DNA of 37,591 nucleotides, from positions 1 to 37,591 of IMG/VR virus record IMGVR_UViG_3300044616_000585; one strand, 5' to 3'. The notes beneath the pieces are model-generated. The model made no database searches, was not told where the DNA came from, and saw only the letters and a program-made list of their open reading frames with translations. Position numbers and translations under genes: made by a program. The stretch's first letter is position 1. Each line of letters starts with the position of its first letter. Shown piece by piece: positions 1 through 37,591 of the stretch. This DNA comes from a virus.

Positions 1-127
1 AAACTTATCCATTTGCTCCGCAGTAAAGTCTCTTGGCGCGTTTTGCGCTGGTGGATCAATCGGAGCGCCAAAGATATACATAGAACCTACCGGAACTGCA
101 TTTATAATTTTAAAGTAAATTGCTTCA
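1..127. repeat. Terminal direct repeat, left copy (contig closure)
   Basis: These 127 bases are identical to positions 37465-37591. A perfect repeat of exactly this length at the two ends of a contig is the usual signature of a circular assembly graph cut once, because 127 is a common assembler k-mer size. I infer a circular or circularly permuted genome of 37,464 bp, not a biological terminal repeat. Both copies lie inside one open reading frame that continues correctly across the join, which supports closure. Confidence 0.95.
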
Positions 128-282
128 ATGACTCCAGATGATTGACCAGTCCTACCGGTATAAGCTGGTATATTACCAGAGGTTAGTACATCTAGTGTGC
201 TATAACTTCCTGTTAATACGCCGAAGTCAAACTCTGATTTATAATTATCATTTCCAATGCTACCGAGATACCGATTATTCAT
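1..282 (-). CDS. Virion-like protein, N-terminal part (gene cut by the contig ends)
   Basis: This is the first 94 codons of a 158-residue protein. The ATG is at 282-280 and the frame runs off the left edge. Joined to the circle it continues at 37464 and stops at 37270. The start lies 6 bases after the stop of the preceding gene. The protein starts MNNRYLGSIGNDNYKSEF. Its C-terminal half is clearly related to the next gene (36776-37267), sharing a pattern of AP..FT..QMD and a final QP....LY.V..I....FA....T.G.I.L.RD. No known domain was recognised. The position behind the tail-tip genes and the beta-rich composition suggest a minor virion or tail-tip protein; this is an inference from context. 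Confidence 0.85.
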   Translation of the reverse strand, partial: MNNRYLGSIGNDNYKSEFDFGVLTGSYSTLDVLTSGNIPAYTGRTGQSSGVIEAIYFKIINAVPVGSMYIFGAPIDPPAQNAPRDFTAEQMDKF

Positions 283-288
283 AATCAC

Positions 289-1047
289 TCACGCGAAATT
301 GTATGTATTTTCATCTTCAAAAGGTCTTAGCCAAATTATCTGAAGTTGAGCCTCGACATTGTCATCGTCAAGCTCGTATACTTCAGCGCCGTGGCCGGGG
401 TTTTGGCTTCTAAATTCTATCTGTATTCCGCCATCAGTAGTTGTGCTTGGCTTGCCTAAGTTATTACCGCCCGGAACTCCTATAAGCGTCGAGAGGCGTA
501 AAACAGGGTAGGTATCAGTAATGCAGACATCTTGCATGGTATAGAATGAGTCTTGTTGGTCAACTGCGAGCGCTCTAAGATAATATATTGAGTTGTTATG
601 ATACCACTCGGTCTGTAAAAATATCACATTTACGAGATACCATCCTTTTTTGCGAACTCGGATAATGGTTGGGTCTTCGGTATCGATATATGCAAGGCTT
701 GTATTAATTCCATAGGCTTCATTACGCGGGTCTGATTCCCATTTAATGAGGCTATTGCCGAGATGGCTTGAATTAACAACGTGCTCCCAAGGCACTACGG
801 TCTTAATACCCCATACTTCATTCATATTATTGTCAATTGCAGAGCTTGCGGCGCTGTAAGCAATTACCCGGGCACTTTGCACGGCTTGTGCAAGTACGGC
901 TTCGTCTTGGCCTGTTTGCGAGCCTGTATTATTGCCATCATTGTCTTGATCTTGGATAAGAGTAAAGGCGCTCGGGTTATTACCTATTTCGAATGCAACT
1001 TGTCTTCTTCCAATACCAGCGGGTCTTACGGGTTCATTGAATTTCAT
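289..1047 (-). CDS. Putative tail-tip protein with C1q/TNF-like beta domain
   Basis: The protein has 252 residues. I place the start at ATG 1047-1045 (MKFNEPVRPAG) because it overlaps the stop of the preceding gene by one base (TAATG) and has GGAG 8 bases upstream; a longer frame to 1086 exists but lacks these features. The N-terminal third is polar, with an acidic Asn/Asp/Gln-rich linker (residues about 30-55). From about residue 115 the pattern resembles jelly-roll folds of the C1q/TNF type: a hydrophobic GWYLVNVIFL strand, a long middle loop and a final LQIIWL strand. That resemblance was judged by eye and is weak evidence. Its place after the tail hub and before two paralogous virion-like genes suggests an exposed tail-tip or receptor-contact protein. 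Confidence 0.7.
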   Translation of the reverse strand: MKFNEPVRPAGIGRRQVAFEIGNNPSAFTLIQDQDNDGNNTGSQTGQDEAVLAQAVQSARVIAYSAASSAIDNNMNEVWGIKTVVPWEHVVNSSHLGNSLIKWESDPRNEAYGINTSLAYIDTEDPTIIRVRKKGWYLVNVIFLQTEWYHNNSIYYLRALAVDQQDSFYTMQDVCITDTYPVLRLSTLIGVPGGNNLGKPSTTTDGGIQIEFRSQNPGHGAEVYELDDDNVEAQLQIIWLRPFEDENTYNFA

Positions 1048-2858
1048 TATTCGGGCTCCGCGTCGATTCGTAGTGTAATATCGCACATGCCTTCATATAT
1101 TTTATGAGTGTGCTTTGTCAGGACTGCAAGGGCTGTAGGCTCGCCGTAAATTGACTCTAAGAGCGTGTTATAGTCTGCAAGATCGATAGTGCATCGTTTG
1201 GCTACGTCGTTTGTCTTAGCGGTTGTAAAGTTGGTAGTTAAACTAGCCTCTGCTTGCTTTGGCCGTCCGAGAAAGTTTACAAGCGCCTCGGATATAGTGC
1301 GTCCGATTCCTGACTGCTGTTGTTCGAGTATCATTTGATACTCTGGTAGTTGGTCGTAAGGTGAAGAAGGCACGGCAAGTGCAAAGTCTTCGCCTCCAAA
1401 GAATACCGAGCATAGAGTATTGACTTTCTTTGAATCAAAAATGCCTGTTTCAGGTGATTCCCAATATAGTAAATATCCTGCGTTTATGGTATTTCTATAC
1501 CATCGATTTAAGCCGTCCTCATTGTAGCTATTACGGTAGGTAATAATCGGCAAATTGTGAAACATGATATTCAAATCTTTGCTATTATCGCCGCTTGTAC
1601 CTTGCTTGCCAAATCCGTACTCGGTCGTATCTTGTTCACCGCTGATTGTCGATATATCTACATTAACTTGATTGAGTCCTTCGGATAGCATTTTAATTTT
1701 TACCGAGCTATATGTATTATCTTGATCAAAAGTCACAAACGGCGTAAAAGGATAGGGATTATCAGCTACCATTGTGACCGTATATGCGTCGGGCGTTCCG
1801 CTTGTAAAAGTATAAGAAGCTCGGAGCGTTTCGAGTGAGCTTTCTACGATGTTTTTATAGACTTCAAAGAAGTTGGTATATTTTCCGAACATTTTAGGGT
1901 CGATATGAGCACCACCGACAAGAGTCAAAGTGCCCTCAACATTTGACCATATTTCCGAGATGTATTGCATATAGGGAGCTATACCAGTTTGCGACTGATT
2001 CTTGTAAAATATCAAAGTCTTAGTAAAGAAGTCAGCTGCTACGAATGATGAAGTTAGCTTTTGCGTGATAGCTCGCATATATGCAGAGTACATCGTGCCT
2101 ATTTTACTTGTAAGGCGCGTAAACAATTGCATATGATAGTAGCTATTTCCATCAAGTATATCTACTGCATAAAACGGGTCTAATGATTCAATTGTATTTA
2201 CATATCCTTGGCCTATTTCTATACCTCTTAATGCAGTGCCTTCACCAGTAGAGAAGCTTGCATTCCATGCGACTGTATCGGTCGTAGGTTTTAGCGCTTT
2301 TACCCATACATCCTGATTTATGATTTCTCCAATGCATCGGAATATATCGAATATCTCGATAGTGTAGGTTATCACATTATCAAGCGATGTAATTTCGAGT
2401 TCATTTTCCGCGCTGTATTTTTGGCATCCAATAAAAGCGGTCTTGAATCCAGAGCCGTCGTTATACTGAAGCACAAAAGTATTAAAGGCATCAAATTCTC
2501 TTTCAGCTTGATTAGGAATATCCGATGCTAAGTATTGAGTGCCATCCGCGTTCAACGGCACGCGTTTTGCGGTCGTGCCTCTAAGTAGGTCGGCTCTTAG
2601 ATCATTCAGCGCGTCAGAGCCCTGCAAAGCGGCTATATTGACATTTATCTTGAGTACTTGGCTAACAAGCCCCGCGGGGATGCTTCCTAGCTCGGTATCG
2701 AGACTCATATCCCTAAGCAGAAACTCACTAGGGAGCGTCACATTCGAACTCAAGGCGGGGGTAATGTAATCTACACTACTCGGTATGATATACATACGCC
2801 ATTGGATAGAGTCTTCGCTAGTCCAAGTAGTTACAAATCTTTGGTTTGATAATGCCAT
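1047..2858 (-). CDS. Putative tail-tip hub protein (Tal/gpJ position)
   Basis: The protein has 603 residues and overlaps both neighbours by one base (TAATG junctions at 2858 and 1047), so it is probably translated by coupling. It directly follows the Dit-like gene and the tape-measure gene, which is where siphophages place the tail-associated hub protein. The sequence is rich in alternating hydrophobic and polar stretches typical of beta domains, with few Cys and no membrane segment. I saw no lysozyme, peptidase or other catalytic motif, so there is no evidence for a tail-bound cell-wall hydrolase. The assignment is by position and size only, and no family motif was recognised. Confidence 0.65.
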   Translation of the reverse strand: MALSNQRFVTTWTSEDSIQWRMYIIPSSVDYITPALSSNVTLPSEFLLRDMSLDTELGSIPAGLVSQVLKINVNIAALQGSDALNDLRADLLRGTTAKRVPLNADGTQYLASDIPNQAEREFDAFNTFVLQYNDGSGFKTAFIGCQKYSAENELEITSLDNVITYTIEIFDIFRCIGEIINQDVWVKALKPTTDTVAWNASFSTGEGTALRGIEIGQGYVNTIESLDPFYAVDILDGNSYYHMQLFTRLTSKIGTMYSAYMRAITQKLTSSFVAADFFTKTLIFYKNQSQTGIAPYMQYISEIWSNVEGTLTLVGGAHIDPKMFGKYTNFFEVYKNIVESSLETLRASYTFTSGTPDAYTVTMVADNPYPFTPFVTFDQDNTYSSVKIKMLSEGLNQVNVDISTISGEQDTTEYGFGKQGTSGDNSKDLNIMFHNLPIITYRNSYNEDGLNRWYRNTINAGYLLYWESPETGIFDSKKVNTLCSVFFGGEDFALAVPSSPYDQLPEYQMILEQQQSGIGRTISEALVNFLGRPKQAEASLTTNFTTAKTNDVAKRCTIDLADYNTLLESIYGEPTALAVLTKHTHKIYEGMCDITLRIDAEPE

Positions 2859-3319
2859 TAGATCAAGTCCCTACGATAGCAAGTGATTGTAAATTTCTCC
2901 AAGCCTGAAGCCCACTGTTTCTCATTGCTAAAGTCGCATCGTGCAAAGACAAACGGAATAAGCGCTTTTGAGTACGTGAAAGAGCTTGTGGATTGATACC
3001 TTGTCGGCATTTGATACGGCGCGGTCGGTTCTACGATGCGAGTGTATTTCTTTTGCAGAATCTCTTGCAATAGATAATATACATTATCGCTATTTACCGT
3101 GCCGTAATCCCATGTGCTTACCGGGATGCAATCTACTTCAAGTGCTATTCTAATTCGGCGCTGTCCTATTTCCGTTCCTGACATACTAACTTCATTTGAG
3201 GACTCGACTGTAAAGGTCGGCAATATCCCGAAAACAGGTAACTCAACTCCGAGTGTATTTATCGATGCAAAGGTCGGATCGTCTGACCCTTCGAATTTGA
3301 CCCAATATCTCCAAGACAT
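2858..3319 (-). CDS. Putative distal tail protein (Dit-like)
   Basis: The protein has 153 residues. Its start ATG is preceded by a strong AAGGAGAGG Shine-Dalgarno sequence that lies inside the last codons of the tape-measure gene, only 2 bases before the start. It opens MSWRYWVKFEG and contains repeated beta-type segments, including VESSNEVSMSGTEIGQRRIR. In siphophage tail modules the gene immediately after the tape measure encodes the distal tail protein, the ring that joins tail tube and tip. The 153-residue size is smaller than canonical two-domain Dit proteins (about 250 residues), so this may be only the ring-forming N-terminal domain. The function is inferred from gene order. Confidence 0.6.
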   Translation of the reverse strand: MSWRYWVKFEGSDDPTFASINTLGVELPVFGILPTFTVESSNEVSMSGTEIGQRRIRIALEVDCIPVSTWDYGTVNSDNVYYLLQEILQKKYTRIVEPTAPYQMPTRYQSTSSFTYSKALIPFVFARCDFSNEKQWASGLEKFTITCYRRDLI

Positions 3320-3321
3320 AA

Positions 3322-6300
3322 TTAACCTCTCCTTGCATTACGGCGGCGATCTCTTTCGATTACGGCCTTGATTGAGTTATTATCGGCTACAAGCGCGCCG
3401 CTTATTTCTACATGAGTATTTCGGTTGATTTGCTTACCTAGCCCGCGCGTCTCTTCGCGAAGTTTCCTAACCTCTTGAATAAGATTGCCATCCTCTTGCA
3501 CTGAATAGCGAATTTGCGGAGCGTTTGAAGTAAAGTAATCACGAATACTCATACCGGGGTTATTATTCATCCATTCGAGCTCTTGGCGGTTTGCTTTCGT
3601 GCCCGCGGCTGTAATAACTGATTCGCCTTTCGATAGCCATGCTGGTATAGAGTCGCTTCTTTCATCGCCAGGGCCTTCGAGTCCTACGACGCCGTCTTTG
3701 AAGCCTAGCGCGCCTCTAGCGCTTGCTAAAAGAAGCTCAAGCCCTGCAGTTAGGGTAGCTGCAATAAGCGGACCTGCAATCGGTCCGAGTGTGGTGATTG
3801 AGCTTCCAAGAATACCGACAACAAAAGACGGTATCATCTTAGAGACGGCATCAAACGCCGCGCCCGCGGCTGCATTTCCAAAGTCTGCAAGTGTTGCTTT
3901 ACCTGAAGCTGCGAGCGTTCCAAATTGCTCTAAAGTCTGACCGACAAATTCATTAAATACTTTTTGATTGCCTTCCATGCCTTGAGCATTTTTCTTAAAT
4001 ATCTCGGATTGAGATTTTAGCACGCTCGCGGCTGCTTGATCGCCTGCAGTTTTGAGTCTTTGCAAGAAATTCACTTCGGTTTGCTCTTCGACTTGTTTTC
4101 TTTGCGCGTCAATATCTGCAATTTTGGCAGCATAATCTTCGAAGCTAATCTCTCTCTTTGCAAGGCTCTTAGTTAGATCGTCCTCTTCAGCATTGAGCGC
4201 TCCGAGGCGTTCCTCTCTTATGGCATCATTAGCCTCTTTTTCCTTTCTGATTTTCTCCGAGTTGAAGGCATCAAGAATGCTAGTTTGCAAAGCGGTTTGT
4301 ATTTGAAATTGCAATGTGGATTCGAGAGCCGCTTTTTCGATTGCCGCCTTGCTTTCAGTTCCGAACCTGTCCAGTCGAGAACTTAGCAAATTGATATTCT
4401 GCACATTCTTTTGGATTGATTCCCCAAACTTTGCAGCCGCTTCTTCATTACCCGCCGCCAAAGCCTCTGCTTGTTTGAGTGCAATTTCGTCATTCTGAAG
4501 CTTTATGAATTCGATATATTGCTGAACCGTAGCAATAGTCCCATCAAGCGCCTCTTGACTCGTAGCGAGGGTTTTAGGCACTAAAGACTCGCTTGTTTTT
4601 TCTATCTCTTTTGCAAGGTCTGTATATTCTTTTAAAAACTCTTTGAAGTCTTCAGGATTAGCCTTAATTCCAGTTTCTATTTTTAGTTCTGGATCTTTGG
4701 TAATCTTAGCAACTTCTTCTTTTGCCCCTTTTTTTGTTTCAGCGGTTGCTTTTGGTTTTATTGATATCGTGCTTGTATTTTGTTGTTGTATTTTCTTTAT
4801 TTCTTCGCTTGTCTTTTTTGCTTCATCACTTGTACCTTTTAATTCCGCTTTAACAGTCCTTACATTTTTTACAAGTGATTCTATCCATGTTTGTTTGCTA
4901 AAAACTGAGGACAATTTGTCATAAGCACCTGAAAAGTCTAGATTTTTTGCTGATTCGAATGCCTCACCTAAGATTCTAAATATATCTTGAAAAGTCATAC
5001 CAAATGCTTTAAGATATACCTGAACTTCATCGATAACTTGAGGCAAATTTGCAAAGAAATTATAGACTTTATCAAATCCAGATTTTAAGGCTTCAAATAC
5101 CGAAGTGACTCCTGGTATTTTTGCAATTAAATTTCCAATCCATGTAATAAATGTTGTAATTCCTTCAACTACTAAAGTAATAGCTCCAATAACAAGCTTA
5201 AATCCATAAACAATAACATCTATTAAGATTTTACCAAGAAATTGAAGCACGTCAAACACCGCGCTTATCGCACCACTCATGAAATTCATGGCTTCTTGTA
5301 GCATTTCAACTACATCTATACCCTCTCCCATAGCTCCATCAAGACCAAGAGCTGACTTGATTGCATCTATGAGAGGTTGTACGGCAAGAATGACTTGATC
5401 GAATGCGTATGAGGCTGTTTCATAGAATAAGTTAACTATTTCTAATGCAGTAGTAAGTATATTGCTTATGTTTGTCATTATAGCGCCACCAATAAGACCA
5501 AGAATAGGCCCTATGTATGTCCACATCCTCTCAAATACACCGCTAATAGTATTGCCAAGCTCACTCATAGTTGGCCCTACGGCCTCTGCAATCATGCCAA
5601 AAGTCTGAGATAAGCCTCCAACAACAAGCGCACTGCCTTTTTCGAATGCAAGTGACAAGTTACGACCAACTACATCAAAACTAAGATACTGACCCGCAGC
5701 ATTCATAGCATCTTGACCCGCTTGCGCCGCTTTCTTCTTGATTTCTTCAGTTGGTATTGGAGCGCCGAACATTTTATTATATGCTTCGACTCCAATATCT
5801 TCGGCGGGCGTTCCGGCGACTGCTACTTGTAATTGAGTAGCCATCGCTTCGGAGATTTGACCTGCATCAAAAGCCGTTTTGATTGATTCCCCTGACTTTT
5901 GCAAGAATTCTTTGATTGTGATTTGGCCACTAGATGCAAGTTGCTCAAGATTGCCAAGAGTTGAACCAAGCGCTTGAGGCAATTGGTTTTTAATATCAGT
6001 AAATGCCTTTGCAGTATCACCTGCTTTGAGTCTGATTTGAGCTTCTTTGATAGAGTCTGCAATCTTGTCGGTATTAAACAATCCCTCTTGCCCTGCGATT
6101 GCCATTTGACCCGCGAACTCTTCAGCGCTGAATCCTGCTTCACTTAGTAATTGCGAGTATTCGGCAAGCGTATCAAGTACATCGTCTTGCGAAGTCTTAC
6201 CCTCTTTTGCAGCGAATGCAATTAAGTCGAATGCTTCTTGACCATCAAGGCCAAACTGCTTAATAAACGGCGTTGACTTGGCAATGACTTCGTTAACATC

Positions 6301-6906
6301 CTTCTCATACAAATTACCAAGAGCTTGCGCGCCTTTTACGAATTCTCCGATTTGGTCGGTAGGCAAGGCATCCTTAAGTACTACCTTTGCATTGCTTATT
6401 ATTTTTGTAGCTTCGGCTACTGATTCACCAACCCCACCAAGAAACGCCTCATCGGCTGCATTTTTAAGTGCCTCAAATTCCGCGCCCGTAGCGCCTGTTT
6501 GAGCTTGCAAATCACCTTGCGCGGAAATAAGACCGCGACCAGCATCCATAACCGCTCCAAAGCCATCGACAATTGCACCGACTCCCGCTTGCACACCAGC
6601 GGCCAAGCCACCACCTACAAGCCCTCCAATCAAGCCACCGCTAAGAGCGTCACCTAGCCCGCCTTTTAAGCCTTCAAATACACCGCCAAGTCCACCTGCA
6701 GAATCACCAACGCCATCAATTGCCGCGGATAGCTTATTGACATCTGCGACCGCGCTCGAAGTATTTATATCCGCCATTTTATCAAGTGCTTGGTCGGTTT
6801 GCTTCGACTCATTTTGCACCTGATTAAGTTCGGTAGTGACTTTATTCAGACCGTTGAATAATTCGGCTGCATCCAGTCCAAGTTTGATTTTTATATCATC
6901 GGCCAT
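3322..6906 (-). CDS. Tail tape measure protein
   Basis: At 1194 residues this is the longest gene of the window, located between the tail-chaperone pair and the tail-tip genes, as in nearly all siphophages. The N terminus (about 1-60) is a coiled coil with LNKVTTELNQVQNESKQ. It is followed by a very Gly-rich hydrophobic region (about 65-115), several membrane-like hydrophobic helices (about 460-620), a Lys/Glu-rich linker (about 680-790), long helical segments with EKIRKEKEANDAIREE, and a final Gly/Ala-rich hydrophobic part near residues 1010-1070. The start overlaps the preceding gene by 11 bases and has GGAG upstream. By the usual rule of about 0.15 nm per residue the tail would be near 180 nm. 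The segment around 4600-5600 is visibly more AT-rich than the flanks, suggesting domain exchange. Confidence 0.93.
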   Translation of the reverse strand: MADDIKIKLGLDAAELFNGLNKVTTELNQVQNESKQTDQALDKMADINTSSAVADVNKLSAAIDGVGDSAGGLGGVFEGLKGGLGDALSGGLIGGLVGGGLAAGVQAGVGAIVDGFGAVMDAGRGLISAQGDLQAQTGATGAEFEALKNAADEAFLGGVGESVAEATKIISNAKVVLKDALPTDQIGEFVKGAQALGNLYEKDVNEVIAKSTPFIKQFGLDGQEAFDLIAFAAKEGKTSQDDVLDTLAEYSQLLSEAGFSAEEFAGQMAIAGQEGLFNTDKIADSIKEAQIRLKAGDTAKAFTDIKNQLPQALGSTLGNLEQLASSGQITIKEFLQKSGESIKTAFDAGQISEAMATQLQVAVAGTPAEDIGVEAYNKMFGAPIPTEEIKKKAAQAGQDAMNAAGQYLSFDVVGRNLSLAFEKGSALVVGGLSQTFGMIAEAVGPTMSELGNTISGVFERMWTYIGPILGLIGGAIMTNISNILTTALEIVNLFYETASYAFDQVILAVQPLIDAIKSALGLDGAMGEGIDVVEMLQEAMNFMSGAISAVFDVLQFLGKILIDVIVYGFKLVIGAITLVVEGITTFITWIGNLIAKIPGVTSVFEALKSGFDKVYNFFANLPQVIDEVQVYLKAFGMTFQDIFRILGEAFESAKNLDFSGAYDKLSSVFSKQTWIESLVKNVRTVKAELKGTSDEAKKTSEEIKKIQQQNTSTISIKPKATAETKKGAKEEVAKITKDPELKIETGIKANPEDFKEFLKEYTDLAKEIEKTSESLVPKTLATSQEALDGTIATVQQYIEFIKLQNDEIALKQAEALAAGNEEAAAKFGESIQKNVQNINLLSSRLDRFGTESKAAIEKAALESTLQFQIQTALQTSILDAFNSEKIRKEKEANDAIREERLGALNAEEDDLTKSLAKREISFEDYAAKIADIDAQRKQVEEQTEVNFLQRLKTAGDQAAASVLKSQSEIFKKNAQGMEGNQKVFNEFVGQTLEQFGTLAASGKATLADFGNAAAGAAFDAVSKMIPSFVVGILGSSITTLGPIAGPLIAATLTAGLELLLASARGALGFKDGVVGLEGPGDERSDSIPAWLSKGESVITAAGTKANRQELEWMNNNPGMSIRDYFTSNAPQIRYSVQEDGNLIQEVRKLREETRGLGKQINRNTHVEISGALVADNNSIKAVIERDRRRNARRG

Positions 6907-7192
6907 TGATTCTGCGCTCCATTTTGCGGCGTTCTTTGTGGTAAGTTATGGTATAGGCATAAGTACGGATTACATCCACTCGGGGCGTGTCGTAATATAG
7001 TCTTAGATACGCTGCAGGATCGCCGCCTGCAACGCCTTTGAATATCCAATATGAGCCTACAATTTCGCCAAGGTAATAAGCACTCTCATCTCCGTCCGTC
7101 TCTTCATACTCTTCATCGTCTGGATCGTTGAATACCGTCAAGTCCTCAAGATAATACTCACATAATGCGGACTCTTCGGCATACCGTTTCAC
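6896..7192 (-). CDS. Tail assembly chaperone extension (gpT-like), probably made by frameshift
   Basis: This is a 98-codon frame overlapping the end of the 165-residue gene by 35 bases and the tape-measure start by 11. It opens with a GTG (7192-7190) with no Shine-Dalgarno sequence, so independent initiation looks poor. The sequence is acidic (FNDPDDEEYEETDGDE) and then basic at its end. Just upstream the zero frame reads AAG TTT TTT CGT; moving the second Phe tRNA forward by one base gives TTT TTC GTG and enters this frame. A -1 slip would meet TGA at once. I therefore read it as the downstream part of a fused 252-residue tail chaperone made by +1 (or -2) frameshifting. The family is not recognised by sequence; the arrangement is the evidence. 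Confidence 0.7.
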   Translation of the reverse strand: MKRYAEESALCEYYLEDLTVFNDPDDEEYEETDGDESAYYLGEIVGSYWIFKGVAGGDPAAYLRLYYDTPRVDVIRTYAYTITYHKERRKMERRINGR

Positions 7193-7655
7193 GAAAAAAC
7201 TTTAGCGAGTCCAAAATACCGTCTAAGTCTTGGTTTTGCCAAAACTCGCTTGAAGGCTCGGACTGAATACCAGATAAAAGCTCCGTATTTTGCACTTTGC
7301 TTTCATCTATTACGGCTTTGACAAATTGGAATACTTTTGGTATGGTAGTTTCATCGACATTGATAAGCTCGAATAGATTTGCTCGGACTTTTAGATATGC
7401 AGTCTTTACAATTTCTTGGAACTCGAACTCTTGCATAATGTCTTTGAATGCGTCTTGCCCCTTTGTTAAGTCTATCTTTTTTGCAAGGCTCTCGCGGCTA
7501 AATACCTTCTCCATGATCTCGGTTTCGGCGGCTGCTTGAGCGCCTTTAGTATTTGCAAGTTCTGAGAGAAGCGGCGTAACCTTGTCATAAAGAGCGGGGG
7601 TCAGTTTTGAATAGAGAGCTACTTCGTGTGCTGTTTCGTTTAGATATAATTTCAT
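7158..7655 (-). CDS. Tail assembly chaperone (gpG-like)
   Basis: The protein has 165 residues, is mostly helical, and lies between the major tail protein and the tape measure. This is the position of lambda gpG and its analogues, which coat the tape measure before tube polymerisation. The ATG has GGAG 7 bases upstream. The protein contains VRANLFELINVDETTIPKVF and ends DSLKFFRETVCRRVRIM. The Phe-Phe-Arg codons at residues 153-155 (TTT TTT CGT, 7199-7191) form a candidate shift site into the overlapping frame that ends at 6896. Without shifting, only 11 further residues follow. Primary sequence is not diagnostic for this family, so the call rests on gene order, size and the overlapping second frame. 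Confidence 0.75.
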   Translation of the reverse strand: MKLYLNETAHEVALYSKLTPALYDKVTPLLSELANTKGAQAAAETEIMEKVFSRESLAKKIDLTKGQDAFKDIMQEFEFQEIVKTAYLKVRANLFELINVDETTIPKVFQFVKAVIDESKVQNTELLSGIQSEPSSEFWQNQDLDGILDSLKFFRETVCRRVRIM

Positions 7656-7674
7656 GCTATCTCCATAGTAAAAA

Positions 7675-7700
7675 TAAGGGGGCGGGTTTTGCCCGCCCCG
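7675..7700 (-). terminator. Rho-independent terminator after the tail tube gene
   Basis: On the minus strand a GC-only stem GGGGCGGG / CCCGCCCC with a short CAAAA loop is followed by CTTATTTTTA. It lies 7 bases downstream of the tail tube stop codon and upstream of the chaperone gene. A strong partial terminator here would raise tail tube mRNA relative to the downstream tail genes. Confidence 0.8.
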
Positions 7701-7706
7701 TGTGTA

Positions 7707-8246
7707 TTAAGGGGCTGTAAACCAGATCTCTTTGTAACCAATCTTTGCAGGGATTGTGACCGCAGTCGCACCGCTTACAAGAGTAGTTAAGAAGTAACTT
7801 GTCCCGATAACAAGATCAGTATCATTATTTACCACATCGCCGCCTACTTTTGGCTTAGTGTATTTTCCTGATTCTTGGTCAAAAGCACCAGCGTCTTGTG
7901 CTAATTTGCAAAGCATCAAAACAACCTTACGCTTGTTTAGAGTAGTATCAACACCACCGTACACGATTTGCAAAAGTGTATCGCTTGTCGCTTGAGAAGA
8001 GTTGAATTTTGTCCCGTCTTCGTATTCCCCTTGATCTGCAGTGACCGTTGTAATAGGTGCATAGTTTTCAAGGAATGAAGTAAGTTCCGGATTGTCTTCG
8101 TTTTGATCGATTGTAAAAGTTGTGCGTGTTAATGAAGTCTTGATCTTACGCTTCATTGTATGAATCGCGGTAGCTCCTACTGTAGGTGCTGTTCCGAGTT
8201 CATTTGCTGTATAGAATACGCTAAGGTTAGCGCCGCCTACTACCAT
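7707..8246 (-). CDS. Major tail tube protein
   Basis: The protein has 179 residues, with start ATG and AAGAGGT upstream. It is a beta-rich, Thr-rich protein with TMKRKIKTSLTRTTFTIDQNED near residue 30-50 and a hydrophobic, Gly-containing C-terminal half, in the position and size range of siphophage major tail (tube) proteins. It is followed directly by a strong terminator hairpin, which fits a gene needing high expression. The neighbours are consistent: tail completion upstream, tail chaperones and tape measure downstream. Sequence alone does not name the family, but the context leaves few alternatives. Confidence 0.8.
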   Translation of the reverse strand: MVVGGANLSVFYTANELGTAPTVGATAIHTMKRKIKTSLTRTTFTIDQNEDNPELTSFLENYAPITTVTADQGEYEDGTKFNSSQATSDTLLQIVYGGVDTTLNKRKVVLMLCKLAQDAGAFDQESGKYTKPKVGGDVVNNDTDLVIGTSYFLTTLVSGATAVTIPAKIGYKEIWFTAP

Positions 8247-8250
8247 GATA

Positions 8251-8946
8251 TTACCTCTTAGATAATTGTTTTAGATATGAAAATGTGTTGACTAAATAAT
8301 CCCAGTTTCTTTGTGATTTATCGCGTGTGTATTCTCTTACCATCAAGCCGCCGTTCCGTTCTGCTTTATGCATTAAGACTTCAGTGTCTTGGCTATATCC
8401 TTTGTGGTATAGCAATATGTCTGTATCAGCTACGACCGTACCATTCGGATCTACTTCGAGCGTCTCATGGCATATTCTTTGCCATTTGAGAAAAGCGCTT
8501 CGGCGGTGCAGTCGCATTGCCGGTATGTTATACCGCTTTCGTATGTGCGTATATTGCGGGTCAAGATCAGCATTGCACCCTGCAATTGACAAATAAGCTG
8601 CGACCGCTTCGCTTTCGTTAAGCTCTTGAATATAAACCCAAAACTCATCTTCAGGACTTGCAAGGCGCTCGTCTGAATCCATGTGCAAAATCCAGTCACC
8701 AGTCGCATATTCATCGAGCTTATTTCTGCAATAACTGAAGTCGAAATACTCTTCGAAGTCTGGATATTCCCATGAGAGAACTATATGGTCATCAATGCGA
8801 CCGACTTCTTGAAAAACAGGCTCTTTCAGTTTCGGATTTACCGCCGTGCGAAGTGCAATGACTTCGACATTATCACTGGGCAAAGAATCCCTCCATCCTT
8901 TCAGGTCATCTCCATCCTGAAAGATTACACATGCACTTAACTTCAT
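8251..8946 (-). CDS. GT2-family glycosyltransferase (WaaE-like)
   Basis: The protein has 231 residues. Its ATG overlaps the previous stop (ATGA) and has AGAGGAG upstream. The N terminus (MKLSACVIFQDGDDL) is the first beta strand of a GT-A fold. The pattern FDFSYCRNKLDEYATGDW at residues 69-85, followed by ILHMDSDERL with the metal-binding D-S-D at 90-92, matches GT2 enzymes of the WaaE/LPS-core type, where a Phe/Asp-x-x-RN motif precedes the D-x-D. There is no membrane segment or signal peptide, so it acts in the cytoplasm. It sits inside the tail module between tail completion and tail tube genes, so it is made with the virion proteins. Possible substrates are virion proteins or a host surface-glycan precursor; neither is shown by the sequence. 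Confidence 0.85.
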   Translation of the reverse strand: MKLSACVIFQDGDDLKGWRDSLPSDNVEVIALRTAVNPKLKEPVFQEVGRIDDHIVLSWEYPDFEEYFDFSYCRNKLDEYATGDWILHMDSDERLASPEDEFWVYIQELNESEAVAAYLSIAGCNADLDPQYTHIRKRYNIPAMRLHRRSAFLKWQRICHETLEVDPNGTVVADTDILLYHKGYSQDTEVLMHKAERNGGLMVREYTRDKSQRNWDYLVNTFSYLKQLSKR

Positions 8947-9407
8947 ACATCTCCTCTATAATATACCGTCCTAAAAGTCATGAAAGATATGCCTTTCGTT
9001 TCATCGTCATTGAATGTGACCGCTTGCGCGTCGATAAAATGCACTGGCGCAAAGTATGTCCTTTCATAATCTGACTCATAGACATCGGGCTTGTAGTTTG
9101 TGAGCTTATTCTCGATTGCCTCGCAAAGATCAGCAAGGGCTTCTCTCAAATTAGCTTTACCCGCCGTGCTATTCTTTTTTACTTGCACTCCGACAAGCAA
9201 ATACATATCCAGCGTGCCTTTATTTGCAAAGGCTGAATCGTCTTCAAGTCCTATTACCTCGCGAGCATCTGCACCTGACAAAACACCGACAAAAGGGAAC
9301 TGGTAAGTATTCCATTTATCTAGCATTACTTGGTCATAGACTTTGACTCCACTCATTGTGCGAAGTCTATCTGTTATGGATTTGATCGCCGCTGACTCTC
9401 TTGCCAT
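8943..9407 (-). CDS. Putative tail completion/terminator protein
   Basis: The protein has 154 residues and overlaps the preceding gene by 34 bases and the next by 4 (ATGA). It opens MARESAAIKSITDRLRTMSGVKVYDQ and has an alpha/beta layout with a helical N terminus, a central strand pair (LDMYLLVGVQV), a helix (LREALADLCEAIENKL) and C-terminal strands (GISFMTFRTVYYR). This layout and its position between the HK97-gp10-like gene and the tail tube gene match tail terminator (gpU-like) proteins, which cap the finished tail and join it to the head. The assignment is by context and fold pattern, not by a diagnostic motif. Confidence 0.65.
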   Translation of the reverse strand: MARESAAIKSITDRLRTMSGVKVYDQVMLDKWNTYQFPFVGVLSGADAREVIGLEDDSAFANKGTLDMYLLVGVQVKKNSTAGKANLREALADLCEAIENKLTNYKPDVYESDYERTYFAPVHFIDAQAVTFNDDETKGISFMTFRTVYYRGDV

Positions 9408-9916
9408 TGTTGTATTCCGTTTATGACTTGTTGTTTTATATCGCTTGCGAACTTGGTATCATTTCGAAGTCTATCGACTGCAGGATTAAAGTAAGGTCGG
9501 GCTGGTATGTTTACGCCGCCTTTCTTTTTTACGCTTAATGCGATATTCTTAAAATACGGCTGTTTAGTCTCTGCAAATTTAGCCCAAAAGTACTTGTGCA
9601 TATTGCCTTTGCTTGCAATGAAGCCGCCAAACTCTTGCACTCTTGCATATGGCAAGTCTGACCCGTATTCTACCTCGAAGTTATCGCCTTCTTGCGAGAC
9701 TCTGAAAACATTTCCGGGCTGACCTTTGGAGAAACTACGAAACAAATTACCTGAGTTAATCGCGAGCTTAGAACTTGTCGAAGGTGCTATTCTATCGGCC
9801 GCGCCTCTGAATTCCATATTAGCTCCGATATACGCTTGCATCACAAAAGGCATGCGCTCCAAGCTCTTCAGAATAACAGGCCGTAGAATGCCCTTTAAAG
9901 CTTCGCTATTGATCAT
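9374..9916 (-). CDS. HK97 gp10-like / virion morphogenesis protein
   Basis: The protein has 180 residues. The segment YGSDLPYARVQEFGG (about residues 84-98) followed by IPARPYFNPAVDRL (about 141-154) is the characteristic pairing of HK97 gp10-like and Mu gpG-like tail-completion proteins, where Y-A..-QEFG and PARP-F recur. The N-terminal helix and a Ser-rich segment (APSTSSKLAINSGNLFRSFS) are also typical. It starts 2 bases downstream of the head-tail connector stop and overlaps the next gene by 34 bases. The role is head-tail joining or tail completion; the precise step differs between phages. Confidence 0.82.
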   Translation of the reverse strand: MINSEALKGILRPVILKSLERMPFVMQAYIGANMEFRGAADRIAPSTSSKLAINSGNLFRSFSKGQPGNVFRVSQEGDNFEVEYGSDLPYARVQEFGGFIASKGNMHKYFWAKFAETKQPYFKNIALSVKKKGGVNIPARPYFNPAVDRLRNDTKFASDIKQQVINGIQQWQESQRRSNP

Positions 9917-9918
9917 AA

Positions 9919-10545
9919 TTACACCGTTGGTATAACGAACTGAGCAAAGTACTTATGCCATCCTATATCGGTTTTAAGTGATTGGCTGACTGTTTGACCC
10001 GCGCCACCTGTTGCGACGGAGTTAAGCCCGAACCAATTACCGCCTTGAGGGCTTTGCTTATATGCAAGAGTGACCATTTCGGCTATGCCTTGCAAGATTG
10101 TATAAGGCATTGACGCATCACTGAAGCCAGTTGTTAGCGTCGCCTTAAATTGTCCATTTGTCTTATCACGAAAGACAATGTAATTAGCATACGGCTCGGC
10201 GTTCCATGCATAGTTACCCGCGTCGAAGTTCGCATAAGTTGCAAACTCATTCTCGCGCCACTGCAAAGCCGTAAGAGCCGTGTTAGCATTGTAGGGGATA
10301 TATTTCCATGAGTGATTCGCTTCGAGGCCGCGTTGAGCTTTTGAGGCGTAAAATTGGTAATATATCGTCCCACTACGGAGAGGCTGACCGCAATAGCCTT
10401 CAGCCTCTACATAGCAAGTTGTTATCAGGTCATCAAACCAAGTATACAGCGCCGTATCCTCGGAGGTCGGATCGCCATTAACTTCCAAATTAAGAAAGGT
10501 CATGAGAGCATTAAACGCCCTCGGATTTGCGCTTGTATATGGCAT
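9919..10545 (-). CDS. Head-tail connector protein (gp6-like)
   Basis: The protein has 208 residues. The N-terminal helical bundle, with LYTWFDDLITTCYVEAEGYCGQPL (about residues 33-56), resembles the DNA-packaging connector family (HK97 gp6, SPP1 gp15), in which an acidic helix is followed by a G-x-P turn. The C-terminal part carries helix segments around ILQGIAEMVTLAYKQSP. It directly follows the capsid gene and a 52-residue small gene, as expected for the adaptor that binds under the portal. The start ATG lies 2 bases past the previous stop, so translation is probably coupled. Confidence 0.75.
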   Translation of the reverse strand: MPYTSANPRAFNALMTFLNLEVNGDPTSEDTALYTWFDDLITTCYVEAEGYCGQPLRSGTIYYQFYASKAQRGLEANHSWKYIPYNANTALTALQWRENEFATYANFDAGNYAWNAEPYANYIVFRDKTNGQFKATLTTGFSDASMPYTILQGIAEMVTLAYKQSPQGGNWFGLNSVATGGAGQTVSQSLKTDIGWHKYFAQFVIPTV

Positions 10546-10547
10546 GG

Positions 10548-10706
10548 TTATTTACCTGTTTTCTTTGTTTCTACTTTCGGCGCGGGCTTTGCATCTTTCG
10601 CCTTGCCTTGTTTAATAAGAGCCTCGGCAATCTCGGCAGGGAGAGAAGTCTCATACCCTGCCGAAACACCTTTATACGGCTCGATTAGAATTACATCTAC
10701 GAGCAT
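10548..10706 (-). CDS. Small head-region protein, 52 residues
   Basis: This short gene fits exactly between the capsid gene stop (10718) and the connector start (10545). The ATG at 10706 has AGGTG 6 bases upstream and the TAA lies 2 bases before the connector ATG. The product begins MLVDVILIEPYKGVSAGYE and ends in a Lys/Pro/Ala-rich tail (KAKDAKPAPKVETKKTGK). Small proteins of this kind with a basic tail are common downstream of HK97-type capsid genes and may bind the capsid or assist head completion, but no family can be named. The tight packing and good ribosome site make it a likely real gene. Confidence 0.72.
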   Translation of the reverse strand: MLVDVILIEPYKGVSAGYETSLPAEIAEALIKQGKAKDAKPAPKVETKKTGK

Positions 10707-10717
10707 AAATCACCTAA

Positions 10718-11902
10718 TTAGGTTGTTGAAGTTTTGAGAACACCGATAGCACTTGGAGCTGGGAATGCGAAAGCAACGCGCTCGACAACTTCGATACCTT
10801 TTTGGTGAGTACCACCCAAACCAGTCGCGCCGAAATACTCTTTGTATTCGTTAACAGTTACATCCTCGCGGATACCCATAACTGTAAACTGATTAAAGTC
10901 ACAATAGAATGCAGATGCTGTATTCGCTGCACTCGTTGGGAAGAGTGCATCAGGTACGACATGCATCGGGCGGCCTGTTGGAGTGAAGTATGAATTACCT
11001 GCAAGAGCTGTTAAGCCGATGGATGTAATTTCGATAGGTCTTACTTGATCATAAACAGGGCGGGAGCCTGCTGTTTCTTTCATCAAGAATCCGAATACTG
11101 ATTGAGGCACTACGAATACACCATTAGCACCAACGCCAGAATTTACACCGAGGCGCAAGTTCCAAAGGTCAGTCCAAGAGATCTCTCCGAATGTATCCTT
11201 ACCTGAGTTATTTGCACCACCTTGGCGAACTGTTGTAGTTCCGGCGATACCAGTCAAGCCTGTAAAGTTAGGGGCATTACCATCACCATTGAAAAACTGC
11301 TTGTCTTCTGTTTCAGCAAGAGCGCGACCCAATCCATTTACAACATAATCCAAGAATGCAGGGGTTGCATCTTGCAATTGCTCTTCAGAAACGATAGCAC
11401 CTGCAACTACTTTGCGGGCTGTCATTGCAGTCGCTGTAAAGAAGTTTGCTGAGTCAGTCAAAGTCAAGCCAGAACCTTCGGCAACTACCGCGCCAGTGAA
11501 CGCGCCGCTTGATACTAAGTTCTCTGTTTTACCGCGCATCGGATAGATCTTCGCGAGTGCTCTTGCATATCCGTACTGATCTGCAAAAGACATGATTTCC
11601 TCTACCCAAAACTGAGGAACGGCCGCGCCACCTTGTGCAGTTGTGCCTGTATTGAAGTTTGCTCTTGTGAGATACTTCTCATTTGCTTTGCGTGCAATTT
11701 CATCTGCAACGCCGTCGCGTCCTTTGTGAACTGCAAGGATGTAATCAGCTACGACGCGTGCTTGGTCACGGCGTGCATCATGATCTGCTTTGATTGTTAC
11801 GAAGCCGTTGTTATTTGTTGGCTTTTGTGAGCGAAGTTGATCAGCTACTTTGCGGTCAACAACTTCTTTCAGTTGGTCTTTTGTCACGATAATGTTTTCC
11901 AT
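10718..11902 (-). CDS. Major capsid protein, HK97 fold
   Basis: The protein has 394 residues. The N-terminal helical part (about 1-95) contains KDQLKEVVDRKVADQLRSQ and a run of charged residues. The body starts with TGTTAQGGAAVPQFWVEEIM, the typical beginning of the mature HK97-family capsid (G-x-x-VP...). It continues with ARALAKIYPMRG, ARKVVAGAIVSEEQLQDA and NGLGRALAETEDKQFFNGDG, in which the pattern of an E-loop or spine helix followed by D..F.NGDG is diagnostic for phage major capsid proteins. It lies after the protease/scaffold gene, as usual. The N-terminal segment may be the part removed by the protease; the cut site cannot be located from sequence. AAGGA lies about 9 bases before the ATG. 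Confidence 0.95.
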   Translation of the reverse strand: MENIIVTKDQLKEVVDRKVADQLRSQKPTNNNGFVTIKADHDARRDQARVVADYILAVHKGRDGVADEIARKANEKYLTRANFNTGTTAQGGAAVPQFWVEEIMSFADQYGYARALAKIYPMRGKTENLVSSGAFTGAVVAEGSGLTLTDSANFFTATAMTARKVVAGAIVSEEQLQDATPAFLDYVVNGLGRALAETEDKQFFNGDGNAPNFTGLTGIAGTTTVRQGGANNSGKDTFGEISWTDLWNLRLGVNSGVGANGVFVVPQSVFGFLMKETAGSRPVYDQVRPIEITSIGLTALAGNSYFTPTGRPMHVVPDALFPTSAANTASAFYCDFNQFTVMGIREDVTVNEYKEYFGATGLGGTHQKGIEVVERVAFAFPAPSAIGVLKTSTT

Positions 11903-11914
11903 TATGCAATATCC

Positions 11915-12358
11915 TTAGATTAAATTGAGTAATTCGTCTGTATTGAGTTTTTTAGGCATATTCAAAGTGATTGAACGGCCTGCTTCGCCGGCTACTGCAG
12001 ATTTGATAATCTTGTAACCGTTTTGAATCATATCCATACCTTCATTGATTTGCGCTTGTGTTGAAGCTGCAATTTTCTTTCCGACTCGAGTTTCGGGAAC
12101 CTCGAAACTAGCCTCGATGGACTCGGCTACCACTTCGACTGGGGGCTCGGCGGCGGCTGGTTCTTCGGCTACTTCGGGTGCGACTTCGCCTTGCAAAACT
12201 GCTAGCATAGGAGGAGCGCCTGCAGTAATAAAAGCGTTTACGGATGCTTCGGCTTCTTCAGGTGAGAAACCGAGATTGATTACCTCATTGACAAAAGCTT
12301 CTTTAATTGCAGGGAGAAGCTCGTCTTTGATCTTGGCTTCGATCTCTGGGGTTAACAT
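11915..12358 (-). CDS. Possible nested scaffold protein (internal start in protease gene)
   Basis: The in-frame ATG at 12358 (residue 178 of the protease) begins MLTPEIEAKIKDELLPAI and is preceded by AAGGA with 7 bases between, placed right after a Lys-rich linker (KKEKR). Initiation here would give a 147-residue, mostly helical acidic protein identical to the protease C terminus. Lambda C/Nu3 uses the same plan for its scaffold. This is an inference from the ribosome site and domain boundary; no protein data are available. Confidence 0.5.
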   Translation of the reverse strand: MLTPEIEAKIKDELLPAIKEAFVNEVINLGFSPEEAEASVNAFITAGAPPMLAVLQGEVAPEVAEEPAAAEPPVEVVAESIEASFEVPETRVGKKIAASTQAQINEGMDMIQNGYKIIKSAVAGEAGRSITLNMPKKLNTDELLNLI

Positions 12359-12889
12359 TCTCTTTTCCTTTTTGTATTTTTGAATTGAATCTTGGAGTAA
12401 AGTCTTGATTGATTTTTTAAGCAAGGCTTGGCGATTTGCAGGGACTGATACGACGCTAAATTCTACAAGCTCGGACTTTGTGTAAACAGTTACCTTTTGA
12501 CCGTCGATTGTTTGCTCTTCGTATTCGTTTGGAATAATACCAACTGATACGGCCTTTACAAAACCTGCATTAATTAGCTTATTGAGTTTCTTACCTTCTT
12601 CAGTAATACACTCGATTTGAATTGTCGCCTCTAAGTTTTCGCCATTCATTGCAAAACCCAAACAGCGACCGATAGGCCACTTGTCCGAGTCATGTTGTGC
12701 TAAGACTATGGGATTATTTAGATATGCTTGATAGTCTATTCCGCTTGGAACTATTATTGTCCCATAGCGATCAACTTCAGGAGTTGATACTACGAAAGTA
12801 TAGAGATCATTCTCTTTCTCTTCGTAGCCTTCCTCCATTTCGTAGCCGTCCCTAAGTTGTAGGTTCAGCTCGCGTGTTATTAAATTCAT
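11915..12889 (-). CDS. Prohead protease with C-terminal scaffold-like region
   Basis: The protein has 324 residues. I chose ATG 12889 (MNLITRELNLQLRDG) over an upstream TTG because it has AAAGG 6 bases upstream. Residues 1-160 form a serine protease of the HK97 prohead (S78-like) type: STPEVDRYGTIIVPSGID, the His in AQHDSDKWPIG (H66), the Ser in VKAVSVG (S115), and the ELVEFSVVSVPANRQA strand that ends the domain. From about residue 178 the protein changes to a helical, acidic, Ala/Glu/Pro-rich region, like a scaffold or delta domain. An in-frame ATG at residue 178 with its own ribosome site may give a separate scaffold product (see 11915-12358). It acts inside the procapsid, cutting the scaffold and capsid N terminus. 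Confidence 0.9.
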   Translation of the reverse strand: MNLITRELNLQLRDGYEMEEGYEEKENDLYTFVVSTPEVDRYGTIIVPSGIDYQAYLNNPIVLAQHDSDKWPIGRCLGFAMNGENLEATIQIECITEEGKKLNKLINAGFVKAVSVGIIPNEYEEQTIDGQKVTVYTKSELVEFSVVSVPANRQALLKKSIKTLLQDSIQKYKKEKRMLTPEIEAKIKDELLPAIKEAFVNEVINLGFSPEEAEASVNAFITAGAPPMLAVLQGEVAPEVAEEPAAAEPPVEVVAESIEASFEVPETRVGKKIAASTQAQINEGMDMIQNGYKIIKSAVAGEAGRSITLNMPKKLNTDELLNLI

Positions 12890-12905
12890 ATTAAAACCTT
12901 TATTT

Positions 12906-14924
12906 TTATTGCTTTTCAACTGGGAATAATTGGCATCTGCAGTTCACTGCATTTGAAGCGCTTAGTCCACTACCAAGCGGGCGCTTCGCTTTCTCGGTTT
13001 TGACTTCAATGATATTGCCTTCTTTATCGCGAACTTCAGTCACTACCGTAAAATATCCGTCCGCGCCTTGAGTCGAGCCTTCCAAAGCAGCATGCGCTGG
13101 TCTTACGCGGCCGTCTCTTTGTGTTAGCCATACCATCTCAAAACCCTCATTTTTGTACACGGCGTATTGCATTCCGCTTGTAACATTTGCGCTCGTTGTA
13201 TTCGCAATCGCACGCGCTCTGCTAGTTTGCAAAGAGTCAAACTTGGTATTTAAAATCTTGAATAACTCGTCTTTATCCTTACCAGCATTTGCAGTGAGAG
13301 TCGCTTGTACTTCTTGCTTGATAACTCCGATTGAATCTCGGATTTGAGCGCTTGACTCTTCGACAAGTGCAATAACCTCTGCAGTTGGAGGAACGGCGCC
13401 CTCGATTGCAAGAGTCGCATAGAGTTCGGTAGCTACTTGATTTGCAGCATCGGCTATGATTGCATCATACTTTGCAAGCTCTTCGGGCGATACATCTACC
13501 GTAGCCAAGGTTAACACGCCGTCATCTGCAAGCTGAAAAACTTGCTCTTTGATTTGAGCTATGATCATCTCAACTACATTCTCGAGGCTACCTGCATTCG
13601 CTTCAGTTATCCCGTCAAAGTTTCTCCAAAAGAGGTCCTTTGCATCGGCTGTAACGATAGGGAGCTTAGGATTTGTCCTTGTTAAGAGTTTTCGAGCCAC
13701 CACGGGCACGGGAGCGGGATTTACGGCGCTTTGAAGAGGGACAAAACCATTAGCAATAAGCGGCGTATTGCCTTCAGGTATCGGATCATATCCGCGCTCA
13801 CCTCTTGCATCATTTATTGTCTTGATTCCCCACTTAAGCTCAAACTCTTCTTGCCTCATATCAGCATCGGGATCTGCATATTCGTACGGATGCGCTTCAA
13901 TTAAGACATCCTCTTCCCATCTACGGAAGTGGCGTGTAAACTCTTCGGCAATATAGAGCGCTTCGGGGTCTATCGTGTTTTGTCTAAAGATTGCGAATTG
14001 AACCTCTGCAGTCGCTCGGTTTTGGAATGATCCATCAAGCATACCGGGAGGCACGCCAAAGACTTGAGCGATTTGCGCGCGTGTATCACGGCTAACCGCG
14101 TCATAGCTCACTGCAAGCTCACCTTTTGGCGGGAGTTCTAATTGCATTCCACCACCAAGCAAAGCTCGGAGCTTGTAGTCTGGTAGTTCTTCATTCCACG
14201 CGCTTTTCATCTTTTGCCATTCGTCTGGTTCGAACCTTTCAGGAAACTTTGCAATAAGCGGCGGGACTGTATTATTCGCAAAAAGGCGTGCAAGATAAGC
14301 ACTAACTTCGCGGTCTATATTCGCATATTCCAAAGCGGCGGAAACAAGACCAACGCCGAAGATATTCATACCGATTATCTCTTCAGGACGCGAGGCGGGA
14401 TGCAACTTTGCAAGGTGAATGATCTCCTTTTCAGGGATTGCTATATTGCCCTCTTGCGCTGACTGATAGACATAACCATCAATAAAGTTATTCTCGCCTT
14501 TAATGACTCGCATTCTTGTCGGATTTAATACCCACATTTGCAAGGGCACGCGGTATCCATTTGTCGGAGTCCATATAAACGCATTGCCATTGATGCTAAG
14601 CCAATTTTCAATATATCCAAAGACTTGAGAGCGTGTGAAGTACGGATTCGGATTTGATAGCAGCTCGTTTGTCCAATGACCGCGTCCGAGTTCTTCTTTT
14701 TCCCAGTTCTGCTCTTTATACGCATCAAACTTAATTCCGCTCAAAGCATTTGCTCTATGCTGCAAGCAAGCAAAGACCGTGCCTCTAAGCGAGGCGCTTA
14801 ACTCATTACCGACTTGAGTCGCACCGATATTGCGAGAGCCACCCGACCGAATAAATGGTCTGTCGTTTCTTCGCGGTGCAACTGCGCTCGCGATTCTATC
14901 TCTAAGTTGGTCAAGTAGACTCAT
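12906..14924 (-). CDS. Portal protein fused to MuF/SPP1-gp7-like head morphogenesis domain
   Basis: The protein has 672 residues, much longer than a plain HK97-type portal (about 400). Residues 1-400 are portal-like: LRGTVFACLQHRANALSGI near residue 45-65, WLSINGNAFIW, the YKLRALLGGGM wing, then FGVPPGMLDG and NRATAEVQFAIFRQNTIDP, the hallmarks of HK97 portals. The C terminus (about 560-672) contains a helical SRARAIANTTSANVTSGMQ segment, WLTQRDGRVRPAHAALEGS and a final NAVNCRCQLFP. This W-(S/T)...D..VR..H..L...NCRC pattern defines the MuF/SPP1-gp7 minor head protein domain. The start overlaps the terminase stop by 4 bases. The fusion would supply the morphogenesis domain at the portal vertex in 12 copies. 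Confidence 0.93.
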   Translation of the reverse strand: MSLLDQLRDRIASAVAPRRNDRPFIRSGGSRNIGATQVGNELSASLRGTVFACLQHRANALSGIKFDAYKEQNWEKEELGRGHWTNELLSNPNPYFTRSQVFGYIENWLSINGNAFIWTPTNGYRVPLQMWVLNPTRMRVIKGENNFIDGYVYQSAQEGNIAIPEKEIIHLAKLHPASRPEEIIGMNIFGVGLVSAALEYANIDREVSAYLARLFANNTVPPLIAKFPERFEPDEWQKMKSAWNEELPDYKLRALLGGGMQLELPPKGELAVSYDAVSRDTRAQIAQVFGVPPGMLDGSFQNRATAEVQFAIFRQNTIDPEALYIAEEFTRHFRRWEEDVLIEAHPYEYADPDADMRQEEFELKWGIKTINDARGERGYDPIPEGNTPLIANGFVPLQSAVNPAPVPVVARKLLTRTNPKLPIVTADAKDLFWRNFDGITEANAGSLENVVEMIIAQIKEQVFQLADDGVLTLATVDVSPEELAKYDAIIADAANQVATELYATLAIEGAVPPTAEVIALVEESSAQIRDSIGVIKQEVQATLTANAGKDKDELFKILNTKFDSLQTSRARAIANTTSANVTSGMQYAVYKNEGFEMVWLTQRDGRVRPAHAALEGSTQGADGYFTVVTEVRDKEGNIIEVKTEKAKRPLGSGLSASNAVNCRCQLFPVEKQ

Positions 14925-16081
14925 ACATATATCTGTGGAGTTTTGCGAATAGCGTTGAAGGCATAACCCAACGCGTCAATAAAGTCATCATGCTTGTCTT
15001 GCGGAGTGCCCGTAAAGGATAGCAGCTCCTCGGTAAATTCCGGATTGATATGAGGGACATGATAAACAAGCCCTTGCTCATATCGTGCCTCTACAGGCTG
15101 AAAGCGAATCACCTTGTCTCTATCAGCTCTCACACCTACGACATTCATCTTAGTATTGCGTTTTAGCTCTTGCACCATCCAAGCTTGCGCTTGGTTTGAT
15201 TCGACTGCTACGACTCTTGCATTCCATCTTTGCTCGGCTGACATAATCTTACGGCCTATCTCTTGGAATTGCGCTCTAAAATGGTCCGCTTCAACTACAA
15301 CTACCTCACCATCTTTTGTCGTACCTATTACCACGATTGCCGTATAATCGGCTGTTTCCTTTTGCGAGATTGCCAAGTCAACTCCAATGTAATACGCCGT
15401 GCATTCTTGACCGTTTGTAGTCCGTAACCATTCGCGCTTGATCTTAGCCGCCGATCTATCGACATATTCTGCAAGAAACTCTTGCGCAAAAACCAAGCTC
15501 GGTAATAACTCTTTTTGCCTATCGACTTCGCTTATCTTGATTTGCCCGCCGTCGTATGTCGAGTAGTGGAATGATTGCCAGTCTGACATAGTCTCAGAGA
15601 GCTGATCTAATTGCCAAAAGTGATTTTTACCTTTTGGCGTTGAGAAGAAATAAGCATCTCCTTCATAATCTGCTAGCATCGGACTAAGCACAAAGTTCCA
15701 ATCGTCTTCAGCATTCGGGCAATGTGCCCACTCATCGCAAATCACTCTATGAAACTTATTACCGCGAAGACCATCCGCTCGGTAAATACCCTGCAAAACC
15801 AATGTACTACGACCTAGTTTAATCTGGCCTTGTTTGTAAGTTGCGCCAAGCGGTGCAAAGAAATTTTGTGCTTCGGTCTCTCTTCCTGAGAGCTCGGTAT
15901 ATGAGGGCGCGGTATAGAGAACATACGACCCATCAACTTCCAGCATTTTCTCAAGGGCCAAAGCAAAAGCCAGATAAGACTTGCCAAAGCGACGACCGCA
16001 CCGAACAACATTAAAGCGCTTCCTATTCCGAAGTATCTCAAGCTGTTTATCATGCGGTTTTATCCGTATCACTGTATCCAT
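14921..16081 (-). CDS. terL: Terminase large subunit
   Basis: The protein has 386 residues, compact for the family. ATPase domain: Walker A CGRRFGKS (28-35), Walker B VICDE (112-116), and a coupling motif FFSTPKG (144-150). Nuclease domain of the RNase H type: YIGVDLA with D234, AVESNQ with E293, and DKHDDFIDALGYAF with acidic residues at 364, 365 and 368. All catalytic positions are present, so it should be active. It packages DNA into the procapsid through the portal encoded immediately downstream. Its start lies within the end of the small-subunit candidate (32-base overlap) and its stop overlaps the portal start (ATGA). Packaging type cannot be decided from this alone; a circular assembly fits headful or cos packaging. 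Confidence 0.95.
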   Translation of the reverse strand: MDTVIRIKPHDKQLEILRNRKRFNVVRCGRRFGKSYLAFALALEKMLEVDGSYVLYTAPSYTELSGRETEAQNFFAPLGATYKQGQIKLGRSTLVLQGIYRADGLRGNKFHRVICDEWAHCPNAEDDWNFVLSPMLADYEGDAYFFSTPKGKNHFWQLDQLSETMSDWQSFHYSTYDGGQIKISEVDRQKELLPSLVFAQEFLAEYVDRSAAKIKREWLRTTNGQECTAYYIGVDLAISQKETADYTAIVVIGTTKDGEVVVVEADHFRAQFQEIGRKIMSAEQRWNARVVAVESNQAQAWMVQELKRNTKMNVVGVRADRDKVIRFQPVEARYEQGLVYHVPHINPEFTEELLSFTGTPQDKHDDFIDALGYAFNAIRKTPQIYV

Positions 16082-16388
16082 TTTGCGAACCCCACTCTAT
16101 TATCATTTTGCCTTTCTCTGCTACTTGATTATCCATGTGAGATAGCAACTCCATTAGCAGTTTCATTGCAGTAATATCTTCTTTCAGCAAAATCTTTTTA
16201 TGAATCAGCATTTCGATTATATCACCAGCTACGGTTTCTTTTGTTTTGCCGGGCTTTGATAGCTCTTGCGCCGCCATCTTTGCAAGGTCTTTGAGATACA
16301 CGATGCTACCCTTTGGCCTACCATTTCTATTGATACGCTCGGGCTTGTCTCTGAAGCTATGTCCTTTAAGATTATCAGCGCCTGCCAT
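16050..16388 (-). CDS. Putative terminase small subunit
   Basis: The protein has 112 residues and lies directly upstream of the large terminase, overlapping it by 32 bases. The N terminus, GHSFRDKPERINRNGRPKGS, matches the basic GNPKGRPKGS-type arm seen in DUF5681-like phage proteins that are often small terminases. The rest is helical (LKDLAKMAAQELSKPGKTKETVAGDIIEMLIHKKILL), suitable for DNA recognition and ring assembly. GGGAG lies upstream of the ATG. The call depends on the N-terminal motif and the position next to terL; sequence recognition specificity cannot be read. Confidence 0.72.
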   Translation of the reverse strand: MAGADNLKGHSFRDKPERINRNGRPKGSIVYLKDLAKMAAQELSKPGKTKETVAGDIIEMLIHKKILLKEDITAMKLLMELLSHMDNQVAEKGKMIIEWGSQNGYSDTDKTA

Positions 16389-16851
16389 AATACACTCCCA
16401 AACCTAATCCAACACCAAGAGCACCAACAACCCATCCCCAGTTGCTTTCCGTACGAACTTCAGTCGGTAAAGTAATTACCTTAATTGAGTCAGGGCGCGG
16501 GCGGTAAACAAGTGAGAAGTGCCCCTTGCGATTTGCATAGGCAAAAGCCATATTGATAGTATCGCGAGTCGCAGTAATTACCGAGTCGCTTTGAGCGATA
16601 AACGAAGTATCTCCACATGGAATTTCAACAGGGCGATCTAGGAAATAAACTGTATCGCGATTGCGTACCATGACCGACTTCGTATGCACTGAGTCTCTAA
16701 TCGTTACAGGGCGTTCAATAAGTTGCACGGTAGTAATTGTATCAGTTACGCGTTTTGCGCTCGTACGGCCTACGTGAAGCCCCGAAACAAAGCCGATAAT
16801 AAGCAAGACTGCAAGAATTATCATCGCATTTAGTACATCATTGAATCTCAT
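16375..16851 (-). CDS. Membrane protein with N- and C-terminal anchors (spanin-like?)
   Basis: The protein has 158 residues. It has one hydrophobic helix near the N terminus (about 9-27), a long polar middle region rich in Thr/Asp/Arg with recurring RDSV/RDT motifs (TIRDSVHT, RNRDTVYF, TRDTINMA), and a second hydrophobic helix at the C terminus (about 140-155, WVVGALGVGLGLGVYYG). The layout resembles DUF6808-like proteins of Bacteroidota phages, recalled from memory and unverified. A double-anchored periplasmic protein could act as a unimolecular spanin, but spanins usually lie beside the endolysin, while this gene is between a phosphoesterase and the terminase. The function is therefore open. 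It overlaps both neighbours (4 and 14 bases). Confidence 0.7.
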   Translation of the reverse strand: MRFNDVLNAMIILAVLLIIGFVSGLHVGRTSAKRVTDTITTVQLIERPVTIRDSVHTKSVMVRNRDTVYFLDRPVEIPCGDTSFIAQSDSVITATRDTINMAFAYANRKGHFSLVYRPRPDSIKVITLPTEVRTESNWGWVVGALGVGLGLGVYYGRR

Positions 16852-17705
16852 TGCACTACTCCATTCTCAATAAAGAGATTATCCACCATACCATTCTCTT
16901 GAATGATTGCAAAACCATGATTGCTATTTGAGTGTGGCATATATGCTTGTCTCAACTTGCATAGGCATCCCATTGTATATGCCTTGTAAAACTTACCGTC
17001 CAAGCTCTTGATAGATGCAAAAGAAGTACGGTGTACATGACCCATCACTACATTAGCCGCCGCTTTAAGAATCAAAGCGCGGGCGGGGTTTACTCCACCT
17101 GAGACTTTCATTTCGTGACCGTGGACTATGTAGGTATTTTCTATTTTCATAAATTGAGTAGATTCGACAAAGCGTATTCCAAGATCATCAAGCTTAAGTA
17201 GTTTTCTAAAGTCAATCAAGCCAGCAAGCGCGTCTGCATTCTGCATTAAGTATCGCTCTAATCGGTCTTCATGATTGCCAATTTTAAAGTAGATATTCTG
17301 GTCTTTGAACTCGGACCTCAATCCTTCTAAAAACTGCTTGGCAAGTTCGATCTCGTTTAAGAATTTTGGCGTATCAGCGTGTTTCGGGTGCCTTGAGATT
17401 TGAGCCGAGTCGAGTATATCACCGTTCAAAATGATATTCTCTACTCGGTCTTGTTTTGCATATTGAATCGCTGCAATAAGCGCCGCTTTGTCATGGATAC
17501 CTAAGTGAATATCACTGAAGACCGCCGTCTTGCCTTGAATGCGCAAAACGGGCAAAACCTCCTCGCGTCCATCTTCAAAGGTATTTAGCCATTCAGGTAC
17601 GATCTCGGGCTTGTCTTCAGGGCTAGGCTCAAAGCCTTTACCTATCCGATAGTTAAGCACCGCCGTGTACTCTTCATGGTTTAAGCGGGGTCTGTATTGA
17701 CTCAC
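16848..17705 (-). CDS. Calcineurin-like metallophosphoesterase
   Basis: The protein has 285 residues and starts with GTG, overlapping the preceding TGA. The full motif set of the superfamily is visible: SDIHLG (D65, H67), NGDILD (D96), GNHED (143-147), VHGHEM (H195, H197) and GHVH (222-225). These residues form a two-metal centre that hydrolyses phosphodiesters or phosphomonoesters. The GDxxD and GNHED spacing is that of the Mre11/YfcE branch, but no DNA-binding add-on or Rad50-like partner is seen. Substrates could be DNA ends, cyclic nucleotides or phosphoprotein. It sits between tail-fibre-type genes and the terminase in one translationally coupled chain, so it is expected to be expressed late. 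Confidence 0.9.
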   Translation of the reverse strand: MSQYRPRLNHEEYTAVLNYRIGKGFEPSPEDKPEIVPEWLNTFEDGREEVLPVLRIQGKTAVFSDIHLGIHDKAALIAAIQYAKQDRVENIILNGDILDSAQISRHPKHADTPKFLNEIELAKQFLEGLRSEFKDQNIYFKIGNHEDRLERYLMQNADALAGLIDFRKLLKLDDLGIRFVESTQFMKIENTYIVHGHEMKVSGGVNPARALILKAAANVVMGHVHRTSFASIKSLDGKFYKAYTMGCLCKLRQAYMPHSNSNHGFAIIQENGMVDNLFIENGVVQ

Positions 17706-17911
17706 TTGGTAATGCCTAGAATGATACTTGCGGCTTCTTCTTCAGTACCGTCGATTGCAGTTTCGGTATTCCATATATTGCCGTTTTCGTCTTTGAATTT
17801 CCATAGCATTACGGGAAATGGATTGCCAAATTCAGTCGGATTGCCATCAGCATCGTATGCCAAAACAGGCGTGTTTACGGCTTCAGTTTTTTTATAGAGT
17901 GTTATTTCCAT
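17702..17911 (-). CDS. Small protein of unknown function, 69 residues
   Basis: I place the start at ATG 17911 ([17 protein letters not shown]), which overlaps the stop of the preceding fibre-like gene by one base (TAATG). The 26 extra codons upstream would lie inside that gene. The product is mainly beta-type, with AYDADGNPTEFGNPFPVMLWKF and NGNIWNTETAIDG, then an acidic helix. No family was recognised. Its place at the end of a fibre-like gene group suggests a fibre-associated or chaperone role, without direct evidence. Confidence 0.65.
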   Translation of the reverse strand: MEITLYKKTEAVNTPVLAYDADGNPTEFGNPFPVMLWKFKDENGNIWNTETAIDGTEEEAASIILGITK

Positions 17912-18774
17912 TATAGTGCCCAAATAAGTAAATGACTGCCCTTTTTTACAACCGTTCCAACTGTTGCAGAGTCTGTAATTTGCGCCCATCTAAACCAAAG
18001 CCGAGGCTGGTCACCCATGTCATCATTTAAATAAAATGAGCCTGTGACTTTAATCGCCAAAGTAGAAAATATAGTCATTCCTACCGATACTGTAGTAATA
18101 CCATTTGTTCCTGTTGCTGTTGTAGTTGTATTTCCCGGAATTGCAGAAAAATATCCTCTTGTACTTTCACCATTGCCAAACGCAATTTTAATGCCAGGCT
18201 GGTCGCCACTACCATTTAGATTACTTCTTTGATAATATATTACAGCTTCAAAGTAATAGTAAGTATTTTTGCTACCAGTAAATATTAACTCGTCATCAAC
18301 TTGCAATGTAGATGAATTTGTAACCGTTTCATCGGTTGTTTTTATAATTGTTGTTGTTGGTGGGTTTCCACCACCACCGCCACCACTAGCGGCCAAAGTA
18401 GTGCCCGTCATTGTCAAGCCTGTTCCGAGTGTAATCTCTTGCACATCGCCTGAACCTGAATCACCACGGCCTAAAAGTTTTGAAGCGGCTGATACATTCT
18501 GAATTTTTGCATAAGTGACCGCGTCATTATCGACAGTCCAAGTAGCACCACTACCAGAGACGGTAATATCGCCTTTGTCCCCATCAGTTACACCACCACC
18601 GCCCGCCGTAGCCCAAGACAAAGTACCACTACCATTAGTGCTTAATACTTGACCATTTGACCCGCCTGCTATGCTAAGTTTGGTAAGATTCGTATTGATT
18701 GTATTGCTTGTCCCGATTGTCTTTGAATCAAACGAGTTAGGCAATTGGCCGTTATTTAGTTTTGTTGTAGGCAT
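17911..18774 (-). CDS. Tail-fibre-like protein with Gly/Ser/Thr-rich shaft
   Basis: The protein has 287 residues. It begins [21 protein letters not shown], followed by [28 protein letters not shown], a pattern very common in phage tail fibres and other trimeric fibres (GQVLT.....LSW). A second short repeat ([23 protein letters not shown], then [15 protein letters not shown]) and a poly-Gly linker lead to a C-terminal beta domain from about residue 145, ending [27 protein letters not shown], which may bind a receptor. The Thr/Ser/Gly content would offer many sites for glycosylation. It starts 4 bases after the previous stop. Confidence 0.82.
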
Positions 18775-18778
18775 CTTA

Positions 18779-19603
18779 TCACTTCAAATAATCAGCAAGT
18801 AAAACATCTCCGCTAATTGGAGCCGTCGCCATCGTGATTGTATTCGTTGAAATCGTGTAATCATTACCCGCGCCGCTTCTTAGCCTCATACCGTTCAAGT
18901 GCAAACGCAAAGTCCCTGCAGTCGGAGTGTCGGGTAAAGTGTAAGCCGTATTCGAACCGTCAATATTTCCGCTTGGTATGACTTCAGTTGCAAAGTTGCT
19001 CGGAGTCAAAGTTCCTGACTCATCTTGCACATAAGTGACCGCCGTAGAACCAAGCGTTCCGCCTGAATTTGAAGTGCAATAGAATCTCTTATCGCCATAA
19101 GTCGTACCCGCGTCAACATGAACAAAAGAGCCTGTAAGCTCGTCCCAAGCGTCCGAATCAGTTGCACGAGTTAAAGCGCTTGAAGACCCATTGAAAACAT
19201 AGATACCGTTTTGGCTTTGAGTCGATTGCTGCCATACCAAAAGACGCTGACCGCTTGTAAGTTGGTGACCGTCGAAAGTATCCGTTCCGGGATTGCTTAT
19301 GGTGATATTCGCAGTCGTAGCCGCGTGGACATTGCGATACTTGTAAGCACTTGATAAACCTGCTATTTGCGTATCTACATAGCCCTTAGTTGCAGCATCG
19401 CCTGAGTCAGTCGGAGTTGCAATGGTCGTAAGCTTGTTGTTACCCATTGACTGAGCGCCCGTAAACGCTACGCTCCCATCCTTTTTGACAAAGTTCGCGC
19501 CGTCTGCTAATTTACTCGAATCTATTGCAGCGCCCGCAGCTACTTTCGCGTTGGTTATCGCACCATCGCGTATCTGGCGGCCTGCTATTGTGGTCTCTGG
19601 CAT
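18779..19603 (-). CDS. Tail-fibre-like protein with shared C-terminal beta domain
   Basis: The protein has 274 residues. The N terminus [21 protein letters not shown] and the segment [21 protein letters not shown] are hallmark fibre repeats: phage fibre proteins often contain I-x-D-G-S-I-T and the phrase ...P....DAA.K.YVD. A central domain (about 90-200) contains [21 protein letters not shown]. The last 70 residues ([19 protein letters not shown] onward, ending [10 protein letters not shown]) repeat the domain that makes up most of the next gene, 19608-19910. The gene starts 4 bases after that gene's stop. Its role is host recognition or tail-fibre structure. Confidence 0.82.
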
Positions 19604-19607
19604 CGTA

Positions 19608-19910
19608 TTATCCTAGTTTGTAATGTATTCGTATAACATCACCAACGACAGGCGAAACATTCAAAGTTATTGTCGTCGATCCGCTTGTCGTATAATCGTT
19701 TGTAAGCACTTGCAATACGCCATTAATGAAGACTTGCAAAGAGTTAGGGACAAAGTTCTGCAATGATGTGAAGGTCGCATTTGAGCCGTTGATATTTCCC
19801 GTCGGCGTTTCATTCCAGATGAAAACAGCCGCGCCTGAGTTGATCGTAGCACCAACTGAAACTCGGACCACCTCTGGAAGCGCCGTAATGACTACATTGT
19901 TAGTACTCAT
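19608..19910 (-). CDS. Small beta-domain fibre/tail protein, 100 residues
   Basis: Residues about 30-100 (PTGNINGSNATFT, VPNSLQVFINGVLQ, NDYTTSGSTTITLN, GDVIRIHYKLG) match the C-terminal domain of the following fibre gene motif by motif: G.I.GSN..(F/Y)T, L.(V/L).(I/L)NG..L, DYT.S..TIT, P..GD.(I/L)...Y. This is a domain often seen at the ends of phage tail proteins. The N terminus differs (MSTNNVVITALPEVVRVSVGA). The start overlaps the previous stop (ATGA). It probably packs onto the same fibre or baseplate. Confidence 0.75.
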   Translation of the reverse strand: MSTNNVVITALPEVVRVSVGATINSGAAVFIWNETPTGNINGSNATFTSLQNFVPNSLQVFINGVLQVLTNDYTTSGSTTITLNVSPVVGDVIRIHYKLG

Positions 19911-20248
19911 GAAGTCACCGTATCGATAATATCCAAATCACCACCAAGCCAATACTTAGTATCACCGCCAAGCCATGATATTTTCACGTCGTAAACAAGT
20001 CCCTTTTGCGGAGTTAAAGCAAGGCTTGTAGCTCCAGGCAAAGTAATCGCAAACTTGCCATCGCTTGCAGGGGAGGTTATTGTCGTATTAAAAGTAAAGA
20101 GCGTCGCATTTGTAGCCTTTACTCTGCATTGAGCGGTCAAAGTCGCATTCACCAAAGTAATAGCCGCGCCGTCCGCGTCTTTCAATTCCACTGCAAGACT
20201 GAAAGTCTCACCTCGGTAAATTGCTATATTGAATCTATCTCTTCTCAT
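19907..20248 (-). CDS. Baseplate/fibre-region protein (Ig-like beta domain), 113 residues
   Basis: The protein begins MRRDRFNIAIYRGETFSLAVELKDADGAAITLVNATLTAQCRV. The combination Y-R-G-(E/D)-T-F followed by alternating strands is common in small proteins next to tail fibres, some related to the N terminus of lactococcal BppU. The remaining sequence is also beta-type and ends with DVKISWLGGDTKYWLGGDLDI. Start ATG and stop overlap both neighbours by 4 bases, so it is translated with the fibre genes. It probably forms a connector between baseplate and fibre; this is inferred from context and pattern. Confidence 0.7.
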   Translation of the reverse strand: MRRDRFNIAIYRGETFSLAVELKDADGAAITLVNATLTAQCRVKATNATLFTFNTTITSPASDGKFAITLPGATSLALTPQKGLVYDVKISWLGGDTKYWLGGDLDIIDTVTS

Positions 20249-20445
20249 GGCTTATCCGTAAAAAGCTTTGCAATGAAAGACCCTCCGACCGCGAATCCAA
20301 GCAAGGTAATAGCGAGAGTTACATTATCGCGTAAATAGGCAAAACCGCAACCGGCAATGCCAGCGGCGGCTAAAGCACCCGCGACTCTGCGAATCTTCGC
20401 AGGTGTAGGCTCGTTCCAATATTTAAAGCCAAAATGCAAACTCAC
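20245..20445 (-). CDS. Small two-helix membrane protein (holin-like?)
   Basis: The protein has 66 residues. The GTG start overlaps the previous TGA (GTGA). There are two hydrophobic segments, VAGALAAAGIAGCGFAYL (about 21-38) and VTLAITLLGFAVGGSFIA (about 42-59), and a short basic C terminus. The size and topology suit a class II holin or antiholin, and the endolysin gene is upstream in the same direction. The neighbouring 98-residue protein with a membrane helix and coiled coil would be a partner. The function is not provable from sequence. Confidence 0.7.
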   Translation of the reverse strand: MSLHFGFKYWNEPTPAKIRRVAGALAAAGIAGCGFAYLRDNVTLAITLLGFAVGGSFIAKLFTDKP

Positions 20446-20738
20446 TTGTTAAGCCCTGCAATTATGGAGTAGATCTGATCAAGTCTTGAGTGAACTAAGG
20501 CAAACTGCTTGTCTATCGATTCCGATTTTTCCTTCTCGGTTTTCTCGAGTTGCTGAACGCGGTTTTCAAGCTTCGCTGTATTGAATACATGGCTTGCCGT
20601 TTTCTCAATTACTTCAGCAATTTGTTTTGCGTGTTGCAAGCGTTCCCTATTCATAAACCTGAAGAACATAATAACAATCGTTACCGTACTTACCAGAGTT
20701 GCTAGAACATTACGCAAGAGTTCACTAAATATATCCAT
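20442..20738 (-). CDS. Membrane-anchored coiled-coil protein (XhlA-like layout)
   Basis: The protein has 98 residues. The start is taken at ATG 20738 (MDIFSELLRNVL); the longer frame to 20837 has no ATG and runs through the terminator hairpin. A hydrophobic helix (about 8-28, VLATLVSTVTIVIMFF) is followed by a long charged coiled coil (about 32-90, with LENRVQQLEKTEKEKSESIDKQ). This layout is shared with XhlA-type lysis accessory proteins and some spanins, though XhlA has its helix at the C terminus. No strong Shine-Dalgarno is visible. It sits just after the lysis genes and before another small membrane protein. Confidence 0.72.
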   Translation of the reverse strand: MDIFSELLRNVLATLVSTVTIVIMFFRFMNRERLQHAKQIAEVIEKTASHVFNTAKLENRVQQLEKTEKEKSESIDKQFALVHSRLDQIYSIIAGLNK

Positions 20739-20748
20739 TGTATCTATC

Positions 20749-20778
20749 TTAAAACAAGGGCTTCCCGAAAGAAGCCCT
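20749..20778 (-). terminator. Rho-independent terminator-like hairpin after the lysis genes
   Basis: On the minus strand AGGGCTTC / GAAGCCCT form a perfect 8-bp stem with a TTTCGG loop, followed by TGTTTTAAG. It lies in the 125-base gap between the endolysin stop (20864) and the next start (20738). The rest of this gap shows AT-rich sequence with a TATATTTG box on the minus strand that could be a weak promoter for the fibre genes; I see no gene in it. Confidence 0.65.
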
Positions 20779-20863
20779 CGCGGAGTGAAGGCATGAGATA
20801 AGGAGTGCCTATGTTGGCAAAACAAATATAAGCACAACCAAAAGGGACTTAGAAATTTTATTT

Positions 20864-21421
20864 TTAATAAATAACAAAATCCGTAATCCTGAAGTATGAG
20901 GTAGGGTTAATTACTCGCGTCCGTGCCCAAACGCCATCGCCATCATGCTGAGAGCCGCGAAGTCCGGAGCTTGTATTTCCCTCTACAGTCGTGCCCTTTT
21001 TCCCTTGCCATGTATCAACTATCCCTGCATGACCAAAGGGAGTAGTTCCCCTTCGCCATACAATGATCGTGCCCGGTGGTAAGGTCATGTTTTCAGCAAT
21101 GACTTTCGTAGCCTTTATGGTCTTATTCCGTGTAGCGAAGTGCCTAGCAAGTCCTGATCCCGTGAACGGCAAGCCTTTGACCCCTGCAGAGTCTAAGCAA
21201 AAGTTCACGAAACTTGCACACCATTGAGCGCCTCGCGGGCTCTTGGTCGAAGCTTGAAAGCGGCGAACCCAGTAGCCGCCGTTATTCCCCTCTTCTTTCG
21301 TGCCTATAAAGCCCTTGGCTATAAGCAGAACCTTAGGACTGACTGAAGCAGAGAGCGGCTGTAATGATGTTAGCAGACAAGTAAAGAGCGTAAGCGATAG
21401 GATTTTGTGCGATAATTTCAC
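20864..21421 (-). CDS. Secreted CHAP-type endolysin
   Basis: The protein has 185 residues and starts with GTG, confirmed by a perfect AAGGAGGT 8 bases upstream. A cleavable signal peptide is apparent: KLSHK, then a hydrophobic core (ILSLTLFTCLLTSL) and a likely cut after LSAS (about residue 26). The CHAP (NlpC/P60-like) catalytic set is visible: Cys68 in AQWCASFVNFC, His131 in FGHAGIV and Glu147/Asn149 in TVEGNTS. The enzyme would cleave peptidoglycan peptide or amide bonds in the periplasm after Sec export, with the holin controlling membrane depolarisation. It overlaps the holin-like gene by 89 bases. No separate wall-binding domain is present, as usual for Gram-negative hosts. Confidence 0.9.
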   Translation of the reverse strand: MKLSHKILSLTLFTCLLTSLQPLSASVSPKVLLIAKGFIGTKEEGNNGGYWVRRFQASTKSPRGAQWCASFVNFCLDSAGVKGLPFTGSGLARHFATRNKTIKATKVIAENMTLPPGTIIVWRRGTTPFGHAGIVDTWQGKKGTTVEGNTSSGLRGSQHDGDGVWARTRVINPTSYFRITDFVIY

Positions 21422-21599
21422 GAGTATTTACCTCCTTGATTAAGTACGAATCCACAAACCACGCCGCCCCAACTGCAAGTGCATACTTGCTAAGACCGAC
21501 CGCGAATGTGCTAAAACTCCCATCTCCCACTCCTAAGGTCGCACCAAGTGCAATTACTGATAATGCGACCAAAGGGACAAAGGTCTTCAATGCATCCAT
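21333..21599 (-). CDS. Holin-like membrane protein
   Basis: The protein has 88 residues with three hydrophobic segments: about 7-24 (FVPLVALSVIALGATLGV), 30-52 (TFAVGLSKYALAVGAAWFVDSYL) and 65-85 (NPIAYALYLSANIITAALCF). The gene ends inside the endolysin gene (89-base overlap, different frame), the tight pairing typical of holin-endolysin cassettes. AGGA lies about 9 bases before the ATG. No known holin family motif was recognised; the call is from topology and position. Confidence 0.75.
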   Translation of the reverse strand: MDALKTFVPLVALSVIALGATLGVGDGSFSTFAVGLSKYALAVGAAWFVDSYLIKEVNTREIIAQNPIAYALYLSANIITAALCFSQS

Positions 21600-21610
21600 T
21601 GTGATTATTC

Positions 21611-22246
21611 CTAAATAGAAACTAAAATACGCCTAAGCTGTGGATTAAATCGCTTAGACTCTAGTATTGTATATTGCGTTGTTTTAATTCCGCTCTTGGC
21701 TTCAGTATCCAAAAGCGAAGCCTGAAACTTAGTCCAGTTTTCCTCTTGCCATTTGTCATAGTTCTCACGGTCATGATCATCACTGTAGAACCAGCCCTCC
21801 CTTCTTGCAAAGCCTGTCAATACGCATCTCCAATATAGATCGTCATCGTCTACAGCCCAACCCCAGTATTCATTGGAGTAGCCGTTTATTTTGCGGTATG
21901 ACTCTTTGTCAAATAGCGTCACTCCACCAAAGTAAGCACGGTAAGGCATATCCCAGTCGTATTGCTCTACATACCTTGCCAAGTGAGTCGGCGTAAAGAC
22001 TGGTGAATAGTCCGCATCTTTTGCGTACATATCCACATCGTGAAAGCAAAAGTAATCAGCATGCTGAGACTCTAGGAATCCGATGTTCTTCATCATGCCG
22101 GTATTAAACAGCTTGCCCTCTTCTTGCTCTACAATCGTTATGCCAAACTCTAAGCCTTGAGCCTCAAGCGTCTTGAATAAGTGAGGCACTTGTTTACGGA
22201 TGTGAGCCTCGCGGTTCCGATAGGGAATAATTACTTCAAGTCTCAT
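21611..22246 (-). CDS. GT7-family glycosyltransferase (beta-1,4-galactosyltransferase-like)
   Basis: The protein has 211 residues. The motif series of family GT7 is present in order: VIIPYRNREAHI (5-16), LFNTGMMKNIGF (46-57), CFHDVDMY with the D-V-D metal site (70-72), YFGGVTLFD (105-113), and INGYSNEYWGWAVDDDDLYWR (120-140, the acceptor/donor loop, with D in place of the usual E in the G-x-E-D-D-D run). It lacks the membrane anchor of animal relatives, so it is cytoplasmic. The likely donor is UDP-Gal or UDP-GalNAc by family analogy. GGAG lies upstream. It overlaps the GT25-like gene by 11 bases, so the two should be made together and may act on the same glycan. Confidence 0.88.
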   Translation of the reverse strand: MRLEVIIPYRNREAHIRKQVPHLFKTLEAQGLEFGITIVEQEEGKLFNTGMMKNIGFLESQHADYFCFHDVDMYAKDADYSPVFTPTHLARYVEQYDWDMPYRAYFGGVTLFDKESYRKINGYSNEYWGWAVDDDDLYWRCVLTGFARREGWFYSDDHDRENYDKWQEENWTKFQASLLDTEAKSGIKTTQYTILESKRFNPQLRRILVSI

Positions 22247-22841
22247 GTAATTCTCCGCTTGTTAGTGATTCCCATTTGTTAAGCGAATATCTTGCATTCG
22301 ACTGTATGAAGTACGGCTTGCGAACTGCATAGACATTAAAGTTCTCTTGAATATGTCCAAGCATGACATCAAGTGGAACTTGCTCTTCGTAAATTGCTAC
22401 TCTGATTGCATTCTCTGCATAGGCTTTGAATCTTGGACTAAGATATAGTATAGCATGCGCCGCCGCTAAGCCTGTAACCTTTACCAAATTCTCACTAAAG
22501 GCCTTGACCGTAGTCTTCGGATTAGCATGACTCCAACCAAGGTAAATAGCATCCGCGCCGTGTGGAATATCTATCTCTTCGCAGTAGTGTTCAGTCACTT
22601 GAGCGTCATCCTCGAATATCAGCAAGGGTGCATCGCCTGACTGCAATGCATCTATGTGAGATTGTCCACATCCGACAAAGTGCTTATCAAAGCGCGTGTC
22701 TTGAGGAGGCGGTATAGTCTTTGCGCTTATCCTTCTAGTCTTATTCATACCAAGCATTCCAAACTGACGCTCCATCTCTATCCGATTGCTAAGAGCCGTA
22801 TCTAAGTTGATATACCTAACCTCGCACTCGGATAGTCTCAT
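22236..22841 (-). CDS. GT25-like glycosyltransferase (LPS-glycosyltransferase family)
   Basis: The protein has 201 residues. The N terminus VRYINLDTALSNRIEMERQF matches the typical GT25 opening (Y-INL-x-x-x-x-R-x-x-x-M). It is followed by RRISAKTI, GCGQSHIDAL (57-66, the conserved GC..SH) and APLLIFEDDA (71-80) with the metal-binding EDD. Family members add sugars to lipo-oligosaccharide or to collagen-type proteins. There is no membrane helix or signal peptide. The start overlaps the previous gene (ATGA) with GGAG upstream. Together with the adjacent GT7-like enzyme it forms a two-gene glycan module just before the lysis cassette. Confidence 0.87.
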   Translation of the reverse strand: MRLSECEVRYINLDTALSNRIEMERQFGMLGMNKTRRISAKTIPPPQDTRFDKHFVGCGQSHIDALQSGDAPLLIFEDDAQVTEHYCEEIDIPHGADAIYLGWSHANPKTTVKAFSENLVKVTGLAAAHAILYLSPRFKAYAENAIRVAIYEEQVPLDVMLGHIQENFNVYAVRKPYFIQSNARYSLNKWESLTSGELHET

Positions 22842-23098
22842 TCCAAGTTCTCCAAGATGTAAAACTCCGCTTTTACCATCGCATCGTTAAGACTCATATT
22901 ACGGAACCTAAGCTCCAAAGCATAACGGCCTGTTATCTTGTTGGTTAACTTCAGCTTCCATCCCGAACCTGCGAGAAACAGGCGCGCCTCGTAAGGCACG
23001 CCGTTTTTCATGATCTCGGTCTTAAAGTCTTTGTCTTTGAGCTCCTCCCAGTCAAGAGTAGGCATCTCATCAAAGCTATCGTCAAAATGGTATAGCAT
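22838..23098 (-). CDS. Protein of unknown function, 86 residues
   Basis: The protein is acidic and mixed alpha/beta. It opens MLYHFDDSFDEMPTLDWEELKDKDF, followed by beta-type segments (GVPYEARLFLAGSGWKLKLTN) and a C-terminal helix (SLNDAMVKAEFYILENLE). No domain was recognised. It is real by context: it starts 17 bases inside the SSB-like gene with GAGG upstream and its stop overlaps the GT25-like start (ATGA). An accessory function in DNA metabolism or in the glycan module is equally possible. Confidence 0.7.
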   Translation of the reverse strand: MLYHFDDSFDEMPTLDWEELKDKDFKTEIMKNGVPYEARLFLAGSGWKLKLTNKITGRYALELRFRNMSLNDAMVKAEFYILENLE

Positions 23099-23405
23099 CG
23101 GGAACCTCTACAGGCGCGGGCTTGTTTTCGTAAATCTTAGCGAGTTTGATACTTGTTATGTATCCAATCCCGCCCTCTTTCTTTTGATACTCTTTACCAC
23201 CGACAAAACCCTCTGCAATTACTTGAGTACCAACTGGATACCCTCGCATGAGTTCTACCTTGTCATTGATTGCCTCGAACTTGATAAATTCAGGATACTT
23301 GCTTGTCGAGTCCTTTACCACGATCTCCGCTTTGGTGAATTTATCGGAATACTTTACAGGCGCTCCGACATACACCACCTCGCCGCTAATCTCAATCTTT
23401 GCCAT
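23082..23405 (-). CDS. DUF3127-like single-strand DNA-binding protein
   Basis: The protein has 107 residues, starting at ATG 23405 (MAKIEISGEVVYVG) because AAGGAG is placed 8 bases before it; an upstream GTG lies in that ribosome site. The sequence follows an OB-fold order with five strands: ISGEVVYVG, KAEIVVKD, EFIKFEAIN, GTQVIAEGFV and YITSIKLAKI, as in DUF3127, a Bacteroidota family related to SSB. The C terminus ends PDAIPF, close to the DDDIPF tip with which bacterial SSB recruits partner enzymes, although less acidic. It would bind single-stranded DNA at replication forks beside the two helicases. It overlaps both neighbours. Confidence 0.8.
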   Translation of the reverse strand: MAKIEISGEVVYVGAPVKYSDKFTKAEIVVKDSTSKYPEFIKFEAINDKVELMRGYPVGTQVIAEGFVGGKEYQKKEGGIGYITSIKLAKIYENKPAPVEVPDAIPF

Positions 23406-23973
23406 TCTCTTCACTCCTTGAAATGTATAACCATGACTTGCCGATAATTTGCAAGTCCGTAAAATAAGTATCTACTGCATTCTTTACTGTTTCATGCGTC
23501 GTATAATCGTGACCGCCAATCATTCCGCCCGGCTTGAGCTTCGGTAGCCATATCTCAATATCTACGCAAACAGAGTCGTAATCATGCGAGCCGTCAATAA
23601 AGATAAAGTCAACGCTTCGCTTCTTAAAATTCTTAGACGCTTGAGCGCTTGTCATGTCGTAAGTTCTAATCACCTTGCTAACAGGCTCGATGTTTGCATG
23701 ATATTCCGTTCGTAATTCGCCACTTTGGCATTTAAAGTCGTAAAAGTCACTCACGGGATTCCGATGCTCTTCAGAGCCTAAGAAGTGATCTACTGCATAG
23801 TAAGTGATAGCCTTCCCACTATTCAAGATCTCAACGCCCGCGAAAGCAGCGCTCTTGCCTTTCCAAGCTCCGATCTCGACAAACTTGGCGCCGTCGGTTG
23901 CTTTGTCTATTGCTAGCTTGATTATCTCTTCATAGTCAAACCAGCCTTGAATGTTTTGGTAGTAATGATTCAT
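23392..23973 (-). CDS. Class I SAM-dependent methyltransferase (Methyltransf_24 type)
   Basis: The protein has 193 residues. Motif I is VEIGAWKGKS (32-41), where E-x-G-x-x-x-G-x-S is typical of the Methyltransf_24 group. The adenine-binding strand YYAVDHF (58-64) and the motif-IV strand DFIFIDGSHDYDSV (122-135) follow, with LKPGGMIGGHDY (146-157) as the post-IV loop. There is no DNA-methylase (D/N/S)PP(Y/F) motif. Relatives modify sugars, small molecules or glycan ends. Because two glycosyltransferases lie just downstream, I infer that it may methylate the same glycan; the sequence does not prove this. Confidence 0.85.
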   Translation of the reverse strand: MNHYYQNIQGWFDYEEIIKLAIDKATDGAKFVEIGAWKGKSAAFAGVEILNSGKAITYYAVDHFLGSEEHRNPVSDFYDFKCQSGELRTEYHANIEPVSKVIRTYDMTSAQASKNFKKRSVDFIFIDGSHDYDSVCVDIEIWLPKLKPGGMIGGHDYTTHETVKNAVDTYFTDLQIIGKSWLYISRSEENGKD

Positions 23974-23986
23974 AAGTGTAATATAC

Positions 23987-24307
23987 TCAAATATCTATGG
24001 ACTTTACAAACTCTTCGAAATTTCTTATTATGCAATATCGATACCCTGCATTCTCTACTTGCTCTTGCCACCACTTTTGCCGATCAGTTTGCCGACCCGT
24101 CGCGGTCTTAAACTCCAAGAATATCGGGCCGCTCTTCGATAGGTAGGTCATATCAGCTACTCCCGATATCATACCCATGACTTTAAGTTGAGCGCCTTGC
24201 CTCGCGTCGCGGGGGTTATTGTGATTCATGTACAAAAGCCCGCGCTCTCTTGGGCAATTATTCCAATGCCAGGTAAAGCAGTGCGCTTGAAGTTGTTGTT
24301 CAGTCAT
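23987..24307 (-). CDS. VRR-NUC-type endonuclease
   Basis: The protein has 106 residues, starting at ATG 24307 (MTEQQLQAHCFTW). The PD-(D/E)XK core of the VRR-NUC group is visible: GMISGVADMTYL with D52, then GPIFLEFKTATGRQTDRQKWW with E65-x-K67 and the conserved Q77, and finally AGYRYCIIRNFEEFV. The group includes phage nucleases and resolvase-like enzymes acting on branched DNA. It lies between an SF2 helicase and a methyltransferase in the replication region, so Holliday junction or replication-fork trimming is plausible. It overlaps the previous gene by 8 bases. Confidence 0.85.
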   Translation of the reverse strand: MTEQQLQAHCFTWHWNNCPRERGLLYMNHNNPRDARQGAQLKVMGMISGVADMTYLSKSGPIFLEFKTATGRQTDRQKWWQEQVENAGYRYCIIRNFEEFVKSIDI

Positions 24308-24536
24308 GAAACTCAATCCACTTGCAACCAGTTTGAGGGTGCTTTGCAAAGAAATCTTGCATTTCTGTTTTGTCCGATTCTGAATCGCCTCTTACCAATT
24401 TGCGACCGTCTTCCATGTGGAATGTAAACACGCTTTTTTTGTATTGTTTTAAAAGCTCTATCTGTTGTTCAATTGGTAATGAATCTTGATAGGCTTGTGC
24501 TTTTTTATTGTGTTCAAGTAGTTCTTCCAATGTCAT
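24300..24536 (-). CDS. Protein of unknown function, 78 residues
   Basis: It opens MTLEELLEHNKKAQAYQDSLPIEQQIELLKQYKKS, a charged amphipathic helix pair, followed by a small beta part (VFTFHMEDGRKLVRGD) and a C-terminal KHPQTGCKWIEFHD. No family was recognised. The ATG has AGGAG about 9 bases upstream and the stop overlaps the VRR-NUC start region. It could be a nuclease or helicase partner by position only. Confidence 0.7.
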   Translation of the reverse strand: MTLEELLEHNKKAQAYQDSLPIEQQIELLKQYKKSVFTFHMEDGRKLVRGDSESDKTEMQDFFAKHPQTGCKWIEFHD

Positions 24537-24558
24537 CTTTCATTCTCCTATAAATTGC

Positions 24559-24720
24559 TCACTCATTCAGTAAATAATCCATCATTGCGTAAAACTTCGG
24601 ACTCCATCTTAGTAACTCTGCAAGCCAAGCAAAGAGCATAATACGAGCCGTATCATGAGATACGCCGTATTCCATGACTATGTCATCGATCATATCGTTA
24701 AGCCATTGCTCGGTAGTCAT
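24559..24720 (-). CDS. Small protein of unknown function, 53 residues
   Basis: This short gene fills the gap between the SF2 helicase and the 78-residue gene. Its ATG overlaps the helicase stop (ATGA) and its stop lies 22 bases before the next start. The product MTTEQWLNDMIDDIVMEYGVSHDTARIM continues into LFAWLAELLRWSPKFYAMMDYLLNE; it is wholly helical, acidic at the front and hydrophobic at the end. The arrangement of HDTAR resembles a small helix-turn-helix, but no family can be named. Confidence 0.65.
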   Translation of the reverse strand: MTTEQWLNDMIDDIVMEYGVSHDTARIMLFAWLAELLRWSPKFYAMMDYLLNE

Positions 24721-26138
24721 CTCAAATGTCCTGTCTTGTCTTTGTGTATGAATAGCCAGCCTCTTGCATATCCCATCGCATCTCGGTAAGCCTCGGCTTC
24801 AGTTCGCAATTTACATAAACTTTGCAGAACATAGAGAGGATGCAATTTACCTGCCTTGGTTAGTGCAATCCAATCCGGCAAGCCTCCGAGCTTAGCCATC
24901 TCGCGAGCTTCATGCTTTGTCAATATAACTAACTCTTCTAGAACTTCGCGTTCTGTTTTCGGGATAAGTTTTCCACACTCCGAGCACACGCGAGCGGATG
25001 CATAAAGAAACGCGTCGCAATGTATGCAATTCTTGTAAACGGCTAAGCCGTCTCGCTTCTTCTTTGGCGGCTTAGTCCAATCTCTCGAATCGTCCCATAT
25101 TCCAAAGCGGTAAAGGTTATTCCCGAAGTCCAAGACCGTGAATTTATCCTTACTCTCGCAGGTCCGAGAGCCGCGCCCTACCATCTGCAAAAAAAGAGGC
25201 AAACTCTTGGTAGCTCGGTATAAAATAACCGTCTCAATGCTCGGCTCGTCAAAGCCCGTGGTAAAAAGCCCTACATTGATTAAAATGGCCGCGGGGGTCT
25301 CTTTATACCACTTAAGAGCGTTTCGCCTTTCTACGAGCCCCGCAGATCCGTCCAATGATATTACAGGGTGCCCCGCCTTCTCAAATTCTGCGTAGAGTTC
25401 GGCCGCGCTCTTCAAATTCGGCGCAAAAGCTATCGCCTTTGTCCCTGGTGTCCATCGCTGGTAGTTTTGCACGGCTCCCTTGAATATCTGCATTCTTGAG
25501 TATTCGGCTCCTAGTGAATCAGCATCAAAGTCATTGCCTTTGGTTTTTACGCCGCTCAAATCGATAGGCACGGAATAGTATGAAGGCTTGGCTAAGTAGC
25601 CATCAGAGATAAGGCTCGGAATAGTTGAAGCTTCGACCATGTGAGTATAGAGATCGGTCAACGGCGTTCCCTTCCCCTCTCGGTATGGCGTGGCCGTCGC
25701 TCCGAGCACTCTCGCATGAGAGGGAAGAAGAGGGAAGAGCTTGTCGAATGTTCGCTTATGGCATTCATCAAATATGAATAAGTCAACGCTCTGAAGTAGT
25801 TCGCTGTAGATCCGCTGTTCAGCTCGGCGGTATATCGTCTCGATCATAGCGACAAAGATTCGCTGGCTTGAGTTAACTCTGGTAGTCTCGGCGGTAATAA
25901 GCTCGGGAACGATAGCAAGGTTATTAAGCGCCCCGCCTGCTTGCCATAGCAGCTCGCCTCGGTCGGTCAAGATCATGACTCTTTTGCCTTTTTGCAATGC
26001 GCTTTGTGCAATAGCAGAGAACATTATTGTCTTACCAGCTCCAGTCGGAGCGCAAAGAATTACGGCGCGGTGTCCATCGGCAAAAGCTTTGCGGAGGTTC
26101 TTGATTGCATCGGCTTGGTATTTGCGTAGTTGTATCAT
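24717..26138 (-). CDS. Superfamily 2 DNA/RNA helicase (ResIII/DEAD type) with zinc finger
   Basis: The protein has 473 residues from ATG 26138 (MIQLRKYQADAI, the typical LR-YQ-A opening with the Q-motif). Codons upstream to 26186 only translate the GTGGTAAG repeats and are left out. Motifs: Walker A APTGAGKT (30-37), DECH (124-127), GATATP (146-151), FTTGFDEP (about 292-299) and QMVGRGSR (318-325). A four-Cys zinc knuckle (C371, C374, C385, C388) follows. The whole resembles phage helicases of the UvsW/RadD type that act on branched DNA and origins. It lies directly downstream of the origin-like repeat block and has no obvious Shine-Dalgarno, so translation may be weak or the true start may be ATG 26168. 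Confidence 0.9.
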   Translation of the reverse strand: MIQLRKYQADAIKNLRKAFADGHRAVILCAPTGAGKTIMFSAIAQSALQKGKRVMILTDRGELLWQAGGALNNLAIVPELITAETTRVNSSQRIFVAMIETIYRRAEQRIYSELLQSVDLFIFDECHKRTFDKLFPLLPSHARVLGATATPYREGKGTPLTDLYTHMVEASTIPSLISDGYLAKPSYYSVPIDLSGVKTKGNDFDADSLGAEYSRMQIFKGAVQNYQRWTPGTKAIAFAPNLKSAAELYAEFEKAGHPVISLDGSAGLVERRNALKWYKETPAAILINVGLFTTGFDEPSIETVILYRATKSLPLFLQMVGRGSRTCESKDKFTVLDFGNNLYRFGIWDDSRDWTKPPKKKRDGLAVYKNCIHCDAFLYASARVCSECGKLIPKTEREVLEELVILTKHEAREMAKLGGLPDWIALTKAGKLHPLYVLQSLCKLRTEAEAYRDAMGYARGWLFIHKDKTGHLR

Positions 26139-26375
<237 letters not shown>

Positions 26376-28580
26376 TTACCCGTAACTGCTGAAATTTGAT
26401 GTGGTAGGGAGTATCTCTTTTACCTTGTAGCACTTCACTGACTTACCATTTTTGCGCTTTGAGGTCCTTTCAAATCCTAAATTTCTGAGAGCGATTCCGA
26501 CTCTTTGAGTGTTAAAATGCAGTTTTGAGTACTGCATCATGTAGGATATGATCTCGGTTGTTGTTTTCGTATTTGATTCATGATTCGAGTCAGTTTTCTC
26601 AAAAAACATCATGATAGCCTCTTCGACTGTATCTACTTGCTCGTTATATGAAGTGAGCTGGTTCAGGTTTTCTATATCCTCTTTGGATAATTGCCAAGAG
26701 CTGTTACCTTCAGTGTGATAGATGCGATATGCCTCCATGAATAACTCTGTTTTGTCGATCGCATTGAATGCCTCGAAGTCAATTGCTTTTATATTGATAG
26801 GCACGATACGGCGGTTGCCAGTCGGGTCGTTTATGATCTCAAGGTCGTTTGAAGTCCCTGAAAGCACGGCATAGCGTGTGAAGTCTTGCGTTCGGCGGCC
26901 GTATGGCAATCTAAGAGTAATAGTTTGCTTTGAGCTTATATCTTTGATATGCTTGTATTCGCTTTTGTTCTTGCCGGAGAACTCATCATCGCATAGGATC
27001 AGCTTTGTACACATAAGCATAAGATCGTCCTTGCCGGTATCGAGTTTGGATTCTCCGTAATAGCTTCTTAGGTCTTTTGGCAAGAGCCATCTAAAGAAAT
27101 TAGTTTTCCCGATGCCTTGCCCTCCGACAAGCACCAGGATAAGAAGCGAGTAAGTACCGTGCATGGATGCAACTATCGATACTATCCATTTGCGCAAGAA
27201 AGCGTGCGCATATGCTTGGTATTCTTCGTATGTAACTCCTTGAGAGTCAAAGGTGATACACTCTGCGAGCTTTTCTATGTTGTTTTGGGTTGTTTTATCT
27301 TTATTTGCCTCAAAAAACTGCATAAATGGGTTATATCGAGGCGTTGCATCCGAGTTTATTATGTCTTCGATGGTTGTTTTAGCGCAACGCGTTCCAAGCG
27401 AGTCAGCTATTTCACCCCAGATGGTATTTACATCCCAGTCGGTAAGTGCTCGGTCTTGGTATTCGATCATGTTAGTTACTTCATTCAGTTTTAGGCCGTA
27501 TGTAGCCAGCGCGGCGCGGATTTCGGGTAATAGGTTTGCTTGTTTTTCTTTTGTTAGCTCCGAGCGTGGTATAGCTAGTGTTTGCTCAATGATTTCTTGA
27601 GTTATTTCAGGATCAATGCCATCTTGCTTGCCTAATTTGTTTACGGATTCATTTATCTCCGCGTCCGACTTGAAGCCTTGCAGCATTTGCGCTTTGGTAT
27701 ATCGCTCTATCTTTCGAGTTTCCTCCGTTTGTATCTCAATACCAGCTTCTTTGCACTTGTAAAAGAAGGTGTTGATTTTTACGCGTCCATTCCCAGTCCG
27801 TAGGCACTCGGTAAACTTAGCGTCGCACTTTGCAGCGTCATACTTAGAACCTTGTTGAGATATGCAGTGAAAGTAGGTCCGGCCTTGTTCTCCGTAGTGA
27901 CCTGCGATTGCAAAGCCGATTTGCATCCAATCATAGTATGAGTCTACCATGTCAATACCACGCGAGCCGATTTGCATGAGGATATGATCTATATCGGATT
28001 TGGTATGTGGATAATACCTCCGCGCCTCTGCTTTTGGTTGTTTTAGGTATCGTTTGAATACTTGGGTCTTGCCTTCGCGTCTATAAAGATGCGGATCGAA
28101 TGAGACAAAGCGAAGACGGCTCGTATCCTTACACGCGGGATCGCAAATAAGGTGGTAACTATCGGCTAAGTGCTTTTCTATGGCGTGGTAAGCTTCTAAA
28201 TGCTTTGTAGGCTCAATTAAGAAGTATACAGCATAGCCATATCCTCCGACTGACTGATGGTAGGCATACACATACGGGTCCGATTGCAGTTGCTCTATTT
28301 GCATTTCGGGATTGTCTTTCTCATCAATATCCATGCAAAGAATACCAGAGTGCGCTTCAAGCGCGTCCGCTTTGCGTTCTGCGAACTTGCCGGACGGCGA
28401 GATAGCAGGGAGCTTGCGTTTAAAGTTGGTTTTGTTTTCGCCTTCGGGTAGATTCCGGTAAGTAATAACGATATCTTGCCATATACCTTGTTCTACTGAC
28501 TTCAGAAAGAAGTCGAAGTCCATAGTCTTCGCGGCTTTGGTTTCCCGTGTTGAGTTGAAGAAAGAAATAGTAATACTCAT
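26376..28580 (-). CDS. Primase-helicase: BT4734-like primase domain fused to VapE-type SF3-like helicase
   Basis: The protein has 734 residues. The N-terminal domain (about 1-180) contains SGILCMDIDEKDN (78-90, catalytic D84/D86), a GGYGYAVYFLIEP strand and DTSRLRFVSFDP (152-163), the pattern of BT4734/VirE-N primase-like domains typical of Bacteroidota mobile elements. A PriCT-2-like helical linker (about 190-285) follows, with YYDWMQIGFAIAGHYG. The C-terminal ATPase has Walker A GGQGIGKT (486-493), Walker B LILCDDEF (527-534), a sensor SGTSND (574-579) and paired arginines GNRRIVPI (588-595), characteristic of the virulence-associated E group. It would prime and unwind DNA at the origin. 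It overlaps the upstream DnaA-IV-like gene by 4 bases, and its last codons contain an imperfect octamer of the origin region. Confidence 0.92.
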   Translation of the reverse strand: MSITISFFNSTRETKAAKTMDFDFFLKSVEQGIWQDIVITYRNLPEGENKTNFKRKLPAISPSGKFAERKADALEAHSGILCMDIDEKDNPEMQIEQLQSDPYVYAYHQSVGGYGYAVYFLIEPTKHLEAYHAIEKHLADSYHLICDPACKDTSRLRFVSFDPHLYRREGKTQVFKRYLKQPKAEARRYYPHTKSDIDHILMQIGSRGIDMVDSYYDWMQIGFAIAGHYGEQGRTYFHCISQQGSKYDAAKCDAKFTECLRTGNGRVKINTFFYKCKEAGIEIQTEETRKIERYTKAQMLQGFKSDAEINESVNKLGKQDGIDPEITQEIIEQTLAIPRSELTKEKQANLLPEIRAALATYGLKLNEVTNMIEYQDRALTDWDVNTIWGEIADSLGTRCAKTTIEDIINSDATPRYNPFMQFFEANKDKTTQNNIEKLAECITFDSQGVTYEEYQAYAHAFLRKWIVSIVASMHGTYSLLILVLVGGQGIGKTNFFRWLLPKDLRSYYGESKLDTGKDDLMLMCTKLILCDDEFSGKNKSEYKHIKDISSKQTITLRLPYGRRTQDFTRYAVLSGTSNDLEIINDPTGNRRIVPINIKAIDFEAFNAIDKTELFMEAYRIYHTEGNSSWQLSKEDIENLNQLTSYNEQVDTVEEAIMMFFEKTDSNHESNTKTTTEIISYMMQYSKLHFNTQRVGIALRNLGFERTSKRKNGKSVKCYKVKEILPTTSNFSSYG

Positions 28581-29017
28581 GCCTTGGCCTTGCGAATAAG
28601 TTGTAAGTAGATTTCGTTAAAGTTCGGATCTAGGATGCGCTCGTGTTTTATATTTCGGGCTGCAATTATAGGCAATTTACGATCGCAATTAAAGATAAAA
28701 GCGATATCCGTCATAGTGAATGCAAAGTCTTGATAGCATATTGTTATGGCCACATGACGCGCAAAGCTTTGGCGCTGGTGAATATGCTGAATACTGATCT
28801 CGTAGTATTCGGCTACCACTTGAATAACCCGCTCGGATACTTCATAGAGTTCGGCGGTGTTCAGTTTTCGAACACGCCCGCGCGGTTTCTTTGTTCGATT
28901 TCCGAACAGTTCCTCGCGTTCTATTTTAAGAATCGCTGAAAGCGGGAGCGTAGCCAGCGGTTTAGGGTTTGTATCTTGCGCGAGGTCACTGATGTGACCG
29001 ATCGGATGTAAGGGCAT
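28577..29017 (-). CDS. DnaA domain IV-like protein, 146 residues
   Basis: Start ATG with AGAGGA upstream; the stop overlaps the primase (ATGA). The first 60 residues are basic and disordered (RTKKPRGRVRKLN). Residues 62-125 read like the C-terminal helix bundle of DnaA: ERVIQVVAEYYEISIQHIHQ, then RQSFARHVAITICYQDFAFTMTDIAFIFN and CDRKLPIIAARNIKHE. In DnaA the pattern is V-x-x-(Y/F)-(Y/F)-x-(I/V) ... R....AR..A.YL ...T...I...F. .R.H.TV..A...I. The AAA+ part is absent, so this is not a replication initiator in the full sense, but a box-binding protein that could recruit host or phage factors. It belongs next to a primase and an origin-like region, which supports an initiation role. Confidence 0.75.
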   Translation of the reverse strand: MPLHPIGHISDLAQDTNPKPLATLPLSAILKIEREELFGNRTKKPRGRVRKLNTAELYEVSERVIQVVAEYYEISIQHIHQRQSFARHVAITICYQDFAFTMTDIAFIFNCDRKLPIIAARNIKHERILDPNFNEIYLQLIRKAKA

Positions 29018-29056
29018 ATTTTTTCCTCTATGTAATATCCGACTTGTAAAGTAGTT

Positions 29057-29620
29057 TCACGATCTAAATTGTTCATGTCGAGTCCAGAGATAGTCTTCGA
29101 TTTTTTGCGCTGTTAGTTGCACTTGCGAGTATGTATCAAGTTCGTCCATAGCCGCGTAAATATGATGCGAAAGAGTCGAGCGATTCATGTCTAGGTATTC
29201 GGCGATCTTGAATGATGTGAGCTTCAGATATACGGTTGCAAAAAATATAAACATTCGTTTTGCTGCTATTAGCTCTTGGAATCTTACTTTATCACGAAGC
29301 GTGTGATTTGTCGGGAAGTGTTTGAGCACTTCGACTTCAAGACCGGATAGCTCCGCGTATGGATTTGCGAATGAGAAGTCTATGCCTCGTTTCATAAAGT
29401 GAGCGCTTTTGGTTTTGTGGTTAATTTGAGCGTATTGAAGCTGCGGCCTCTTTTGTTTTGCAAAGTAATAATCTGCAAGTTTGTTGTTAGTTTTTATTGC
29501 TTGGTTTGCTTTGCGTTCGAGTTCTTCGCGTTCCTCTCTTAGTTGCTCTGATAGGCTTTTGCCTTTGATGAAGGGGGAGGCTAAGCCATCCCCTTCGTCA
29601 TATATCATATTGTGATTCAT
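29057..29620 (-). CDS. Protein with LSEQLREER motif and DnaA-IV-like helix-turn-helix
   Basis: The protein has 187 residues. The N-terminal part contains KSLSEQLREEREELERKA (21-38), shared with the protein encoded at 31794-32102. A basic middle region (KTNNKLADYYFAKQKRPQLQYAQ) follows. The C terminus (about 115-165) is LIAAKRMFIFFATVYLKLTSFKIAEYLDMNRSTLSHHI, an R-x-x-F-x-F-A......(S/T)..IA..L...RSTL.HHI pattern close to DnaA domain IV and to the next gene. It may bind DNA near the origin or regulate the replication operon. It directly follows the helicase-methyltransferase gene with a 4-base overlap. Confidence 0.72.
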   Translation of the reverse strand: MNHNMIYDEGDGLASPFIKGKSLSEQLREEREELERKANQAIKTNNKLADYYFAKQKRPQLQYAQINHKTKSAHFMKRGIDFSFANPYAELSGLEVEVLKHFPTNHTLRDKVRFQELIAAKRMFIFFATVYLKLTSFKIAEYLDMNRSTLSHHIYAAMDELDTYSQVQLTAQKIEDYLWTRHEQFRS

Positions 29621-31797
29621 GCAAATATAGCCTCCTGACCTTTTGACTTTACAAGCTCTTGCATATTTTTAGATGCAAGGTTAAAATAAGACTCTTTTAA
29701 TTCAAATCCGATTCCATAGCGATCCATTTTTACCGCTTGATATACTTCACTACCAATACCCATGAAAGGAGTGAATACAGTATCGCCTTTATTTGTATAC
29801 AAGTGAATTAATCTTTCAATGGTATCAAGTTGAAGCGGGCAAATATGCTTTTCATCTTGATCCTCTCTAGCATTACGATACCCTTGCAAAGTATTCGAGT
29901 AATTTATGTCCATCCATACAGGTGATGCGTATTTTTGCCATAAGTCAACAGAAAGATCAGTATTTGTAACAGGCTCATCTCTATCGCCATCTTTTCGGAA
30001 TATCAAAACATAATCAGGAATACCAACGCGAGACATAGTGCTATCTTTTTTGACTTGTTTATGCAATAGTCCTAGTGCTTTTGTTCTTTGCATTTCAACT
30101 ACCGGATCTTTCCAAATAGTTACTCTCGAATGATAGACAAAACCAACAGACTGGAATAACTGTACTATCATTCCGCTAAAGTCGCGAAGTCCGATATATC
30201 CTTCTTTCCCTTTTTGAATAGGCAAGTCCATGCAATGCACTGCGATATTACGGCCTTCTTTAATGACTCTAAATAGTTCTGAAGCCAAGAAAGAAAACTG
30301 CTCAAAAAACTCTTTGTAATCTTTGGAATTTCCTAAGTCTTCGATATGAGATGAATAAGTATATAGTTCTGCAAATGGAGGGGAAAACACACTAAACCCT
30401 ACGCTATTTGATTCGAGTGATTGTATCAATTGAATACTATCTCCATTCTTGATAGTATAGTATTCATTGCTTGTTTCATTTGATTGCACTTCAGCGTGCT
30501 TAAATATATCCTCATTGGCGTTCATGCTTTTCTCCATTTCCTTTTGCATATTCTCAAATTGATTCTGTTTTGTTTTTATTGATTGGATAACATTTTGCAT
30601 TGTATCGGTTGTAATAAGATAGATATTGACTTCATTCTTTTGACCAAACCTATAAGATCGTCTAATAGCTTGATACAATCCTTCAAATGAAAAGTCTAAT
30701 GATGCAAATACTTGATTCCTGCAGTTTTGATAATTGAGTCCAAACTGTGCAATCTTAGTCTTAGTAATCAAAACTCTAAATTCATTATTTGCAAAACCAA
30801 GCAGCATCTTTTCTTTGTATTCCGGAGAATCAGATCCTTTGACTTCGATGGCATCTGGTATCAGTTTTCTAAGCAGTTCACCTTCTTCATTTTGCTTAAT
30901 CCAAATAATAAAGTTTTCATTTGAGTTATTTACAAGTTTTACAACTTCATCAATGCGTTCTAATTTAGTAAGTCGCAATTCTTGATTAAAGTCAATTGCA
31001 GAAATAGCAGTATCATTAAAAAGCAATCCATTATCTCTAGTTTCGGTTTTGATTTGCTTTTCTTGTATGTTAAGACTTGGCAAGTCGTATCCGTCCATCG
31101 GGAATCCGATATTGCTTGGATTAGATAGCATAATTGCCCATGAAGAAACAAAAGAATAAAATGTACTAACAGCATGGCCTTTTAATCTCCATTTAGAAGT
31201 CTCACCACCATCATGCACAAAATACATTGCAAGCATCTCATTGCGACTCATGATATTTAAAAACTCAGCATGATTTCCGAGTTCCATCGGATCATTAGGA
31301 GATGGCGTTGCAGTACAAGCAAGTTTATATTTAGTATGGTAAAAAGAATCTATTATTTTCTTTTTTGTTTCGCCTTCAAAGTTTTTAAGAATACTAGACT
31401 CATCAAGTACCACGCCTGCAAATTCAGAACAATCTACATTATCTATTTGCTCATAGTTAGTAATTACCACGCCATGATTCTCAGATTCTTTTGCTTTGCT
31501 TATTGGAATGCCAAACTTTGCGCCTTCGCTTATTGTTTGTCCAGATACTGCGAGCGGTGCGAGTATCAGGACTGGTTTTCCTGTTTGTTTATTTACTTGA
31601 TTTGCCCATTCAAGTTGCATCAATGTTTTACCAAGTCCACAATCTGCAAATATAGCATAGCGTCCTTTCTTCAGTGCTTTTGTAACTATGTATTTTTGAA
31701 ATGGGAATAAGTGTGTATTCAAATCCTTACCTTCAATATCAAATCCGCTCTCTTGGATTGATTTTACCTTCTTTTTAAGAAACTCCGCGTAATTCAT
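29617..31797 (-). CDS. SNF2-type helicase fused to N4/N6 DNA methyltransferase
   Basis: The protein has 726 residues. The helicase half has FPFQKYIV, Walker A ADCGLGKT (51-58), DESS (132-135), TATP (162-165), a second RecA lobe with VLITKTKIAQFGLNYQ (342-357) and motif VI QAIRRSYRFGQ (376-386), as in SNF2 enzymes. After a charged coil (about 400-440) the second half is a DNA methyltransferase: SPPF in motif IV (472-475), then a long target region, then motif I FMGIGSE (678-684). Motif IV before motif I indicates the beta class (N4-cytosine or N6-adenine). Both halves keep their catalytic residues. The gene is lower in GC than its neighbours. It could move along DNA and methylate sites to protect phage DNA from restriction. 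Confidence 0.92.
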   Translation of the reverse strand: MNYAEFLKKKVKSIQESGFDIEGKDLNTHLFPFQKYIVTKALKKGRYAIFADCGLGKTLMQLEWANQVNKQTGKPVLILAPLAVSGQTISEGAKFGIPISKAKESENHGVVITNYEQIDNVDCSEFAGVVLDESSILKNFEGETKKKIIDSFYHTKYKLACTATPSPNDPMELGNHAEFLNIMSRNEMLAMYFVHDGGETSKWRLKGHAVSTFYSFVSSWAIMLSNPSNIGFPMDGYDLPSLNIQEKQIKTETRDNGLLFNDTAISAIDFNQELRLTKLERIDEVVKLVNNSNENFIIWIKQNEEGELLRKLIPDAIEVKGSDSPEYKEKMLLGFANNEFRVLITKTKIAQFGLNYQNCRNQVFASLDFSFEGLYQAIRRSYRFGQKNEVNIYLITTDTMQNVIQSIKTKQNQFENMQKEMEKSMNANEDIFKHAEVQSNETSNEYYTIKNGDSIQLIQSLESNSVGFSVFSPPFAELYTYSSHIEDLGNSKDYKEFFEQFSFLASELFRVIKEGRNIAVHCMDLPIQKGKEGYIGLRDFSGMIVQLFQSVGFVYHSRVTIWKDPVVEMQRTKALGLLHKQVKKDSTMSRVGIPDYVLIFRKDGDRDEPVTNTDLSVDLWQKYASPVWMDINYSNTLQGYRNAREDQDEKHICPLQLDTIERLIHLYTNKGDTVFTPFMGIGSEVYQAVKMDRYGIGFELKESYFNLASKNMQELVKSKGQEAIFA

Positions 31798-32102
31798 TTT
31801 ACATCCTCGAAATCTTTAAAGTACATAGTTAGTGCTCGGCGGAATAGCTCTCTTTGTGAGATATTTTGCGCCTTTGCAAGTGCTCGGAATCGATCTGCCA
31901 TTGCGTGTGGTATTTTAAGTGCAAGCGGCGTAATGCCTTGTCTTTCATCGGGTGTGAGTCCTTCGCCTTTGCTTTTTTGGTATCCGATTGCAGTTTTCTC
32001 AATTACCTTGCGTTCCTCGCGTAATTGCTGCGACAATGGCACGCCTGGTTTAAGCGAAGTCTCGATGCCTGCGACTTCTTTGTATAAGGCGGAGATTTTC
32101 AT
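31794..32102 (-). CDS. Ribbon-helix-helix DNA-binding protein with LSQQLREER motif
   Basis: The protein has 102 residues. AAGGAG lies 7 bases upstream of the ATG and the stop overlaps the helicase-methyltransferase start (ATGA). Residues 58-99 (ITPLALKIPHAMADRFRALAKAQNISQRELFRRALTMYFKDFE) fit a ribbon-helix-helix (CopG/MetJ-type) domain: a short strand with L-K-I-P, helix, N/S turn, and a second helix with R-E-L-(F/L)-R-x-A. The N terminus contains GVPLSQQLREERKVIEKTA (residues 20-38), nearly the same as in the 29057-29620 protein. It may regulate the replication operon or mark DNA for the helicase. Confidence 0.78.
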   Translation of the reverse strand: MKISALYKEVAGIETSLKPGVPLSQQLREERKVIEKTAIGYQKSKGEGLTPDERQGITPLALKIPHAMADRFRALAKAQNISQRELFRRALTMYFKDFEDVK

Positions 32103-32419
32103 GCGGTTACTCCTTTGCTATTTTTCTTCTTATTCCAATAGTAATTGGATTTATGTCCTTCGCGGATTTTATTAAGCTTAATATCATCTTGCATGTAATA
32201 CAAAACAGAGTGTGATTCAAACTTACAACCTCTCACAGTCCTATATCCTTTATTGTTTAGATATCTAGCTATCTCTTTATGAGTTTTATTAGTTTTAATT
32301 CTGTTTATGTATTCTCGCCCTAATTCTACTGATTCAAACTTCTGAATCTTAATTCTTTGCTTGTTATTTGATTTGGTTTCAGTAGTTCCAAACCATCTTT
32401 TGAATAGCTCCTTAAACAT
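32099..32419 (-). CDS. Basic protein with helix-turn-helix-like segment, 106 residues
   Basis: The N terminus is basic (MFKELFKRWFGTTETKSNNKQRIKIQKF). The central part, NKTHKEIARYLNNKGYRTVRGCKFESHSVLYYMQDD (residues about 44-79), resembles the helical recombinase domain of serine recombinases (IA..LN..GY.T..G..F....V), but without a catalytic domain, so it is likely a DNA-binding fragment or a small regulator. The C terminus is also basic. The gene is AT-rich compared with most neighbours. It overlaps the ribbon-helix-helix gene by 4 bases. Confidence 0.65.
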   Translation of the reverse strand: MFKELFKRWFGTTETKSNNKQRIKIQKFESVELGREYINRIKTNKTHKEIARYLNNKGYRTVRGCKFESHSVLYYMQDDIKLNKIREGHKSNYYWNKKKNSKGVTA

Positions 32420-32447
32420 ATCTCATCTCCAAAAAAAAAATAAATAA

Positions 32448-33068
32448 TTAAGCGAGCACCTTGCTCTCTTGTAATTGCAAAACATCCTCTTTATCAAGTC
32501 CTCGAACTAAGATATACTCATGCAAGTAGTGTATCATATTACGAACATATTCGTAATTGTACGCGGGTCTCGGGAATGAGTATTCCGCTTTGTTTTTAAA
32601 GTCCATAGCTTCAGGTGAATCGAACTCGAATATCTTGTAATGGACAAAGGGCGCGTTAAATAACTCGCAATACACACGCCATTGTATTGAGTTGTAATAG
32701 TCATCAAAACTGATTGTACTATACTTGGTTTTGATTTCTACAACATCGAGTCCGATAAGCTGGTCTGCGACTCCGGTTACTGATATATCACCGAATTGCG
32801 TGCGGAAAGTGCGGCGAACTTTATACTCGAATACTCGCGAGCGGTAATCCATGCAATTGCGGGCGTTGATAATGCAGTTATCGCTAAATTGTCCCTCGAA
32901 CTCTTGCGGCGAGTCTGTTTGCATCATCTCATGGAATGCGATACCGCGCTCCATCATTGCATTAGGCGGGTCGAGTCTCAAAAGTGAGCGCTCGAACTGC
33001 TCGACTGTTATCAGACCATCAAGAAAGCGGCGGTACGATTCGAGCTGGGTGGCACTAATTTTGATCAT
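32448..33068 (-). CDS. PD-(D/E)XK nuclease (RecB/Cas4-like)
   Basis: The protein has 206 residues. The opening KISATQLESYRRFLDGL is typical of RecB-type nucleases (S-x-S-(R/Q)-L-x-x-(Y/F)). RGIAFHEMM contains the conserved His46. The core is VTGVADQLIGLDVVEIKTKY with D102 and E111-I-K113, and QWRVYCELF carries Q129 and Y133 of motif QhxxY. No Cys cluster for an iron-sulphur centre is seen. It should act as a 5'-3' or single-strand exonuclease in recombination with the Sak4-like ATPase upstream. It overlaps the previous gene by one base (TAATG). Confidence 0.88.
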   Translation of the reverse strand: MIKISATQLESYRRFLDGLITVEQFERSLLRLDPPNAMMERGIAFHEMMQTDSPQEFEGQFSDNCIINARNCMDYRSRVFEYKVRRTFRTQFGDISVTGVADQLIGLDVVEIKTKYSTISFDDYYNSIQWRVYCELFNAPFVHYKIFEFDSPEAMDFKNKAEYSFPRPAYNYEYVRNMIHYLHEYILVRGLDKEDVLQLQESKVLA

Positions 33069-33340
33069 TATCGCCTCCCTAGTGAACCAACCAAATGCTT
33101 TGCCGCTTCTTCCATGTATCTATACTTGTCTATAGCAAGTTGCAAATCTTGGGCTGTGGCATCATGAATGTAATACTCTTCTTGGTAATCGCGTTTTGTT
33201 AATACAACAACTCCTTTGAATGTATCTGCATCTTTGAAGTCAATTATTTCATCAATGCCAATCCAAGTAATAAGGTGCTTAGTATTTACATCCATTTCGT
33301 AGGATGCTTTAATCATAATGCTAGGCTTAATATCAATCAT
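33068..33340 (-). CDS. Unknown protein, 90 residues, paralogue of the neighbouring gene's C-terminal domain
   Basis: Residues 8-72 read IMIKASYEMDVNTKHLITWIG, IDEIIDFKDADTFKGVVVLTKR and QEEYYIHDATAQDLQLAI. This is nearly the same as residues about 92-155 of the upstream protein (33357-33848), so the two arose by tandem duplication of one domain. The fold appears alpha/beta with a strand pair around GVVVLTK and EEYYIHD. Function unknown. AAGGAG lies 8 bases before the ATG; the stop overlaps the nuclease start by one base. Confidence 0.75.
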   Translation of the reverse strand: MIDIKPSIMIKASYEMDVNTKHLITWIGIDEIIDFKDADTFKGVVVLTKRDYQEEYYIHDATAQDLQLAIDKYRYMEEAAKHLVGSLGRR

Positions 33341-33356
33341 GTCTTATCTCCTTAAA

Positions 33357-33848
33357 TTAAAATGAATCACGAAGCCACCATTTCAATTCTTTGTTAAATT
33401 CTTCAACTGTAACATCGTGAATATAATATTCTTCTTGATGAGGGCTATTTTTTAATATAATAACCCCATTAAATGACTCTGCATTTTTTACATCTACTAT
33501 ATCCTCAATAGGAATCCATGTTGTAAGATGCTTAGTATTTATGTCCATTTCATAGCAGGCTTTGATGCAAATAAAACGCTCAAAGTCAAGTTTTTCATTG
33601 TTGTAAATATCGCCATCTTCTTCATAGTCTTTTCGATGCATAAGGAATTTTGCACTGCATCCTGCAAAATGGTGAATGTCTGAAGTAAATTCTCCACATC
33701 TTGGACATGGCTCTTTTAATTCAGTTTGATTTACCCATTTGAATATCTTTTCTCTAGTCCATACTGCAGGGAATAAAACAAATTCGCCTTTGTATTCCCA
33801 TTCTTTCAAATCCAAGTAGTCTTCTTGCCGAATATCATTCTCTCTCAT
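33357..33848 (-). CDS. Unknown protein with zinc-knuckle-like N terminus and duplicated domain
   Basis: The protein has 163 residues starting at ATG 33848 (MRENDIRQEDYL), chosen because GGAGG is 5-6 bases upstream; an ATG four codons earlier is possible. Residues about 45-66 contain CPRCGEFTSDIHHFAGC, a C-x2-C...H-H...C cluster likely to bind zinc. The C-terminal half is the domain repeated in the following gene (IKACYEMDINTKHLTTWIPIEDIVDVK, FNGVIILK, EEYYIHDVTVEEF). The gene is AT-rich compared with neighbours. No family was recognised. It sits in the early recombination region, so a regulatory or DNA-binding role is possible. Confidence 0.75.
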   Translation of the reverse strand: MRENDIRQEDYLDLKEWEYKGEFVLFPAVWTREKIFKWVNQTELKEPCPRCGEFTSDIHHFAGCSAKFLMHRKDYEEDGDIYNNEKLDFERFICIKACYEMDINTKHLTTWIPIEDIVDVKNAESFNGVIILKNSPHQEEYYIHDVTVEEFNKELKWWLRDSF

Positions 33849-34074
33849 CTCCACCTCCATAAACCAACCTATAATACGCTTCCGGCGTGCATGCTTCTTT
33901 CAGTTTTGCGCCCGCCTCGAATGCTTTAATAATTTGCTCGCGTTCCTTTGCAATAAGGTCAACTGTTTGGAATCTTATTTGCGATAATACCTCGCCTGGT
34001 GTCCGAGTCACTGAGGCCTCATAATATGCGAAGTCGAGTGATTGCCGTAGGGTCTGCATTGCGGTCTTACTCAT
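33835..34074 (-). CDS. Protein of unknown function, 79 residues
   Basis: A mostly helical protein: MSKTAMQTLRQSLDFAYYEASVTRTPGEVLSQIRF, then IAKEREQIIKAFEAGAKLKEACTPEAYYRLVYGGG. No known domain was seen. The ATG has AGGAG 9 bases upstream and overlaps the end of the preceding gene; its own end overlaps the next gene by 14 bases. The dense packing supports it being real. Confidence 0.7.
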   Translation of the reverse strand: MSKTAMQTLRQSLDFAYYEASVTRTPGEVLSQIRFQTVDLIAKEREQIIKAFEAGAKLKEACTPEAYYRLVYGGGDERE

Positions 34075-34273
34075 CGATATACTCCTGATACGGATCTCTT
34101 AAATTGCGAATCTTCACTTGTTCGCGTTCGTGTATTGTCATTCTTGCTATGCTTACCATCTCTTTCTCAAAGCGATCATAAGCCCACTCTCTGACATCCT
34201 CTTCGGATAGCGAGTAGTCTAGGAGCACATCGTCCTCATCGAATGCGCCCCAGACTTCGAAGGTGTTACTCAT
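34067..34273 (-). CDS. Acidic protein of unknown function, 68 residues
   Basis: The product MSNTFEVWGAFDEDDVLLDYSLSEEDVREWAYDRFEKEMVS ends with a basic helix and YQEYIDE. It is strongly acidic in its first half, like some phage DNA-mimic or inhibitor proteins, but no family is recognised and this likeness is only compositional. The ATG overlaps the Sak4-like stop (ATGA) with GAGG upstream, so both are translated together. Confidence 0.7.
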   Translation of the reverse strand: MSNTFEVWGAFDEDDVLLDYSLSEEDVREWAYDRFEKEMVSIARMTIHEREQVKIRNLRDPYQEYIDE

Positions 34274-35163
34274 TTTACCACCTCTTCAAACTTACCGCTT
34301 TCTTTATTCCACTGCAAGCCGCGCTCTCCGAATGTAGTCACGACTGAAGCCCATACCGCGCGCTTCAAAGCATCCTCAAGCCCTGCTTTGCTAAGTTCTG
34401 ATACAAACTTATTAGCATCCTTTGCGGCTTTTGCCTTTTCGCTCCACTCGCTGACCAAGGCGATTGCAGCCTCTTGCTCTTTGGAGCGTCTGCTTATTGC
34501 GCTCTTGGTATGTTCTAAGATATCTGCAAGGCAAGTAGTCATAGAGTGCAAGCCGTCGACATGTACGGTTGCAATTTCCGCGCAGTTCTTGGCTACGATG
34601 CTATCACTAAGGTCAAAGGTCAACACTCTTTTATTGCCTTGCGTGGTATAATAGCCTACGAGGTCGCATGATTGCATAAGTAGGTCGTAACTTGCGCCTG
34701 GTATGAGAGGGCGTTTGATTCGCATATCGCCTTCTTCTTTCTCTTTGGCGTGTGCAATAAAAACTACATTTTTACCACTAAGCTTAAGAGGTGTAAAAAA
34801 CTCTTGGAATGTTCGCTTTGTTTCGCCCCATAGCTTGATTGTATTGCGAAGAAGTCCGGGGTTATTGATAGTAAGGTGCATCTGCATTAATTCAATAACA
34901 GTGCCCGCCGTATCGATAATGATCGTATCATGCTTTGCTAGGATGCTATCTAGTTCTTGCTTGTTATTCAGCAAGTCTTGCCATGACTCGAACTGCAAGC
35001 CGTTTTTAAGTAGTGAGGATCTATGAAGCCCTCGGTCAAAGTCCAATACAATTGGATTCGGCGCGGTATTCGCGAGTGTGGTCTTGCCGATTCCCGGATC
35101 GCCATAGATTAGGACATTCAGCCCGTTTACTTGCATCCCGCCTGTTTGTGTGATTAGTCTCAT
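34270..35163 (-). CDS. Sak4-like RecA-fold ATPase (phage recombinase, AAA_24 type)
   Basis: The protein has 297 residues. Walker A is GDPGIGKTT (21-29), followed by VLDFDRG (39-45) and Walker B TIIIDTAG (80-87), then KNVVFIAHAKE (131-141). This order is typical of the small RecA-type AAA_24 proteins, called Sak4 in several phages, which promote single-strand annealing and recombination. There is no DnaB-like or sensor domain. The C-terminal third (about 205-297) is helical with a Lys-rich tail. With the PD-(D/E)XK nuclease at 32448-33068 it forms a recombination pair. AAGGAG lies 7 bases before the ATG. Confidence 0.87.
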   Translation of the reverse strand: MRLITQTGGMQVNGLNVLIYGDPGIGKTTLANTAPNPIVLDFDRGLHRSSLLKNGLQFESWQDLLNNKQELDSILAKHDTIIIDTAGTVIELMQMHLTINNPGLLRNTIKLWGETKRTFQEFFTPLKLSGKNVVFIAHAKEKEEGDMRIKRPLIPGASYDLLMQSCDLVGYYTTQGNKRVLTFDLSDSIVAKNCAEIATVHVDGLHSMTTCLADILEHTKSAISRRSKEQEAAIALVSEWSEKAKAAKDANKFVSELSKAGLEDALKRAVWASVVTTFGERGLQWNKESGKFEEVVK

Positions 35164-35183
35164 GTCTCAACTCCTTAAATAAA

Positions 35184-35423
35184 TTAGATTTTATTGCCCC
35201 AGTTCACAAAGGGCACTTGTTTAGTAAAACTTGCCATAAATTCATCGAATGTTTTGCCTTCTTGTCCGTATCTCCATGCGAGTTGAAATTGCATATTTTC
35301 GGATTGTCTCACATAGCGTAGAATATCCTCTACTTTTGCGAAGTCTTGCGGGCTTAATGCCTCGCGAAGTTCTTCAGTTGCTCTATGCGCGGCGGGCATA
35401 GTGTGTTTTGCCATTGTTTTCAT
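35184..35423 (-). CDS. Protein of unknown function, 79 residues
   Basis: A helical protein: MKTMAKHTMPAAHRATEELREALSPQDFAKVEDILRYVRQSENMQ, then FQLAWRYGQEGKTFDEFMASF. The amphipathic pattern could form a helical bundle. No domain was recognised. AGGAG lies 7-8 bases before the ATG, which overlaps the stop of the HTH gene (ATGA), and the Sak4-like gene starts 21 bases downstream. Confidence 0.7.
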   Translation of the reverse strand: MKTMAKHTMPAAHRATEELREALSPQDFAKVEDILRYVRQSENMQFQLAWRYGQEGKTFDEFMASFTKQVPFVNWGNKI

Positions 35424-35632
35424 CTCTTCGCTCCTAGTATTCTTTTTAATTCATTATAATTTAGTAAATACATTGTCTTTTCGCCGTAGGGCACTTGCTT
35501 TACTTGTCTTAGAACCGCCTCTTTTTCGTTTCGGACTTTACTTGCGGGCCGTCCGACGGCCATATAGTGCAAGAGCCGCCTTGATACTTGGAATAGTTGA
35601 GCGGCCTCGCGAATAGTCAGCCAGTCACTCAT
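35420..35632 (-). CDS. MerR/excisionase-type helix-turn-helix protein, 70 residues
   Basis: The start is at ATG 35632 (MSDWLTIREAAQLF), supported by AGGAG 5 bases upstream and a 4-base overlap with the preceding micro-gene; a longer frame upstream is only read-through of that gene. WLTIREAAQLFQVSRRLLHYMAVGR is the Xis/MerR-like HTH_17 pattern (L(T/S).(E/Q)AA..L.VS...(V/L)..(Y/W)...G). The remainder (EAVLRQVKQVPYGEKTMYLLNYNELKRIL) is a winged segment. With no integrase in the genome it is more likely a transcription regulator of the early operon than an excisionase. Confidence 0.8.
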   Translation of the reverse strand: MSDWLTIREAAQLFQVSRRLLHYMAVGRPASKVRNEKEAVLRQVKQVPYGEKTMYLLNYNELKRILGAKR

Positions 35633-35727
35633 TTGATCTCCTGTCCGTATAACCAAAAGTCATAAGCGCGGATTGCTACGAAGCAAAGTGCAAAAATTAC
35701 CACCATATGCCAAGGTTTGAGTTTCAT
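35629..35727 (-). CDS. Membrane micro-protein, 32 residues
   Basis: This very short gene has its ATG overlapping the preceding TGA and its stop overlapping the HTH start (both ATGA). The product MKLKPWHMVVIFALCFVAIR continues with AYDFWLYGQEIK: a basic N terminus followed by one hydrophobic helix. Its first five residues and a 14-base stretch including the start codon (GGTTTGAGTTTCAT on the plus strand) match the gene at 35831-35965. Function unknown; the tight coupling is the main evidence that it is translated. Confidence 0.6.
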   Translation of the reverse strand: MKLKPWHMVVIFALCFVAIRAYDFWLYGQEIK

Positions 35728-35834
35728 CGTACTAGTCCATTAATGATTGCATAAATAATTAAGTAGCTTAAAAACAGGCCGCCGAAGAGTCCGACGGCCA
35801 TCTCGAATATCGCCTGCTTGGTTTCGGGCTTCAT
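35724..35834 (-). CDS. Membrane micro-protein, 36 residues
   Basis: The product MKPETKQAIFEMAVGLFGGL continues FLSYLIIYAIINGLVR. There is a single hydrophobic helix from about residue 9 to 33, with a short polar N terminus. Both ends overlap their neighbours by 4 bases (ATGA). The early-operon position suggests a host-takeover or membrane-located accessory role, as small early phage proteins often have; nothing more specific can be said. Confidence 0.6.
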   Translation of the reverse strand: MKPETKQAIFEMAVGLFGGLFLSYLIIYAIINGLVR

Positions 35835-35965
35835 TTTGCACCTCGCTTGAGGATTACCCATTTGCCGTTATATGGCATTACCTGAGCTTCGCCTGGAGGA
35901 TGCAAGAAGATTGCAGCCATTGCCTCGGCAAAAGAGTTGTAGATTTTGTGTGGTTTGAGTTTCAT
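35831..35965 (-). CDS. Micro-protein, 44 residues, unknown function
   Basis: The product MKLKPHKIYNSFAEAMAAIF continues LHPPGEAQVMPYNGKWVILKRGAK. AAGGAG lies upstream of the ATG with a second GAAGG closer. It is soluble, slightly basic and ends in a strand-like WVILKRG. It shares its MKLKP start and a 14-base sequence with the micro-gene at 35629-35727, so the two translation starts may descend from one another. Function unknown. Confidence 0.62.
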   Translation of the reverse strand: MKLKPHKIYNSFAEAMAAIFLHPPGEAQVMPYNGKWVILKRGAK

Positions 35966-35976
35966 ACCTTCGCTCC

Positions 35977-36129
35977 TTAAAAAAGTAATGAATTATTATT
36001 AGCATCTAACATATCAACAACTCTGTCTAATCTTGTTTCAGCATATTGCATTGCATCACTAAGATTATTAAAAGTCAATATCATGTAGAATGACTTACCG
36101 TTTGCTCTTTTTAATACTAATGTTGTCAT
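35977..36129 (-). CDS. First gene of the early operon, 50-residue protein of unknown function
   Basis: Start at ATG 36129 (MTTLVLKRANGKSFYMILTF), with GGAG 10 bases upstream; the frame extends further but into the promoter. The product has a beta hairpin-like front and a helical rear (LSDAMQYAETRLDRVVDMLDA). It is the first gene after the TTGACA promoter. No family was recognised. Confidence 0.68.
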   Translation of the reverse strand: MTTLVLKRANGKSFYMILTFNNLSDAMQYAETRLDRVVDMLDANNNSLLF

Positions 36130-36173
36130 GTCCGTTCTCCGTTGTGTTATTGTGTGTCGTTGATTACGGTGCG

Positions 36174-36202
36174 AACTTACGAACAAAATCAATACATGTC
36201 AA
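36174..36202 (-). promoter_or_regulatory. Probable early promoter (TTGACA - 17 bp - TAAGTT)
   Basis: On the minus strand TTGACA (36202-36197) is a perfect -35 box and TAAGTT (36179-36174) a weak -10 box at the standard 17-bp spacing. An A-rich run (36206-36214) lies upstream as a possible UP element. Transcription would begin near 36167 and enter the gene at 36129. The predicted position, just ahead of the whole replication operon, supports it. The -10 match is only 3 of 6. Confidence 0.6.
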
Positions 36203-36216
36203 GTCTTTTTTTTTAT

Positions 36217-36429
36217 TTATCTAATTATTTCTACTTTCGAGGGCAGGTGCAAAGAGCGTAAGTAGTTGAATTCGCGGGGAGTTATGGCAAAAATAAAAAT
36301 TTTCGTTATGTCGCAAATTTGTGCAAGATTTGCTACCGACTGCAGAGAGGGGACGGCGGCGCGGTAAGATTCGCCGTATTTTTTATGTATTTCTATTTGA
36401 ATCATTTTAGTATATTTGTATGTCATCAT
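36217..36429 (-). CDS. Possible small protein, up to 70 residues
   Basis: The frame has ATG codons at 36429, 36426 and 36405. The most natural start is MIQIEIHKKYGESYRAAV at 36405 (62 residues). The following SLQSVANLAQICDITKIFIFAITPREFNYLRSLHL has a normal amphipathic protein composition and was retained for that reason. No clear Shine-Dalgarno precedes any of these starts, and the region also contains plus-strand hairpins. It may be real or a by-product of a regulatory region. Confidence 0.42.
   Translation of the reverse strand: MMTYKYTKMIQIEIHKKYGESYRAAVPSLQSVANLAQICDITKIFIFAITPREFNYLRSLHLPSKVEIIR
36353..36384 (+). terminator. Plus-strand terminator-like hairpin
   Basis: ACGGCG (36353-36358) pairs with CGCCGT (36372-36377) around a 13-base loop and is followed by A and six T (36379-36384). 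The order fits termination of a plus-strand transcript, although all confident genes are on the minus strand. The stem is short, and the bases are also codons of the possible gene above. Confidence 0.4.
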
Positions 36430-36473
36430 GCTTTATTTTGCAGGTGGCCAAATACTCAAAGCATTGGCGTGCG

Positions 36474-36506
36474 AAAAGGCTACCCGGGGAAGGTAGCCTT
36501 TTTTTT
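36474..36506 (+). terminator. Strong intrinsic terminator, best on the plus strand, possibly bidirectional
   Basis: AAGGCTACC (36476-36484) pairs perfectly with GGTAGCCTT (36492-36500) around CGGGGAA and runs into eight T (36499-36506). On the minus strand the same stem is followed by only TTTTCG, so it could also stop late transcription with less efficiency. It lies between the last late gene (36579) and the early promoter. Confidence 0.85.
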
Positions 36507-36557
36507 GTATATTGCAATCAGCGGCCTATCATAGCCGCGTGCCTCCCCCAGAGCATA

Positions 36558-36590
36558 AGCCTTGAAAGCCATAAACTTTCAGGGCTTTTT
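36558..36590 (+). terminator. Second plus-strand terminator hairpin
   Basis: AGCCTTGAAAG (36558-36568) pairs with CTTTCAGGGCT (36576-36586) over 11 positions with one G-T pair, around CCATAAA, followed by five T to 36590. It overlaps the last codons of the minus-strand gene at 36579. On the minus strand no T run follows. Between the two terminators a further small hairpin, GCGGC/GCCGC at 36521-36538, is present. Confidence 0.75.
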
Positions 36591-36776
36591 ATTATAGTAG
36601 TCTTCCTTCATGACTTTCAGCATGAATCTGCAAGTTGCTATTTCGCCTTGTGCCATAAGAAGTTGATCGCATTCTTTTACGGCCAAAGAAACGGCCTTGT
36701 TTATTGGCAATTTCTTGCGAATAGCATAAGCTCTAATAGCTCTTTGCTCTGCTGGGTCTGTTATGCGAATTACCAT
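36579..36776 (-). CDS. Small protein, possibly ribbon-helix-helix type, 65 residues
   Basis: The start is at ATG 36776 (MVIRITDPAEQRAIRAYAIRKKLPINKAVSLAV), overlapping the previous stop by one base (TGATG). The front part, VIRITDPAEQRAIRAYAIRKKLPINKAVSLAVKEC, has the layout of a ribbon-helix-helix protein: a short basic strand followed by two helices with a P-I-N-K-A turn. The rest is helical and basic at the end. It is the last gene of the late transcript; it may regulate the nearby early promoter. The family is not certain. Confidence 0.68.
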   Translation of the reverse strand: MVIRITDPAEQRAIRAYAIRKKLPINKAVSLAVKECDQLLMAQGEIATCRFMLKVMKEDYYNKKP

Positions 36777-37267
36777 CAATCGCGTCTTAATACGATTTGA
36801 CCTTTAATGGTCGCACCCGATGCGAAAGTATTAGCGTCTTTGATTTCGGGAACCATGTAAAGCGTTTTACTTGTAGGTTGGCATACATATTCAATTGCTA
36901 TATTCTTTTGCAATATTCTTACGCCTGTACCCGCTGCTATCCAGTCAGCTTCTGCAATATCAGCATAACCTACCATAAGATCCATTTGAGCGCTTGTAAA
37001 GGCTTGCGGGCTATTCCGCGCGGCTGGTGTGATAGCCGAGCCGAAAAACCAGAGGCGCAAAGCTGGGACTTGAACTGTACCCGATGAGGTTTCTTTTAGT
37101 ATTATGCGTTCCATCATACCTGAAAACCCAAGGAATCTAGCCGCGTCAATTGAGATAGCGCCTGAAGTGAGAATGTCATTTGCAGCATATGCGGCGGTAT
37201 CGAGCGTTCCAAAGTCAAAGGCTCTTAATACTCTATCTTGTCCTGTTTTACCTGTATAAAATTCCAT
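36776..37267 (-). CDS. Virion-like protein, paralogue of the junction-spanning gene
   Basis: The protein has 163 residues. It begins MEFYTGKTGQDRVLRAFDFGTLDTAAYAANDI and ends in QIVLRRD. The second half matches the neighbour that spans the contig ends: SP.AFT..QMD...GY, then CQP.S.TLY.VPEI.DA..FA.GA.I.G.I.L.RD. It appears to be a beta-sandwich protein, with hydrophobic strands alternating with turns and no membrane helix. The two genes follow the tail-tip genes, so they may form copies of a tail-tip or head decoration. No known domain was recognised. Confidence 0.75.
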   Translation of the reverse strand: MEFYTGKTGQDRVLRAFDFGTLDTAAYAANDILTSGAISIDAARFLGFSGMMERIILKETSSGTVQVPALRLWFFGSAITPAARNSPQAFTSAQMDLMVGYADIAEADWIAAGTGVRILQKNIAIEYVCQPTSKTLYMVPEIKDANTFASGATIKGQIVLRRD

Positions 37268-37269
37268 GT

Positions 37270-37591
37270 TTAATCTCTTTTTAGAATGAAGTGTCCTGTA
37301 ACTTTCGAGGTTGCAAAATAACCATCTGCTTGACTGATTACAAATACAATATACAGCGCATTTGAATCTGGCTGAGTAACGTAAGGCATATCAATTGTCT
37401 TGTATACAACGTATCCATCCGAAGTTGATCTATACTCATTTGATGATAGAGTAATAAGCCCAATAAACTTATCCATTTGCTCCGCAGTAAAGTCTCTTGG
37501 CGCGTTTTGCGCTGGTGGATCAATCGGAGCGCCAAAGATATACATAGAACCTACCGGAACTGCATTTATAATTTTAAAGTAAATTGCTTCA
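37270..37591 (-). CDS. Virion-like protein, C-terminal part (continues at 1-282)
   Basis: This is the rest of the 158-residue gene whose start is at 282. The window contains residues from about 53 to the end; the last 127 bases repeat those of the left end. The stop TAA at 37270 lies 2 bases before the start of the paralogue at 37267. In the unique circle the gene runs from 282 down to 1 and then from 37464 to 37270. The segment DFTAEQMDKFIGLITLSSNEY and the final TSKVTGHFILKRD show the relation with that paralogue. Function unknown, likely virion-associated. Confidence 0.85.
   Translation of the reverse strand, partial: EAIYFKIINAVPVGSMYIFGAPIDPPAQNAPRDFTAEQMDKFIGLITLSSNEYRSTSDGYVVYKTIDMPYVTQPDSNALYIVFVISQADGYFATSKVTGHFILKRD
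37465..37591. repeat. Terminal direct repeat, right copy
   Basis: Exact copy of positions 1-127. It shows that the sequence is circularly closed and that 37,464 bp is the unique genome length. Confidence 0.95.

What the first reader, a model, noticed from the sequence alone, without database searches (positions are those of the whole stretch)
7150..7215. Candidate +1 (or -2) programmed frameshift in the tail assembly chaperone pair
The gpG-like frame reads AAG TTT TTT CGT and then ends after 11 more residues, while the overlapping frame from 7192 to 6896 begins with GTG directly after TTT TTC and lacks a ribosome site. A -1 shift, the usual lambda solution, would stop at TGA immediately. A +1 slip of Phe-tRNA from TTT to TTC (its better-matched codon) or a -2 slip on the T6 run would fuse the frames into 252 residues.
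Basis: partly seen in the sequence, partly recalled or inferred. Interest (0 to 1): 0.65.

Follow-up and report, generated by a model that had tools for sequence, protein, structure and literature searches.

The report
Invariant frameshift site in phage tail genes
A group of uncultured bacterial viruses appears to join two tail-building proteins by making the ribosome change reading frame at the sequence TTTTTTCG, which is unchanged in every relative examined; such frame changes in tail genes are known, but this site differs from the usual one and resembles sites known from influenza virus and from phage Mu.

Summary
On the minus strand the gpG-like ORF (7655-7158) reads AAG TTT TTT CGT and stops 11 codons later. 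A second ORF (T, to 6896) lies in the +1 frame, closed by TAA 2 nt before the T-run and without a ribosome site. Relatives turn the guess into a strong case. In 72 of 72 distinct G/T junctions TTTTTTCG is present, in the same phase, and T is always in the +1 frame. It is the only 8-nt window of 753 with no change over the tree. GTG is lost in 25 of 72 while the slip site stays; 7 of 72 have no start codon at all. Both frames are constrained across the overlap. No conserved RNA structure follows. I conclude: a programmed frameshift makes a tail assembly chaperone GT fusion. Direction is unresolved. The site is at once the +1 motif UUU_CGN (influenza PA-X, amalgaviruses) and the XX_XXX_CGN layout of phage Mu's -2 site, which I find in 8 of 8 Mu-family loci examined. 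I rate +1 about 0.5, -2 about 0.4. Lambda's -1 heptamer does not apply. A new variant of a known kind.

The parts
7158..7655 (-). G ORF: gpG-like tail assembly chaperone, 165 aa, zero-frame product
   Evidence: ORF with GGAG before its ATG; between the probable tail tube gene and the tape measure gene; all relatives keep it
7191..7199 (-). Slip site TTT TTT CGT (T6 = 7199-7194, A-site CGT = 7193-7191)
   Evidence: TTTTTTCG in 72 of 72 distinct junctions, same phase; zero changes on the tree
6896..7201 (-). T frame (+1 or -2 relative to G): open from AGT at 7201 to the stop at 6898-6896; the conserved part begins at TTC 7195
   Evidence: codon-position bias of changes 4.1/2.8/11.1
7202..7204 (-). 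TAA stop of the T frame, 2 nt upstream of the T6 run
   Evidence: sequence; the same arrangement in 32 of 72 junctions
7158..7160 (-). TGA stop of G, 13 codons after the start of T6
   Evidence: 13 codons in 58 of 72, 14 in 13, 18 in 1
7210..7212 (-). GGA, candidate weak Shine-Dalgarno-like stimulator 10 nt before T6
   Evidence: GGA in 63 of 71; wobble of Leu148 (alignment column 152) changed 3 times against 9-16 in eight other conserved Leu columns
6896..7655 (-). Predicted GT fusion (252 aa if +1, 253 if -2)
7707..8246 (-). Probable major tail (tube) protein
   Evidence: position; conserved in the family; no family hit at E<=0.05
3322..6906 (-). Tape measure protein
   Evidence: phrog_58 and others, E 1e-18
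10718..11902 (-). Major capsid protein (HK97 type)
   Evidence: PF05065, E 5e-20

Best explanation
G and T are the two parts of a siphophage tail assembly chaperone. Most ribosomes translate G (165 aa) and stop at 7160-7158. A minority reach TTT TTT CGT with tRNA-Phe in the P site on the second TTT and an arginine codon CGN waiting in the A site; they slip into the +1 frame there and make the GT fusion. Shown by comparative sequence: the frame relation, the site, and that T cannot rely on its own start. Inferred: that the product is a chaperone binding the tape measure (G part) and the tail tube (T part), and the ratio. On the route I commit, with little margin, to a +1 slip of tRNA-Phe from UUU to UUC, a better match for its GAA anticodon (about 0.5), against a -2 slip on the T-run as in phage Mu (about 0.4). 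No downstream RNA structure seems to be needed. The confidence given is for a programmed shift into the +1 frame at this site, by whichever route.
For: Site: 72 of 72 distinct junctions and 381 of 381 redundant loci have TTTTTTCG just before G's stop, in phase TTT_TTT_CG in the 72, with T always +1. Fusion proteins go down to 33% identity; 29 clusters at 95%, 12 at 70% (71 sequences). Ascertainment does not depend on G/T: all 67 loci found by the tail tube protein and all 37 found by the capsid that have room downstream carry G. Both slip Phe codons changed 0 times, ten other conserved Phe columns 3-14 times. The 8-nt window TTTTTTCG is the only one of 753 with 0 changes (mean 46.7). No independent start: 25 of 72 lost GTG, 7 of 72 have no start codon. 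T-frame stop 2 nt before T6 in 32 of 72. Wobble bases of G inside the overlap change half as often as elsewhere (5.5 against 11.5), so T is read before G's stop. No 3' structure: 0 consensus pairs over 23 diverse sequences, T wobble changes back to normal just after G's stop. For +1: UUU_CGU is the mass-spectrometry-proven +1 site of influenza PA-X (PMC3498833), UUU_CGN is prevalent in amalgaviruses (PMC5052127), UUU_Ynn is called especially prone to +1 shifts in bacteria (PMC5009743).
Against: No protein or RNA data. For +1 alone the first TTT need not be TTT, yet it never becomes TTC; this fits -2 directly and needs an E-site effect under +1. The weak GGA lies at a distance that, as I recall for dnaX and prfB, favours backward shifts. 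CGT is not clearly starved: 50 of 477 Arg codons in the window, host unknown. TTT_CGN is not avoided over all pairs in 482 ORFs (odds ratio 0.93, P 0.81, slip sites included). G and T have no detectable sequence relation to lambda G/T, nor G to Mu gp41, so the chaperone role rests on position and architecture.
Confidence: 0.93

Rival explanations
1. The shift is -2, as in phage Mu: tRNA-Phe in the P site slides back two bases on the T-run (7196-7194 to 7198-7196), re-pairs with UUU, and reads TTC next, giving FFF-V.
For: A -2 slip needs the last two bases of the first Phe codon to be T: its wobble never changed in 71 sequences. The Mu record notes a verified -2 shift, and I find [CA]GG_GGG_CGA in 8 of 8 Mu-family loci: XX_XXX_CGN, the same layout. 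GGA 10 nt upstream conserved in 63 of 71.
Against: -2 shifts are rare; +1 re-pairing UUU to UUC is stronger and documented at UUU_CGU. An E-site effect is known at +1 sites (UCC in PA-X). The GGA signal is not unique: codon-shuffle windows at columns 141-144 score higher.
Confidence: 0.4
2. Transcriptional slippage on T6 yields some mRNAs with U5 (or U8), which fuse the frames.
For: The run is uninterrupted and invariant; deletion of one U gives the right frame.
Against: T6 is below the run length reported for such slippage in bacteria (Tn, n > 8; PMC3711429). The run is exactly six in all 72, because the base before it is A, G or C. The direction is the same in 72 of 72, whereas families with slippage mix directions (same paper).
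Confidence: 0.04
3. T is translated on its own, from GTG 7192 or by reinitiation near G's stop.
For: GTG in 47 of 72; T is under purifying selection.
Against: GTG lost in 25 of 72, no start codon in 7 of 72, no ribosome site, TTTTTTCG kept regardless.
Confidence: 0.03
4. The pair is a frame-disrupted gene or a sequencing artefact.
For: Such overlaps can arise from an indel in a homopolymer.
Against: The same frame relation in 72 distinct junctions from many metagenomes, with both frames under selection.
Confidence: 0.005

Closest known systems
Phage lambda G / GT tail assembly chaperone (programmed -1 frameshift)
   Same: Gene order tail tube, G, T, tape measure; T overlaps G and is reached by a shift near G's end (lambda layout seen; review PMC5009743, passages).
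   Different: Frame is +1/-2, not -1; no X_XXY_YYZ use; T is 98 aa against 144; no detectable homology.
Phage Mu gp41 frameshift (-2), Mu-family chaperones
   Same: XX_XXX_CGN site and the same frame relation: [CA]GG_GGG_CGA in 8 of 8 loci.
   Different: Run of G, not T; Mu is a myophage; no detectable homology to gp41.
UUU_CGN +1 frameshift class (influenza A PA-X, amalgaviruses, fijiviruses, chronic bee paralysis virus)
   Same: Zero-frame UUU followed by CGN and second ORF in the +1 frame (PMC3498833 section 4, part 1; PMC5052127 passages); [quoted passage not shown]
   Different: Those are eukaryotic RNA viruses; here a bacterial virus, a tail gene, and an invariant UUU in the E site.
+1 frameshifts annotated in actinophage tail chaperones (e.g. 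Fruitloop, Maravista)
   Same: Tail chaperone reached in the +1 frame.
   Different: Fruitloop shows no TTTTTTCG at the end of G; its site is not evident in its 257-nt overlap.

Membership tests
Siphophage tail assembly chaperone made by programmed frameshift | Two overlapping ORFs between the major tail protein and the tape measure gene | tested here: met
Siphophage tail assembly chaperone made by programmed frameshift | Second ORF lacks a usable start of its own | tested here: met
Siphophage tail assembly chaperone made by programmed frameshift | Conserved slippery site in the overlap | tested here: met
   72 of 72
Siphophage tail assembly chaperone made by programmed frameshift | Sequence or fold relation to a known chaperone | tested here: inconclusive
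   No relation to lambda G/T, nor of G to Mu gp41; G model (pLDDT 94.7) matches only two unnamed phage proteins at E about 1e-4; named chaperones appear only at E above 1
Siphophage tail assembly chaperone made by programmed frameshift | G binds the tape measure, GT recruits tube protein, both absent from the virion | not testable with these tools
   -
Lambda-type -1 frameshift | X_XXY_YYZ heptamer and second ORF in the -1 frame | tested here: not met
   T is +1 in 72 of 72; the -1 frame closes after 1 codon in 45 of 72, at most 38
UUU_CGN +1 class | Zero-frame UUU followed by CGN, downstream ORF in +1 | tested here: met
   CGT 70, CGC 2 of 72
UUU_CGN +1 class | Junction peptide proving +1 | not testable with these tools
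   -
Mu-type -2 frameshift | Five like bases ending in the P-site codon, then CGN | tested here: met
   TT_TTT_CG in 72 of 72, GG_GGG_CGA in 8 of 8 Mu-family loci
Mu-type -2 frameshift | Junction peptide proving -2 | not testable with these tools
   -

The most novel reading that the evidence does not exclude
There is one bacterial recoding element, XX_XXX_CGN, in which a homopolymer P-site codon preceded by two like bases slips into the +1/-2 frame while a CGN arginine codon waits in the A site, without RNA structure. It evolved separately in the Mu family (G-run) and in this uncultivated siphophage family (T-run), and the influenza-type UUU_CGN site is its +1-biased form in eukaryotes.
Probability: 0.3. 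Interest if true: 0.65.

Novelty: new variant of a known kind. Interest (0 to 1): 0.5.

Why it matters
It gives a clean natural test of +1 against -2 recoding: one invariant 8-nt site, no detectable RNA structure, a product whose two routes differ by one phenylalanine. It also links a slip motif known from eukaryotic viruses to a phage gene and suggests that CGN in the A site is a shared stimulator. For annotation, it says that T of this family should be joined to G and not called from GTG.

Tried and rejected
Lambda-type -1 shift: rejected, the frame is wrong and the -1 frame is closed. Conserved 3' hairpin or pseudoknot: none found (0 pairs; z from -2.8 to +1.2 over 7 sequences, not shared; both programs predict nested pairs only, so a pseudoknot is not excluded). 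A strong Shine-Dalgarno stimulator: only a GGA; the codon-shuffle test (0 of 200 shuffles reached the observed mean) is weakened because windows further upstream score better. Avoidance of TTT_CGN elsewhere: no overall signal (odds ratio 0.93). By arithmetic on that call, leaving out its 36 TTT_TTT_CGN triplets gives 43 TTT to 44 TTC before CGN against 129 to 67 before AGR, suggestive but other NNT/NNC pairs vary as much.

Host: not found. No relatives of G or capsid in genome contigs, none of G in the phages collection, no tRNA in the window. Family libraries: no named hit for G or T. Structure: no informative PDB match for G; the model of T is only moderate (pLDDT 74.1) and was not searched.

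Limits of the counts: one search kept the best 80 of 100 relatives and the best 80 of 120, so 20 and 40 were not examined. Of 80 tail-tube loci 67 and of 80 capsid loci 37 had room downstream. Contigs that end inside G or T were dropped. One of the 72 junctions was dropped from the tree analyses (71 used). The phylogeny is a FastTree tree of the G and T codon alignments, and changes were counted by parsimony. Papers: PMC3498833 outline, abstract and the first of two parts of section 4 read; PMC5009743, PMC10885494, PMC3711429, PMC5052127, PMC6856279, PMC11256854 and PMC12859696 passages only; Xu et al. 2004 not read (known from the review passage and the Mu record note); Schwartz and Curran 1997 on UUU-pyrimidine sites recalled, not held. 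That UUU_CGN has not been reported for phage tail genes rests on searches in an open-licence library only.

Full report
What is there. On the minus strand the window has a standard siphophage order: capsid (10718-11902), connectors, probable tail tube (7707-8246), G (7655-7158), T (to 6896), tape measure (6906-3322). G reads ...GAC TCG CTA AAG TTT TTT CGT GAA ACG GTA TGC CGA AGA GTC CGC ATT ATG TGA. The T frame reads TAA AGT TTT TTC GTG AAA CGG TAT GCC.... So T is closed by TAA just before the run and has only GTG at 7192 as a possible start near its beginning, with no ribosome site. The -1 frame ends at TGA. A shift into +1 gives 252 residues.

Relatives. Scans with G, with T, with the tail tube protein and with the capsid brought IMG/VR contigs whose GT proteins go down to 33% identity between members. 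Among all loci I counted 72 distinct junctions. In 72 of 72 T is offset +1 and TTTTTTCG stands in phase TTT_TTT_CG. The codon before is AAG 42, AAA 28, GAG 1, CGC 1. The A-site codon is CGT 70, CGC 2. The T-frame codon after TTC is GTG 47, GTT 14, GTC 6, GTA 3, GCG 2. G's stop follows 13 (58), 14 (13) or 18 (1) codons from the start of T6. In redundant form, 381 of 381 loci have the site, and every tube-found locus (67 of 67) and capsid-found locus (37 of 37) with room downstream carries G, so the result is not made by searching with G or T.

Selection on nucleotides. Over a tree of 71 sequences the two Phe codons of the slip site never changed, while ten other conserved Phe columns changed 3 to 14 times between TTT and TTC. 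Of 753 windows of eight nucleotides along G and T, TTTTTTCG is the only one with no change; the mean is 46.7. Outside the overlap T shows the codon-position pattern of a protein gene (4.1, 2.8, 11.1 changes for positions 1, 2, 3). Inside the overlap the wobble bases of G change half as often as elsewhere (5.5 against 11.5), as expected if T is read there too.

T is not started on its own. The GTG is gone in 25 of 72 junctions, and 7 of 72 have no ATG, GTG or TTG from the T-frame stop to codon +11, yet TTTTTTCG stays. In 32 of 72 the T-frame stop lies 2 nt before the run, so ribosomes must enter T at or just after the run.

Stimulators. No consensus structure follows the site, single folds are not shared, and T wobble changes return to normal right after G's stop. 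Upstream, GGA 10 nt before the run is present in 63 of 71, and the wobble base involved changed 3 times against 9-16 in eight other conserved Leu columns. This may be a weak Shine-Dalgarno-like element, but a sliding codon-shuffle test also marks other nearby windows.

Direction. Two known precedents fit the same letters. (1) UUU_CGU is the influenza PA-X site, shown by mass spectrometry to be +1, with an E-site effect (PMC3498833); UUU_CGN is prevalent in amalgaviruses (PMC5052127); UUU_Ynn is called especially prone to +1 in bacteria (PMC5009743). (2) Phage Mu's chaperone, recorded as a verified -2 shift, has CGG_GGG_CGA in its overlap. I looked at eight Mu-family loci and all have [CA]GG_GGG_CGA in the frame-0 phase: two like bases, a homopolymer codon, then CGN. 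That this is the slip position in Mu is my reading of the sequence; the record gives only the direction. In Mu the C could be A without changing Arg or Gly, yet it is kept in 8 of 8, which points to the A-site codon itself. The invariant first TTT is what -2 demands; under +1 it needs an E-site effect, UUU being the weaker Phe codon there. I therefore give +1 about 0.5 and -2 about 0.4, the rest to other routes. Transcriptional slippage is unlikely at six T with a constant direction.

Function. The chaperone role follows from position, overlap and frameshift, as in lambda (PMC5009743 passages), not from homology: G and T show no relation to lambda G/T, nor G to Mu gp41, and have no named family. 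G folds confidently as a mostly helical protein with a short N-terminal hairpin (pLDDT 94.7) and matches two unnamed phage proteins. In lambda terms, G would coat the tape measure protein and the rarer GT would recruit tube protein; that is inference.

Verdict. Frameshifting in tail chaperones is known, also into this frame; the invariant TTT_TTT_CGN site in a large uncultivated family and its match to both the influenza and the Mu layouts are, as far as searches show, not described.

Noticed in passing
L439 (Mu) and L440-L446, end of gp41-like ORFs: All eight Mu-family loci examined keep [CA]GG_GGG_CGA although the C of CGA could be A without changing either protein; the A-site CGA may be selected.
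   Followed up: partly
window 7210-7212: GGA 10 nt before the slip site is conserved at a synonymous position in 63 of 71 relatives.
   Followed up: partly
window 8251-8946, 21611-22246, 22236-22841: ORFs that look, by eye, like glycosyltransferases; the first sits between connector and tail tube genes and is kept in the family. Not searched in families.
   Followed up: no
L440-L445: In the annotated records of six Mu-like phages the chaperone is given as the short G-like product only; the fused product is annotated for Mu itself.
   Followed up: no
Viral-contig collection: The family is common in IMG/VR but no relative was found with G and capsid patterns in about 85,000 species genomes, so its host group is unknown.
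   Followed up: partly
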